NCBI GenBank assembly: GCA_016795105.1
Contig: JAEUIH010000051.1
Span: 1 to 55,579 of the forward strand
Direction of reading: 5' to 3'
Origin: Planctomyces sp.
GTDB taxonomy: Bacteria > Planctomycetota > Planctomycetia > Planctomycetales > Planctomycetaceae
Length of the DNA: 55,579 nt
Shown: positions 1 to 55,579 of the stretch, one piece after another
Layout: each line of letters opens with the position of its first letter
Position numbering within the stretch: the stretch's first letter is position 1
Notes under the pieces: generated by a model
The model's database searches: none
The model's input: the letters and a program-made list of their open reading frames with translations, nothing else
Told to the model about the DNA's origin: nothing
Position numbers and translations under genes: made by a program

Positions 1-320
1 ACCTCCGAAGCAACGCCGGACCCCGGACCCACAAAATTCACTTCAAACGATGCCAGACACCCGTCGTTCGAACCAATGATCAGCGATACCGGCGTGTAAC
101 ACCACGTATTCAGCAGCGAATCCGAACACGAATTCGGGTCCGACATGTCAAACACATACGCGGCACTCGGTGGACAGTTCGGGCACTCCCGGTTCGTCAG
201 GCCACTCACCGTCACACGGTAGTAACGAGTGATCCCGTTCACACAGCACTTGCACAGCAGTTCCGTTGAAGTTCCCGGCATCGTCTTCGCCTTCCGAAAA
301 AGAGAGAACAACCCACTCAT
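1..320 (-). CDS. Cys-rich protein of unknown function (partial, runs off the left edge)
   Basis: An open frame starts with ATG at 320 and continues without a stop through the window edge, giving at least 106 residues. It starts 22 nt after the stop of the upstream glycosyltransferase gene, so it looks like the next gene of that operon. The N-terminus is basic (MSGLFSLFRKAK), followed by a Cys cluster C-K-C-C and, about 25 residues later, C-P-N-C, flanking a stretch around RYYRVTVSGLT. This resembles a metal-binding or disulfide-rich fold that I recall from planctomycete phage-like or appendage-like proteins, but no function can be assigned. A shorter TTG-initiated frame at 148-342 overlaps it in another phase and is probably spurious. 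The missing C-terminus prevents a better call. Confidence 0.6.
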   Translation of the reverse strand, partial: MSGLFSLFRKAKTMPGTSTELLCKCCVNGITRYYRVTVSGLTNRECPNCPPSAAYVFDMSDPNSCSDSLLNTWCYTPVSLIIGSNDGCLASFEVNFVGPGSGVASE

Positions 321-342
321 ACAACGTCTGACGATCAGTCAA

Positions 343-1368
343 CTAATCCACTCGTCCGATCTCATCTGCAAAACCGACCGCAGTTCGACGCGGAGACGCC
401 GATAAACGGCCCCACATCGTGCTCGAAGTCCCAATATGCTGACAAAGACTCGGCGAATGCACTAAGAAGGGCGTACTTGTACGCTCACACCACGTTCCAA
501 CAACGGAGTCAATGCTCGCCAGCCCGTTCATCGCCCCGTTGCGCCGATGATGAAAGAACAGAGAATCACACAGGATCGCTCGTGCGACGCTGTTCGGAAT
601 GACCAGTGCCAGGGCTCCGCACAATTTTGAATGGCTTCCCAGCTCATGAAATCCCGATTCCGTAAACTGATTAAGAGTCGCTGGACAATAGAGAGACACA
701 AGGTGCGATTGCCGATGCGACCACAACTCCCTCTCCAGATAGGTTCGGGTGTCGGCACAAAACACGACATCATCCTGACACAGGAGGAACGCGTCAGCCT
801 TAGGGTTCAGCATGAAAAGTTCCGTCAGGCTCACATACCAGTTTGCGAATGCTCCCAGACGGATTCCGCGAGGACACCACCTGTGATCCCGGGAAAGACC
901 CTCGTTTGAAGAACCAGGTTCCGCAAAAATAAAGGCTTCGTTCCAACCGGCTGTCCGAAGACTTTGCAACATACGGGAGAGAGTATAGACAGATCGAGGT
1001 GCGGTCGTCACACCCACTGCCCAGGTGCGGATCGCATTGGATCCAGGAGTCAACTGATGGCAAAAATCCAGACAGCCACGACAATCGTCCGGCCCGTTCA
1101 CCTGATGCCCAGGGTGACTGCAGCTCCAGAATGCTGAGTCCTGAACAATTTGACTCCGAAGAAACATACAGTCATCCCCGTCTTCGTTCGTGTTCGGATT
1201 TCTCCGGGCCGTAGCCAGATACTGGAGGTCGCCACTCACAGAGCACATCCGGCAGACCGAGGCAGGAACGAGGTTATCTTCAGCATGCAGAAGTGGATGA
1301 GAGCAGAAATGCTGGTCGCCAATTCCCGCGACAACACGCCGATAACTGCAGGATTTCAGAATGGTCAT
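343..1368 (-). CDS. Glycosyltransferase-like protein with two N-terminal Cys/His modules
   Basis: 341 residues. The first 42 residues carry C7, C22-S-H24-P and C39-R-M-C42. A second, looser copy follows at about residues 67-100 (C, 15 residues, C-S-H-P, 10 residues, C-R-G-C), so this protein appears to hold a tandem pair. The rest starts with WAVGVTTAPR, has a QDDV acidic motif near residue 198 and a VHSPSLCQHIG motif near residue 304. That pattern belongs to a planctomycete family usually annotated as glycosyltransferase, so a nucleotide-sugar transferase role is likely but unproven. The ATG overlaps the stop of the upstream GT gene (ATGA), indicating translational coupling. The Cys/His modules could bind zinc or mediate docking; this is inference. 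Confidence 0.65.
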   Translation of the reverse strand: MTILKSCSYRRVVAGIGDQHFCSHPLLHAEDNLVPASVCRMCSVSGDLQYLATARRNPNTNEDGDDCMFLRSQIVQDSAFWSCSHPGHQVNGPDDCRGCLDFCHQLTPGSNAIRTWAVGVTTAPRSVYTLSRMLQSLRTAGWNEAFIFAEPGSSNEGLSRDHRWCPRGIRLGAFANWYVSLTELFMLNPKADAFLLCQDDVVFCADTRTYLERELWSHRQSHLVSLYCPATLNQFTESGFHELGSHSKLCGALALVIPNSVARAILCDSLFFHHRRNGAMNGLASIDSVVGTWCERTSTPFLVHSPSLCQHIGTSSTMWGRLSASPRRTAVGFADEIGRVD

Positions 1369-2954
1369 ACGTTTCCTCCTGCGTAGAAGGCCGCCTTGCC
1401 CAAGGTATGAGGCCCCGGATTCTCCTCAGAAGCAAAATGCTGACATTCCACATCCCAAAGCACCTTTGCGACGAGCCCCCGGCTCTGCACCTGAGCATAG
1501 AAGGCGCGATCAAAGTCCGGAAGTCGATATGCGTGAGAAAATGCAGCTTCCTGGATCACGCCTGAACGAATCAGGACACAGCCAAACCCATTTCCACCGA
1601 CTTCAGTTGCGCCACGCAACGGTGAGGTATATGACACGGTCTTTGAATCCCAGACCACATACGCTGATTCATATCGAGAACGATAGGGAGCTGCCACAGA
1701 AACAGTCTGCCCATCGAATTGCTCAAGCAACCGTAGTGCTACGTCTCTCGGAGGCAAAATGTCATCCTCAAGAATCCAAACAAGATCTGTCGACAGCTCC
1801 TCCTTCAGAAAGTTGTAGATCTTTGCCATGCTTCTTCGAACAGCCGCTGCCGATTCTCTTCTCGGAAGGTCGGCCAGCCTCCTGGTTCCAACGGCCTGTT
1901 GTACATGCCGAACATCGGAATAGTCACAGCCTTGAATCCAGCGACGAATGGTCTCTGAAAATTTCGGATTCTGACTCGTATCAAACAGGATCAGTCGGAC
2001 TTGATTGTGAGGCCATTGCTGCTCCTCAAGGAATGCGGCCATTTGAGGCCACAACAGTTCCCGGCCAGACAGAGGAACAAACAATGTCAGCAATTCTCGC
2101 GCAAGCCAAGCGGATTCAAAATAGCTGACTCCGCGAGCATTCCTTGCGAGCGCCGACTCAGAATGTCGACGGTAGTAATACATCCCTGACTGCTTGCGTG
2201 CAGTCCAGCCACAGGCGGCCAAACGTTTCCATAGCCACCAATCACCCGTACAGGACGAAGTGATCGCATCCAGCTCAGCCAGAAATGCATCAGTCAACTC
2301 CAGCGCATCTCTGCGGATCAGACTTCCCGCATGGATGAAATTCTGCTGATGCAGCGACGCACGACTGAAAGTCCCCGGAAACCTCCGAACCGCAGAACTA
2401 CTGCCAAACTGCTGCATATCCGAATAGACAATCGCAACTTGATCCGCAGTAAACTCGGCAAGCCCCCGCTCGATATACTCCGGCCCGAGTCGATCGTCGG
2501 CATCAAGAAAACAAAGAATACTGGAAGTGGTCTCCTCGAAGCCACGCCGACGAACATCATGAACATTCCCATAATCTACACTCAGCACCCGCACATTCCG
2601 GTCCGCGTACGATGAAGCGACGTCCCACGAATCATCATCCGAACGATCTACAATCACAAGTATCTCAGCAGGTCGCACGGTTTGCGCGAGAGCACTTTCA
2701 ATCGCGTCGCCAACATATCTCCCGTAGTTGTGGCAGGGAATCACCACGCCCACCGAAAATGGCGTCAGCAGTGAATGACTGTTCCGCGACTGTTCCCAGG
2801 TGCGAGCTGATGCCGGACGTGGTTGATCGACGTATGGACAGGTTCGGCACATGGACGACGTCACCAGCCCGTTGCGCACAATCACACCCGGATGCTGGCA
2901 AAAATATTGATTCTGTTCAGCAAGAACCTGTCGACAGGCGCACTCCCGGAGCAT
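1365..2954 (-). CDS. Two-domain family 2 glycosyltransferase with N-terminal Cys/His module
   Basis: The start is placed at ATG 2954 because GGGAGG lies about 9 nt upstream; a TTG start at 2984 is possible. The 529-residue protein begins with C5, C19-Q-H21 and C36-R-T-C39, the module shared with its neighbours. A GT2 domain follows (VGVVIPCHNYGRYV; acidic motif FLDADDR) up to about residue 275. A second GT-like half begins near residue 300 and contains the DxD-type motif LEDDI. GT2 enzymes transfer sugars from nucleotide-sugar donors in the cytoplasm, so the protein probably builds a surface glycan or decorates a protein. The gene is first in a minus-strand group with 343-1368 and 1-320. The acceptor is unknown. 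Confidence 0.8.
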   Translation of the reverse strand: MLRECACRQVLAEQNQYFCQHPGVIVRNGLVTSSMCRTCPYVDQPRPASARTWEQSRNSHSLLTPFSVGVVIPCHNYGRYVGDAIESALAQTVRPAEILVIVDRSDDDSWDVASSYADRNVRVLSVDYGNVHDVRRRGFEETTSSILCFLDADDRLGPEYIERGLAEFTADQVAIVYSDMQQFGSSSAVRRFPGTFSRASLHQQNFIHAGSLIRRDALELTDAFLAELDAITSSCTGDWWLWKRLAACGWTARKQSGMYYYRRHSESALARNARGVSYFESAWLARELLTLFVPLSGRELLWPQMAAFLEEQQWPHNQVRLILFDTSQNPKFSETIRRWIQGCDYSDVRHVQQAVGTRRLADLPRRESAAAVRRSMAKIYNFLKEELSTDLVWILEDDILPPRDVALRLLEQFDGQTVSVAAPYRSRYESAYVVWDSKTVSYTSPLRGATEVGGNGFGCVLIRSGVIQEAAFSHAYRLPDFDRAFYAQVQSRGLVAKVLWDVECQHFASEENPGPHTLGKAAFYAGGNV

Positions 2955-3358
2955 CACAGACACACCCTCCCGATGCCGCTTCAAACCAGAACCAATCGTT
3001 CTCCGAACCGCTCTCGCTGAATTTCAGCAAAGATTCGCAGGCAAGCTGTACTTCGATCAAACCACAGAAGGATCACCGCAATTCTACGCTTTGGCACTAA
3101 AGCCTTCTGTCTGTAACGATGCCCCGCAGGATGCATCGGACGTGTGTGCAGGCGTGTGGAAATCGTACTCACCCTACATTATATCGTCAATTGGGAAATC
3201 AGTCAGATTTCTAATAAACCTTTAAAGTCCTTTCGCGACAGAAAATCTGTCCTCGGATGTGTTCTTAAGTGTATTTCGTACATACGATTTTATGATCTGA
3301 ATGCTGGTGTAGTTCTAATAGGTTTTCAATACAAGCCACGTATATAGGTATTGCCGAT
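2955..3358. other. Divergent intergenic region between two Cys/His-module genes
   Basis: About 400 bases without a convincing gene. It lies between the minus-strand GT start at 2954 and the plus-strand small protein at 3359, so it should hold promoters for both. The right half (3170-3350) is clearly more AT-rich than the surroundings. I could not pick a -35/-10 pair with confidence. Confidence 0.4.
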
Positions 3359-3784
3359 ATGCAGCCATTGCCTTCATGTGAATATCGAGTCGATTTGAGC
3401 TTCACGGACAAGTACTTCTGCAGGCATAGCGGTGTACAAATCAGGGACTCCATCGTCACGAGTGCAATATGCAGGCATTGTCCCCAGAGGAATCTGAATT
3501 GTGAGGAACCGCGCCCCGCTCCGTCGGAACTGCAGCTCTCAGCGCAACTACCCGTACCACTTGCTGAAAAGGTATTCAACTTCACTTCTGCTGTAGCAGC
3601 GTTCGTTTCTGATGGGTTTCAGCTTGTTGATAAGGAGACTTACGCAGAACGAATGGCTGTCTGTGAGCTTTGTGAGCTTCGGTCGGGCAATTATTGTGGG
3701 AAGTGTGGTTGCGCGCTTTCTCTGAAAGCTTCAGGACGTGTGTTTCAATGCCCGATCGGGAAATGGGGAAAAACTGAGGATTAG
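3359..3784 (+). CDS. Stand-alone Cys/His-module protein with a CGC...CPxGKW C-terminal domain
   Basis: 141 residues in two parts. The N-terminal 41 residues contain C7, C21-R-H23 and C38-R-H-C41, matching the module at the start of the two neighbouring GTs; similarity continues into an E-P-R-P-A-P segment. The C-terminal part (about residues 98-138) has C-x2-C, then C-G-K-C-G-C and finally C-P-I-G-K-W. I know that pattern from small zinc-binding proteins of phages and glycan loci. It is the only plus-strand gene in the first 10.7 kb and carries no enzyme domain, so it may be an adaptor or metal-binding partner of the GTs. Function unknown. Confidence 0.7.
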   Translation: MQPLPSCEYRVDLSFTDKYFCRHSGVQIRDSIVTSAICRHCPQRNLNCEEPRPAPSELQLSAQLPVPLAEKVFNFTSAVAAFVSDGFQLVDKETYAERMAVCELCELRSGNYCGKCGCALSLKASGRVFQCPIGKWGKTED

Positions 3785-3817
3785 TCAGAGGACGTGAGCC
3801 CCTCCCGCTGATCAGGT

Positions 3818-4867
3818 TCAGAGAATGGCAGGCAGGTGTCTCAAGATCGGAAACTGAGGACTTTCGTTTTCAAGGAGTTCGAAGACTCGATCCAACTGAT
3901 CGAAATAGAGATGCGCCGCAATTCGGTCCACCACAATTTCGAGGGCACTGAGATCTGTGCTGGGTGAGAGTGTATTGCCGCAGTGCGCCAATAGTTCTTC
4001 GATCAAACCAAATCGAAAGAGAGGGCCCGGCACCGGAATCGCTTTTCCGTGCTCTCTCAGCAGCATTGTGAAAAATCGATCATGGTCGGCCGCCCATTGG
4101 TTCCAGCTGCGATCAGAAACCACCCGCGATGCTTCGCATTTTCGTTCGTAACATCTTGTGACGAGTGTTACAAGAGCGTCAGGATCACCAGCGGGGTAAA
4201 GATGAATGTGTTCAGTGCCTTTGAATTCGGGTACGGCACCGACACCTTCAGGCGCGATGACCGGCTTACCCATCCCCAGTCCCTCAAAGAGACTCATTGG
4301 TCCACCCTCCACCGTTGCTGGAATCAGGACAAAATCAACTCGCTGGTAGATTTCTCGGAGGGAGCTTTCGGGCAGTCGGCCTTCAGTCGTAACAATTTCC
4401 ACGAACGTCAATTCTCGCAGTTTGTTTACGAGATGAACGCCTTTGCGAGGATTGTCCAGTTGCCCGATCACACCAAGGACGAGCGAAGGTCGATAGCGAA
4501 GTGAATCAAATCCCATGGGGATATGAACCACTGGCTTTGCTGTAATCTGCTTCAGCCAGTCTGAATAGATTCGAGCCATGCAAACACAGGCGTCCATGGC
4601 GCTGGCCCGGTTCTGAAACTCAAACGATTCGTCCCTATGAGTAAAGAAGCCGACGTCGAGCAGCCCACTGGGGGCTTCAAACAGTGCATAATTGACATAG
4701 TATGCGAGAACTCCATGACGTTGAGGACGCCATGCTGAAAACGATGCGTACGGAAGCTTACGTACCAGGATTGACGCCAGCTTCTGAAGGACCCAATTGT
4801 CAGTGGGGCCAACAATCTGTATGAGTGAGTTGTCAGACAATGCGCCCCTCCCAGTCAGTGGTACCAT
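3818..4867 (-). CDS. Group 1 (GT-B) glycosyltransferase
   Basis: About 349 residues from ATG 4867; a TTG at 4891 would add eight residues. The C-terminal half is a glycosyltransferase group 1 domain: VVHIPMGFDSLRYRP, a VLGVIGQLDNPRKG donor-binding loop, and EGGPMSLFEGLGMGKPVIAP, the usual E-x7-E nucleotide-sugar site. A further region after residue 250 is not recognised. The gene follows the IscU-like gene by about 70 nt on the same strand and converges with the small Cys/His protein gene, whose stop is only 33 nt away. Likely a sugar transferase for the glycan made by this locus; donor and acceptor cannot be read from the sequence. Confidence 0.78.
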   Translation of the reverse strand: MVPLTGRGALSDNSLIQIVGPTDNWVLQKLASILVRKLPYASFSAWRPQRHGVLAYYVNYALFEAPSGLLDVGFFTHRDESFEFQNRASAMDACVCMARIYSDWLKQITAKPVVHIPMGFDSLRYRPSLVLGVIGQLDNPRKGVHLVNKLRELTFVEIVTTEGRLPESSLREIYQRVDFVLIPATVEGGPMSLFEGLGMGKPVIAPEGVGAVPEFKGTEHIHLYPAGDPDALVTLVTRCYERKCEASRVVSDRSWNQWAADHDRFFTMLLREHGKAIPVPGPLFRFGLIEELLAHCGNTLSPSTDLSALEIVVDRIAAHLYFDQLDRVFELLENESPQFPILRHLPAIL

Positions 4868-4940
4868 TCGAAAATTGTTGCAGTGTCGCAAGTCGGACCC
4901 TGGGGATCACACGGTTTGACAGCCTCGCCAGCCGGCAGAA

Positions 4941-5309
4941 TCAGGTTTGTGATGAATTCTGTATCGCCAGTCGCAACGCCTCTATGGCAAACCGGGGACC
5001 ATGACGTTTGTCGGGAGGAACGCCGTCAAGCTGTTGGACGAGATCGTCTGAGGAAATCAGTCGACATTCCTGAAGAGTCTTTCCAATCGTTATGGTTGTC
5101 AGGATAGAGCCGCTGGCAATCATGACCCCGCAGTTGTGGCACTCAAATGCAGCGGAAGCAATGATCTCTTCAGTACAGATAATCTGAAACATGAGGAATG
5201 GCCCTTCCCCCGGAACGCCAACGACACCTACCCCTGACGGATTCTTCAGTTTTCCTCGGTTCCGAGGCTGCACGAAATGATCCATAATGATCTCTGAATA
5301 TCGGCTCAC
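4941..5309 (-). CDS. IscU/NifU-like protein lacking two of the three cluster cysteines
   Basis: 122 residues. The GTG start at 5309 has a strong AGGAGG about 8 nt upstream. The N-terminus (YSEIIMDHFVQPRNRGKL) is a clear match to the IscU/NifU N-terminal fold. In bona fide IscU the cluster is held by three Cys and an Asp. Here the first site reads G-V-P-G-E-G-P instead of G-A-P-A-C-G-D, the second is kept (C-G-V-M-I-A-S-G-S), and the third reads K-R-H-G-P instead of K-I-H-C-S. With Cys1, Asp and Cys3 missing, ordinary scaffold function is doubtful. No iscS, iscA or hscAB is nearby; the gene sits 27 nt after a giant glycosyltransferase gene. A role tied to glycan enzymes is inference. Confidence 0.8.
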   Translation of the reverse strand: MSRYSEIIMDHFVQPRNRGKLKNPSGVGVVGVPGEGPFLMFQIICTEEIIASAAFECHNCGVMIASGSILTTITIGKTLQECRLISSDDLVQQLDGVPPDKRHGPRFAIEALRLAIQNSSQT

Positions 5310-5335
5310 TCGACTGCCTCCTCTGACGCCTGAAC

Positions 5336-8300
5336 TCAGCGACTTTGACGGCCCCGCAGGTGTTTCCAGATGTCCAGAAGCCGCCCATCGCGAGGCAATT
5401 TCTTCAGGGCGGCCTGCACATAATGAAGTGCTGTTTCCATATCTCCGGACTGTTCACAGAGGGTCGCGAGTCGCTCCAGGGTCTGCATGCGGCCAGGTTC
5501 CAGATTCAAACACCTCTCGAACTGCAATCGAGAATTGTCAGAGTCACCGATCAGCGAGAATGCGGTACCGAGGTTGTGAAGTACGACAGGATTATCCGGC
5601 TGAATCGCTCGCATTTGCTCAAGTATCTGAATCCCGTCGTTCAGGAACCCGTGCTCGAGCTGAATTCGAGCAAGTTCATCAAGACAGGCGATATCGCCGG
5701 TGGAACGGAACGCTGGTTGCAGAACGCGCGAAACTTCATGGAATTCCTGATTCGCTTCAAGACACAGTGCTTCTGCAATCGCTGTTTCCGCCGAATGAGG
5801 GATGAATTCTCTCATCCGACTGATGATTCCACGGGCCAACTCAGTCTGTCTTCTCGAAATTCTGTGACGAACGAGACACAGCCATCCGGGTCCAAAGTGA
5901 GGATTCTCTCCAATGGCACGAAGCCACTGTGCCTCCGCCTCCTGATCTCTGCCGACCTGTTGGTAGGCCAACGCAAGATTGTGATTTGCTTTGAATCCCA
6001 TGATCGACGGGTCAATACTCGTGAACGTTCTCACCGTTGAAGGTTTCAGAACCTCTTCAAATGCTGAAATCGCCTCTTCATATCGGCCGTCATCAAGGCA
6101 CAGGCAGCCATACCGAAACAACAATTCACGGTCTTCCGGAAAGTGATTGATCGCAATTCTGGTCTCATCAATAGCATCTTCGAGCCTGCCCTGCATTCTG
6201 AGGCAATTAACGAGCAATGATCTTGCTTTAGGCACATGCGATTCATCGTTCCCCGAGACCTCAAGGCAGCGTCGAAGATATCGTTCGGCTTCAGCATGCT
6301 GATTCGCATCATCATAAGTCATCCCGAGATTGAACAGCACGAAAGGGTGGTCCGGCCGGTCTGCAAGGTCGAGGTGCAGGATGCGGAAGTCGCGTTCCAG
6401 TTTTCGTTGTCGGATTTCGGGAGTCGGGTCTGAGCCGCTGTGAATGACATAAATGTCTGTGAACTGAACCGTTCCGCCTGCACGTCGGATAGACGGAAGG
6501 ATTTGCTCATGAATGCGATGTTCGAAACGCAGTTCACGGCGATTGCGGAACAGTTTGATGTGGTCGACGATGGTCATTTGTCCCCGTGTTGCGGACGTAC
6601 AATGAACCTGCATGACGTACCCGAAACAATCCGGAGAATGTTCTCTGCGCACCAATTCCAGGAGTCGTCGACCCTGATCCTGAGGGATCACGTCATCCGA
6701 ATCCATCCAGAAAATCCAGTCGCCGGTTGCGTACTTCAATGACTCATTCCGGGCCGCGGCGAAGTCATCGCACCAGGGAAACTCAAACAATCGCACGCCG
6801 AATCGTCTGCAAATTGAAGGCGTTTGATCTGATGAACCCGTATCAACGACAATAATTTCATCCACCCACGGATAGATACTGTCAAGGCAGGCTTCAATTG
6901 TATCCTCATTGTTGCGGACAATCATACAGAGTGAGACCCGGACTGCAGCCCGCTTCAACAGAAACTCGCCCTGCAGCGATTCCATCACTCGATATCGACT
7001 GCCATCTGCCCTATCATCACAGGTGGCTTCTCGTTGGTCCGAAGTCCCCTGCGAACCTCTTTCTGGCTCCCACTTTTCCAGATACAACTGCTGATTGCGA
7101 GCCAGAATCTCAGAGAGATCGAACCCGGCACCTCGAAATGTTGCGCTGCCGAAGTGATGGACAAACACGCTGTGAACGATGACCGCCTTGAAACCACGTG
7201 CAATCGCTCTCCTGCAAAAATCATCATCTTCAAAACATCCGACCTCAAAACGCTCATCCAACAATCCGATTTGATCAATGACGCTCCTGTGTATCAACAG
7301 GCAGAATCCAACAAGTCGATCGGTGAGTGTCAAACGGCGGTCCTGTCGACACTGCCAGGCAAATCCGTCGAGGCTGGAAAGGTCTTCATAGGAAACAGCG
7401 ATCTGTTGTTCGCCACTAACACAGTTGGAAACCGGTCCAACGAGTCCGTTTTGCGAATTGTCATAGAGAGCTTCGAGCAATCCGCTGAGCCATCCGGTCG
7501 TTACGATGCAGTCATTGTTCAGGAGCAGAATCTGCTTGCCGATGGAAACCTCAATTCCCTGATTCACAGCAGCGGCAAACCCGCGATTGTCTTTGTTGAG
7601 CAGCACTCGAGCATTCGGGATCGTCGACAGATACTCCGGAGTCCCATCTGTCGATCCATTGTCCACAAAGATCAGCTCCACATCTTCATCGGTCCGGGAG
7701 ATGAGGCTGTCAACACATTGCTGGGTAAACCAAAGCTGATTGAATGTCACAATGATGATGGATGTCGTTCCAAAGTCCCTCGAATTGATTCGGTTCGCCT
7801 TAATGATGTGCTGATACGTGAAAAACTCTTCTGCATCCGGCTCCGAGAGCCCGGACAACTGAAGTCGACCCGCGCTAATCACACCTGGTCGGCCTGATTC
7901 ATTCCATTCTCGGTATCCCGGTCCGGGAATGGCGATCCGCCGAACGACATGCAGTCCTGCTCTGAACAGCAGCTTTTCAATTTCTCTCCGCGTAAAGCAG
8001 CGGACGTGATCATCGTCAAGTATTCCTGCCCGTTCATACGTCCAGTTACCATCAATTAATCCCGAAACCACACTGACATTGCGACTGTTTGGGACACTGA
8101 CAATCACGGTTCCATCAACGCTGAGCCAACGAATGCACTTTCTCAGAACTGCCAGCGGGTTCCGCAGGTGTTCAAGAACATCTGCGAAGATCAGGCAGTC
8201 AAACGCATCTGACCGAAAGTGCTGGTCACTCACAGCCTCAACTGAGTCGTTGACGACATCATCAAGGACTTCGGCGGCTCGGCGTGCAGCATCCGCAGAT

Positions 8301-9304
8301 TCCTCAATTCCAGTGACATGGCAGGCCCGCTCCGATTTCAATGCAGCACCAAGGCGACCGCCGCCGCAGCCGATATCAAGAATGCGGGTAGAGGACAACG
8401 GGATAAGCGACCGAACATCAGGTCGATCAAACTCGTAGTAATTCACAGATTTCTGAGACCCTGTCGCAGAGGCTCGTTTCGAAGATGAACGGTTCAGCAA
8501 CTGCCGCATGCGATGCTCATACGTGTGAAGTCTCAGGACAACTTCTTGCGCGGCTGATGCAAGGCGATGGCACTCAGATTCATTTCTGACAACAAAGTGC
8601 ACCTTGTCAATCAATTCCTCTGGTGAGTCATACGTCCAGATATTCTGTTCCTGCGAAAACAGCTCTTCAAATCCATTGTCAGCAATCTGGTTGGTGATCA
8701 GCGGTATTCCACAGGCTTGAATCTCGAACAGCCGCATGTTCAGATCATTTGAAATGCTGCAGTTAAAGCCACAGCGCCCCTGCGTATAGACACGTGCCAT
8801 TTCGCTGAAATACGCGTTTCCAATCCAGCAATTTGGAAACTCGTCCTGCAGCAGGCGCAGCATTTTGATGCGTCGATCACCAATCTGGTTTCCGACAAAA
8901 ACGGCATCATGACGCTTCGGATGCCCCGGGAGCGGTCGATGGATCTGAGGGTCGCATGCCAGTGGGAGCCAGTCGACACGTCTTCCGGTCAGTCGCTGCA
9001 GCGATTCAGCTCCGTCTTTCTGCGCAGCGAACAGGAAATCGCTATCGCCAAATCGTAGTTGACAACGGAGCAAATCAACATGCGTATCAATGACCCACGA
9101 AGCTTTTGGACGACAATGGGCCGGTATCTGATAGTCGAGGCCGTCATCCACAAACACGAACAAATCAAATCCAGACACATCCACATCCGGCAGATCTTCC
9201 GGCAGCAAATGACGAACATCCGCAAGCTTGCTGAGTGCTCGTAGGCAATAGTGTCCAGTGGTTTCCGGTCTTGGACGATTGTCGAAAACGATTCCAACTC
9301 TCAT
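5336..9304 (-). CDS. Four-enzyme fusion: CgeB-like GT, SAM methyltransferase, two GT2 domains, TPR tail
   Basis: 1322 residues. In order: a CgeB/DUF3880-type glycosyltransferase (about 1-265; motif NMRLFEIQACGIPLI); a class I SAM methyltransferase (about 300-450; ILDIGCGGGRLG and FADVLEHLRNP); a GT2 domain (about 512-740; SIIIVTFNQ, FVDNGSTDGT, LLNNDC); a second GT2 of the TPR-glycosyltransferase type (about 785-985; LCMIVRNNEDTIE, VDTGSSDQT, WMDSDD); and roughly 330 residues of tetratricopeptide repeats. The ATG overlaps the upstream GT stop by 4 nt. Such proteins decorate surface polysaccharide or glycoproteins in the cytoplasm; the TPRs probably bind the acceptor or partners. All catalytic motifs appear intact. 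Confidence 0.85.
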   Translation of the reverse strand: MRVGIVFDNRPRPETTGHYCLRALSKLADVRHLLPEDLPDVDVSGFDLFVFVDDGLDYQIPAHCRPKASWVIDTHVDLLRCQLRFGDSDFLFAAQKDGAESLQRLTGRRVDWLPLACDPQIHRPLPGHPKRHDAVFVGNQIGDRRIKMLRLLQDEFPNCWIGNAYFSEMARVYTQGRCGFNCSISNDLNMRLFEIQACGIPLITNQIADNGFEELFSQEQNIWTYDSPEELIDKVHFVVRNESECHRLASAAQEVVLRLHTYEHRMRQLLNRSSSKRASATGSQKSVNYYEFDRPDVRSLIPLSSTRILDIGCGGGRLGAALKSERACHVTGIEESADAARRAAEVLDDVVNDSVEAVSDQHFRSDAFDCLIFADVLEHLRNPLAVLRKCIRWLSVDGTVIVSVPNSRNVSVVSGLIDGNWTYERAGILDDDHVRCFTRREIEKLLFRAGLHVVRRIAIPGPGYREWNESGRPGVISAGRLQLSGLSEPDAEEFFTYQHIIKANRINSRDFGTTSIIIVTFNQLWFTQQCVDSLISRTDEDVELIFVDNGSTDGTPEYLSTIPNARVLLNKDNRGFAAAVNQGIEVSIGKQILLLNNDCIVTTGWLSGLLEALYDNSQNGLVGPVSNCVSGEQQIAVSYEDLSSLDGFAWQCRQDRRLTLTDRLVGFCLLIHRSVIDQIGLLDERFEVGCFEDDDFCRRAIARGFKAVIVHSVFVHHFGSATFRGAGFDLSEILARNQQLYLEKWEPERGSQGTSDQREATCDDRADGSRYRVMESLQGEFLLKRAAVRVSLCMIVRNNEDTIEACLDSIYPWVDEIIVVDTGSSDQTPSICRRFGVRLFEFPWCDDFAAARNESLKYATGDWIFWMDSDDVIPQDQGRRLLELVRREHSPDCFGYVMQVHCTSATRGQMTIVDHIKLFRNRRELRFEHRIHEQILPSIRRAGGTVQFTDIYVIHSGSDPTPEIRQRKLERDFRILHLDLADRPDHPFVLFNLGMTYDDANQHAEAERYLRRCLEVSGNDESHVPKARSLLVNCLRMQGRLEDAIDETRIAINHFPEDRELLFRYGCLCLDDGRYEEAISAFEEVLKPSTVRTFTSIDPSIMGFKANHNLALAYQQVGRDQEAEAQWLRAIGENPHFGPGWLCLVRHRISRRQTELARGIISRMREFIPHSAETAIAEALCLEANQEFHEVSRVLQPAFRSTGDIACLDELARIQLEHGFLNDGIQILEQMRAIQPDNPVVLHNLGTAFSLIGDSDNSRLQFERCLNLEPGRMQTLERLATLCEQSGDMETALHYVQAALKKLPRDGRLLDIWKHLRGRQSR

Positions 9305-10725
9305 TGTACACTCCTCAGAGCCGTAAACAGAGGTTTATAGTGCGACTCCAGAATCTGGTCCCATGTGTGGAATGCGAGGAACCTCTCTCTGCCATTGCGC
9401 CCCAGTGATTCTGCAAGACGCGGATCATCGAGAAGTCGATTCAGGCAAAGACATAATTCCTGAGCGTTACCCGGTTCAAACAGAAGTCCAGTGACACCCT
9501 CGACGACGGTAAACGGCAGTCCGCCAATTCGACTTGCGACGACTGGCTTCGAAGCCCCCATTGCCTCAACTGCAGTTCTGCCAAGAGCTTCCTGTGCGAC
9601 TGTAGGCACCACAACAAGGTCACATTCTGCCATCAACCCTGGAAGATCCTCCTGTGACTTCCATCCTGCAAAACTGAGAAATGGAGCGGAAGGACCCACT
9701 GCGTCTGCAGTTGCAACAAGTTCAAAATCCTGCCGTTCGACCCAGAGTTCTGCACACGCTTCAAAGATCACATGAAATCCCTTCATGAATTCCGAAATCA
9801 GGCCGGCAAATAGGATTCGGGTCTTCAGCCGAGGACCACAGCGATCTGGAAGATTTTCAAAACGTTTCCGATCGAAGCCGCTTGGTATGACATATACATC
9901 GCGTGCGTAAGGTTCACACAACGCGCCGATCAGCGGATTGACCACGAGAATACCGGCCGCGTTTGCAAAGACATTCTGAAGTTCTGCACCGAATTCCGGC
10001 TCCGCAAAGCCGGCCAACTGTCGCTCGTCTGCGTGCAGGGCACCAGAAGATCGTGCGTTTTGTTCGACACAGTTGAGACAAGCATCACGTGTTGAAAGCT
10101 GAGATTTTCGACATTGCCGTATTCTCCCCCCTCCGTCGACCAGCAGCCTGACATTGTTGAGCGGGCAAAGGCACTCCATCGCTGCAAGTCGAATGTAGTA
10201 GGGAAACTCCGACACCGCTCTGGCGAGGATCGCCTTTGAATTCCATGAATCCGTTACGATGGTAGCATCCGGAGAAAACCCACGGATCGCTTCCCGAAAC
10301 CTTGCCTCAATCGCATCACGATTCCACGAGTCGTCGGTGAAAATCAATCCGCAGGTATTGTACGGTAGTGATTCGCTTACGCAGCCAATCGACCACGGTT
10401 CGTAGACTGCAAAGAAGTGGCAGACTTCATACCTGGCAGCTGAAAGGAATTGAGCCAGTTCAGCGGTATGCACGATACCGCCACCGGTCGAAGGCCAGTT
10501 AAAGAGCAGGCTTACAATTGCAATTCGCTGTCGTCGCGAATCTGCAGCTGGAGTGATCAAATCCATTGCATTCAGCAATCCATCAGCCATCAACAACCGT
10601 TGATTAAGCCGATCCGAAGCCGTGTTGCCATGGCGATCAAGCGTTTTGGCAAGTACCGTCTCTGTCAACAACAAGTCGTCGGGGCCAGAACACTGTGAAA
10701 TTCCGCCCGAGGTATTTGCTGACAT
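9301..10725 (-). CDS. Group 1 (GT-B) glycosyltransferase, first gene of the operon
   Basis: 474 residues. A Rossmann-like N-terminal part contains IAIVSLLFNWPSTGGGIVHT. A GT group 1 donor domain follows (RILFAGLISEFMKGFHV; VVPTVAQEALGRTAVEAMGA with the E-x7-E pair; G-G-L-P-F-T-V loop). A central insert at about residues 180-230 has four Cys (C-P-L..., C-R-K, C-L-N-C) and could bind a metal; this is not typical of the family. It is the promoter-proximal gene of the minus-strand glycosylation operon and overlaps the next gene by 4 nt. The probable role is sugar transfer to a surface glycan or glycoprotein. Confidence 0.82.
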   Translation of the reverse strand: MSANTSGGISQCSGPDDLLLTETVLAKTLDRHGNTASDRLNQRLLMADGLLNAMDLITPAADSRRQRIAIVSLLFNWPSTGGGIVHTAELAQFLSAARYEVCHFFAVYEPWSIGCVSESLPYNTCGLIFTDDSWNRDAIEARFREAIRGFSPDATIVTDSWNSKAILARAVSEFPYYIRLAAMECLCPLNNVRLLVDGGGRIRQCRKSQLSTRDACLNCVEQNARSSGALHADERQLAGFAEPEFGAELQNVFANAAGILVVNPLIGALCEPYARDVYVIPSGFDRKRFENLPDRCGPRLKTRILFAGLISEFMKGFHVIFEACAELWVERQDFELVATADAVGPSAPFLSFAGWKSQEDLPGLMAECDLVVVPTVAQEALGRTAVEAMGASKPVVASRIGGLPFTVVEGVTGLLFEPGNAQELCLCLNRLLDDPRLAESLGRNGRERFLAFHTWDQILESHYKPLFTALRSVQ

Positions 10726-10777
10726 GTCAAGACCCTCTAATCAGGGAAGCTCAGACGCATGCAGATTGCCATTATGT

Positions 10778-10806
10778 ATCCTACACGTAAGGTATTAGAT
10801 CGTCAA
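10778..10806 (-). promoter_or_regulatory. Putative sigma-70-type promoter of the glycosyltransferase operon
   Basis: Reading the minus strand, TTGACG (10806-10801) is followed after exactly 17 nt by TAGGAT (10783-10778). The start codon at 10725 lies about 50 nt downstream. The -35 box matches consensus at 5 of 6 positions, the -10 box at 4 of 6. Confidence 0.45.
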
Positions 10807-11530
10807 TGGAGTCAGGTAGAAACCGAAAAAATGTAAAACGGGCGATCGTTCAATGGAACTCTCTCTCTTATGAACTTCCAGCCGCGGCAACAATATTCGA
10901 AGCTTGCAGACCATGCACAAATGTGTTGCTGGTCTTTACGTTATGACTTGGAGCATCACGACAACGCGACTGACACCGGATGGTGTAGTGACTCTTTCCG
11001 CAATGCCCCGATCATTGACAGTCTTATGTTCTGATTCCGAGGGTTACCGGCTCGCTAAAGCACCTAGGGTGCGCAGACTGCCCGGTTGTGACTGTTGGTT
11101 CGCTCAGAGTCGCTTGGCATGTTCCACGATGATATTGTGGGTAAATCACTGCCGCGCGAATGCATGACGTGCCGGGGCGACGATGAGTTATGCACAGTTC
11201 GTTTCTGGGGGCGCAGGGATCCGCATTCTCGGTGAAGAAGCTGCAGTCCACGATAAATAAACGCTTTCGTCGGGCGGACTTTAGAGAGTCGAGATCATCG
11301 AGGTGAGTGTTCGGGAATCCGCACACCAATCTCCCCGCACGCACCCCCATGGCTGGCGTCTTGCCAACTCACGACACCTCCACACCGGGAAATTTTGAAA
11401 TTGCAGGATTACGGATTATCTAAGAGCGATCATCAAGGTAGCATACTGTAAGTGTGCACGGCCGAAGAGACGCAGGGATCTTGCTTGACAGTGGCGACAA
11501 CCGCTGCACGAAGATTCAGGAGCCTTAAGG
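10807..11530. other. Long intergenic region between the GT operon and the Rhs remnant
   Basis: About 720 bases with no convincing gene on either strand; the short open frames have no family features. The last 60 bases before 11531 translate, in a different phase, to a stretch ending GDNRCTKIQEP, which fits the sequence expected just upstream of the Rhs core. The region therefore seems to include decayed Rhs coding sequence. Confidence 0.4.
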
Positions 11531-12685
11531 ATGCCAACCACGACATTCGTCTGGGACCCGGTGAATGACTGTGTGATTTCTGAACTGGATGGTACAGGAA
11601 CGACTCAGGCGGTCTACACCAATGAACCGCAGCAGTACGGCGGTGTGCTCAGTCAGCGCCGCGGCAGTACCTCCAGCTTCCTCCACGCCGATGCACTCGG
11701 CACCACCCGACTGCTCACCAGCACCGCCGGAGCCACGACGGACACGTATCTCTTCGATGCCTGGGGAAATCCCGTCTCCAGCACCGGGTCCACCGTCAAC
11801 CCCTTTCGATGGGTCGGACGGTCTGGGTACTATACGGACAACGCAACCGGGCTCCTGTATGTCAGGGCAAGGATGTACCAGCCAACTATCGCGCGGTGGG
11901 TAAGTGTCGATCCTCTATCATTCCATAGCTTGTTCCTTGCAACAGCACGGCATCGATACGCGAATAATCGCCCTTCAACACATCTTGATCCGTCGGGACT
12001 GTTTACCGAAAAACACACACCACCGGGACTTCCTGAATACTTAGATCCTCTATCAGAGAACGACATAATACCTCTCTGGATACGAAATCTGATTTATTCC
12101 ATCGTGCCTGAGTGGACTCAATGTGAGACTTGGCAATGCGTACTTGCCGCTGCCACAGCGGGAATCGACAATGTGTTGATTACAGGGAAACCGCTCATCG
12201 AAATCGAAAAACGCGTTCGAGCTGAGCATTTCCATCCGATAGGCGCGTCTTGTCACGGGGGAGACTACTCAACGACTGAACAATGGAATTATACATATCC
12301 GCACAGAAAGGACGATCGATACATTGACTTAAGAAGCCCGTTTCTTGAAGACCCTGCCATTGCGGCAGTGCTCGGAATACTTGACCCAGAGTCGCTGGAC
12401 TTAATTTTTGGCCGTGCTTCGTTTACTTGTACAGTGTCCGAAAAACTCATGCTCAGTTGTTGTTCCTGCAAGTATAAAAGAACAGGAACAGCTTTCTGTC
12501 ACATCTCGGATGTATTTGACTTCCGACCAGATAAGAAATCGAGGCGATATAATCAGTTGGCTGAGATCTGGCAGTATTTGGTATGGAATGTGAGGAAGAC
12601 AGGACTGCCAGTGCACGAACCGCGTGTGCATGCATTTTTTGAGATACAACTTGACGAAGAGGGGGTACCGGAAGATTGTCCATAG
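11531..12685 (+). CDS. Orphan Rhs-repeat core with an unrecognised C-terminal domain
   Basis: 384 residues. Residues 1-158 are a C-terminal Rhs core: TTTFVWDPVNDCVISELDG, YGGVLSQRRGS, FLHADALGTTRLL, then a degenerate form of the usual YYDPxxGRFxxxDP block (VRARMYQPTIARWVSVDP) and a hinge ending LDPSGLF. Full Rhs proteins exceed 1000 residues; here all upstream YD repeats are absent, and a stop plus frame change just before the ATG indicate 5' truncation. The 225-residue tail is the variable region that in Rhs proteins often carries a toxin. It includes a Cys cluster (LSCCSCKYKRTGTAFCH) but no motif I recognise. The gene may be an orphan tip module or a pseudogene. Confidence 0.6.
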   Translation: MPTTTFVWDPVNDCVISELDGTGTTQAVYTNEPQQYGGVLSQRRGSTSSFLHADALGTTRLLTSTAGATTDTYLFDAWGNPVSSTGSTVNPFRWVGRSGYYTDNATGLLYVRARMYQPTIARWVSVDPLSFHSLFLATARHRYANNRPSTHLDPSGLFTEKHTPPGLPEYLDPLSENDIIPLWIRNLIYSIVPEWTQCETWQCVLAAATAGIDNVLITGKPLIEIEKRVRAEHFHPIGASCHGGDYSTTEQWNYTYPHRKDDRYIDLRSPFLEDPAIAAVLGILDPESLDLIFGRASFTCTVSEKLMLSCCSCKYKRTGTAFCHISDVFDFRPDKKSRRYNQLAEIWQYLVWNVRKTGLPVHEPRVHAFFEIQLDEEGVPEDCP

Positions 12686-12981
12686 AGCTCAAGATCCAGC
12701 ATGATAGGCACTTCCGGTGATGGCAGAATGGCAGCGCGTCTGTGATTCGAATCAAATAGGAGAATCGTCTTCAAGTCATCAGCGTCAGTTGGCGGTGGAA
12801 AGCCACAATCGACCTTCTAGTCCTCGGGAAAGTACAATCTCCCAGACAACAAGATAACGGCAAAGACGAATGTCATCCAGATTCGTCAGTAGGAGAATTC
12901 AATTCTTTAGACACGATTACTGGACCAGGTAAGCCTGTCAAAGGTGGCGACGGTGTTGTATTTTTTTGCAGGGACAAGTGT
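12686..12981. other. Intergenic gap after the Rhs core
   Basis: Roughly 300 bases with no recognisable gene. A GGGAC element about 9 nt before 12982 could serve as ribosome binding site for the next gene. Nothing else is seen. Confidence 0.3.
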
Positions 12982-13497
12982 ATGCGAATCGGTGGAAGGA
13001 CGGCGTATTTTGCACTCGTCTTGCTCTTACTCAGTGGCGCAACTGTAGGGCTAGTCTGCGCGCTGTGGGAGAGTTTTGACTTGAAGCATGCGTCAAGCAC
13101 AGAATCAGCAGTTGATGCAGCTGCTGCCGAAGCGAAGTTGTTTCAACAGATCACCGGAGTGCCGGCGATTGCGTTCCATGACGTTCGTTGTTTTATTGAC
13201 GCAGGAATTGACGTGTCATCGCACTGCCGATTCCGTTTCAACGATTTTAAGGATCTCGAGGAGATCATCAGTAGAAATCGATTAACCCAGGAGAACAAAC
13301 TTGACGTGCCGGATTCTCCTCGCCGTAAACGCTCCTTAGGACTGGCTGGTACTCGATATCCAGAGTGGTACGACCTTAGGGAAATTCCCTATGATTCACC
13401 AACCTATAGCTTTTTTGACGGGACCCCAGGCAAAGGTGTTGTCTTATATATCGATATTGATCGAAACATAGGGTATTTCGAAGAATACGATTTCTGA
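12982..13497 (+). CDS. Unknown protein with N-terminal membrane anchor
   Basis: 171 residues. Residues 8-29 (AYFALVLLLLSGATVGLVCALW) form one hydrophobic segment after a basic start, so the protein is probably anchored with its C-terminus outside. The rest is soluble, with an acidic, aromatic-rich end (VLYIDIDRNIGYFEEYDF). I do not recognise the family. It lies about 300 nt downstream of the Rhs-type gene on the same strand, the position where an immunity gene would be expected, but this is only positional inference. Two short similarly built proteins occur at 18085 and 19146. Confidence 0.5.
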   Translation: MRIGGRTAYFALVLLLLSGATVGLVCALWESFDLKHASSTESAVDAAAAEAKLFQQITGVPAIAFHDVRCFIDAGIDVSSHCRFRFNDFKDLEEIISRNRLTQENKLDVPDSPRRKRSLGLAGTRYPEWYDLREIPYDSPTYSFFDGTPGKGVVLYIDIDRNIGYFEEYDF

Positions 13498-13530
13498 AGG
13501 TCTGTAGCTTTGCAGTTTACCCGGGATTCG

Positions 13531-13536
13531 CTAGTG
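13531..13536. repeat. Left target-site duplication of the IS element
   Basis: CTAGTG directly before the left inverted repeat; the same hexamer follows the right inverted repeat at 15064-15069. If the inverted repeat is taken one base longer, the duplication would be TAGT. Confidence 0.7.
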
Positions 13537-15063
13537 CTGCACTTTCTGACATCCACATAGGATCAGTTTATCAGTTTCGTGAGGGCCTGAAACAGTTGCC
13601 GGATTTTTCGAGCAGCACGTTGATGGCGAGGTAATTGGGAAAATGTTTCGCGAAGCGTGTGTTTCTTCAGGGTTTTGAGGCGATCTGCATGACTTGGTCG
13701 GCGAGATACGTCATCCCATGGACGGTCAGCCCGCTTCTTCAGTGTGTTCCCGGATCGATTCCATGCCCACAATTCCACAATCGTATGAAGCCACAAACAC
13801 AAGTTCCAGCACGCGACATTACACCAAACATTTCTCACTTGCTGTTCGCCGGCACCATGGACCTCTTTCACATCATGAAAGTTTTGTTCGATCGCAGACC
13901 GCTGGGCCACGCTTTCAATAATCATTTCCGCGGAGACATCGGCATCGGTGCAGAAGAAAGCAACCCACTCTCCCGGGCAGTCAGAAAAGAGCTCTGCTGA
14001 ACGTTTGACAATAACGACTCGAATCGTCCCACCAACTGGAGAGTAGGTCGCCAGGAAGGTCTTGTAGTGGACAGTCTGCTCCTTGCCGTACAAAACCAGT
14101 CTGACCGTTGTCCAGCCCTGACGATGACCTCCACGCCGGGCCAGGGAGATGGAATTCACACCATATTTCCGGGGTCTGCCTTTGCCACGACATTTGGCCG
14201 TCACGGGAAGATCAAACAGCGCAGCATCCTTTCTTAAGCGACTGACCACGACGGCCCCCGTGGCGATGACTCGTTTCAGAAACACACGCCTGGCATAGGC
14301 GCCATCGGCAACCACGATTACTCTCTTCTGAAACCAGTTCTGAAACAGAGTGACACACCATTCCACAAGCTCCGCAGCGAGTTCCAGCTTTGTGCGAAAC
14401 TTCCATGGAGCTGTTCCAAGATTTTCCAGAATCTGAAGATCGCACTGCCGAACGTACATCAATGCCAGAAGGGGCAGACCGATGGAACCCCACTTCGGAT
14501 GATTCACCAGCCAGCTGAGGGTGACCCAGACATGGCCATACAGAAACTCCGAGCCCGATGGTCCGGGTGTTGGATTATGATGTGTCCCGGCCAGTTGAAC
14601 TTTGGGCCCATAACGCTTGGTGGGTGAATCATCCAAAGCAAGCTTCACAAACTCACCAACCTGACTGACAGGAATCCGTCGGACCGCCAGATGCAGCAGT
14701 TCCGTGGCGACACGTTTCGCACTACGCCCCAGAGTCTGCAGAAAGTAATAATGATCCTGCCAGTCGTCGGTCACTCCTGCAGCACGCAACCAGCAGGAAA
14801 CGGTTCTGCGACCACTTCCCAGCAGCATACCGAGAACAATTGTCAGGAAATACTTTCGACTTCTTTGATCCAGAGCGGTAGTGAGAACTTCACACCAGTC
14901 TGCTACAATCTTTGGCAGCGTCCATGCAGCCATCGGGGTGCTCCTTCGGGGACTGAACTGTCTTGGTAAAACAATTCTTACCCAGGACCCCCGTGGCTGC
15001 GTAGACCACTTTGGAGCTTTAGCGAAGGAAATCAACTCGCTAAGGAAATGTCAGAAAGTGCAG
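13537..15063 (-). mobile_element. Complete insertion sequence, 1527 bp, DDE transposase
   Basis: The left end CTGCACTTTCTGACAT (13537-13552) is the perfect reverse complement of the right end at 15048-15063. The hexamer CTAGTG flanks both ends as a direct duplication. The single gene inside is an intact transposase on the minus strand. Perfect ends, an intact reading frame and intact duplications suggest recent insertion. By the transposase it is IS4-superfamily, possibly IS701-like; family assignment is not certain. Confidence 0.85.
13563..14933 (-). CDS. IS4-superfamily (IS701-like) DDE transposase
   Basis: About 456 residues from ATG 14933, chosen because AAGGAG lies 7-8 nt upstream; an open frame continues to 15035. 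Conserved features: ALDDSP (first catalytic Asp region), VIVVADGAYARR (second Asp), and SAIEQNFHDVKEVHGAGEQQVRN (glutamate region with the Y/N-REK-like context). The enzyme cuts and joins the 16-bp inverted ends of its own element. No frameshift or stop is seen, so it may be active. The C-terminus is basic and ends just inside the left inverted repeat. Confidence 0.85.
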   Translation of the reverse strand: MAAWTLPKIVADWCEVLTTALDQRSRKYFLTIVLGMLLGSGRRTVSCWLRAAGVTDDWQDHYYFLQTLGRSAKRVATELLHLAVRRIPVSQVGEFVKLALDDSPTKRYGPKVQLAGTHHNPTPGPSGSEFLYGHVWVTLSWLVNHPKWGSIGLPLLALMYVRQCDLQILENLGTAPWKFRTKLELAAELVEWCVTLFQNWFQKRVIVVADGAYARRVFLKRVIATGAVVVSRLRKDAALFDLPVTAKCRGKGRPRKYGVNSISLARRGGHRQGWTTVRLVLYGKEQTVHYKTFLATYSPVGGTIRVVIVKRSAELFSDCPGEWVAFFCTDADVSAEMIIESVAQRSAIEQNFHDVKEVHGAGEQQVRNVWCNVACWNLCLWLHTIVELWAWNRSGNTLKKRADRPWDDVSRRPSHADRLKTLKKHTLRETFSQLPRHQRAARKIRQLFQALTKLIN

Positions 15064-15069
15064 CTAGTG
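15064..15069. repeat. Right target-site duplication of the IS element
   Basis: CTAGTG, identical to 13531-13536. Confidence 0.7.
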
Positions 15070-15156
15070 TAATGTCACTTAATTGTAGTGAATTATTCGG
15101 CACCTTGTCGTGAGTTCGGGGTTAAGTGGGTACCTAAGTCTTCACGGAGGATCTCC

Positions 15157-15642
15157 ATGCGAGTAGCGCCCGCGATTGAGTTGAGTGACGAAGAGCGAAA
15201 GACGCTGACAAGGTACAGTCGAGGAAGGAACACTCCTGTCAACGTCGTATTGCGTGCGAAGGTCATTCTGCTCGCGGCGGATGGACTGCAGAAAATGGTG
15301 ATTGCTTGAGAACTCGATACGGATCCTCAGTTCGTCAGCCGTTGGCGAACTCGTTTTGTCGAGGGACGACTGAAAAGCATTCAGAAGGATGGGCCTCGTA
15401 GTGGACGAAAACCGTCTCAGAAAGTCGTGAAGAGGATTCTCGAGGCGACGACGCAGGAAAAGCCGCCCGGAGCTACTCACTTGAGTGGGCGAACGCTGGC
15501 CAACCATTTGGGCGTCGGTCGATCGGTGGTTCATCGAGTGTGGCGGCAGCACAGTCTTCAGCTCCATCGCGCAAAGATATTCAAGCTTTCCTACGATCCG
15601 AAATTTGAAGAGAAGCTGTTACGGGCCGAATTCCTATCGTAG
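15157..15642 (+). pseudogene. IS630-family transposase fragment with in-frame stop
   Basis: From ATG 15157 the frame reads MRVAPAIELSDEERKTL..., the helix-turn-helix start of IS630-type transposases. It meets TGA at 15307 inside a conserved segment and then continues in the same phase (ELDTDPQFVSRWRTRF, later LSGRTLANHLGVGRS, FEEKLL). After FEEKLLRAEF the reading stops at 15640. The catalytic DDE half is absent. A premature stop plus 3' truncation make this a dead remnant. It begins about 90 bp right of the intact IS. Confidence 0.8.
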
Positions 15643-15849
15643 TTTTGGCCGAATTGAGAGTGTAGGGATGATTTGGGGCTTTTTAAGGCCACCTGGCCGA
15701 ATTGCTGCGAATTCTGGAGGGTGGTTTCGTGAGGACGCGACGGGGGATTCTCTTGCTTTGGTGTCCCGGGAGAATTCTGCGTTCGGGCGTTTGCTGACAG
15801 TCGGGCTTGCATCGGAGTGTCCATCGCGGGCGCAGTGCGCAGCAGGCTA

Positions 15850-16206
15850 CTAATCTGTCGCGTCGTCGAGCGGTGAATGGGGTGTTACCGGTCGTTCGTT
15901 TGAGCCTCGGTCATGACGGTACTGGTCCAGCCAGTTTTTGAGCAGACTGACGGCTCCCAGGAAGTCATGGCCCTGCACCATCATCAGGTCGATGTTGTTG
16001 GTGTTCTCGCCGCAGCAGAAGCAGTGTGCCAGGTTGTTCTTCGGATTGACCGTCGCCTGCAATTCGCCGCAATGCGGACACTCAAAGCGAAAATAACCGT
16101 CGATCTGTTTTCCGATCGGCCCGTGTCGCCCGAGTCGACCGACCGTCAGCTTCATCGGTAAATCATTGCGGATGGCACGCAGTAATTCTCTGGTGATCAT
16201 AGTCAT
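15850..16206 (-). CDS. CHC2-type zinc finger protein of a mobile element
   Basis: 118 residues. The core has C-P-H-C, then C-F-C-C about 20 residues later in the context LAHCFCCGENTNNIDLMM, matching the CHC2 zinc finger known from DNA primase, but without a primase catalytic domain. It starts 4 nt after the ExeA/TniB-like ATPase frame. That pairing is one I associate with planctomycete Mu/TniA-like transposons, where its role is unclear. The reading frame is intact even though its partners are damaged. Confidence 0.7.
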   Translation of the reverse strand: MTMITRELLRAIRNDLPMKLTVGRLGRHGPIGKQIDGYFRFECPHCGELQATVNPKNNLAHCFCCGENTNNIDLMMVQGHDFLGAVSLLKNWLDQYRHDRGSNERPVTPHSPLDDATD

Positions 16207-16210
16207 GCTA

Positions 16211-16780
16211 TCAAAAATCCGTCAGGTCAACTTGTTTTTGCCAGTGCGGCTGCAGCAGAACTCGGTTGACGGTGTCGATGTCGATCGTTGTTCCGGCAGA
16301 CGCACGGACGGCTTCGAGCATCGAGGCCAGACACAGATTCCGGCAGCGACGCAGGACACCGTCGGCCGTGCGGATAATCAGTTCAGTGGCCCTGGTCGTG
16401 AATGTGTTGTGTGCCAGGCCGATACGATCAAGCTGATACTCCATGCACTGCCGCATGGTTTCGTCGTTCATGCGACGCGTGATGACCGAGTAGGTGACTC
16501 GGCTTTTGATGTCCTGATTGACGGCCAGATCCAGATTCGACAGCAATTCGACCTGGCCGATCAGAATCAGGTTGTGGTTTTTTGGAAAATCTTCCAGCAG
16601 CAGACGCAGCGATTCTTTGATCACACTCTTGCCGGTTCCGGGGCGACCGACAACAAGGCACAGTCCGCCCTGTTGACTGTGGACTCGCAGCGTGTCGTGG
16701 ATTTCCTGCTGATGCGACAGAAGCCGGATGTCGCGCAGCGCGAACGGGTCTTCACTGAGACCGAAGTGCGAACGAATCAT
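16211..16780 (-). pseudogene. ExeA/TniB-like AAA ATPase with Walker B region deleted in frame
   Basis: The open frame from ATG 16780 (MIRSHFGLSEDPF) reads 189 residues without a stop. Walker A is present (GRPGTGKS). It is followed almost at once by SLRLLLEDFPKNHNLILIGQ, the sensor-1 region. In this family about 60 residues including Walker B (L-I-D-E-A) normally separate the two, so an in-frame deletion is inferred. The C-terminus (NQDIKSRVTYSV, ADGVLRRCRNLCL) is normal. Without Walker B the ATPase should be inactive. A GTG start at 16816 is an alternative. Confidence 0.6.
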
Positions 16781-16822
16781 GGGGAATCTCGAAGGCTGGA
16801 AACTGGCAAAGGTCACACGGGG

Positions 16823-17145
16823 TCAAGGATCATGTGTCTGGCGGCGAGCCATGCCGTTGGCGACGGCATCAAGGAGTCTCGCTTTCCCGATCCGTCGGTC
16901 GTTCTGGTAAACGATGACGGCACCATCGCGATAACGTTCATGGCGCAACTGAATCTTTCGTCCACGGAGGTCGACCGGCGTCTCGTAACGTTTTCCCCGG
17001 AAGCTGAACGTGTTGTCCTTTTTGACGTGCCGTTCGGTCTCGGCGTAGAACAGTTCGTCGGTATCGTCCGAAGGGGACAGAAAGCGGATTCGCGAGAGGT
17101 CAATGCCAAAGCGGTCAATCGGTTTCATGCCGAGAGTGGAGTGGC
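16823..17145 (-). pseudogene. C-terminal fragment of a Mu/TniA-type DDE transposase
   Basis: In one minus-strand frame ending at 16823, residues from HSTLGMKPIDRFGID onward (FLSPSDDTDELFYAE, VKKDNTFSFRGKRYETPVDLRG) match the post-catalytic Mu-transposase C-terminal domain. Everything upstream, including the DDE core, is missing. The frame runs directly into the zinc-ribbon gene remnant, so a deletion has joined the two genes. The start is approximate. Confidence 0.7.
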
Positions 17146-17640
17146 TCCGAACGCAGCAGCAGGACAGAGCGAGTGTCCCTGAAAGGCGTTTTGCAGATGA
17201 GCCAGAGTGATTTGCTCGGGACACTCGGCGGCCGAGCCGGGTGGTTCACAGATGTTGGTCAGAGCCGTACGGATCGTCGACTGAGCCTTTTGAAATCGCT
17301 TCCAGATTCGATAGGGCGCCGAATCGCTCAGTGGCTGTTGAGCCTGGCAAACGCCTGCCATTTGTTTCCGATGCTCAGGACGTCCGAGAGAAACGTCCAC
17401 AGACTATGAGCGGAAAGGGTCAGTCTGCGGATTTCACTGGCCATCCAGACACTGAAGGTTCGTCCGCAGCCGCTGGCTCGGTTTCGATTGCTGCAGAATA
17501 CGCGAGTTGCACGCGCTGTTTTCTTTGGCGGGCGCTCTTCGTTGTATCCTCGCAGGAAACCATGCCTGATGAGATTGCCGACTTGATGGCAGTGCGGACA
17601 GGGGGTGATTCTGAGCTTCGAGTAGAATTCGTCGCGCTCC
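17125..17640 (-). pseudogene. Zinc-ribbon transposon-associated gene, frameshifted
   Basis: One frame reads CPHCHQVGNLIRHGFLRG...VFCSNRNRASGCGRTFSVW, a four-Cys zinc ribbon, then ends at LNSH-stop near 17340. The continuation (PLSDSAPYRIWKRF, STIRTAL, LAHLQNAFQ) lies in another frame up to 17125. A single 1- or 2-nt indel near 17340 explains the break. No start codon exists between the upstream TAG and the ribbon. I recall this ribbon plus HLQNAF-type tail from planctomycete transposons. Confidence 0.6.
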
Positions 17641-17655
17641 TCCTATGACACACAA

Positions 17656-18067
17656 ATGCGGCTGCTCACGGCTGATTCCTGATTTGATAAACCTGTTCCG
17701 ATTCCGTCAACTTGCACTGGCACGGCAATCCACGACCGGCATCAGCATAGAGCGAACTGCGACCTGCAGAAAGAAAGCTCGTATTGCGAGACGGAATCCG
17801 GGGCGAGGTACAGGCGGGTTACAATGTTTGCATCGGAGAAGCGGGCGGCGGGCGGGCGGCGAGTTACAGCGGGGTAGACAGGCCGAATTCACGGTGTAAC
17901 AATCGAACCCCGTTGCAATCACAATTCGGCCAGAATCAAACCAAAACTACGACGAAAGCCCGGCCCGTAACACATACCGGTGCGGCATGATATTCCACAT
18001 TTATGAGTCATAAATGTTCTTACATCCATCAATAGATTAAGTGTACTACACGCGACAACACAGATTT
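17656..18067. other. Intergenic region right of the transposon remnant
   Basis: About 410 bases. It contains a G-rich stretch (gggcggcgggcgggcggcg, 17843-17861) and then AT-rich sequence from 17980. A segment near 17955-17972 resembles the end of the IS66 fragment at 20033-20047 (CCCGGCCCGTAAC). No gene is supported. Confidence 0.3.
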
Positions 18068-18084
18068 GAGGAGAGGAGATCTAT

Positions 18085-18348
18085 GTGTGGTTTCGAAGAC
18101 TTATAGTTTTGACAGCAGGACTTTTCGAAAGTTACGCCGCCGGAATGTTTTGTTTCGTATTCCTGACAGGCCTTCAGAGTTTTTTCGAAGATTGCTATCG
18201 ATACAGTCCCGCCGTGGCTTTCATTACAGGGGGGGCGGCATTGGCGGGCTGGTTGTCAACGATGAATATCGCAGCGAGAAAGTCTAAAAGCAGATTTCTG
18301 GTGAGATGGAGACGTGCTCGCATCACGAAGACAAATGGTGGTCATTGA
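18085..18348 (+). CDS. Small two-helix membrane protein, unknown
   Basis: 87 residues from GTG 18085. The start is supported by a very purine-rich ribosome site (GAGGAGAGGAG, 18069-18079) 5 nt upstream; the overlapping ATG at 18083 gives only seven codons. Two hydrophobic segments (about 5-30 and 43-62) are followed by a basic tail rich in Arg and Lys. I do not recognise a family. It lies in an AT-richer accessory block between two transposon remnants. Confidence 0.4.
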   Translation: MWFRRLIVLTAGLFESYAAGMFCFVFLTGLQSFFEDCYRYSPAVAFITGGAALAGWLSTMNIAARKSKSRFLVRWRRARITKTNGGH

Positions 18349-18460
18349 GTTGAACGCAACGACTCAGCGATTGAATTCTGTTTGTTCGGCGTCAATTAGA
18401 ACGGAACTTCTAATTGTCGCTAAGCAGCAAGTGTACTTTTTTTTGAAGGGAAACAGAGTA

Positions 18461-19057
18461 ATGTATGATCTAGACATAGACAAGAAAACTGGCATCTGGA
18501 AATTTATGCCCACACTCTTCTGGGTAGAAAACAGTGAGCTTCCAGAGGCAGATATCGAACTTGCAACGACGATCTCTCAATCGAGTAGTTTCTCCTCACG
18601 TGATCGATTCCTGCATTTTATGATATTGCTGCGGTCGTCTCTTGAATTCTGTCATCCATCTGTTCAGTCTGCACTTGTCAGTTTTTTGACCAGCACCGAC
18701 AGAGAACTGCAGGGCACCGCTCTCCATTTAATTCGTGTGGCTGCAACGCTAGAATTTGTAAAAGTTTATCCTGGTTGGGTCAGTAATCTATCAGAACGAG
18801 ATCGGAATGTCCTTCTTGCCGCAGTGTTGACCGTCCAGGATCGGGCTTGTTCACCGTACAAATTCATTGCTCGTGCGATTCTGGGAGATCCACAGGCCTT
18901 CGAAGAAGCCTTGCTGTTGGCTGAAAACAGACCTCCGGATCGCCCGAAAGAAGAAAGAGATCTTGACTGGTGTGTACAGACCAGCCTCCACATGCTGGCG
19001 ACCTTAATCCTTGAAGGAAAAGTACCTTCTGCGCGAGTACGAATCATGGCAGACTGA
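18461..19057 (+). CDS. Unknown soluble protein, possibly helical repeat
   Basis: About 198 residues from ATG 18461, chosen because GAAGGG lies 10 nt upstream; the open frame extends to 18314. The N-terminus (MYDLDIDKKTGIWKFMPTLFWVENSELPEAD) is polar. The middle is Leu-rich and predicted alpha-helical by eye, with segments such as VQSALVSFLTSTDRELQGTA that look HEAT-like. No signal peptide or catalytic motif is visible. It could be an immunity-type protein given the Rhs/IS surroundings, but nothing in the sequence proves that. Confidence 0.5.
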   Translation: MYDLDIDKKTGIWKFMPTLFWVENSELPEADIELATTISQSSSFSSRDRFLHFMILLRSSLEFCHPSVQSALVSFLTSTDRELQGTALHLIRVAATLEFVKVYPGWVSNLSERDRNVLLAAVLTVQDRACSPYKFIARAILGDPQAFEEALLLAENRPPDRPKEERDLDWCVQTSLHMLATLILEGKVPSARVRIMAD

Positions 19058-19145
19058 GGGACTTACTTCCAGGTGTTGTATTCAGCGAGAAATTGTTCAA
19101 GCGACGATTTCAGTATGAGCTGTAGAGTCTCCGGGGCTGACCACG

Positions 19146-19802
19146 ATGATTCGAGTCGTACAAATCTGCAGGAAGAACACGTTTGCTATCGTGACTGCGG
19201 CCTTCATCCTGTGCGGGGGCATTTTGATCGCTGTGGTTCGGACCCGATCATACGATACGATCCCTGTATCTGCGCACGCTGTCACGCCACTGAAACGACA
19301 GGAATACCCTTTACCTGCGGGATACGAGGATGCGATTGGCACACCGTGGCCACATGGCCTTACACCGCTGCAGGTAAAGACAATACGAGAGTGTGATGTC
19401 GTGTATGTTTTGCTGTTGGATGCGAGAGATTCGCGACCGGATTACTACCAGTTTCATGATCATGCGCTGACACGTGTTGTTTCCGTCAAGGAGGTCAGAA
19501 GATTGTCGGAACAATTCCTCGATTCTGTAACTCCTGATCCCTTCAGGATCTTTGACTCAGGAGGAGGCTACCGTTTTGGAATGCGTTTTGTGGACTTTGG
19601 CCCGGATGGGCTGCCTGATCAGCGTGATGAAGTGGTCGATCTCTGTTTTGGAGAAGCGTATTGCACAGTCTTTGTCTATTCAGAATCGGATCTCAGGCAC
19701 GTGATCATTGAACGGCCATTCTTCGAGGTTCTCCGGAAAGTGCTTGATGATCGTGTGCAACCTGGGCACGATTTCAGTTACACGGTGGACGTTGACAACT
19801 GA
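19146..19802 (+). CDS. Unknown membrane-anchored protein
   Basis: 218 residues. One hydrophobic segment at about residues 12-31 (TFAIVTAAFILCGGILIAVV) suggests an inner-membrane anchor. The exported part contains a VYVLLLDARDSRPDYYQF stretch and an FDFGPDG-like turn (FVDFGPDGLPDQRDE). No known family was recognised. It shares design with the genes at 12982 and 18085: short, anchored, AT-richer than the core genes. Such sets are common around Rhs loci. Confidence 0.5.
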   Translation: MIRVVQICRKNTFAIVTAAFILCGGILIAVVRTRSYDTIPVSAHAVTPLKRQEYPLPAGYEDAIGTPWPHGLTPLQVKTIRECDVVYVLLLDARDSRPDYYQFHDHALTRVVSVKEVRRLSEQFLDSVTPDPFRIFDSGGGYRFGMRFVDFGPDGLPDQRDEVVDLCFGEAYCTVFVYSESDLRHVIIERPFFEVLRKVLDDRVQPGHDFSYTVDVDN

Positions 19803-19933
19803 AGGGTACAAGTACGCCCTTCTTGTAATCGCACGGTGAAGAGCATGTTGTGGGTGTGTGTACCCTGTGGATTTTTCCGGGAGGGTCACACCTGGGACAG
19901 CATTCTTCGGCGGATCAATAGGCGGCGGGGGTC

Positions 19934-20047
19934 GCTGATCAGCAGGCATCTGAGCTGACAGTGGTGAAGTTTTGCGAATGGATCGGCGTCTCGCCGAATT
20001 CGTTCTATCGATGGCGTCGGAAGTTGGCCGCAAAACCCGGCCCGTAA
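19934..20047 (+). pseudogene. IS66-type TnpA (orf1) fragment, helix-turn-helix part
   Basis: Translates to a piece including ASELTVVKFCEWIGVSPNSF and YRWRRKLAAKPGP, followed by TAA. This is the DNA-binding start of the small IS66 accessory protein. The remaining part is found about 450 bp further right, so the gene is broken. Confidence 0.6.
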
Positions 20048-20203
20048 CATGTAGAACCCAATACATTCGCAATGTGTCAGCCCTCCGGGCTTTTGGATGC
20101 TGTCTGGTTCCGAAACCCGTGACTTACGCCACGGGCTGACGATGTGTCGGCCCGCCGGACCTGAATCGCAGCGAATGTCGCTCTTTCGTGTGGTTCGTGT
20201 TCA

Positions 20204-20343
20204 AAAAGTACTCATCACGCTCCGTCGTGATGACGAATCCCCGTCCGCTCATGGTAGACGTCCCCTGGGCTGGCTGGATTGCATCCAGCGTACGCGCCCG
20301 TTGCCGGGACTCGACATCACGACGGAGCGTGATGAATACTTTT
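20204..20343. repeat. 140-bp element with 29-bp inverted ends
   Basis: The left end starts AAAAGTACTCATCACG and continues to 20232; the right end (20315-20343) is its reverse complement with one mismatch. The same arm occurs as a tight hairpin at 52700-52735. The 80 bp between the arms show no gene. It looks like a MITE-like or REP-like element inserted between IS66 pieces. Confidence 0.65.
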
Positions 20344-20503
20344 GGCAAGCCTGCCTGAAAGGATTTTCGTTCGACGCTACGGTGGTTGGTTTCCTGAATT
20401 GGGAGATCAACGATGGCAGGACGAAAGCGTTTAACGGTTCCGGCAGAATTGGCGAGAGGGCGGGATCGGTCTGAATCATGGCGGCAGTCGCACAGCTTCC
20501 GTT

Positions 20504-20731
20504 TTGAAGCTGGATCACAATGCACTGAAACGACGAATGACGGCAAAAGCCCCAGAGTCCCGGACCTCGCTTCCGGAATTCATAGAGCTTCCTCCGTCGC
20601 TGCACATTCCGCTGAAGGAGTGCGTTGTTGAACTCGAAGACGGATCGGATGTCAGAATCCGGATCCACATGAAGGGCTTCGACAGGTCGGACCTGGAGAC
20701 TCTTGTCCGAAATCTTCGGGGGAGAGAATGA
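20504..20731 (+). pseudogene. IS66-type TnpA C-terminal fragment
   Basis: The frame reads SLPEFIELPPSLHIPLKECV and ends RSDLETLVRNLRGRE, typical of the C-terminus of the small IS66 Orf1. The helix-turn-helix half is separated from it. The stop overlaps the start of the next fragment. Confidence 0.6.
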
Positions 20732-20898
20732 TGCTGCAGATGACTCCACAGATGAAAGTTCTGGTTGCGGTCGAGCCAGCCGATTTCCGGAAGGGCATTG
20801 ATGGCCTGGTTCAATTCTGCAAAGGAGTTCTGGGTCAGGACCCGTTGACGTGGACGGTCTTTGTCTTTCGCAATCGTCGCGGCTCATCCGCTCTTTAG
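20728..20898 (+). pseudogene. IS66-type TnpB (orf2) truncated
   Basis: 56 residues starting MMLQMTPQMKVLVAVEPADF, then RKGIDGL and DPLTWTVFVFRNRRG, the first half of the IS66 Orf2 protein (normally about 115 residues). It ends at a TAG after SSAL. The large IS66 transposase is absent. Confidence 0.7.
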
Positions 20899-20956
20899 AA
20901 CCGCCGCTAAACAATTTGCCCAACGAGGTTTCACACTTCCCGTCTGACCAAAACAC

Positions 20957-20991
20957 TTGACCGTGACTCGGTAAGACGCTATCTTACTTTG
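20957..20991 (+). promoter_or_regulatory. Promoter and operator of the VapBC-type module
   Basis: TTGACC (20957-20962), 17 nt, then TATCTT (20980-20985). The antitoxin ATG follows 6 nt after the -10 box, so the mRNA is probably leaderless. A perfect inverted repeat GTAAGA-CGCTA-TCTTAC (20971-20987) overlaps the -10 box and is a plausible site for autorepression by the AbrB-fold antitoxin. Confidence 0.55.
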
Positions 20992-21222
20992 ATGAAAACG
21001 ACAGTATCCAGCAAAGGTCAAATTGTTCTGCCCGCTGAACTGCGGGAGCAGGATCACATTCTGCCCGGACAGCAGTTTCAACTTGAAAGGCTGGAAGCCG
21101 GGCAATACCTGCTGAAGCGAGAACCTACCGGAGACAACGCAGGAGTCGTCGATTGGCTGTTGTCCTGTCCGTCGAATGACTGGTTTCAGCCGCTTCCTTC
21201 TGAATCCACCGACGCGTTATGA
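20992..21222 (+). CDS. vapB: AbrB-fold antitoxin (VapB type)
   Basis: 76 residues from ATG 20992 (a TTG three bases upstream is less likely). The N-terminus KTTVSSKGQIVLPAELRE is the swapped-hairpin AbrB/MazE DNA-binding fold; the C-terminus probably wraps the toxin. It is translationally coupled to the PIN toxin by an ATGA overlap. By analogy with known VapBC modules it should neutralise the RNase and repress its own promoter together with it; a fitting inverted repeat lies over the -10 box. Confidence 0.8.
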   Translation: MKTTVSSKGQIVLPAELREQDHILPGQQFQLERLEAGQYLLKREPTGDNAGVVDWLLSCPSNDWFQPLPSESTDAL

Positions 21223-21626
21223 AATTTCTCGTCGATGCCAATGTGCTCAGTGAGGTCACACGGCCTGAACCGTGTCCTGCAGTTGTGAAATGGCTGCGAA
21301 AGTACGAACGAGATCTCACCGTAACGCCTATCGTTCTGGGGGAAATCGAATATGGCATTGGACTGACAGCTTCGTCTCGCAAACGCAAAGAGCTTGAACT
21401 CTGGTTTGCAAAAGGATTGCAGCGGCTGCGTGTGGTTGATCTCGATGCTGGAACAGCATCTGTTTGGGCTGCTCTTCTCGTTCGCCTGAAGAAAAAGGGT
21501 CAAGCGATGCCGGTGAAAGACAGTCTGATTGCCGCGTCAGCTTTGCAGCATCAATTGACGATTGTGACTCGTAACATCAGCGACTTCAAAAACTCCGAAG
21601 TGCCACTGATCAATCCGTTCGAATAG
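21219..21626 (+). CDS. vapC: PIN-domain ribonuclease toxin (VapC type)
   Basis: 135 residues. Features: MKFLVDANVLSEVTRPEP (first catalytic Asp), a conserved Glu in VLGEIEYGIG, and a late acidic site in MPVKDSLIAASALQHQ followed by IVTRNISDF. All four expected PIN acidic residues seem present, so the enzyme is probably functional. VapC toxins cleave structured RNAs such as tRNA when the antitoxin is lost. The start codon overlaps the antitoxin stop. Confidence 0.85.
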   Translation: MKFLVDANVLSEVTRPEPCPAVVKWLRKYERDLTVTPIVLGEIEYGIGLTASSRKRKELELWFAKGLQRLRVVDLDAGTASVWAALLVRLKKKGQAMPVKDSLIAASALQHQLTIVTRNISDFKNSEVPLINPFE

Positions 21627-21775
21627 ACTGTTTTGGTTCAGGGGTAAGTGGCATCGTGCCACGAAGGTTTTACTCATAATGCCAAATCCGAAGGCTGGTT
21701 TGTCGAATTGGAAGGAAGGCGGGCGAGGTGCTGCAGGATCACGAAAACCATCGCAACCCATATCACGTTGGTAAT

Positions 21776-22021
21776 GTGAATACAACGACTCGGCAGAAAT
21801 GGAAGTTGCCAGTGCGCCGTCTCGTGTGGACGTGTCTTGCTATTGCACCGGTTTGGGTACTGCAGGGGATGATGCTTGTGCCGTTGGAGGTCTTCTTTCA
21901 TCTGGATCGAGTGCCGGGGACAGTTTCAGATCCACTGCTGACGCTGTATTTCCTGGCAGGAGTCCCATTTGCATGGTTCCTAATGCGGCGGTCAGCGTCC
22001 GCTGATCAAACAGAATCCTAA
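21776..22021 (+). CDS. Possible small membrane protein
   Basis: A frame open from 21728 with a plausible GTG start at 21776 gives about 81 residues with two hydrophobic segments (WTCLAIAPVWVLQGMMLV and LLTLYFLAGVPFAWFLM) and a short polar tail. There is no clear ribosome site and no recognised family. It may be a real gene of unknown function or chance. Confidence 0.35.
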   Translation: MNTTTRQKWKLPVRRLVWTCLAIAPVWVLQGMMLVPLEVFFHLDRVPGTVSDPLLTLYFLAGVPFAWFLMRRSASADQTES

Positions 22022-22597
22022 TCCCACATCCGATTTCGTGAACAGCGAGACCTCCTGGTTCAGAACCGATTCCACGCTGGATTGATGAATCGAAGACAAC
22101 ACATTCGCAATGTGTCGGCCCGCCGGGCCTGAATCGCAGACATTGTTGCATTTCGTGCTCGTGCTCGTGCTCAGTGATGACGGTGCTCGTGCTCGATTGC
22201 GGGTGACAGACGATTCAGGGGGATCCAGCGTATGCAACTCGTGATGGAATGGCAGCGTGGAGGGATGCAGGGAGCAGTATCGAGCACGAGCACGTAAGAA
22301 TGCCCCTTCAGGGCTGGTTTATAGGTTGGCGACAATACCTGGGGCGATTCCCCAGGCTACCCTAGACTGCCCCTTCAGGGCGATTGCGGCTTTTTCGTGT
22401 GGTTCGTGTCTTTCGTGGTTAAAACGACAGTCCTGTCTGCGATTCCGCCAATCTGTTGACCTTCCTGAATCTGCTGGACGACAAACACCCCCTGCCGCTC
22501 TTTCGTGCTCGTGCTCAGTGATCACGGTGCTCGGGATGTGACGCAAGCCAGGTTTGGTGCCTGATCGTGCCAGGCAACAAATTTTCATGAACGTTCT
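22022..22597. other. Repeat-rich intergenic region
   Basis: No gene is supported in these 570 bases. It holds a copy of an intergenic phrase also seen at 20140-20165 (GTGTCGGCCCGCCGG), several copies of GTGCTCGTGCTC-type words (22150-22200, 22505-22520, with reverse complements near 22279), and a CCCCTTCAGGGC palindrome at 22302 and 22370. These look like remnants of short dispersed repeats. Confidence 0.45.
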
Positions 22598-22898
22598 TTA
22601 ACCCGAACGACCTCTCCATTTCGCCGGATTCGACGCTGAATGAAACACACCGAGAACAAACACCACACCTACTCCGTATTCGAATAGCAGCAGGTAAGGG
22701 AATCCAGACAATCTTGCCGCTCGAGCATTCTGGAACACGACTCCAAATGATTCCGGAAACGCAACGACAGAATCGACTCGCTGCTCAAACTGCGATTCGG
22801 AATCGATCGCCGAGACTTGATGAGATCCCATGATACCACGCGATGGCAGCTCTTAGGTCGTCGGCAACCTGCGGATGAAATTGGAGTTTTTCAGCCAT
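22598..22898 (-). pseudogene. ParE/RelE-type toxin gene with a single-base frameshift
   Basis: From ATG 22898 the frame gives MAEKLQFHPQVADDLRAAIA...LGDRFRIAV and then a stop. Dropping one T in the run at the break restores EQRVDSVVAFPES...LSGFPYLLLFEYG...FVLGVFHSASNPAKW, a normal ParE/RelE C-terminus ending at 22598. The gene overlaps the antitoxin stop by 8 nt, as in intact modules. It is either a recent pseudogene or a sequencing error. Confidence 0.75.
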
Positions 22899-23103
22899 TC
22901 ACCCGCCGCCACAGTTCGTCGCGGTCGATGGCCAGGGAGGGATCTGACTTGAGTTCGGACGATCTTCGTCCAGCCTCGTCCTCTTGCCATGGATGCAGGA
23001 GAATGGGTTCATCGGAGGCACTGATATCATCCCACAGCAGTTCCACAAGGCGTAACTTTTCCGCGACAGGCAAGCTTCTGAGTTGTTTCAGATCAATGAC
23101 CAT
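22891..23103 (-). CDS. Addiction-module antitoxin of the short helical type
   Basis: 70 residues from ATG 23103. The core LKQLRSLPVAEKLRLVELLW followed by DDI and a C-terminal SLAIDRDELWRRVNG matches the putative addiction module component family (TIGR02574-like) found in front of RelE/ParE toxins. It lies directly upstream of, and overlaps, the frameshifted toxin. A longer in-frame start at 23202 is less likely because the family begins near this Met. Confidence 0.75.
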   Translation of the reverse strand: MVIDLKQLRSLPVAEKLRLVELLWDDISASDEPILLHPWQEDEAGRRSSELKSDPSLAIDRDELWRRVNG

Positions 23104-23454
23104 GTTAGTCCCACCATTGTCTTCGAATCCCAAAGCTGTCCACTTCACCGCTTTGCCCCTCGCCCGAGTATATCCAACGAATTGGCAGTTCGAAAGGGCC
23201 ATCTGCGTGAACTGAGGCAGATGCCCGGCAGACTGACGTTTGTCCTCATCGTTGCGTTATTGAAGTCATTGTGCCGCAGGTCATTCCAGGGCATTCTTGC
23301 GGTGCAAGATCGCATGTTTGGGCGCGTGATGAATAGATTCTCCCGGAGCGGGGGTACGGACGCCTGCGGCTCGCCGCTAAACTTTGCACAGACGCCTGCG
23401 GCTCGCCGTTAAACTGCTCCGACGCCTGCGGCTGGCCGTTAAACTGGTGGTGCT
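23104..23454. other. Intergenic region with short spaced repeats
   Basis: 350 bases without a supported gene, between the antitoxin start and the end of the hydrolase gene. It should contain the antitoxin promoter; no box was convincing. Its right end carries the three-copy repeat listed separately. Confidence 0.35.
23359..23445. repeat. Three copies of a 25-bp repeat
   Basis: GACGCCTGCGGCTCGCCG followed by (C/T)TAAACT occurs at 23359-23383, 23391-23415 and 23421-23445 (the last with TGGCC in place of TCGCC), separated by 7 and 5 bases. Confidence 0.8.
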
Positions 23455-24519
23455 TTATTGTTCGATATGTTGTTTCATCTGAATGATCACCATCGGCAGA
23501 TAGACGATGCCGGAATAGTGATCGGCCGGGAGTTCTATGTGGTGGGTTTCCGGAAGTTGAGCGGCCTTCGACCAGGCAAATGAACAGTCCGGGGGCACGA
23601 CGTCATCAAATTGCCCGCTATAAAGCCACGTGCACTCTGGTCGAACTCGGTGAGCCAGTCGCATTGGTTCGATCGGTCGTGCCAGCTGAATAATCTGATC
23701 ACCAGTGATCCCGGCGGCAGCCAGCTTTTCGCGGACGCCCGCAGCGTCCTTCGCTCCTCTTAACACCACTTCGTGCAGATTTCCACCGGCCAGCAGCACG
23801 AAGACTCGACTATAACCTTCGTCCAGACCTGCCACTGTTGCCGTCACAAACCCACCCAGACTTGTCCCCTGAACAGAAATGGAATCGGTATCGACGTGTG
23901 GCAATGCGGCCACTGCGTCGCGTGCTCGACGCACATCGGCCACTGCCTGTCGCAATGCTGGCAGCATCTGTTCGATTTCACGGGAGCCTTCAACTCTCCG
24001 AGCCCCATAACCGGGCAGCTGAATCATGAATGCGTGCAACCCATTTTCCGCCAGACCTTTCGCAATCAGGCGACCAACAGTCATGCCTCGGCCAGACTCG
24101 TGCACAACCACGACCGCCGGAGCCTTGACGATGTTTCGGTCAAAGTCGCGAGCAGCATACCATTCCATTGCAACCAGATCGTTGACCGGGTGACCCGCGG
24201 GACGTGGTGACGGAAAACGTATCAGTACATCACCTTTGCCATCCGCCGCGGGCTCAGCTGAAACGTCAAAATCCGTCGGCTTCCACTCAAGCCCGCTAAT
24301 GCACTCCTGAGCATCACTACTCGCGTCCGCTTTGCACGAAAGTGTATCGCGTCCTGTCCACTTCTGACCATGTTCTACAGGCAGGCCCTGGCTGTCCGGA
24401 ACTTTCTCTTCCAAAGCACCGAACCGTGGCTCCACAGCCACCAGAGGCTCTTGCCAGGCCAGACAGATCCCAAAACAGCTCAAAGACACTGCAGGAAGAC
24501 AGATCGCAAAACGCTTCAT
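23455..24519 (-). CDS. Exported alpha/beta hydrolase
   Basis: 354 residues from ATG 24519, chosen because it begins a signal peptide (MKRFAICLPAVSLSCFGICLAW); the frame is open further upstream. An alpha/beta hydrolase core follows: VVVVHESGRGMTVGRLIAKG, the nucleophile elbow G-T-S-L-G-G near residue 220, an Asp in GQFDDVVPP near 305 and a His in ADHYSG near 333, so the Ser-Asp-His triad is complete. It is probably a periplasmic esterase or peptidase-like hydrolase of unknown substrate. It follows the Tat protein gene by about 80 nt and may be co-transcribed with it. Confidence 0.75.
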   Translation of the reverse strand: MKRFAICLPAVSLSCFGICLAWQEPLVAVEPRFGALEEKVPDSQGLPVEHGQKWTGRDTLSCKADASSDAQECISGLEWKPTDFDVSAEPAADGKGDVLIRFPSPRPAGHPVNDLVAMEWYAARDFDRNIVKAPAVVVVHESGRGMTVGRLIAKGLAENGLHAFMIQLPGYGARRVEGSREIEQMLPALRQAVADVRRARDAVAALPHVDTDSISVQGTSLGGFVTATVAGLDEGYSRVFVLLAGGNLHEVVLRGAKDAAGVREKLAAAGITGDQIIQLARPIEPMRLAHRVRPECTWLYSGQFDDVVPPDCSFAWSKAAQLPETHHIELPADHYSGIVYLPMVIIQMKQHIEQ

Positions 24520-24598
24520 AAAAACAACCCCACCAGCACCTGTTGAGTCACGTCGATTTATTGAGCAGCTGATCCACATGAGCACGCTGTAGCAGGAA

Positions 24599-26143
24599 TC
24601 AACCAACCGATTTCCTGATACGATCGATCAATCCATTGTCCGGATCTGACAAACTCCGCAACTGGTAGGCACCAGATGCCAGAAACCGATTTCGCCAGTC
24701 ACCGCTGATCTTGTAGAAGTCTTCCATCACAGCGGTGCTGAACTTGTAGTCATGTGAGTCGTTTCCCTTGAGGAAGATCAGTCGCCGAGCCGTATGGATG
24801 AGTTCTCGAGCCCCGTCACCCCTCTCCAGCCATCCAAACATGCGACCCGCAGCAGCTTCTGCGTTGACTCGAACATCGGCAAAAATCTCCTGCATCGCCT
24901 GTTCACTGTTCGTGGAGGTCTCTTTTGCTGTCAGTTCATCAATTCTGACGTTCCCCACTGTTCCGCGCGCCACCATGGCTTCTCGGAACTGCGGCAGGAA
25001 CGCAACGTTCTGGAGCAGGAGTTCACGGCGAGTCAGGTCGTTGCCGGTGTTGTCAAACAAAAAGCGAATCGCATTTGTCGTGGTCATTGCATGCAGTGCA
25101 ACAATGCCCGACTGTCGCATCAGGAGTTCGGCCGACCCAACATGTATCGCGTCATAAATGGTCTGCGGAGAAATCCCCTCATTCAACTGACGTGCAGCAA
25201 GCTGAATCGCTTCATCGGGCGTCCCACTGCGAAACAACTGCAGCAGTTCTGTGACAGCACCCGAATCGGAACGACCGTGCTGCCAGCCATTGCGGATCTC
25301 CGCTGCGGACTTCTGAACCAGCTTCCAGCTGCGATCGGGCCCAAGATCGCTTTCCGCAGGATTGGGCTCTCCATTGTGGTTCAGCATCGCATAAGCCAGC
25401 GAACGCAGGACCGGCTCGGAGTACTCCCATCCAATCGTCTGCAGCGTACGCCAGCTGTTGGCCAGATAAATTGCCTTATGACCGATACTGCGAAAATCCC
25501 GGGCAGCGAACTTTGCAAAAAGATCAAGCGTCTGAGTTGCTCCGAGGTATCTCGACACAGCCGCCGCTGACACGTCAGCTGCTGATTCATCCCATTGACG
25601 CATCGCCGTCTCGAACATCGACACGGTGTTCTCTGGTGATGGTATCTTCGACTGAGCAACCGCCGACATCGTCCAATTGCCCTCAGACACGTCCCGTGTC
25701 TGGCTGCTCTTGAATTCATCGAGCGCCCAGAAGATCGGGAGCCAGCGGTCAGCCGACGGCGATTCAAGGCTTGCAACATGTGCCGAATTCACCACCAGTA
25801 CTGCATGAAACTTGAAACCTACGGCAGGCCTCGGCTGAATATTGCGAATCCCTGCCAGAAACAGGGCTGCAAGTACGTCTTTGTATGGCAATCCGCTTCG
25901 GACGCGCGCTCCCATCTGCTCCATGAGTGAATCTCGAGGAGTCTCTTCAATAAATCGCACGAGCGGCTCAATCTCGTCTCGGAACTGAACTGCATCGGGA
26001 GGCAATGTCGTCTGACTGTCGGCAACGCGCCCAAGCCCAGGCACGAGCACTCCGCTCAATGGTCCTCCGGACGCCGTTGCACCAGAGACAAATACACCGG
26101 CTGCCGATGCTCTCAGCAACTGCCTGCGGGATAAAGCTGCCAT
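24599..26143 (-). CDS. Tat-exported protein of unknown function
   Basis: 514 residues from ATG 26143, with AAGGAG 8 nt upstream. The N-terminus SRRQLLRASAAGVFVSGATA is a twin-arginine signal peptide, so it is exported folded. The body is mainly helical, with the segment GFKFHAVLVVNSAHVASLES and several His residues (HNGEPN, HAMTT) that could bind a metal. I do not assign a catalytic activity; planctomycetes carry related unknown proteins. The genes downstream encode an exported hydrolase, suggesting an extracytoplasmic task. Confidence 0.65.
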   Translation of the reverse strand: MAALSRRQLLRASAAGVFVSGATASGGPLSGVLVPGLGRVADSQTTLPPDAVQFRDEIEPLVRFIEETPRDSLMEQMGARVRSGLPYKDVLAALFLAGIRNIQPRPAVGFKFHAVLVVNSAHVASLESPSADRWLPIFWALDEFKSSQTRDVSEGNWTMSAVAQSKIPSPENTVSMFETAMRQWDESAADVSAAAVSRYLGATQTLDLFAKFAARDFRSIGHKAIYLANSWRTLQTIGWEYSEPVLRSLAYAMLNHNGEPNPAESDLGPDRSWKLVQKSAAEIRNGWQHGRSDSGAVTELLQLFRSGTPDEAIQLAARQLNEGISPQTIYDAIHVGSAELLMRQSGIVALHAMTTTNAIRFLFDNTGNDLTRRELLLQNVAFLPQFREAMVARGTVGNVRIDELTAKETSTNSEQAMQEIFADVRVNAEAAAGRMFGWLERGDGARELIHTARRLIFLKGNDSHDYKFSTAVMEDFYKISGDWRNRFLASGAYQLRSLSDPDNGLIDRIRKSVG

Positions 26144-26164
26144 CGCTCTGTGCTCCTTTTTCGT

Positions 26165-26212
26165 TGTGCCTGTTCTCAGATGTGCTTGCTCTTAGTTGTG
26201 CTTGCTCTCAGT
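26165..26212. repeat. 16-bp tandem repeat, three copies
   Basis: TGTGCCTGTTCTCAGA, TGTGCTTGCTCTTAGT and TGTGCTTGCTCTCAGT follow each other directly, just upstream of the Tat-protein gene. Confidence 0.75.
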
Positions 26213-26291
26213 TGAGCACGGCACGGACGCTTGTTCGAACAATTGCAGAGCGTACCACAACTGCCTCGATTTGTCTTGATGATTTCCGAGT

Positions 26292-26999
26292 TCAGTGTTC
26301 CGAACGGACTTCCTGTATCCGACCATCTTCCATGTTCAAAATCCGATCGGCAACATCGAGAATCCGTGGATCGTGGGTTACCAGCAGAATCGGGCAGGCA
26401 CGATTTCTGGCAAGTTCCTGAAGCAGATTCACAACATCACGACCGGATTGACTGTCGAGAGCCGCAGTGGGCTCATCGGCCAGGATCAGCCGTGGATTCG
26501 CTGCAAGAGCTCGTGCTATCGCTACCCTCTGCTTCTGTCCACCTGACAGTCGGGCAGGGTAGTAATCAAGTCGATCTCCCAAACCAACACTCCTGAGCAG
26601 GTCGTCGGTCATTCGACGAGTCTCTCCGCGAGGAATCTCCGGGTGGAGTTCGAACATCAGCTCCACGTTCTGGCGCGCGGTCAGAAATGGCAGCAGATTG
26701 TGCTGCTGAAAGATGAAGCCGATTTCTCTTCGCGTCTGCACTCGATCTTCGTCGGACGCGTCATGCAGTGGTCTGTTCAGAACTGACAATTGCCCGGCCT
26801 GTACGCGTCTCAAAGCACCAATTAACGTCAGCAAAGTCGTCTTGCCACTTCCACTGGGTCCTGTCATTAAAACGATTTCACCGGCGAGCACGTCAACGCT
26901 CACATCGAACAGGACCTGCTTCTTCAATTCGCCTTCGCCAAACCAGAAGTCCACGTGCCTTGCAGAGATGACTGCATTGTTCGGAATCGATTCCGTCAT
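26292..26999 (-). CDS. devA: ABC transporter ATPase, DevA/LolD-like
   Basis: 235 residues. Walker A GPSGSGKTT (47-55), Q-loop in FIFQQHNLLPF, signature LSGGQKQR (151-158) and Walker B LILADEPT (171-178) are all intact. It belongs to the MacB/LolD/DevA group that powers export together with a single-subunit permease and a membrane fusion protein, and those two genes lie directly upstream. The start is 15 nt after the permease stop. In cyanobacteria DevBCA exports glycolipid through an outer-membrane channel; the substrate here is unknown. Regulation is probably by the TetR protein at the head of the operon. Confidence 0.85.
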   Translation of the reverse strand: MTESIPNNAVISARHVDFWFGEGELKKQVLFDVSVDVLAGEIVLMTGPSGSGKTTLLTLIGALRRVQAGQLSVLNRPLHDASDEDRVQTRREIGFIFQQHNLLPFLTARQNVELMFELHPEIPRGETRRMTDDLLRSVGLGDRLDYYPARLSGGQKQRVAIARALAANPRLILADEPTAALDSQSGRDVVNLLQELARNRACPILLVTHDPRILDVADRILNMEDGRIQEVRSEH

Positions 27000-27014
27000 G
27001 GTCAGCCTGCTGCC

Positions 27015-28166
27015 TCAGAATACATCTGCCGGATCTGCGGTCCGAACTTTTCGGATCGCGATCATGGCAGACATAATGCACATAATCATGGTCAAAGCAA
27101 ACACCGAAACAGCTCGTTCTGTCGTCATCGAAAACTGCATCTGAATCGCTCGTGTCGCAACCCGATACAGAATCAGCGCCAGAAAGAAACCAGGGAAGTA
27201 GCCCAACAGCGACAGAATCACGGCCTGGTTCAGCACGACTCGCAGCAGATATCGATCATCAAACCCCATCGCCTTTAGCGTGGCATACTGAGGAAGATGA
27301 TTCGTGACTTCCGTATAGAGAATCTGATACACAACGACAAAGCCAATGAAGAATCCGACGGCCGCTCCCATCCCAAAAATAAAGTCGATCGGCGCATTCT
27401 CGCGGATAAAGACGATCTCTGAATCGATCAACTGATCTCGTGTCAGCACCTTTGCTTCTGCCCCGAGGTATTCCTGAATCTCACGCTTGACGGCTTCATG
27501 ATCCGCACCTTGCCGAAGCTGGATGAGCCCGAGGTCGACGGATCCCGGAGCACGACTGGGGAACAACCGAAAGAAATTCGCCGATGACATGAAGATGTTG
27601 CCGTCTGAGTTGATCGAGATCCCAACTCGAATCGCTCCAACAATTCTGACCTTCCTCAGATTCACTTCCACATCCATGGGTCCGGATTGCTCAAGCGTTT
27701 GTTCGACCGGGCCGTAGTTGTCGCGACTCAGCCCGTCAAACAGAATTCGATCCGTCTGACGCAGCTCCGATCGGAACTTTTCATAGCCCGGCAGATGCAT
27801 CATCGGATTCTCCGGGTCAACTCCGTAAACACTGACCGGAAACTCCAGCTTCGTCCAGGGGTTTCGCAGTCGTCCCTGAGACATATACATTTCCTGGATC
27901 GTGACCACATCAGGGCTGGAACCTGCCCGATACAGGAGACTTCTGGGAAACTGAGCCGATGCAAAAATTGTTTTTGTTCGAGGACTTACAACGACCAGGT
28001 CTGCATTGACTCGTCGAGCAATCGCCACACTATTGTCCATCGCGCCCTGGCGAATTCCCAACTGGACCAGCATCAGCATCACCGCAACCACCACTCCGGC
28101 AGCCGCGACCATCAGCTTTACTCGATGGAAACTCAGTTGACTCCAGGCCACAAAAAACGGCGACAT
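27015..28166 (-). CDS. devC: ABC transporter permease, DevC-like
   Basis: 383 residues from ATG 28166, which overlaps the DevB stop by 1 nt (TGATG). Topology is the MacB/FtsX type: one N-terminal membrane helix (about 18-40), a periplasmic domain of roughly 220 residues, and three C-terminal helices (starting near 265, 315 and 350). YTEVTNHLPQYATLKAMGF is a recognisable DevC segment coupling to the ATPase. It would work with DevA and DevB to move a lipid or hydrophobic compound outward. Confidence 0.85.
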   Translation of the reverse strand: MSPFFVAWSQLSFHRVKLMVAAAGVVVAVMLMLVQLGIRQGAMDNSVAIARRVNADLVVVSPRTKTIFASAQFPRSLLYRAGSSPDVVTIQEMYMSQGRLRNPWTKLEFPVSVYGVDPENPMMHLPGYEKFRSELRQTDRILFDGLSRDNYGPVEQTLEQSGPMDVEVNLRKVRIVGAIRVGISINSDGNIFMSSANFFRLFPSRAPGSVDLGLIQLRQGADHEAVKREIQEYLGAEAKVLTRDQLIDSEIVFIRENAPIDFIFGMGAAVGFFIGFVVVYQILYTEVTNHLPQYATLKAMGFDDRYLLRVVLNQAVILSLLGYFPGFFLALILYRVATRAIQMQFSMTTERAVSVFALTMIMCIMSAMIAIRKVRTADPADVF

Positions 28167-29281
28167 CAAAATGCCGCCTTTCCGACCGTCGAAGCAGAAG
28201 CCTCGCTGCCACCGGCAGGCGTCAGGCTGATACGTACCTCGACTCGCGAATTTGAAAGCCTCTGAACTTCGTTGCGATCGTGCTCATCCAGAGCAATTCG
28301 GACTTCAATGACTCGTGCGTCCGTGTCACTGACAGGGTCGTTTGTCAGTACGATCTTCCGAGCGACAAGATGGCCGATTTCTGAGACCCGACCCTTCAGC
28401 GGGCGTCCGGATGCGTCCAGGCGAACTTCTGCTTCCATCCCAAGTTTGATCGAAGGAATATCGGCTTCAAAGACTTCTGCGACAGCGTCCATCTGAGCCA
28501 CATTGCCAAGCTCAACAATCCCGGTATCCCGGATCCGCTCGCCTTCACGTGTGTGAATTCGAAGGATGCGTCCACTGAACGGTGCCCGCACTTCTGATGC
28601 CTCCAAATCGGCTTTCGCACGCTCAACAGCTGCTTTCGCCACTGCAACATCCTGTAATGCCGCATTCACGTCAACCTCACGAATCTCCTTCGTCGATGCG
28701 ACAAGACTCGTCAGCCTCTGATGTTCAATCAGCAGTCGATCATATTCCCACTGTTTCTGTTCAAGCGCCTCCTGCGAAACAGCATTCGACTCCGCCAGCT
28801 GTTTCATCCGCTGAAGCTCCCGCAGCACAACTCGAGACTGATCGTCGACAAGCAATGCAGCCGCCTCCTGCGATTGAATGTCTCCAGCCTTCGCGCCCGC
28901 TCGAACTTTGGCCAGCTGAGCCTCCGCCAACGCAACTCTGGCTTCCGCTTCGACAAGTGCAGCCGCCCGGCGAGTCTTCGTGTCGAGCACCGCGATCGTC
29001 TTTCCGCTATAGACGTCCTCACCCTCATGCACCAGCAAACTCTCCAACGTTGCCCCTTCATTGCCGGACTTCGCCGCAACTCGAACGACCGTTCCAGCCG
29101 GCTCGAGTCGACCCAGCGCATAAACATGTGTTCGCTCAGTCACCTTGCTGCCCGCAATCGCCTTCTCTGCCGCTTGTCGGTCGAGCCAGTCACTGATGAA
29201 TTTGCCGGCAACCAGTGTGATCAACAGGATCGCAAATCCCCAAACCATCAGTTTTCGATGAGAACGCCCTGTCGTCTTCAT
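28166..29281 (-). CDS. devB: Membrane fusion protein, DevB/HlyD-like
   Basis: 371 residues. A basic N-terminus and one membrane helix (KLMVWGFAILLITLVAGKFI) precede a biotinyl-lipoyl-like half site (VRVAAKSGNEGATLESLLVHEGEDV), a long coiled-coil hairpin (about residues 90-220, Ala/Glu/Leu-rich) and the second half site with beta-barrel (VRAPFSGRILRIHTREGERI, EVRLDASGRPLKGRVSEIG). It bridges the inner-membrane pump and the cell surface. The ATG overlaps the TetR stop by 4 nt, so the three transport genes are translationally coupled to their regulator. Confidence 0.85.
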   Translation of the reverse strand: MKTTGRSHRKLMVWGFAILLITLVAGKFISDWLDRQAAEKAIAGSKVTERTHVYALGRLEPAGTVVRVAAKSGNEGATLESLLVHEGEDVYSGKTIAVLDTKTRRAAALVEAEARVALAEAQLAKVRAGAKAGDIQSQEAAALLVDDQSRVVLRELQRMKQLAESNAVSQEALEQKQWEYDRLLIEHQRLTSLVASTKEIREVDVNAALQDVAVAKAAVERAKADLEASEVRAPFSGRILRIHTREGERIRDTGIVELGNVAQMDAVAEVFEADIPSIKLGMEAEVRLDASGRPLKGRVSEIGHLVARKIVLTNDPVSDTDARVIEVRIALDEHDRNEVQRLSNSRVEVRISLTPAGGSEASASTVGKAAF

Positions 29282-30000
29282 AATCCCGATCCTGTTTCAG
29301 ACAGCCCCGGTTCTGTGCCTGCCAAACGAGGTTCTGTGGCTGCCAAACCAGGTTCTGTGGCTGCCAAACCAGGTTCTGTGGCTGACAAACCAGGTGCTGT
29401 TGCGAGTACGCCAGATGCAGCGTGTGACATGTGACTCGCGACTCGAGCTTTCAGCTTCGCGCCAATCTCCTGCATCAGCGGATCATTCTCAGAAATGACG
29501 CCCATAAACTGCCACAGGAACAACCCGTCAATCGCCAGCCAGACCAGCAGCTGCTCATAGCCATCCTGAGGATCCGCCAACATCCGGGTTCGCATCCGAG
29601 TCGCCAACTGGCGAAGTGGTTCCATCGCATCCGGACAGTTCACCGCACCAGCCAGCATTGCCAGCATGAATCGCCCAAGCATATCGGATGACAACGGCGA
29701 TGTTTCCACGGCCTGCGAATCATCCGGAAACATACAGCCCACCAAACAACGCGCCCATCGCATCCGCGGATCAGGGTCATCTACGACACGACGCATCATC
29801 ATCTGCTCACATTGCTCACAGAAGTATGACAACACGCCCTGAATTAACTCATCCTTGCTGCGAAAGTGATACATCACCCCGCCTTTGCTGATTCCCGCCT
29901 CTCGGGCGACGTTGTCCAGTGTCATGGACAACAAACCGTCCCGACTCGACAGCCGAATCGCCGCCTCGCAAATCCTGTCTCGAGTCTCCGCCCCAGCCAT
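29278..30000 (-). CDS. TetR-family regulator with a heptapeptide-repeat tail
   Basis: 240 residues from ATG 30000 (CGGGAG 6 nt upstream). The N-terminal HTH (TLDNVAREAGISKGGVMYHF) is canonical TetR. The ligand-binding half continues to about residue 198. The last 40 residues are an unusual tail of five to six units of the form A-A-T-E-P-G-L, encoded by a 21-bp tandem repeat. TetR proteins rarely carry such a tail. It heads the devBCA operon and probably represses it and itself; two palindromes lie over the predicted promoter. The inducer is unknown, possibly the exported compound. Confidence 0.85.
   Translation of the reverse strand: MAGAETRDRICEAAIRLSSRDGLLSMTLDNVAREAGISKGGVMYHFRSKDELIQGVLSYFCEQCEQMMMRRVVDDPDPRMRWARCLVGCMFPDDSQAVETSPLSSDMLGRFMLAMLAGAVNCPDAMEPLRQLATRMRTRMLADPQDGYEQLLVWLAIDGLFLWQFMGVISENDPLMQEIGAKLKARVASHMSHAASGVLATAPGLSATEPGLAATEPGLAATEPRLAGTEPGLSETGSGL
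29287..29410. repeat. 21-bp in-gene tandem repeat
   Basis: About five copies of GGTTCTGTGGCTGCCAAACC(A), some with single changes, inside the 3' end of the TetR gene. Because the period is a multiple of three, copy-number changes keep the frame and only vary the protein tail. Confidence 0.85.
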
Positions 30001-30018
30001 ATCGATCTCCCGTTCCAA

Positions 30019-30058
30019 TTGGTATGTATTACTATACCAACCAGTCGGTACAGTTCAA
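30019..30058 (-). promoter_or_regulatory. Predicted promoter and TetR operators of the dev operon
   Basis: On the minus strand TTGAAC (30058-30053), 16 nt, then TATAGT (30036-30031). A perfect inverted repeat TTGGTAT-N8-ATACCAA (30019-30040) covers the -10 box and start region. An imperfect palindrome TACCAACCAGTCGGTA (30035-30050) fills the spacer and resembles known TetR/AcrR-type sites. A repressor bound here would block the polymerase. Confidence 0.6.
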
Positions 30059-30084
30059 GAGGGAGCGCGGGGATTGCTGGCAGA

Positions 30085-30492
30085 GCCATCCCTGCGCCGC
30101 GGCAGTACTCGAACCAGGGCGGGACAGTAGGTAGCTTGGGCATTCCTGCCCGAGCCATCCCTGCGCCGCGGCAGTACTCGAACCAGAGCGGGACGGGCAG
30201 GAATGCCCATCCTACATTTGGAGCCGCCCTGCGCCGCGGCAGCACTCGAACCAGGGCGGGACGGGCAGGAATGCCCATCCTACATTTGGAGCCATCCCTG
30301 CGCCGCGGCAGTACTCGAACCAGGGCGGGGACGGGCAGGAATGCCCATCCTACATTTGGAGCCATCCCTGCGCCGCGGCAGTACTCGAACCAGCGCGAGA
30401 CGGGCAGGAATGCCCATCCTACATTTGGAGCCGCCCTCGCCGCGGCAGACCTCGAACCAGGGCGGGGACGGGCAGGAATGCCCATCCTACTT
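30085..30492. repeat. Repeat array A: six units of about 69 bp with a hairpin module
   Basis: Units start at 30085, 30154, 30223, 30291, 30361 and 30430. Each has a module GCC(A/G)(T)CCCTGCGCCGCGGC followed by AGTACTCGAACCAG, and a palindromic module GGGCAGGAATGCCC with CATCCTAC behind it; the first unit has the second module inverted. Open frames through the array only spell the repeat. It lies between the divergent TetR and lipoprotein genes. Array C (55148) has the same modules inverted; array B (48100) shares the hairpin module. Confidence 0.9.
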
Positions 30493-30609
30493 ATTAGTTT
30501 GGATTGACCTGGAGGTTGGAAGTTCCGTAGAACCTGTTTGGTCGAATGGATATCGACCTGACGGATCAATAAAGGACGCATAGATCCACTTTTGAATGGA
30601 TGCACATCA

Positions 30610-31101
30610 ATGAGCCGAACTTCTCGCCGCGATACCATATTTCAAATCCTGACGGCAGCTACATCAGTTGCGATGCCGACAGCTCTTTCCGGGTGTGGGA
30701 CACTGCTTTATCCGGAACGTCGTGGCCAGCCCAAGGGTGGGAAGGTGGACTGGACCGTTGTTGGCATGGACTCGATTGGGTTGTTCTTCTTCTTTATTCC
30801 CGGCGTGATCGCATTTGCGATCGACTATGGCAACGGGTCGATGTTTCTTCCTCCGGAAAATGTCTCAGGAGTGAAGGGACGGCAGCCGCTTCCGGCAATG
30901 GGCGACACGACGGAGTTTCATCGTGTGGCGCTCCCATCGGACCAACCGTCGAGTCAGGAAATTGAAGCTGCACTTTTGAGGGAACGGCAGCTGACAGTAC
31001 GGCTTGATGACGAAAGCGTCATTCGGCGACCGATCAAATCGCTGACCGATTTTTGGCGACTCGAGAGAACGTTTCGCAGTGAAACAGCGAAAATCTCCTG
31101 A
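30610..31101 (+). CDS. Putative lipoprotein of unknown function
   Basis: 163 residues from ATG 30610. The N-terminus is basic with a hydrophobic stretch ending in A-L-S-G-C, a lipobox; processing would leave Cys at about residue 29. GCGTLLYPERRGQ followed by GMDSIGLFFFFIPGVIAFAIDY is a conserved block I have seen in a family of bacterial lipoproteins of unknown role, including one membrane-spanning or hairpin segment. The rest is polar. It is separated from the following ABC gene by about 115 nt and may be independent. Confidence 0.6.
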   Translation: MSRTSRRDTIFQILTAATSVAMPTALSGCGTLLYPERRGQPKGGKVDWTVVGMDSIGLFFFFIPGVIAFAIDYGNGSMFLPPENVSGVKGRQPLPAMGDTTEFHRVALPSDQPSSQEIEAALLRERQLTVRLDDESVIRRPIKSLTDFWRLERTFRSETAKIS

Positions 31102-31217
31102 AATTCAGGAACCATTCATTTCGGATCCAACGACGTGTCTCTCGATGTCAGTAGAATCAAGTCAGAGCTGTCTACAATGCAAGGAGTCATCCTTTAGAAC
31201 GAATCTGAGGTGCTCGA

Positions 31218-31970
31218 GTGATTTCTGTTCAGCAGTTAACGCGTCAATTTGGCGATGGACCTGACGCTGTGCTTGCTGTTGATCACCTCAGCTTTGAAGT
31301 TCCTCCTGGTGAGGTCTATGGTCTGCTGGGACCAAATGGAGCCGGCAAGACGACAACACTCAGAATGGTCCTCGGGCTCCTCACGCCGACATCGGGCGAC
31401 GTAGAGATCCTTGGATATCGAGTCTCTGAGCATGCGGATGAAGTGAAGCGTCAGATCGGGCTTGTTTCGGCGAGTGCCGGGCTTTACCAATGGTTAACAC
31501 CCAGGGAAATCCTCGAGTTCTTTGCCGGCGGCTACGGTCTTGATCCTGAACAAGTGCAGCATCAGGTTGAGCGTTTGGCGGATCTGATGGACCTGCGGCG
31601 ATTTCTGGATCGACGGTCGGCCACTCTGAGTACCGGCCAAAAGCAACGGGTGAATTTAGCGAGGGCGCTGGTGCATGATCCGCCCGTGGTCCTGCTCGAC
31701 GAACCGACTCGAGGCCTGGACGTCGTTGGTTCGCAGGTCGTGTTCGACTTTGTGAATACTCTCCGAAGTGAAGGCAAGGCCATTGTGGTTTGCACGCATC
31801 AGCTTGATGAAGCTGAGCGGCTGTGCGATCGATTTGGCCTGCTGTTCCGAGGCAGGCTTCGCTATGAAGGCACACTTCAGGACCTTCGCGAACAAACGCA
31901 GCGGGCAACGATCGTCGAAATGTTTCTGGACCTGCTGAGAAGCCCTCAACCGGTGGAGGTATCCGCTTAA
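31218..31970 (+). CDS. natA: ABC transporter ATPase, NatA-like
   Basis: 250 residues from GTG 31218 (GAGG 7 nt upstream). Walker [10 protein letters not shown] near 38, signature LSTGQKQR near 137 and Walker [11 protein letters not shown] near 157 are intact; [13 protein letters not shown] is the H-loop region. It belongs to the ABC-2 group that includes the Na+-extruding NatAB and many drug or polysaccharide exporters. The next gene, a permease fused to a CPBP protease, overlaps it (TAATG), so the two form one transporter. Substrate is not evident. Confidence 0.85.
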
Positions 31971-34237
31971 TGTCAGGATCCGGGCCAGATCATGATTCTT
32001 CGCCCCGTAAAGCGGGAACACGACCTTTCCGAACAGAGAAAACTGCGGCGAGGTCCTTTCTTCACAACGCACCAGTCCTGATGAAGAAAGAGCTCCGAGA
32101 GACGCTTCGAGACCGTCGAACAATTGTCACATTGCTTGCTATGCCGATCCTGTTGTATCCGCTGCTCGGCATGCTGTTCCGATTCGTCGCGATTGGACAG
32201 TCGAAATCACAGAACGAGCCGCAGTACATCATTTCCATTGTAACCGATGCAGAAGCCCTGTGGCTGAATTCTGCACTGGAGGCAGGGGAAGCCATTCTGC
32301 GAGAGAACTGGCCGGACCGATTAACGGCAATGGAAGCAAACCCCAATCCGGATCAGACACCTGCCGAAGCAGTGGCATCGATGGTGCGAATGGTGAAACC
32401 CGATGGCGATGCACCTGATGTCAGGACTCTTGTCGCATCCATGGAATCCGATCTTGTCATCCGTGTGGAACTTGACACAGTTGAACAGCAGTCTCGTGTT
32501 CGAGGTGGAAAGATCTTCGTCACGGCATGTTCTGACTCGGTCACCAGTCAGGAAGCACTGCGATACGTGGAAGATCGAATTCAGGCCACAAATCTGTTCA
32601 GTCTTTTCAAACAGGCCCGATTTCAGAATCCTTCCATCCAGTTGCCGGTTCGAGCCGAATACGAATTGGTCGCTTCGAATCGAAAGTCAAAGGGATTTCT
32701 TGGACTGATGCCGTTGGTATTGCTGCTGATGACAGTGACCGGGGGGGTCTACCCGGCGATTGATCTGACGGCAGGGGAACGAGAACGGGATACTCTGGAA
32801 ACTCTCGTTGCACTACCGATTCCTCGAGTCCATCTTTTGTTTGCAAAGTACATCGCCGTACTCACCGTAACACTGATGACGGGATTCATAAACTCCATTG
32901 CGATGTCGGCAACTGTGTTCGTGCTCCAGATGGAAACTCAACTGTTCGGAGAAGCCGGACTCACTCCCACATTCATGTTATCTCTGGCAGTCGTGCTGGT
33001 TGTATTTGCTTTGTTCTATTCGGCGGTCCTGCTCGCGATTACAAGTTCATCGAGGAGTTTTAAAGAGGCACAGGCATATTTGATTCCGTTGATGTTGATG
33101 TCCATCTCACCAGGCCTGGTAGTGTTGTTACCGGGCTGGCATCTGGAAGGTGTGCTGGCGGTGATTCCGCTGATCAACATGCTGTTACTGGCGGGTGATT
33201 TGTTCACTGGGACTGCCTCAATTCTGCCGGCAACCGCAGCGGTGGTCTCAACACTTCTATATGCAGCCGGTGCTTTGGCGCTGGCCGCAAGGTTGTTTGG
33301 AAACGACGCCGTGGCCACTGGGAGCCGTGGAACATGGTCGGACCTGTTTCAGCGACCACCGCATGCACAAACAAAAATCAGTCCGGGGCTGGCAGCAACC
33401 GGCATGGCTGCTTTGTTCCCGCTGTATTTCTTTTTTATGGGGTTGCTCAACCGAACATCAGCTGCCCAGCCCGAACATCGCCTGATTCTGGGGGCTGTGG
33501 TCACCATACTTCTGTTTGCTGTGCTTCCTGCGGGATTGTGTCTCTGGCAGAAAGTTCGGATTCAGCCAGCTTGGCGCATTCGTGCTGTGTCCGCCCAGTT
33601 CTGGGTTGCCGTCATTCTGCTTGGCCTTGGAACGTGGCCCCTGATTTATGAACTGGTCCTGGCCACCAGGTCATTGGGGCTCGTCAACCTAAGTGACTCT
33701 CGACTTCAGCAGGTTGCAGAGATTCTGGAACGCTGGAAGCAAGTGCCGCTTCCGCTGATGATTTGCACACTGGGTGTGATCACCGGAATCTCAGAAGAGA
33801 TCTTCTTTCGCGGATTCCTGCTGAACGGTCTCCGAGAAATTCTCCGGCCAAATGTTTCGGCTGTGGTCTGTGGTATCTTGTTTGGATTGTTCCATGTGAT
33901 TGCAGCCGACGGAGCAACTCTGGAACGATTTCTCCCCAGTGCTGCACTCGGTATTGTTCTGTCGTGGATCGCCGTTCGTACGGGCAGTGTGCTGCCTGGT
34001 ATGTTGATGCATGTGCTCCACAATTCATCCCTGCTGGCTCTGGCGGCCTATCAGGGGCAGCTTTCTCAACTGATGGTTGCCAATGCGGACCAGGAACATC
34101 TGCCAATGCTGTGGCTGACGGGTTCAGCAGCCATCGTCACAGGGTGTCTGTTCTGGGTATGGAGGACATCGTCCGAAAACGGTTCGTCTATCCCGGTGTT
34201 GACCCCGATTCCGGCGGTGAATGAACTTCCGAAATGA
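31970..34237 (+). CDS. natB: ABC-2 permease fused to a CPBP (CAAX-type) membrane protease
   Basis: 755 residues. The first half (about 30-440) is a NatB-like ABC-2 permease: ELRETLRDRRTIVTLLAMP, one helix, a large extracytoplasmic domain, then GERERDTLETLVALPIPR and further helices. The second half is a CPBP protease with its three motifs: E-E-I-F-F-R at about 609, F-G-L-F-H near 638 and H-V-L-H-N near 681. CPBP proteins include CAAX prenyl proteases and bacteriocin immunity proteins. The fusion suggests that the exported peptide or lipid is also cleaved, or that the pump protects against it. The stop overlaps the next gene's ATG. Confidence 0.85.
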   Translation: MSGSGPDHDSSPRKAGTRPFRTEKTAARSFLHNAPVLMKKELRETLRDRRTIVTLLAMPILLYPLLGMLFRFVAIGQSKSQNEPQYIISIVTDAEALWLNSALEAGEAILRENWPDRLTAMEANPNPDQTPAEAVASMVRMVKPDGDAPDVRTLVASMESDLVIRVELDTVEQQSRVRGGKIFVTACSDSVTSQEALRYVEDRIQATNLFSLFKQARFQNPSIQLPVRAEYELVASNRKSKGFLGLMPLVLLLMTVTGGVYPAIDLTAGERERDTLETLVALPIPRVHLLFAKYIAVLTVTLMTGFINSIAMSATVFVLQMETQLFGEAGLTPTFMLSLAVVLVVFALFYSAVLLAITSSSRSFKEAQAYLIPLMLMSISPGLVVLLPGWHLEGVLAVIPLINMLLLAGDLFTGTASILPATAAVVSTLLYAAGALALAARLFGNDAVATGSRGTWSDLFQRPPHAQTKISPGLAATGMAALFPLYFFFMGLLNRTSAAQPEHRLILGAVVTILLFAVLPAGLCLWQKVRIQPAWRIRAVSAQFWVAVILLGLGTWPLIYELVLATRSLGLVNLSDSRLQQVAEILERWKQVPLPLMICTLGVITGISEEIFFRGFLLNGLREILRPNVSAVVCGILFGLFHVIAADGATLERFLPSAALGIVLSWIAVRTGSVLPGMLMHVLHNSSLLALAAYQGQLSQLMVANADQEHLPMLWLTGSAAIVTGCLFWVWRTSSENGSSIPVLTPIPAVNELPK

Positions 34238-35145
34238 AACTGTTCACAACGGATCTGTTTGTACTGCCGCTTCCGGACGGCCATCGATTTCCGATGCAGA
34301 GATATCGAATGCTGCGAGATCGTCTGGAAGCATCCGGCCGCTATCGTCCGGAGCAGTTTCAGATTCCGCCGGCGGCCTCTGATGAACAACTGCTCCGAGT
34401 GCATACCGCCGACTGGGTACATCGCACAACGCAGGGGACCCTTACCCCCGATGAACTTCGAAGGATCGGGTTTCCATGGAGTCCGGAGATGGTCGAACGT
34501 TGCCGACGTTCAACCGGCGCCACGATCGCAGCCGCACGTTCGGCAATGGCTGATGGACTGGGAGTGAATCTCGCCGGAGGGACTCATCATGCATTTCCCG
34601 AACGAGGTGCCGGGTACTGTGTATTCAATGATGTCGCCGTTGCCATTCGAGCCATGCAGTTTGAAGGCCTGATTCGGACAGCCTGCGTTGTTGATGGCGA
34701 TGTGCACCAGGGAGACGGAACAGCTCTCATTTTCGAACAGGATCAATCGGTAGCCACATTTTCACTTCACGCTGCCAAAGCATTTCCAGCCCGAAAGCAG
34801 AGAAGCACGATCGACATTGAACTTCCGCCAGGAACCGGGGATGTGGAGTATCTGAGTGCCTGGAACAGGGGGCTGACATCTCTGTTTGAAGAATGTCACT
34901 GTCCGGACCCCGACATCATCTTCTACCTCGCCGGTGCCGACCCATATATTGGAGACACGCTGGGCGGACTTGCTGTCTCGAAGAATGGACTGGCTGAGCG
35001 AGACCGAGCAATTTTCTCCGTTTGTCGAACAAAATCATGTCCGCTGGTGATCACCATGGCTGGAGGATATGCTCACGACATCACGGATATCGTCGAAATC
35101 CAGACCCGAACCATCCTTATGGCCACTGACATGCTTACCCACTGA
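34234..35145 (+). CDS. Histone-deacetylase-like amidohydrolase
   Basis: 303 residues. Zn-hydrolase motifs are complete: G-G-T-H-H-A-F (His pair), VVDGDVHQGDGT (metal Asp and His), a second metal Asp in LAGADPYIGDTLGGL, and MAGGYAHD. The order fits the HDAC/AcuC/acetylpolyamine amidohydrolase superfamily, closest by look to the short class IV-like bacterial forms. It would remove acyl groups from lysine or polyamines. The start overlaps the ABC/CPBP stop by 4 nt, so it is part of the same transcript. The last four codons (MLTH) lie in a 16-bp tandem repeat that continues past the stop. Confidence 0.85.
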   Translation: MKLFTTDLFVLPLPDGHRFPMQRYRMLRDRLEASGRYRPEQFQIPPAASDEQLLRVHTADWVHRTTQGTLTPDELRRIGFPWSPEMVERCRRSTGATIAAARSAMADGLGVNLAGGTHHAFPERGAGYCVFNDVAVAIRAMQFEGLIRTACVVDGDVHQGDGTALIFEQDQSVATFSLHAAKAFPARKQRSTIDIELPPGTGDVEYLSAWNRGLTSLFEECHCPDPDIIFYLAGADPYIGDTLGGLAVSKNGLAERDRAIFSVCRTKSCPLVITMAGGYAHDITDIVEIQTRTILMATDMLTH

Positions 35146-35186
35146 CATGCTTACCCACTGAGATGCTTACCCACTGAGATGCTTAC
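35128..35186. repeat. 16-bp tandem repeat across a gene end
   Basis: GACATGCTTACCCACT twice, then GAGATGCTTACCCACT and a partial fourth copy, directly adjacent. The first copy codes for the end of the deacetylase-like gene and includes its stop. Confidence 0.85.
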
Positions 35187-35206
35187 ATAGCGACAGCGAA
35201 CTCTAC

Positions 35207-36139
35207 ATGACCACTATGATTGAATTGAAGGGACTGACAAAAGACTATCAGCGTTTCCGTGCGCTGGATCAGGTCAACTTGTCTGTGTTTCCGGGCATCA
35301 CCGGCCTGCTTGGACCAAATGGGGCCGGGAAGAGTACTCTGATAAAGGTGCTTCTGGGGCTGGTTCGAGTCACATCGGGGACGGGCCATGTGCTGGGGTA
35401 TTCGCTGGGGACAAACACGGCGGAAGTCCGCAGTCGAATTGGCTATATGCCGGAAGATGATTGCTACATGCACGGCCTTTCCGGAGTTGAATCGCTTCAG
35501 GTTGCAGCGCAGCTGTCGAGAATCGCATCAACGGAAGCGCTTCGGCGAGGTCATGAAATTCTGGACTTCTGCGGAATGGGTCAGGAGCGATATCGCAATG
35601 TTGAAACCTATTCGACCGGAATGAGGCAGAAGCTGCGATTTGCCATGGCTATTGTTCATGACCCTCAACTGCTGATTCTGGACGAGCCAACATCGGGGCT
35701 GGACCCACATGAACGCGACGCGATGTTGAATCGTATCCGCATTCTGGCCCGTCAGTTTGGAAAGTCGGTCATCCTGTGTACTCATATCCTGCCTGATGTG
35801 CAGTCGGTATGCGATTATGTGACAATTCTTGCAGGAGGCAGAGTCAGACTGTCTGAACGGCTGGAAGTGTTGCGTACTGTTAAGGATCCATCGCTTACCG
35901 TTCAGATTGCTGGCAATACCGAGGAATTATCAAGTCGTCTTCAGCAACAGGGTGTACGTACTGAAACGGTCACACCACGCGTCCTCAAAGTGTTCGGAGA
36001 AACAGAAGCGTTGAATCCGGTGCTTTGGAATACGGCATCCCAGACCGGGTCTCTCATTCGCAGCATTCAACCCTCTCGAAATTCACTCGAACAGATCTTT
36101 CTGGATGCCATCCGAGGAGCGTCTCATGCCGATTCATAA
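35207..36139 (+). CDS. ABC transporter ATPase (ABC-2 type)
   Basis: 310 residues; MIELKG at 35216 is an alternative start. Walker A GPNGAGKST near 36, a signature variant Y-S-T-G-M-R-Q-K near 135 and Walker B LLILDEPTSG near 155. The C-terminal 90 residues form the accessory domain typical of ABC-2 ATPases. The gene overlaps the permease start at 36126. It is a second, distinct ABC system located right after the deacetylase gene. Confidence 0.85.
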   Translation: MTTMIELKGLTKDYQRFRALDQVNLSVFPGITGLLGPNGAGKSTLIKVLLGLVRVTSGTGHVLGYSLGTNTAEVRSRIGYMPEDDCYMHGLSGVESLQVAAQLSRIASTEALRRGHEILDFCGMGQERYRNVETYSTGMRQKLRFAMAIVHDPQLLILDEPTSGLDPHERDAMLNRIRILARQFGKSVILCTHILPDVQSVCDYVTILAGGRVRLSERLEVLRTVKDPSLTVQIAGNTEELSSRLQQQGVRTETVTPRVLKVFGETEALNPVLWNTASQTGSLIRSIQPSRNSLEQIFLDAIRGASHADS

Positions 36140-37103
36140 TCTCGGATATCGCGAGTGGTCCGGACCGCTGGAATCGCCTTCGAGTCGCTGGACCGTGGTG
36201 GCAGGAATCGGCATCCGGCGTGCGTGGCAGAGTGCATGGCTGCGTCGAGTCATGTTTTTTGCGTGGATCCCGGCTGTTGCCATGGGTTTCATGATCTTCC
36301 TTCACGCACGAGCAATCTCTGATGGGGGAATCTCTGCGCGGCTCGTGCTCTCCTTTGCCGACATTCTCCTGAAAACAGAGGATCGTATGGCGATTGGGGA
36401 ATCGATCCGCGGTCTGCCAACTTCAGGTCCGGAAGATCAGGAGAAACTTATCAAAGGCCAGCATCAGTTCTGGTCGTCTTTACTATTGATCCTGTTTCAG
36501 AGAACACAAGTGTTTCTGCTGGTGCCGATCATCGGATTAATTGCTCCCCCATTGATCTCGCAGGATGTTCGTTCCAGAGCATTTTTGCTGTACTTTTCGA
36601 GACCGCTCTCGAAGACTCAGTATGTACTTGGAAAAGCGGCAACGATCCTGACATACACAACCATCGTCACGCTCCTGCCCGGCCTGCTGCTCTATACGGT
36701 CGGCGTTCTGCTGTCTCAGGATCTGTCGATCCTTAACTACACCTGGGACCTTCCTCTAAGAATCGTGGCCGTGACCGCCACCATTACCGTCCCTTCCACA
36801 CTCCTGGCTCTGATGTTTTCATCACTGACCACGGAGTCCCGATATGCATCATTTGCATGGTTCAGCGTCTGGATATTTGGTGCTGCAACCCACGCGGCAA
36901 TGCTCCCGTTTTCGACATCTGAGACGAATGTCGTGATCCGTTCGCTGAGCCTGTATCATCTATATCGGGACGTTTCAGGCTGGCTGCTGGATCTCAATAC
37001 AACAGTCACAGACATTGAAACGAGAATCATCATTCTACTGGCCATCACCGTTATCTCATTTGCGATTCTGATGAGACGAATTGCAGCACCGATGAAAATC
37101 TGA
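36126..37103 (+). CDS. ABC-2 type permease
   Basis: 325 residues from ATG 36126, inside the last codons of the ATPase gene. Six hydrophobic segments are visible (for example FFAWIPAVAMGFMIFLHARA, LLPGLLLYTVGVLL, IIILLAITVISFAIL). It contains no catalytic motif and pairs with the upstream ATPase as an exporter of the ABC-2 superfamily. The substrate is unknown. The 3' end converges with tsaD about 50 nt away. Confidence 0.8.
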   Translation: MPIHNLGYREWSGPLESPSSRWTVVAGIGIRRAWQSAWLRRVMFFAWIPAVAMGFMIFLHARAISDGGISARLVLSFADILLKTEDRMAIGESIRGLPTSGPEDQEKLIKGQHQFWSSLLLILFQRTQVFLLVPIIGLIAPPLISQDVRSRAFLLYFSRPLSKTQYVLGKAATILTYTTIVTLLPGLLLYTVGVLLSQDLSILNYTWDLPLRIVAVTATITVPSTLLALMFSSLTTESRYASFAWFSVWIFGAATHAAMLPFSTSETNVVIRSLSLYHLYRDVSGWLLDLNTTVTDIETRIIILLAITVISFAILMRRIAAPMKI

Positions 37104-37120
37104 CGACAGGCAGTAACACT

Positions 37121-37182
37121 GTTACCTGAGAGGACTGCAGATCAGTCCGGGGTTACCTGCGAGGACTGCGGATCAATCCAGG
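37121..37182. repeat. 31-bp tandem duplication at the end of tsaD
   Basis: 37121-37151 and 37152-37182 are two copies with a few mismatches, both starting GTTACCTG and containing GAGGACTGC. The right copy is the last 10 codons of tsaD including its stop; the left copy lies behind the stop. Confidence 0.8.
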
Positions 37183-38247
37183 GAGTACATCCGCGTCGAG
37201 GTTCGCGATTTTTCCCTGGCGAAAAAGTTCCCAGGCGATCGCAGCCATCGCCGCGTTGTCGGTGCATAAATCCAGAGGAGCGATAATGAGTTCGAAGCGA
37301 CCTTTCTTCGAAGCCTTTGCAAGTTCTTCCCGAAGCAGGCGATTGGCCGCCACTCCTCCGCCCACACACAAGCGTCGATAGCCCAGCTGTTTAACAGCCG
37401 TCTGAGCTTTCTTCACAAGAACTTCCACAGCCGCCGCCTGAAACGACGCCGCCAGATCATGGACTCGATCTGCGGGCGTTTCCTTCAGCTGATCGGGCCC
37501 CGGCACACCTCGAGCCGCGTAGAGCACGGCTGTCTTCAGTCCGCTGAAACTGAAATCCAGCCGACCACTGTGCAGGAGCGGACGAGGCATTTGCCACTTC
37601 CTGGGATCTCCGGATTGGGCCGCGGCCTGAATAGACGGACCGCCGGGGTAGGGCAGTCCCAGAATTCGGGCAACCTTGTCAAACGCTTCTCCCGCCGCAT
37701 CGTCACTCGTTCCACCAATCATTCGGAAACTGGTGGCCGAAGCGCAATCATAGAGATTGGTGTGTCCTCCGCTGACGACGAACCCTGCACAGGGGAATAC
37801 GCTCGAACCGTGTCGCATCCCGCAGGCAAAGATGTGTGCATCAATGTGGTTGACGGTCACGAGCGGCACATTGAGACTCAACGCAAGCGCCTTTGCAGCG
37901 GTCAACCCAACCAGCAGAGAACCCACCAGGCCAGGCTCCGTTGTAACAGCCATCACCTTGATGTCATCCAGCACACAACCAGCTTCGCGAAGTGCCGAAC
38001 GAATCACCGGGAGAATCTGTCGAACGTGGCCTCTTGAAGCAATTTCGGGAACGACTCCGCCAAACTCCTGATGCAGGTCGTACTGTGACGCGACGATATT
38101 TGACAGCACGCAACCATCTTCACGGATCACAGCTGCTGACGTTTCATCACACGAGGACTCAATCGCCAGCATCAGTCGATTCGTATGCGGGAGAACCGTA
38201 TCCGACTTAGATTCGGTTGCAGACACAGAGTCGGAATTGAAAATCAT
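37153..38247 (-). CDS. tsaD: tRNA N6-threonylcarbamoyladenosine synthase subunit TsaD
   Basis: 364 residues from ATG 38247, one nucleotide after the stop of the kinase gene. The core [14 protein letters not shown], the metal-binding H-I-D-A-H motif, [26 protein letters not shown] and [17 protein letters not shown] are typical of TsaD/Kae1, which makes t6A37 in tRNAs reading ANN codons together with TsaB and TsaE. The first 25 residues (Ser/Thr-rich) are an extra N-terminal piece; LMLAIESS near residue 26 could be an alternative start. Position behind a histidine kinase suggests shared transcription, though the functions seem unrelated. Confidence 0.93.
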
Positions 38248-38248
38248 A

Positions 38249-41200
38249 TCAGGCAACATTCTGATCCGGTTGTTGGGGGTCCAGGACTTCTCTGACTTTT
38301 CTTGCCAGGCTTTCCGGAGTATACGGCTTTTGAAGAAATGCGACCGCAGACTCCTCAATTCCGTACCTCAGAACCTCATCATCCGTGTAACCAGACAGAA
38401 ACAGAATTCGGATATGTGGATACTTCAACAGGAGTGACGCTGCAAGTTCTCTTCCACTGCGATTTGGCAGCACGACATCGGTCGCAAGCAGATGAATCTG
38501 CCCTTCGATCGACTCACAGATCGCAGTCGCTTCATCAGCATCTGAAGCCGTCAAAACATGATATCCACTCTTTTGCAGAGAATGCGAAGCAATAGCCCGA
38601 ACAGCCGGCTCGTCTTCCACAAGCAGGACCGTTTCATGGCCTCTGAGAACCGGAGCCTGAACCGGGGGCTGAGCAACAGCGGGAGCACGCGACTTGGCCG
38701 CCGGGAGCATAATCCGGAATGTAGTCCCTTCGTCAATGCGACTCTCAACGTCAATAATGCCGTTACATTGCTGTATGATCCCGTGAACGACCGACAATCC
38801 AAGTCCTGTGCCTTTCCCGGGTTCCTTGGTTGTGAAGAACGGATCAAACACCTTCTCCCGGATCGCCTCTGTCATACCGGTCCCGGTGTCGGAAATTGTC
38901 AAACATACGAACCGCCCGGTCAGCAGGTGGGGCAGATGATGGGCATGTCCGCTGCCATGCAGGAAAATTGGCTCTGTAGAAATCGTCAGCACACCGCCGC
39001 AGGGCATTGCATCTCGAGCATTCACAACAATATTCATCAGCACCTGTTCCATCTGAACAGGATCGACCTCAACCGCGGGGAGATCGACTGCAAGGTCTGC
39101 TTCGATGTGAATATCTTCACCGATGACTCTGCGAAGCATCAGCAGACTTTGTCGAATGACGTCATTCAGGTCCAGTTCGACGAGTTTCAGGACCTGACGC
39201 CTGCTGAAGGTCAGCAGTTGCCTTGTGAGTCCGGCGGCTCGATCACCCGCATTCCTGATTGATTCAATCAACTTGTACCGCGAATCTTCCGAAGGCATTG
39301 TTTCCAGTACAATCTCTGCACAACTCAGAATCACCGTGAGCAGGTTGTTGAAGTCATGTGCAACTCCTCCAGCCAGTCGCCCTACGACTTCCATACGTTG
39401 AGCATGTCGGAGTTGCTCATCTGTGCGACGTCGCACTGAAAGGTCGTGCAAAGCCACAAGTACAGAAAGGCGTCGTTCATAGATGATGGGCGTCACGACA
39501 ACTTCTGCTGGCACATATTCACCGTCCAGGCGAATGATGGACAATTCCGGGATGGTCGCGGATTCCCCGGAGGCGAGGAGTTGCGGAACATGATCTCGAA
39601 CCCATTCATGATGATCGGCAGAAACAAAGTCCAGCGGACTTCTGCCGATCACCGACGAGTTGCTGTTGGCTCCAACCAGACGCAGCATTGATCGATTACA
39701 GTACTGAATCAGGTCATTCGTCAGGATGATCACTGCACTCGGAATCACGTCCAGCAGTCTGCGATAGAGCTCTTCACTGGACTTGAGAGCTTCTTCTGCA
39801 AGTCTTTGAGATGTGATGTCCTGACATGTCCCGGTCAGGCCCATCAGCTCACCGTCCTCCGATCGAACAACTCGGCCTGTCGCGCGCATCCACTTCAGTG
39901 TGCCACCGGGTGTGATCAGTCGATAGTCGTGCCTGAAAGAATTCAGTTCAAGAATCGCCCGATGCAGTTCTGACGCAACTCTCTGACGGTCGTCCGGATG
40001 AACCAGACTCAGATAAACGTCAACCGATGGGCTGAATTCTCGCGGCTCTCTTTCAAAGATTCGATAGAGTTCTTCTGACCATGTCGCTCGATCTTCGGCC
40101 GCATTCCAATAGAAGCTGCCGGTCTGAGCAATTGCCTGTGCTTCTCGCAGTCGAGCTTCACTCAGCCGGAGAGCTCCTTCAGCGCGAAGTCGATCGGTGA
40201 TATCAACCGCAAGGCCAATGATGCCAACTGTCTCACCCTGTTCATTCGTAAACGGGATTCTGTCGGTCTGAAGCCAGCGAGTCCCCGTGGTTGCCTCCAT
40301 CGGCTCGACGATACCACGCAGTGGCAGGCCACTGGTAATGACATACTCGTCATCACGGTTATATCGGACCGCAAATTCACTCCCCAGTTCTTCGGCCGTC
40401 TTCCCCTCAATCTGATGCGAAGCCAGCCCCAGCAGCCGACAGACTTCGCGATTGACCCGACGAAATCGATGATCACGCCCCTTCACAAAAATCAGAGCCG
40501 GGACAGAATCGAGGATCAATTGCAGCTTCCGTCGCTGCTGTTCCAGGGCTGCATCCAGCCGTTTTCGATTCGTAATGTCGGCTGCAAAGCCCGTCCACAC
40601 AATCGATTGATCGGCAGCAACTTCCGGCTGAGAACGCCCCTCAATCCAAATCCAGCCCTTATCCGGATGATTCAGACGCAGTTCGCCATGCCATGCGGTC
40701 AGCCCGGATGCGGATTCAAAGATTGAGTTCCGGATCAGACGGACATCCTCGGGATGCAGAAATCCAGCGACAGTCCGAGCATCTTCCATGAGCCGTTCGG
40801 CAGTGACTCCGAAGATGTCGTAAGCTCCGGGACTCACATACTGAAATGAAGCCCGTCGATTTGCAAGGCGGAAGGTAAAAACAGCACCCGGCACTGACCG
40901 AACAACACGTTCAAGAAAGGCTTCACTTGACTGAATTCGCTCTTCTGCTCGTTTCCGGTCCGTTGTGTCGATGTCCACACCAACAATTCGAACCGGTGAT
41001 CCATTCTCATAGATGATTACGCCTCGCACGTGTGCCCAGCGAAGTCTTCCATCAAGTGTCCGAAATCGGAGCTCCGCGGAATAGTGCCCACCATTTTGTG
41101 AGGCTGTTTGCTGAGCAGCTTTCAGGACTTCCAAATCTTCCGGATGAACCAGCTCATGAAACGCCTGAATGGTTCCCGGAAATGTCCCCGGCATAAACCC

Positions 41201-41431
41201 CATCAGCTGTTCTTCCCGCGGACACCAGTAGAGCCGGTCAGATGTCAGGTCTCGTTCCCAAAACCCAATATCTGACGACTCCAACAGCAACTGGATGCGC
41301 TGTTCAGAGTCATGCGGAAATCTGGATGTGCTCGCCCGACTACTGCCACTGCAAACACTGCCACTGCGAGCACTGCTGGCGACAGGTTCACCGGCCGAAT
41401 CTGAATGCTGATAACTCTTGTCCGACATCAT
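38249..41431 (-). CDS. Hybrid histidine kinase with five PAS domains and a receiver
   Basis: 1060 residues, no membrane helix seen, so probably cytosolic. Five PAS domains in series (about 50-170, 170-290, 295-415, 420-540, 545-665), several followed by the D-I-T-x-R PAC end. Then the phosphoacceptor box [15 protein letters not shown], an ATPase domain with N-box and [12 protein letters not shown], and a C-terminal receiver ([11 protein letters not shown], phospho-Asp in [12 protein letters not shown], Lys in [10 protein letters not shown]). It should sense an internal signal such as redox or a bound ligand and pass phosphate to its own receiver and then to an unlinked partner; no output gene is adjacent. 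Confidence 0.9.
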
Positions 41432-41490
41432 ACCGATTCCATCCTGGCGGCGTTCAGATTCTGGCGATGTGAGAGGAAGGCGGGATGGTC

Positions 41491-41928
41491 CTACAAATCC
41501 CGCCGAAACAAACTCGATAAATCCCGGAACGCCTTGAACTCCAGCGCATTACCGGACGGATCAAGGAAGAACATGGTCGCCTGTTCTCCCGCCTGCCCCT
41601 GAAATCGCAGGTATGGTTCAATGACGAACTTCACACCCCGTTCGATGAGTCTCGCAGCCAGCGATTCCCATTCGCCCCACGGCAGCACAACGCCAAAATG
41701 AGGAATTGGCACCTGATGCCCGTCGACGGGATTGTGATGCAGATCCTGGCTCACAGCTTTTGCGGTTGGCGAAACATGGGCCACGATCTGATGCCCATAC
41801 AGGTTGAAATCAACCCAATCCGCGGCACTGCGACCTTCCGGACATTGAAGCAGGCCACCGTAGAATTCCCGAGCCGCTTCTACGCTGTGGACGGGAAACG
41901 CAAGGTGGAATGGAGGAATTTCGGACAT
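41491..41928 (-). CDS. VOC-family (glyoxalase-fold) protein
   Basis: 145 residues from ATG 41928. Two beta-alpha-beta-beta-beta halves: [20 protein letters not shown] with a metal-ligand His, and [18 protein letters not shown], ending [15 protein letters not shown] with a metal-ligand Glu. This fits the glyoxalase/dioxygenase VOC superfamily; specific activity cannot be told. It follows the SDR gene by 10 nt, so the two are probably co-transcribed and may act on the same small molecule. Confidence 0.85.
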
Positions 41929-41938
41929 GAAAAAATTC

Positions 41939-42736
41939 CTACTGCTTGCCTTCTGTTCGCTTTGACCACCACGGCAGACCGACGCCACCGTCCATCGTCA
42001 GAGTTGTGCCGGTCATATACTGCCCCTGCTCACTGACAGTGAAGCAAATTCCCCATGCCATCTCTTCGGCATTTCCCAGTCGCCCCATTGGCATGCTGCG
42101 TCCGCCTTCTTCGAGCTGTTCTTCGGAGAAGAACTTGCGTTCTCCCGGAGTATCAATCCAGCCGGGATGAAACACATTCACTCGAATGCCATCTTTGACG
42201 AGCTCAATGGCTGCAGTTCGAGCCATATGGTCAATTGCGGCCTTGGACATATTGTAAGCCATCGCGGTTGGGAACGGGATAATCGCATGCGGCGAACTGA
42301 CAACTGTAATCGCCCCGCCTTTTCCCTGCGCCAGCATTTGCTGAGCCGAAGCTCGGACGCCATGAAATGCGCCCCACATGCTGACATCGATGGTTCGGCG
42401 AAACCCCTTCATGTCCGCATCGACCATCAACTGCCGATCGCTGTAGACCGCATTTGAAATGAAGATATCCAGACTTCCAAACGCCGCAACCGTGTCCCGC
42501 ACCATCTTCTCAACGGCAGCCTGATCAGACACATCCGCCGGAAGAACAATCGCTTTTCCGCCCATGGCGTGAATTTCGGCTGCAACCTCGTCCGCCAGCT
42601 TTGTGCTCGACGAACAATTGATGGCCACGTTGGCACCGCCACGCGCAAGCTCGATCGCAACGGCTCGCCCAATGCCCTTGGATGAACCCGTGACGAGCGC
42701 CGACTTGCCCTTAAAATTGAAATGACTGTCTGTCAC
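41939..42736 (-). CDS. Short-chain dehydrogenase/reductase
   Basis: About 265 residues from GTG 42736 (GGAAG 8 nt upstream); an open frame reaches a TTG at 42802. The cofactor loop T-G-S-S-K-G-I-G and the Y-N-M-S-K active site are clear, with Ser in VVSSPH and MDGGVGL at the end. The usual N-N-A-G is S-N-A-V, a mild deviation. Classical SDRs oxidise or reduce alcohols and ketones with NAD(P). Linked to the VOC gene downstream. Confidence 0.88.
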
Positions 42737-43107
42737 AGCTGTGCTTCCATCCCTAATCAATGACTGAATCTCGAATCCGATGTTTGACGACGAATGCGAC
42801 AAATGTTATCGGATTCCACAGCTTTTGCATGTGTCTCCCATACGTGATTCAACCCACCCCCCAAAAATTCGGAAAAACGCGGAGCCTGCGCAAGAAAAAC
42901 AGACACAAACGATGGGGCAGCCAAAGAAGCTCGTGCCAATCCAGAGGAACCTGTCCGATACAGTCGCAACTGCTGATCTGCTTTGCTAGAAAGTCTCCGA
43001 TGTTTAGAACGCTGAACCTTTGACGACCATTTAGAAAACCGCTCCAATTCCTGTTCAGTGTTCTTTGATTAATCGTTGTTCACTCATTACTACGTCCGGG
43101 GTGTTTG
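42737..43107. other. Divergent intergenic region, SDR and pyrophosphatase
   Basis: 370 bases between divergent genes, likely with promoters for both. No gene-like feature or clear hairpin. A CCACCCCCCAAAAATTCGG stretch (42855-42873) is the only conspicuous run. I could not assign -35/-10 boxes. Confidence 0.35.
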
Positions 43108-45273
43108 ATGACGGCCGTTACCATCGCGGTGCCAATTGTGGGCCTGTTCGGGTTGCTGTTCGCAGCGTGGCGATACAAGTGGGTCGCCAGCCAACCAGCT
43201 GGTAATGAGACCATGCAGCGAATCGCCAGCCAGATTCAGGCTGGAGCCATGGCGTTTCTCAAGGCCGAATATACGGTCCTGCTTGGTTTCCTGTTGGTCT
43301 GTGCGGCGTTACTGGTGGCTTCGGGAGCTGGTCAGGAGAAATCACATCCTCTAATCGCGGCCTCGTTCGCTATGGGAGCGCTGTTTTCCGGTCTGGCAGG
43401 CTTTTTTGGTATGCGAGTCGCCACACTGGCAAATGTGAGAACCACCAATGCCGCTCGAACCGGACTTGGACCAGCCCTCGCAATCGCATTCAGCGGCGGG
43501 GCGGTCATGGGGCTGACCGTTGTGGGTCTTGGAGTCTTTGGAATTGGAATCCTGTTTCCACTTTATGTCGCGAAGTTTGGCAGCACACCTGAAGCGATGG
43601 TCCGAGTCATTAACGTGCTGACAGGCTTTTCGTTTGGTGCATCATCGGTTGCCCTGTTTGCCCGTGTCGGAGGTGGAATCTACACAAAGGCAGCAGACGT
43701 CGGAGCCGACCTCGTTGGAAAAGTCGAAGCAGGCATCCCTGAAGATCATCCTCTTAATCCTGCCACCATTGCAGACAATGTGGGTGACAACGTAGGTGAC
43801 GTCGCCGGTATGGGCGCTGACCTGTTTGAAAGCTATGTCGGAGCCATCGTTGGCTCGATGGTCCTTGGCATCTCCTTCATGACACTGCCTGAGTTCAAAG
43901 ATTCATTTCAGGGAATGGGGCCGATCCTGCTCCCATTGCTGCTTTCGGCTGTTGGCGTGATTGCTTCAGTCCTTGGCACATTTTTTGTTCGAGTCAGCGA
44001 AGGTGGAAGTCCTCAAAAGGCACTGAATCGTGGGGAGTTGATTGCAGCAGCTCTAATGCTGGTGGGAAGTTATTTTGTCATTCAGACCATGATGCCATCG
44101 TCGTGGATGGTCGGCGACGTCAAATATACTGCGTTTGGAACCTATGCCGCTTCTCTGATCGGACTCGCCTGCGGAATTCTGATTGGAGCCGTCACAGAAT
44201 ACTACACCGGCTTTGGCCGAAAACCTGTTCTGGAGATTGCTCATCAGTCAGTCACTGGTGCAGCCACCAACATCATCGCCGGCCTGGGAACCGGAATGCT
44301 CTCAACGGCCATCCCAATCATTCTGATTGCAGTTGCGATTATCGGTGCCTACCACTTTGCGGGACTTTACGGCATTGCTATCGCTGCTGTCGGAATGCTT
44401 TCCAATACAGGGATCCAGCTGGCTGTTGATGCCTACGGCCCAATCTCCGACAACGCCGGCGGAATCGCCGAAATGTCTGGTATGCCTCCTGAAGTAAGAG
44501 AACGAACGGACCAGCTGGATGCCGTTGGAAACACAACAGCAGCCATCGGCAAAGGGTTTGCAATTGGATCAGCCGCTTTGACGGCTTTGGCACTCTTTAG
44601 TGCTTACATGGCAACAGCCGGTATGACATCAATCGACGTCGCAAAACCTATGGTCATGTCCGGTCTGTTCCTCGGCGCAATGATGCCCTTCCTGTTTTCA
44701 GCACTGTCGATGCAGGCTGTTGGACGCGCTGCAAAGAAAATGATTGAAGAAGTCCGACGTCAGTTTTCGTCAATCCCGGAACTGAAAAGAGCTCTGGCAA
44801 TCGTTAAGAAACATGACCACTCCCCCATGGATCAATGGCCCGCTGAGGATCAGAAGATCATGGCGGATGCAATGAGCAAAGTAGAATATGAGCGATGTAT
44901 CGCGATCTCCACACGTGCATCCATCCGCGAAATGATCATCCCCGGTTTGCTTGCAATCGTGTCGCCCATCGGGATTGGTTTCGGTGGTGGGACGGAAATG
45001 CTGGGCGGGCTGCTGGCGGGTGTGACCGTCAGCGGAGTTCTTCTGGCAATCTTCCAGTCAAACGCCGGTGGTGCATGGGACAATGCCAAGAAGATGATCG
45101 AATCAAAGATCACCGTTGACGGTAAGACCTACGGAAAAGGTTCAGACGCTCACGCTGCCGCGGTCGTTGGAGATACCGTTGGTGATCCGTTCAAGGACAC
45201 ATCCGGACCATCATTGAATATTCTTCTTAAACTTGTCTCTGTTACAGCCCTCGTCATTGCACCATGGCTCTAA
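43108..45273 (+). CDS. hppA: Membrane-bound ion-translocating pyrophosphatase
   Basis: 721 residues from ATG 43108, with about 15-16 hydrophobic helices. The catalytic block [20 protein letters not shown] starting near 197, followed by [15 protein letters not shown], and the C-terminal [19 protein letters not shown] bind Mg-PPi. At the K+-dependence position the sequence is [10 protein letters not shown] (Ala near 474), the form of K+-dependent enzymes; K+-independent ones have Lys there. Whether it pumps H+ or Na+ cannot be decided by eye. It hydrolyses PPi at the inner membrane. Its stop overlaps the next start. Confidence 0.93.
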
Positions 45274-46739
45274 TGCTTCCCGGAACCCTGAAGATGCTCG
45301 CACTGGCAGCGTTTGTTCTCTGCCAGTCGTGCTTCATTCTGGTTCCGTCAGCATTTTGTCAGGATACTCCTGCAGGCCCCGGTAACCTTCGAGCCGGGGC
45401 AGCCACCAGTAATATTACTCCACCCATAGGCGGTGGAATTGTGGGTGGATTTGTTCCCGTCCCATCCACTCATATTCATGACGAACTCCATGCTCGCTGC
45501 CTTGTGCTCGATGACGGAAAGACCAGGCTTGCCCTTGTCGTCTGCGACTTACTGGGTATTCATCGCAGCGTCAGCGACCGCGCCCGTGAACTCATCTTCA
45601 CCAAAACCGGGATCTCAAAAGACTGCGTTCTGATCTCTGCCACCCATACACACTCAGCAACCAGTGCTCTGGGGGATCGACGGTACAGCTTCGATTCTGA
45701 ACTCAACGAGTACCAACAGTTTGTCGCCGAACGAATCGCCGACGGGGTTGTTCGGGCCATCAATCAGCTGGAACCGGCAGAAGTTGCTTTTGGATCAGCC
45801 TCGGTTCCCGAACATGTCTTCAATCGACGCTGGTTTATGACCGAGGAAAAAATCCCGGATACTCCATTTGGAACTCGTGATCGAGTGAAAATGAATCCGC
45901 CAGCCGGAAGCCCTGACCTGATCGATCCTGCTGGCCCCACAGATCCCGCGGTCTCATTCATCGCGTTGCGTCGACACAATGGACAGCTGATTTCACTTTA
46001 CGCGGCCTATTCTCTGCACTATGTCGGCGGAACAGGTCCAGGTCATATTTCAGCGGACTACTTTGGAATGTTCTGCCAGGAACTCATTCGCCTGACCGAC
46101 AGCTCCGATGCAGACCCGCCGTTTGTCCCGATGATGGCAAACGGAACGAGTGGTGATATCAACAACATCAACTTTCGAACACCACGACCCGGACAACCGC
46201 CTTACGCTCAGATGAAGTACGTCGCGAATGATGTTGCTTCCAAAGTTCACCTGGCACTTGAGGGCATTGATTGGTCCGGTTCGACTCAACTGGATGCTTC
46301 TTACAGAGAAGTTGATGTTCGCTGGCGTCGCCCAACCCCCGCTCAACTCGAATGGGCAAAAAGTAAACTCGCTGAACCCGCTTCGGACACAAACAAGACA
46401 GATCTCCCTCGCATCTATGCCGAACGTACCCTCGCAATGGCCGGACAACCGGAAACAGCCCCAGTACCAGTTCAGGTTTTGAAGATCGGCAACGCCAGAG
46501 TTGGCAGCCTTCCGTGTGAAGTACTCGTTGAGATCGGGCTTGCGTTCCGAAAACAGTCTCACAGCAAGCCGGCATTCCTCGTTTCGATGGCACACGGATA
46601 CTATGGATATCTGCCGACACCTGAACAACACGAACTGGGTGGCTACGAAACCTGGCTCGGTACAAATCGTCTGGAAATCGACTCATCTGTCGTCCTGCTG
46701 AACGCACTTGTACAAATGAGCGGGGATGAGCAGCGATGA
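45273..46739 (+). CDS. Exported neutral/alkaline ceramidase-like protein
   Basis: About 488 residues from ATG 45273 (TAATG with the hppA stop; 45264 is an alternative). A signal peptide (MLALAAFVLCQSCFILVPSAFC) leads into RAGAATSNITPPIGG, CDLLGIHRSVSDRARELI, SATHTHSATSALG, and a later SLYAAYSLHYVGG with more His. These match the N-terminal catalytic domain of neutral/alkaline non-lysosomal ceramidases, whose Zn site uses such His. It lacks the C-terminal Ig-like domain of full ceramidases (about 650+ residues). Many planctomycete members exist with unknown substrate. It overlaps the uvrC start by 4 nt. Confidence 0.8.
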   Translation: MLPGTLKMLALAAFVLCQSCFILVPSAFCQDTPAGPGNLRAGAATSNITPPIGGGIVGGFVPVPSTHIHDELHARCLVLDDGKTRLALVVCDLLGIHRSVSDRARELIFTKTGISKDCVLISATHTHSATSALGDRRYSFDSELNEYQQFVAERIADGVVRAINQLEPAEVAFGSASVPEHVFNRRWFMTEEKIPDTPFGTRDRVKMNPPAGSPDLIDPAGPTDPAVSFIALRRHNGQLISLYAAYSLHYVGGTGPGHISADYFGMFCQELIRLTDSSDADPPFVPMMANGTSGDINNINFRTPRPGQPPYAQMKYVANDVASKVHLALEGIDWSGSTQLDASYREVDVRWRRPTPAQLEWAKSKLAEPASDTNKTDLPRIYAERTLAMAGQPETAPVPVQVLKIGNARVGSLPCEVLVEIGLAFRKQSHSKPAFLVSMAHGYYGYLPTPEQHELGGYETWLGTNRLEIDSSVVLLNALVQMSGDEQR

Positions 46740-48103
46740 CCGACACCCCGTTGTCTGCTCGTGAAAAAGTCCGCACCTTTCCGACATCTCCTGGCGTTTA
46801 CCTGATGAAGGATCAGGAAGGCCGAGTCATCTATGTTGGAAAGGCTGTCAATCTGAGAAACAGAGCCGGCAGTTACTTCACTAAGGCTGCCGAAATCGAT
46901 CGTCGGACGGCGGAACTCGTCACTCAGATTGCCGACATCGACTTCATTGAAGTCGACAGCGAAGTCGATGCGCTTCTGATGGAAGCGAGGCTGATCAAGG
47001 ACATCCAGCCACGCTTTAATGCACTGCTTAAAGATGACAAAACGTTTCCTTATCTGCAGATCACAACGGGAGAAGACTTCCCTCGCATTGAGTTCACTCG
47101 ACAGCCGAAGTCCAGTGGTGTCAAACTGTACGGCCCATTCACGAGTGCGGGTAAACTTCGAGGCACAATCGCAGTGCTCCAGAAGATTTTTCGGTTTCGC
47201 ACCTGCGAACTTGATATCTCAGAAGACGATGAACGCTGGAGGTGGTTTCGGCCATGTCTGCTGGCAAGCATCAATCAGTGCACTGCACCATGCAATCTGA
47301 GAATCTCAAAGGAAGACTATCGGGAAGATATCCGAAGACTTCGCCTGTTTCTTGATGGAGGAAAGTCTCGACTGCTGAAGGAACTCCAGACACAAATGCT
47401 GGAGGCGTCGCAGGCACTAAAGTTCGAAAAAGCCGCTCGAATTCGAGACGAAATCGCTGCCTTAAACAGTTTGAACCTGCGAGGAAACCTCGAGGAACAT
47501 GCTCAGCCGGAAGTCTTCTACGTCGATCCTCGAAAAGGACTGATCGGACTCAAAAAAGTCCTCAGCCTGCCGGATACACCCCGTCAGATTGCCGGCCTCG
47601 ATATTGCACACCTTCAGGGCGGAGAAACGGTCGCCAGCCTGGTACAGTTTATCGACGGACTTCCATTCAAACACGGATACAGGAAGTTTCGGATCAAGAC
47701 CGTCGAGGGTGTCGATGACTTTGCATCCATGCGCGAGGTCATTACTCGCCACTTCCGACGGCTTCAACAGGAAGGAGAATCATTTCCTGACCTGTTGCTG
47801 ATTGATGGTGGAAAAGGACAGCTGAATGCCGTGATGGAAACGTTCACCGTTCTTGGTATCAAACCGCCATCCACCATTTCGCTTGCTAAACGCGAAGAAG
47901 AAGTTTTCGTTCCCGGTGAGTCAGAACCCATCAGGCTGAGTCGACATTCTTACGCTCTGAGACTGCTTCAATATGTTCGTGATGAAGCTCATCGCTTCGC
48001 ACAACATTATCACCACCAGCTTCGCTCTAAGAATGTGCTTGGGATTCCAGACAATAAGTCCAGGAAGAAGTCTCGGCGCCCGAAAGACGACCCCCAAATG
48101 TAG
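46736..48103 (+). CDS. uvrC: UvrC excinuclease subunit, short form without HhH domain
   Basis: 455 residues versus about 600 in E. coli. GIY-YIG nuclease (15-95; GVYLMKDQEGRVIYVGKA), Cys cluster, UVR motif (about 214-243; LEASQALKFEKAARIRDEI), RNase-H-like nuclease with Asp in AGLDIAH near 289, LLLIDGGKGQL near 355 and RDEAHRFA near 416. After FAQHYHHQLRSKN only 22 basic residues remain, so the C-terminal helix-hairpin-helix pair is absent. The stop TAG (48101-48103) is formed by the first unit of repeat array B, which suggests loss of the tail through repeat insertion, unless short UvrC is normal in this group. Confidence 0.9.
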   Translation: MTDTPLSAREKVRTFPTSPGVYLMKDQEGRVIYVGKAVNLRNRAGSYFTKAAEIDRRTAELVTQIADIDFIEVDSEVDALLMEARLIKDIQPRFNALLKDDKTFPYLQITTGEDFPRIEFTRQPKSSGVKLYGPFTSAGKLRGTIAVLQKIFRFRTCELDISEDDERWRWFRPCLLASINQCTAPCNLRISKEDYREDIRRLRLFLDGGKSRLLKELQTQMLEASQALKFEKAARIRDEIAALNSLNLRGNLEEHAQPEVFYVDPRKGLIGLKKVLSLPDTPRQIAGLDIAHLQGGETVASLVQFIDGLPFKHGYRKFRIKTVEGVDDFASMREVITRHFRRLQQEGESFPDLLLIDGGKGQLNAVMETFTVLGIKPPSTISLAKREEEVFVPGESEPIRLSRHSYALRLLQYVRDEAHRFAQHYHHQLRSKNVLGIPDNKSRKKSRRPKDDPQM

Positions 48104-48355
48104 GATGGGCATTCCTGCCCGTCCACAGCACATTGCGGCGGCGCGGACGGCACTTGGAAAGTGCCTGCTACCATGTAGGATGGGCATTCCTGCACGTCCA
48201 CAGCACATTGCGGCGTTGCGGACGGCACTTGGAAAGTGCCTGCCACCATGTAGGATGGGCATTCCTGCACGTCCACAGCACATTGCGGCGTTGCGGACGG
48301 CACTTGGAAAGTGCCTGCTACCATGTAGGATGGGCATTCCTGCCCGTCCACAACC
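48100..48355. repeat. Repeat array B: four units of 75 bp with two hairpin modules
   Basis: Units start at 48100, 48175, 48250 and 48325 (last one partial). Each starts GTAGGATGGGCATTCCTGC, then has (C/A)CGTCCACAGCACATTGCGG and ends with the palindrome GGCACTTGGAAAGTGCC. The inner two copies carry a change (TGCACGTCC) that breaks the first hairpin. Located between the convergent uvrC and PEP-CTERM genes. Confidence 0.9.
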
Positions 48356-48430
48356 CCTGCCTGCGATTCAACGCACTACCAATATCAACGCACCAATAAC
48401 AACAATCCAACCAGCGCGCACCAGGCCGTG

Positions 48431-48451
48431 CTCGGGCAGGAATGCCCAAGC
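48431..48451. repeat. Single hairpin module of the dispersed repeat
   Basis: CTCGGGCAGGAATGCCCAAG plus C, in inverted orientation relative to array B, immediately behind the stop of the PEP-CTERM gene. The same variant is found in array C. Confidence 0.75.
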
Positions 48452-48456
48452 TACAT

Positions 48457-49254
48457 TTATTTTTTACGGCGAGCCCAGAGACAGGCGGCGCCGAGGCTGT
48501 AAATCAGGATGGATGAAGGTTCCGGAACTGCTGCAGGCGCCATACCCACATTGATCGCATTGTAAATCAGTCGATCGATATCCCCGTTCGTATTTGGAAG
48601 AAGTGGCTCCGCTGCATAGAAGTTCAGGTTTCGGACTCGACCGTTGAATGCAGTCGTCTCCACTAACAGCGGCGTCGCTGAAGCCGCACCGGCAAGAAAG
48701 CTTGCATGAACAACAGCCCCATCCCGAGTCGTACCGATCATTTTGTATTCGGCATTCAAAGTCGTTACCCCGGCCAACAATGGATTGGAAGGGTTGAATG
48801 TCGGATCGATTGATTGCCCGAACAACGTATATCCGGTCGAAATCAGAGGATCGTATCCACCAGTTGCCCAACGGCCTCCGGGTGCGTAGAACCCAAAATT
48901 CATCATCATCACCACATTTCCGCCGCCATCCACATAGTCAGCAAGTGTGTTCCCGAGTGTCACAGCGTCAATCTGACTTGTGGCCGCCCAAACCAGAGCC
49001 GTATCGTACTGCTGCAGCTGGGCCAGAGTGGGATTCACGTGATTTGTGTTGTACACGCCGATCGCAGAGTAGGGCGTACCGGCCTGAGTCGCACCATTTG
49101 CAACTCGATTGTACATCCCCTGTATTCGGTTCGTGAACGCGTTGACTGTATCCGAACCCACAAGCACCACAGAGCCTGCTTCGGCCGATGCTGCGACGAA
49201 CACAAAAAGTACTGCTGAAAATAACAAACGATTCAACCCAAAAAACCGAGTCAT
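48457..49254 (-). CDS. PEP-CTERM sorted exported protein
   Basis: 265 residues from ATG 49254. Signal peptide RLLFSAVLFVFVAASAEAG; C-terminus VPEPSSILIYSLGAACLWARRKK is the classical PEP-CTERM tail (Val-Pro-Glu-Pro, helix, Arg/Lys), which in other bacteria is cut by an exosortase and linked to the envelope or extracellular matrix. The mature region starts SVVLVGSDTVNAFTNRIQ and contains an open alpha/beta pattern with VDGGGNVVMMMNFG; it may be a ThuA/GATase-like fold, but no catalytic site is obvious. Monocistronic by position. Confidence 0.8.
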   Translation of the reverse strand: MTRFFGLNRLLFSAVLFVFVAASAEAGSVVLVGSDTVNAFTNRIQGMYNRVANGATQAGTPYSAIGVYNTNHVNPTLAQLQQYDTALVWAATSQIDAVTLGNTLADYVDGGGNVVMMMNFGFYAPGGRWATGGYDPLISTGYTLFGQSIDPTFNPSNPLLAGVTTLNAEYKMIGTTRDGAVVHASFLAGAASATPLLVETTAFNGRVRNLNFYAAEPLLPNTNGDIDRLIYNAINVGMAPAAVPEPSSILIYSLGAACLWARRKK

Positions 49255-49455
49255 GGTCGGAGAATTCCTGAAGAACATAATGAAAAGCACCATTCAACCT
49301 GAGTTCACTGGCATTACGACTGGCATCTACGCGAAGTGGTGGCACTTCGAACGCCCCACAAGCACAATCCACCAGACTTGTTGCTTTCGATGCAGAGCAG
49401 TGATACCCTGACGAACCGCTTCTTCTCCCTCCGCAGATGATTCTTGAGACGCACC

Positions 49456-50106
49456 ATGTCGGGAAACGTCGGACAAGCCTCAGTGAAACGAACGGACTCG
49501 GGCCCACCCACCAGCCCGACGCTGCTCGATCGCCTTCGCACATGGCATGACGAAACAGCGTGGAATCTTTTTATCGATCGATATGGAAGCCTGCTACATC
49601 AGTGGGGAAGAGCTCGCCTGCAGGATCCCGGCGAAGTGGATGAAGTGAGGCAACTGGTTCTTTGGGAAGTCGCTCGTCGACTCACACTTTTCCACTACGA
49701 CGGTCGAAAGTCATTTCGCGGCTGGCTCAAAACGCTTTTCCGAAGTCGACTTTCAGACTTTCTCAAACAGAAACGACGTCGCTTAAATCGTGAACGTGAG
49801 GTCGCACTGATCCGCAGACCTCGGGAAGTTGACCGACGGCAATTGACCGACCCTGTGACGGGCTCCCTTCCATCACAAACCATCGAACGCACAGAAGGTC
49901 AGGTCGAAACAAATGAGATCCTCGCCCGCGTTCGTAGCCGTGTCAGTGAAAAAACCTGGTCGATCTTCTGGGAAATCGCCGTTGAGGGTCAACCCGTAGC
50001 CGAGACTGCTCGACGCCATTCCATGAGATACGCGTCTGCTTTCGCGGCGTTCTCTCGCGTTAGCCGAATGCTTCAGCAGGAGGCATCGGGAACCAGGGCT
50101 TCATGA
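49456..50106 (+). CDS. ECF-type RNA polymerase sigma factor
   Basis: 216 residues from ATG 49456 (a TTG at 49444 is less likely). Region 2 is recognisable in WNLFIDRYGSLLHQWGRARL, EVDEVRQLVLWEVARRL and SFRGWLKTLFRSRLSDFL. Region 4 has VSEKTWSIFWEIAVEGQPVAETARRH, a helix-turn-helix for the -35 element. The stop overlaps the start of a Ser/Thr kinase gene (ATGA). ECF sigma plus kinase pairs are characteristic of planctomycetes, where the kinase replaces an anti-sigma factor. Confidence 0.85.
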   Translation: MSGNVGQASVKRTDSGPPTSPTLLDRLRTWHDETAWNLFIDRYGSLLHQWGRARLQDPGEVDEVRQLVLWEVARRLTLFHYDGRKSFRGWLKTLFRSRLSDFLKQKRRRLNREREVALIRRPREVDRRQLTDPVTGSLPSQTIERTEGQVETNEILARVRSRVSEKTWSIFWEIAVEGQPVAETARRHSMRYASAFAAFSRVSRMLQQEASGTRAS

Positions 50107-52667
50107 CCAGTTCGGACACAGGAGCCTGCCCGGATCCGTCAGTACTGATGAACCTTGATCTGAACTTCGCAGATGGCGATCAGGCTCCCAGTGATCAGAC
50201 CCACTGTGATCAGGCTCAAATCGAGCTGCATGTCGAATCCTGCCCGCATTGCCAGCAGATACTTCAGGAACTGGCATCAAAAGTCAGCAGAGAGCTGGAA
50301 CACAGTCATCGGCTGCGACAGTCCGGCGAATCGATTCCGGAGATTCCTGGCTTTCGAATCGTGGAAGAACTTGGTCGAGGCGGGGAATCCATTGTCTTAC
50401 TCGCCGAAGATCTGCGGACATCCCGCCTGGTTGCTATAAAGCTGATCGCCACAGATCGGCCGGGAATCAGCGCCCGTCGCGCACGCTGGCTCGACGAAGT
50501 TCGCACTGCAGCCCGGATGCAGCATCACAATATTGTTCGCCTCTATCAGGTCGAAGAAACGCAAAAGTGGTTCCTTCTGATTTTTGAATATGTCTCCGGC
50601 GGTACGCTTCGTTCGTGGCTGGATTGCAGTATCCAGCAGGCACAGCTTGCGCGGCTGCTGCACACAATCGCGATCGCAGTCCAGAGAATCCATGAGCAGG
50701 GCTTCCTGCACCTCGATCTGAAACCTTCCAACATTTTGATTGACGATTCCGCAGGAGCAGATTGGAGATCAATTGTCCCGAAAGTGAGTGACTTTGGTAT
50801 CGCCGTGAGACATCAGCCGGACGAAGGCGATCCCCTGACAACTCGTCACGGTCGAGGCACCCCGGCCTATATGGCTCCCGAGCAAATTTCAGATCACGCT
50901 GCCGATCTTTCACCGGCAACAGACGTGTATGGACTGGGAGGAATTCTCTTCACGATGCTCACCGGCGTTCCTCCGTTTCAGGGTGACACTCCGGAAGACA
51001 CGTTGAGAAACGTCCTGACAACTCCAGTGTCGTTTCCATCCGATTCCGTCAGGCCTCAGATGGATGAGTTGGTCACCATTGCGGCCAAATGTCTGGAGAA
51101 ACATCCAGTCAACCGATATCAGACGCCTGAACAACTTGCGGCTGCACTCGAACCATTATTCTCAGAGTCGTCATCAACTCGCAACGCCCGCAGTCGCTGG
51201 TTTCCTGCCCGAATCGTTCTGGCGACAACTGGTATTCTCATCACGGCTTTCTTGCTGACACAGATACTCCGGCATAATCCGGATCGAACAGCGATTACCC
51301 AACAATTGCAGAATGCAATTCAAGCTGACGTTTCAGACCAGAATATGACAAGTGCGGTCAGTATTCCGAAGTCTTCTTCGGCAGATTTGCAGCCGAGCGA
51401 GGAGACTGCACAGGTTCTCTCACTGAGTCAATGGCTCGACGAACTAGCACTCGAACCAGCAGCGTTTGATGCTCCTCGTGCAGGGAAGCTCGTCCTGGCC
51501 AGCGACTTTTATACTCGTGATATCCTCCAGAATCAGTCGACGGCCACAGATGTCCTGCTTCGGTACGGCATTCTTCAGCTTCAGGCAGCCGCTCGACTTG
51601 CAGAGAGTCAGTACGCGGAATTCTATCCGGCTGCCGGAGAACTATTGGAAAATGCTGTGCTCCTGCTCGAACAGGTAACTCGAATCGATAAGCACAACAA
51701 CGATGCGACCATTGAACTCGTTGCGGCTCGGTTCTTTCAAAGCCAGCTCAGGCCAAGTCGGGTTCATGCATCTGCGAGCGATCGACTTCAGGATTCCAGG
51801 CGTCAACTGAATGTACTGGCAAAGACAGCGGATGATGTTCGAAAAATCTCCGATCTGAAACAACAGGTCCTCTGGGTCTCCAGAATCCTTGACCACTTTC
51901 GATTGACATCATGGAACGCACACTGGCGAGGTGACATAGAAATCGCTCAGGAAGTTGATCTTGCTGAAGCTGATTTCTGGAATCATCTCAGTGTCGAACT
52001 CACGCTGCCTCCAGACCTTTCAGTAAGGCACGCTTTAACAAAGCCGCAGGTAGGATTGAACGGCTGGCCTGAAATCCCCGAAGACGGCTGGCTGATTCCC
52101 GAGAACCTTAGACTCCTGAAACGTGAACTCATCCACGAACACCTGGGACAGCAGTTCTGGGCCGAGTTTCATCATCGAATTCAGCAGAATCCGACCGAAC
52201 AGACAGACGATCTGTCAGACTTTCTGAAGATGCTTGATCAGACAATCGAATTCCAGCATCAGAGGCTGCTCGACGCATCACTGCTGCCATCGATTCTGAA
52301 TCAGGAATTTGTACGCCCCGCCACAGGAATCGGGGCCGCTCTGCGAACCGAGTCAAAGCTGGATGAGGCGGAATGTCTGCAGAAGATGTATCAGCAACTC
52401 TGCGATGCCGCAGACGTTCGATTTCCAAACAATGCTCAGGTCTCTCTTGCAGCCTGTGAAGCCGATCTTCAGAAGTGGAAGAATGAACTTCGTCGAGGCC
52501 GAAAGCCGGATGCAGTCAAAGCTCTCGAGCAATCGCTCGCCAGAGCCCGAACTGCACTCGTCCTCGCTCCCGACTCCGTTGAAGCTCGCTTACAGGTAGC
52601 CGACCGCATCAAACGACTCACCAGAGCACTCTCCGAAGACAACGATCGTCGTAGTCCCCAACCGTAG
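50103..52667 (+). CDS. Ser/Thr protein kinase with N-terminal Cys/His site and membrane helix
   Basis: 854 residues. Near residue 40, H-V-E-S-C-P-H-C resembles the zinc site of ZAS anti-sigma factors. The kinase domain (about 79-350) has IVEELGRGGESIVLLAEDL, Lys in VAIKLI, catalytic H-L-D-L-K-P-S-N near 203, D-F-G near 230 and APEQ. One membrane helix (about 367-388) is followed by 460 residues of unrecognised, mostly helical extracytoplasmic sequence. It probably controls the overlapping sigma factor by phosphorylation or binding. The stop codon TAG (52665-52667) is part of a dispersed repeat unit. Confidence 0.88.
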   Translation: MTSSDTGACPDPSVLMNLDLNFADGDQAPSDQTHCDQAQIELHVESCPHCQQILQELASKVSRELEHSHRLRQSGESIPEIPGFRIVEELGRGGESIVLLAEDLRTSRLVAIKLIATDRPGISARRARWLDEVRTAARMQHHNIVRLYQVEETQKWFLLIFEYVSGGTLRSWLDCSIQQAQLARLLHTIAIAVQRIHEQGFLHLDLKPSNILIDDSAGADWRSIVPKVSDFGIAVRHQPDEGDPLTTRHGRGTPAYMAPEQISDHAADLSPATDVYGLGGILFTMLTGVPPFQGDTPEDTLRNVLTTPVSFPSDSVRPQMDELVTIAAKCLEKHPVNRYQTPEQLAAALEPLFSESSSTRNARSRWFPARIVLATTGILITAFLLTQILRHNPDRTAITQQLQNAIQADVSDQNMTSAVSIPKSSSADLQPSEETAQVLSLSQWLDELALEPAAFDAPRAGKLVLASDFYTRDILQNQSTATDVLLRYGILQLQAAARLAESQYAEFYPAAGELLENAVLLLEQVTRIDKHNNDATIELVAARFFQSQLRPSRVHASASDRLQDSRRQLNVLAKTADDVRKISDLKQQVLWVSRILDHFRLTSWNAHWRGDIEIAQEVDLAEADFWNHLSVELTLPPDLSVRHALTKPQVGLNGWPEIPEDGWLIPENLRLLKRELIHEHLGQQFWAEFHHRIQQNPTEQTDDLSDFLKMLDQTIEFQHQRLLDASLLPSILNQEFVRPATGIGAALRTESKLDEAECLQKMYQQLCDAADVRFPNNAQVSLAACEADLQKWKNELRRGRKPDAVKALEQSLARARTALVLAPDSVEARLQVADRIKRLTRALSEDNDRRSPQP

Positions 52668-52690
52668 GATGGCCATTCCTGGCCGTCCAC
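52664..52690. repeat. Single hairpin unit forming the kinase stop codon
   Basis: GTAGGATGGCCATTCCTGGC followed by CGTCCAC. It is the array unit with compensatory changes on both sides (GGCCA/TGGCC instead of GGGCA/TGCCC), so the stem is retained. The kinase reading frame ends at TAG within its first four bases. Confidence 0.8.
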
Positions 52691-52699
52691 ACGCTCCCC

Positions 52700-52735
52700 A
52701 AAGTACTCATCACGCTCCGTCGTGATGAGTACTTT
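52700..52735. terminator. Perfect 15-bp hairpin between convergent genes
   Basis: AAAGTACTCATCACG, loop CTCCGT, then the exact reverse complement. It lies between the kinase end (52667) and the PhnA-type gene end (52742). The arms begin with AAA and end with TTT, so it can work in both directions as a factor-independent terminator, although the T-run is short. The same sequence occurs as ends of the element at 20204-20343. Confidence 0.6.
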
Positions 52736-52741
52736 AGACCC

Positions 52742-53326
52742 TCAGTTCGCCTTCTTCACGTACTCCGCAACCAACACAATCACAGACCCGTTGACTTTTC
52801 CTTCGACGTGTTTGGGATTGGGGGTCAGGACAATGTTCTTCACCAAAGTCCCGCGTTTGGCGGTGAACCCGCCGCCTTTCACGACAAGGTCCTTGATCAG
52901 AGTCACATTGTCACCCGTATTCAGGATCGTTCCGTTGGCATCGACCGTCGAAACTGAGGCATCGTCCTCTTCCGCGGGCGCATCCAGTCCGGACTGAGCC
53001 CATCGGAGAACCTCTTCATCGAGGTAGACGGTGTCGAGCAGATCACGTGCCCAGACTTCGGAATTGAGTCGATTGAGCATGCGCCAGGCAACGACCTGAA
53101 CAGCCGGGACCGGACTCCAGATACTCTCGACCAGACAACGCCAGTGATTGGTGTCAGGTTGTGTTGTTCCTTCGATCTGAGTCCGACATGACTGACACAG
53201 CAGAACATGGTGATCAGCGTCCGAATGCAGCCCAGGAGGAACACCAAAGATCGACGTAGAATCTTTAGACCCGCACAATTCACAAACAGCTCCGCTGCGC
53301 TCTGCAATCACCGTTTCCATAGACAC
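52742..53326 (-). CDS. phnA: PhnA-domain protein
   Basis: 194 residues; Met at 53320 is an alternative start. N-terminal zinc ribbon (CELCGS, later LLCQSCRTQIEG), a linker, and the C-terminal PhnA domain (DANGTILNTGDNVTLIKDL, VKGGGFTAKRGTLVKNIVL, HVEGKVNGSVIVL). Despite its name the family is not shown to act in phosphonate breakdown generally; its role is uncertain. The gene is separate from its neighbours and converges with the kinase. Confidence 0.88.
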   Translation of the reverse strand: MSMETVIAERSGAVCELCGSKDSTSIFGVPPGLHSDADHHVLLCQSCRTQIEGTTQPDTNHWRCLVESIWSPVPAVQVVAWRMLNRLNSEVWARDLLDTVYLDEEVLRWAQSGLDAPAEEDDASVSTVDANGTILNTGDNVTLIKDLVVKGGGFTAKRGTLVKNIVLTPNPKHVEGKVNGSVIVLVAEYVKKAN

Positions 53327-53486
53327 ACCTTACTCAACTTTACCTCAACAACCACCCACGCAAAACAGTCGGTTCTCCAACAGTCCGCAGTATATCGGGT
53401 CGAAAATGATTTACGACCGGAGCAATGCGAACAACGTTCCATCATGTCAATTGCATGCTGGCGCCTGCATTCGTAAAACACTGTGA

Positions 53487-55136
53487 ATGCACAGGACGGA
53501 ACCGACTCCAGTCTCTATTCAGCAGCTGAAATCAAAAATGGACCGTCAAAAATACAGCGAACTGGTGAACACATTTTTTGAATGGCACCCGGAAGATCTA
53601 TCGCTGATCTTTTCCGAGCTTCTGTCAGCAGTTGTTGCAGAACGATCTCTGACACCCGCAGATATCATGAGTCAGAATTATGAAACGGCTCGCGCAAACC
53701 CTGAGATTAACAATCGCCCAGGGAACCTGAAGGATGCCCGCGACGCCGTGTTTCCTTACTTCTGGGGGACCGACAGCTGGAATAATCCTTTGCACCTCGA
53801 AAACGTAAAGGGCCCCGCGAATCAAGCATCGCTGATTGGAGCAATTGCCTGCCTTCTGAAAAACCCCAACCTCTGCACAGACCGTTATAGTCAGCGATCC
53901 AACGAACTGGAAATCAAGGCAATTACAGCGCTCGCAAACCTGATCTATTATCACACCGACGACCCATCGGGGGTCTTCACAATCGGGGGTACCATATCTA
54001 ATCTCTACGGCGGACGGATTGGAATTGAACGCGTCGTCCCGGGGGCAATGCAGTTTGGACTTCAGGGACAACGACTGGTCGGTATCTGCTCTGAAGCCGG
54101 CCATTATTCGAATCAAACCGTTGCCGGTTGGCTGGGGCTGGGAATTCGAAACCTGATTGCGATTCCGACAGACCAGCATCTCTCCATGAGGCTCGATCTG
54201 CTGGCTGAGAAGCTGGATGAGCTCTACCGGGACGGAATACTGGTCGCCTACATCTGCGCCACATTTGGAACCACAGATGGTTTCGGAATTGATGACATTG
54301 AGGGAATTCGCAAACTGATCGACGAAACGTCAGCAAGATACTCGGTCCCCAGACCCCAACTGCATGTTGACGCCGCAGTTGGCTGGGCCACGGTGATGCT
54401 GAGTGACTATGACTGCCAACAGAATCCACTCGCGTTTACGTCGGAGACACTGGAACTGACTCGGCGAGTTCAGGAGAAGAACATCGGACTGCGAGCTGCG
54501 GATAGTGTGACGATCGACTTTCACAAGATGGGACGAGGCCATTATCCGTCGAGTGCATTCATCGTCAATCGGCGGGACGACCTGAAATACCTTACGCGGT
54601 CCGTCGCCGATACTCCCTATTTTTCCGATGCAGATGTCCGCCGTGACCCCGCAATGTTTACACTGGAATGCTCGAGACCAGGAATCGGGCCATACAGCGT
54701 CATGGCATCACTCGACGGCATCGGGCTGACTGGCTGGCAAATGCTTGTAGCGCGATCTCTGGAGATGGCACATCGCCTGAAGCAGAAGCTGTCGGAACTG
54801 GAACACTGCAAAGTGCTGAATCAGACGACCTGCGGTCCGACTGTCAACTGGTGGGTACTTCCAAAAGGCAGAAACGCAGAAGAGATCTATCAGAAGTGGA
54901 TCCACAATCAGTTGTCGGAAGGACAGTTGACGGTATTCCGCAGAGAAATTCGGCAGCTCTTCGACAAGCGGCTCAAGACAATGAACCCCGCCCTCGACGC
55001 TCGACTCGGCTTCACCACCAGTTACGGTTTTCGGCCACATAGACTGGAAATACCAGCATGGAAAGCCGTTTTCTTCAATCCCCGAACAACCGACGAAATC
55101 ATCGACCGAATCGTCGAGAGCATTGCTGAGCTCTAA
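53487..55136 (+). CDS. PLP-dependent group II amino-acid decarboxylase family
   Basis: 549 residues. GVFTIGGTISNLYGGRIGIE is the cofactor phosphate region, CSEAGHYSNQTVAGWLGLG carries the His that stacks on PLP, PQLHVDAAVGWA has the Asp to the pyridine N, and D-F-H-K-M-G-R-G places the Schiff-base Lys at 347. The fold is that of glutamate/DOPA/tyrosine decarboxylases; closest substrate cannot be named. It makes an amine and CO2 from an amino acid. No transporter or partner gene is adjacent. Array C begins 12 nt behind the stop. Confidence 0.87.
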   Translation: MHRTEPTPVSIQQLKSKMDRQKYSELVNTFFEWHPEDLSLIFSELLSAVVAERSLTPADIMSQNYETARANPEINNRPGNLKDARDAVFPYFWGTDSWNNPLHLENVKGPANQASLIGAIACLLKNPNLCTDRYSQRSNELEIKAITALANLIYYHTDDPSGVFTIGGTISNLYGGRIGIERVVPGAMQFGLQGQRLVGICSEAGHYSNQTVAGWLGLGIRNLIAIPTDQHLSMRLDLLAEKLDELYRDGILVAYICATFGTTDGFGIDDIEGIRKLIDETSARYSVPRPQLHVDAAVGWATVMLSDYDCQQNPLAFTSETLELTRRVQEKNIGLRAADSVTIDFHKMGRGHYPSSAFIVNRRDDLKYLTRSVADTPYFSDADVRRDPAMFTLECSRPGIGPYSVMASLDGIGLTGWQMLVARSLEMAHRLKQKLSELEHCKVLNQTTCGPTVNWWVLPKGRNAEEIYQKWIHNQLSEGQLTVFRREIRQLFDKRLKTMNPALDARLGFTTSYGFRPHRLEIPAWKAVFFNPRTTDEIIDRIVESIAEL

Positions 55137-55147
55137 CAAAAAAATCG

Positions 55148-55495
55148 CAGGACGGGCATTCCTGCCCGTCCACGCCCTGGTTCGAGTACTGGATCGCAGC
55201 ACAAATGTAGGATGGGCATTCCTGCCCGTCCACGCCCTGGTTCGAGTCCTGAAACGCAGCACAAATGTAGGATGGGCATTCCTGCCCGTCCACGCCCCGG
55301 TTCGAGTACCGCAGCGGCGCTGGGACGGCTCGGGCAGGAATGCCCAAGCTACGACTTGTCCACGTCCTGGTTCGAGTACTGCAGCGGCGCAGGGACGGCT
55401 CGGGCAGGAATGCCCAAGCTACGACTTGTCCACGCCCTGGTTCGAGTACTGCAGCGGCGCAGGGACGGCTCGGGCAGGAATGCCCAAGCTAGTGT
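55148..55495. repeat. Repeat array C: modules of array A in opposite orientation
   Basis: Five to six units. Each has GGGCATTCCTGCCC (or its reverse GGGCAGGAATGCCC), CCACGCCCTGGTTCGAGTAC and, in the right half, TGCAGCGGCGCAGGGACGGC. The latter pieces are the reverse complement of the array A module. Half the units have AAATGTAGGATGGGC, half CCAAGCTACGACTTG. Frames through the array only spell the repeat. Confidence 0.88.
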
Positions 55496-55579
55496 CTGTC
55501 CTGAAATGTGTTTGAGCAGACAAAACACTGGTAAAAGTAATAAAAAGGCTCCACGAAGATAGCACGAAATCCGTAGTGT
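55496..55579. other. Right window edge
   Basis: 84 AT-richer bases after array C; no feature seen. Confidence 0.3.

Follow-up and report, generated by a model that had tools for sequence, protein, structure and literature searches.

The nearest functional analogue of the module described here is the iron finger of TibC. As reported for TibC (PMC4358343), this Cys4 iron finger has a role in assembly and acceptor recognition, and its ligands, Cys339/342/358/370, follow the arrangement C-x2-C-x15-C-x11-C and are inserted in a GT-B-type catalytic domain. The BAHT heptosyltransferases (TibC/AAH) act on a repetitive surface protein and resemble our locus in that a glycosyltransferase carries a four-Cys finger (metal-bound in TibC, putatively so here) and in that an HldE-like gene (PfkB plus cytidylyltransferase) lies near DUF6171 at one related locus, L088. 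However, our module reads C-x(11-17)-C-x(15-16)-C-x(2-3)-C and lies near the N-terminus, a Cys order and spacing unlike those of TibC, and the BAHT enzymes are GT-B heptosyltransferases with an inserted finger, whereas those of the window (the whole 55,579-nt stretch of planctomycete DNA analysed) carry a GT2 domain (P2) or a GT-A-like domain (P1). Identity with the TibC iron finger was ruled out because the published ligand spacing does not fit. RHS/YD-repeat polymorphic toxin loci resemble our locus in that the end of the island has RHS genes together with displaced tip ORFs, but here a multi-gene glycosylation cluster flanks them, a pairing that was not found in the literature searched. Finally, DUF6171 (PF19668, phrog_13558), of which the literature searched contained no mention, matches the C-terminal half of P3 and leaves its N-terminal module uncovered.

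The first-pass annotation had claimed that three neighbouring genes encode the same N-terminal Cys/His pattern, and ORF reading, a motif scan and a leave-out HMM all bear this out. The copies lie at residues 7-42 of P1 (1243..1350, minus strand; HMM and pattern), 5-39 of P2 (2838..2942, minus; HMM) and 7-41 of P3 (3377..3481, plus; HMM). A six-frame scan of the window for C-x(13,14)-C-x-H-x(14)-C-x(2)-C returned exactly these three sites, while shuffling the residues of all 48 ORFs in the window that reach 100 aa gave a mean of 0.0005 motif-bearing proteins per set, that is, one event in 2000 shuffles. Aligned pairwise over 39-42 residues, the three modules share 38-46% identity (blastp E-values from 1.3e-9 down to 3.5e-13). 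When an HMM of nine non-window copies was searched against 1,124 window frames, whole-sequence E-values were 1.9e-18 for P3, 1.8e-13 for P2 and 5.7e-12 for P1, against 0.035 for the best other frame; this test is not fully independent because the nine copies came from window-seeded searches. The second, looser unit noted in P1 is conserved as well: C-x15-C-x-H-x10-C-x2-C at residues 67-99 (1072..1170, minus) was seen again in each of the two homologues inspected, those of L022 and L083.

The module does have more homologues that keep the Cys spacing, and they redefine the site. Among 30 distinct HMM matches at domain E 0.005 or better, 28 follow the wider consensus given above; constancy of the four cysteines in these 28 is partly a selection effect, since the two matches lacking the pattern (L082 and L048) were set aside. 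The exact H-x(14)-C spacing holds in 12/12 close copies but not in the wider set, where the His position is H in 23, S in 4 and N in 1, and the gap between second and third Cys is 16 in 24 copies and 15 in the other 4. A copy in viral contig L096, outside the list of 30 and read directly, has the four cysteines with S at the His position. The arginine of the proposed C-R-x-C varies among copies, and the C3H site with CRxC gives way to a constant part made of four cysteines. As had been supposed, the module matches no named domain: none of 12 copies scanned exceeded a curated Pfam cut-off among the matches listed, the best of these being HscB_4_cys at E 0.014 (two of the 12 copies at E up to 1), and no solved structure matched. 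The predicted structure is fairly confident over the module in P3 (pLDDT 79-88, averaged by tens) and of low confidence over that region in P1 (37-53). The module is a real four-cysteine finger, apparently without a family name.

What do these three proteins carry besides the module? P1 (343..1368, minus) begins with two Cys units, behind which lies a GT-A-type glycosyltransferase domain, according to its family alignment and predicted structure; Pfam and NCBIfam gave no match. Alignment, predicted structure and Foldseek place this GT-A-like domain at about residues 115-310 (439..1026). P1 belongs to a conserved family (alignment A9) with a QDD motif, P1-type enzymes being found in 41/297 genomes of the class, and neither single-domain example scanned (P1 itself and L078) had a Pfam match. 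The best Foldseek matches of the P1 model are POMGNT1 and GnT I (E 8.9e-9), which we take to be GT13 enzymes; identity to POMGNT1 is 16-18% and TM 0.42-0.44, and the model also matches many other GT-A enzymes (436 chains at E 0.001 or better). The P1 sequence matched no solved structure at E below 0.5, and no phage record at E 0.01. Protein-glycan GlcNAc transferases come nearest to the P1 model. P2 (1365..2954, minus) joins the module to a GT2 domain (PF00535, 84.2 bits against a cut-off of 23.3), and its stop overlaps the P1 start (ATGA). P3 (3359..3784, plus; 141 aa) had been presented as a stand-alone protein; it indeed lacks a catalytic domain, but residues 90-136 (3626..3766) form a DUF6171 domain (PF19668, 28.1 bits against a gathering cut-off of 27; phrog_13558, E 1.6e-13). 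P3 matched 125 phage records, and in the 20 of these 125 that were listed the match lies within residues 68-140, the DUF6171 half. Among 36 matches of P3 to predicted viral structures, just one, to an uncharacterised protein of a Synechococcus phage, reached E 0.001 or better. A glycyl radical enzyme chain returned by Foldseek (2y8n_B; E 7.2, prob 0.05) was not used.

The window genes are part of a glycosylation island that is conserved and has an RHS/YD-repeat gene at its end; Thalassoglobus neptunius KOR42, a cultured environmental bacterium, also has this island. At L022 the order is NifU-like, P3, P2, P1, RHS, with 4-base overlaps at P3/P2 and P2/P1, and the genes are probably co-transcribed. 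Beyond P3 the window encodes, all on the minus strand, a GT1-type glycosyltransferase (3818..4891; PF13692, 38.2 bits), a NifU_N/IscU-like protein (4941..5309; PF01592, 77.6 bits against a cut-off of 22; phrog_8429, E 1.8e-16), a giant glycosyltransferase/methyltransferase/GT2/TPR protein (5336..9304; Pfam; similar ORFs in L018, L022, L023, L045 and L083) and, overlapping the latter gene through ATGA, a glycosyltransferase-like protein with a Cys-rich insert (9301..10725; ORF reading; similar ORFs in L022 and L023). NifU/IscU scaffolds have three conserved cluster cysteines. The 4941-5309 protein and its island counterparts do not share such a set: a single Cys is invariant among five aligned island copies (window, L018, L022, L023 and L045), so these proteins are unlikely to be normal scaffolds. 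The ORF list shows a NifU-like gene at L083 as well.

At the contig end, 22 bases beyond P1 on the same strand, starts an RHS-type gene of which the first 106 aa are present (3..320, minus). Its assignment is an N-terminal match, to the Cys-rich N-termini of the L022 and L083 RHS proteins, of a gene cut after 106 codons and before any repeat. An HMM built from these two N-termini alone finds it at E 2.1e-6 (next, 0.071); Pfam gave no match to its product. By blastp (E 4e-43 and 8e-32), an orphan RHS-like tip (11531..12685, plus) resembles ORFs of L023 and L046 that encode RHS C-termini; it has no Pfam match at 1e-6. Of eight ORFs scanned, six exceeded the RHS_repeat cut-off, and each of the six belongs to a module locus (L022, L023, L046, L073, L074 and L083). 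At least nine contigs of the source genome carry RHS repeats; window positions 1-400 share no 25-mer with pieces of four of these nine, and neither the pieces compared (from C369, C63, C97 and C1) nor C76 overlap the end of the cut gene. RHS or phage structural genes neighbour the module at part of the loci: at G489, G656 and G610 the 19-20 kb read around the module-GT genes contain neither. The RHS-type gene, like DUF6171 in P3 and the prophage or viral setting of relatives, had gone unmentioned in the first-pass annotation.

The module is mobile, as proposed: beyond the three neighbours it is fused to GT2, DUF3431, GT4, GT2/CHGN plus GT4, GT9, Mannosyl_trans3 and the P1-type GT-A-like domain, and also to DUF6171. 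The GT9 fusion, with the module N-terminal, was seen in L077 alone among the fusions scanned, and P3, L072 and L076 carry the module without any catalytic domain. At E 0.01, 23/397 genomes of the class gave module matches, of which we grade eight as strong (E below 1e-6), four, which show the pattern, as weaker and two as chance; among the other nine, the pattern was not found in the two inspected (G424 and G695). An initial genome-contig scan with the three window copies gave 40 stretches, none confirmed, and single window proteins searched against viral contigs likewise gave none confirmed. Relatives of the module or of its partner genes do occur in prophage and viral tail operons. In L072 the module forms a stand-alone protein encoded within the tail operon of a prophage, and in L096 a module plus DUF6171 protein directly follows a Cys-rich 499-aa ORF. 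In viral contigs DUF6171 and the P1-type enzyme are adjoining (L096), separated by one small ORF (L134) or fused (L094). At L076 the RHS N-termini model matches a stand-alone protein beside the module gene (E 2.2e-5), and a head protease and an integrase are close by. PHROGs gave no match for L075:11746-12672, an unknown-function family only for L077:17022-18011, and no match for L096 1-3405, 3405-4412 and 6178-7677 or L137 1-1257; that the neighbours in L096 and L137 are tail genes is therefore a putative assignment drawn from ORF reading.

Because the module recurs on unrelated sugar transferases, often beside giant repeat proteins or phage genes, it may be a glycosylation address tag. The earlier idea, of a putative docking module by which the members of a single glycosylation system are marked, has the best support of the readings considered, and we give about even chances to its fuller form, in which a four-cysteine, probably metal-binding finger serves as a shared address domain. 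Carried N-terminally by glycosyltransferases that otherwise have no kinship and by an adaptor-like DUF6171 protein, the module would lead them to a common acceptor or bring them together. For the window, this acceptor would most likely be the RHS/YD-repeat surface protein encoded after P1; for the phage relatives, a tail protein or a Cys-rich protein of the virion is the likelier candidate. In favour of the address tag count the leave-out HMM and the 28 patterned copies, the range of fusions, the gene order at L022, the RHS repeats at six module loci, the module protein in the L072 tail operon, the pairing of DUF6171 with P1-type enzymes in viral contigs, the L076 neighbourhood, the likeness of the P1 model to GlcNAc transferases and the precedent of TibC; in L146 and L147, moreover, P1-type genes that lack the module lie 58 and 100 bases before RHS genes. 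Counted against it are the frequent lack of the module on P1-type enzymes (0/20 further loci had it, and 4/20 had an RHS gene, by a model built from one RHS protein), the three loci with neither RHS nor phage genes in the stretch read, the spread of RHS repeats through the genome, the truncation of the window RHS-type gene before any repeat and the low confidence of the P1 model in the module region.

The finger could instead be a local structural cap stabilising the N-terminus of each enzyme, its co-occurrence reflecting duplication and domain shuffling in one island with no common partner. Such a cap would agree with the existence of P1-type domains without the module, which was present in 0/20 further loci, and with the different N-terminal Cys-rich units that take its place in L148 and sit on a neighbouring protein in L146. 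But module-only proteins and the presence of the module on several unrelated GT families make a fold-specific cap a poor explanation, and we hold it unlikely. Iron or an Fe-S cluster might occupy the site instead of zinc, with the neighbouring NifU-like protein serving it. A NifU-like gene is present in the window and at L018, L022, L023, L045 and L083, and the TibC finger holds iron (PMC4358343); with a single invariant Cys arguing against a normal scaffold, we find this improbable. Quite improbable, too, is that the acceptor, or a part of tail assembly, is to be sought in the module proteins, P3 foremost, with the enzyme copies self-modified or incorporated along. The tail-operon protein of L072 and the position of the L096 protein after the Cys-rich ORF would suit such a role, but the near-fixed Cys spacing fits a metal site better than glycosylation sites, and the fused copies lie on enzymes.

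Returning to the address tag, a more speculative and rather doubtful extension is that a portable metal finger, shared by unrelated glycosyltransferases, would gather several enzymes into a glycosylation complex on a single repeat protein, the same cassette being exchanged between the tail operons of planctomycete tailed phages and RHS toxin islands. If the address tag is true, the module would provide a sequence handle for telling which glycosyltransferases of planctomycetes and phages work jointly, and what protein they act on; it would extend metal-finger acceptor recognition, as in TibC, to a second, unrelated arrangement; and it would give DUF6171 and the P1-type enzymes a testable role.

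The Cys/His module C-x(13,14)-C-x-H-x(14)-C-R-x-C that the first-pass annotation had placed near the N-termini of three neighbouring proteins is found there as described, at residues 7-42 of P1 (343-1368, minus strand), 5-39 of P2 (1365-2954, minus strand) and 7-41 of P3 (3359-3784, plus strand, 141 aa). These are the sole six-frame matches to this spacing in the window, contig C338 (1-55,579) of an 8.9 Mb genome in 391 contigs, and the chance level of the motif is 0.0005 per set of shuffled window proteins. The three modules share 38-46% pairwise identity (E 1.3e-9 to 3.5e-13), and an HMM built without them, from nine rows themselves found via the window copies, recovers all three proteins (E 1.9e-18, 1.8e-13 and 5.7e-12; runner-up 0.035). 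Two further strong copies in the same genome both lie on the 6.5 kb contig C76, which carries a close relative of the window's glycosylation island (P3 87% and NifU-like protein 84% identical), and thus they are not independent evidence. This part-copy of the island on a second contig of one assembly reflects either a duplication or strain mixture.

In the 12 close copies C, C, H, C and C are invariant, and the H-x14-C spacing is exact. The four-Cys pattern occurs in 28 of 30 distinct HMM matches, and here the proposed C3H pattern holds only in part: the four cysteines are kept, whereas the histidine (23 copies) gives way to Ser in four and Asn in one. Cys2 and Cys3 are separated by 16 residues in 24 of these 28 copies and by 15 in the other four, Cys3 and Cys4 by 2 in all but one, which has 3, and Cys1 and Cys2 by 11 to 17. 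Because the cysteines are constant but the histidine is variable, the putative ligand set is likely Cys4, with His as a common extra. The second unit of P1 (residues 67-99) is also present in loci L022 and L083; similar units, with C-x2-C-x-D-[FY] at their end, stand before the glycosyltransferase (GT) domain in L148 and in an L081 frame in which a first copy is present too. Other N-terminal Cys-rich units, of C-x-HRG type (L146 11243-13018, L148 697-4314 and L075 3627-5171), sit on planctomycete glycosyltransferases or on their neighbours, in L075 immediately after the module, which suggests a wider set of such fingers.

What follows the module differs from protein to protein. It is joined to DUF6171 in P3 and to GT2 in P2, and P1 has two Cys units and a domain without Pfam match. 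The P1 model (mean pLDDT 65.4, confident in the GT part only) has POMGNT1 and GnT I as its best structural matches (E 8.9e-9, TM about 0.42-0.44), and a QDD motif is common to P1 relatives. Elsewhere the module lies ahead of GT2 (L046, L083), DUF3431 (L045), GT4 (L075), GT2/CHGN plus GT4 (L073, L074), GT9 (L077), Mannosyl_trans3 (L080) and a P1-type domain (L078), and two loci (L072, L076) carry it without any GT domain. Its occurrence on varied GT families and also without one therefore lends good support to the view that it is mobile.

The P3 AlphaFold model (mean pLDDT 81.8, pTM 0.49; alignment of 9 rows, 7 with the module) predicts three strands (10-12, 18-21 and 32-34) and one helix (35-39) for the module; it had no significant match among PDB folds. 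The best PDB sequence E-values were 0.03 for P3 and 1.9 for the module alone, and no Pfam family scored above cut-off on the module. The literature searched, which excludes most subscription-journal papers, yielded neither a description of the module, including work on RHS/YD repeats and planctomycete glycosyltransferases and passages of PMC3482391, nor DUF6171 by name. As the nearest functional analogue we take the heptosyltransferase TibC, whose Cys4 iron finger is, according to PMC4358343, required for assembly and serves acceptor recognition. Because spacing, placement and catalytic fold all differ, the relation is one of analogy, not membership. The HldE-like gene close to DUF6171 in L088 is a hint that one relative may use heptose.

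Genomes of the same family carry the island too, and by these relatives the window is planctomycete DNA. In L022 its order, read from ORFs on one strand, is GT4-like, methyltransferase-like, giant GT/methyltransferase/TPR, two more genes, NifU-like, P3, P2, P1 and RHS, with 4-base overlaps at P3/P2 and P2/P1 and the RHS start 15 bases past P1. L023 keeps this core order without the P1 gene, parts of it occur in L083, L045 and L046, and the window has the same gene set but with P3 inverted; there an RHS-type gene starts 22 bases past P1 and is cut short by the contig end. RHS_repeat scored above cut-off in six of eight ORFs scanned (L022, L023, L046, L073, L074 and L083). Neither the window tip (11531-12685) nor the L088 ORF had a Pfam match at 1e-6, and by blastp the former resembles the ends of the L023 and L046 RHS proteins. 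The window's genome has many RHS repeats, with 47 matches spread over at least 9 contigs. A NifU/IscU-like protein (window 4941-5309) recurs in the islands of L022, L023, L045 and C76, and it also matches the phage family phrog_8429. Since only one Cys is invariant among these five aligned copies, the sequences indicate that its scaffold function has probably been lost and another gained. The GT4-like protein (window 9301-10725) has a Cys-rich insert common to the window, L022 and L023 copies, a cysteine motif different from the module in the same island.

Several copies lie in a phage setting. According to PHROGs, the stand-alone module protein of L072 sits amid tape measure, neck, head closure, head-tail adaptor, tail fibre and integrase genes. 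The module gene of L076 has genes for an integrase and a head maturation protease close by, and the stand-alone protein that adjoins it matches a model of RHS N-termini (E 2.2e-5). In genome G194 the island (L023) comes after a gpA-type terminase and a lambda-type portal ORF; the latter (L023 480-1496, 338 aa) lies a short way before the island, covers profile positions 8-253 of 354 and may be truncated. On IMG/VR contigs, DUF6171 adjoins a P1-type GT in L096, where the DUF6171 protein also carries the four-Cys module, lies near one in L134 and is fused to one in L094. PHROGs confirmed tape-measure genes in L095 (DUF6171 and GT) and L138 (P1-type GT), and did not in L096 or L137. Contig C341 of the window's genome has a DUF6171 domain above cut-off; by reading, it forms the C-terminal end of a putative GT2 (8406-10181 of locus L019) that comes after phage-like genes, a putative tape-measure gene among them. 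A protein similar to this one (L045 3-1754) lies directly ahead of the island in genome G406.

The module is uncommon: of 170 genomes in the same family, 12 have it at E 0.01, six of them strongly. The contig of one copy (L089) bears the label Deltaproteobacteria, perhaps through binning. In the G489/G656/G610 family the module-GT genes come after a gene of 278-312 aa and a putative kinase gene, the latter clear in L080, and the 19-20 kb read at these loci showed neither RHS nor phage genes. Of 297 genomes in the class, 41 have P1-type GTs. In the 20 loci examined out of 53 listed places, some ending early at contig ends, RHS genes were present at four (in L146 and L147, 58 and 100 bases past the GT), DUF6171 at two and the module at none. 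Module and RHS thus represent one setting within a wider family of glycosyltransferases.

With its near-fixed cysteine spacing, and its presence both on catalytic domains from several families and on small proteins of the same operon that lack catalytic domains, the module has the look of a shared address domain. Because of the gene order with RHS, the RHS protein would be the first candidate acceptor of the island enzymes. Phage virions can be glycosylated by phage enzymes, and in phages the candidate acceptor would be a tail or Cys-rich virion protein.
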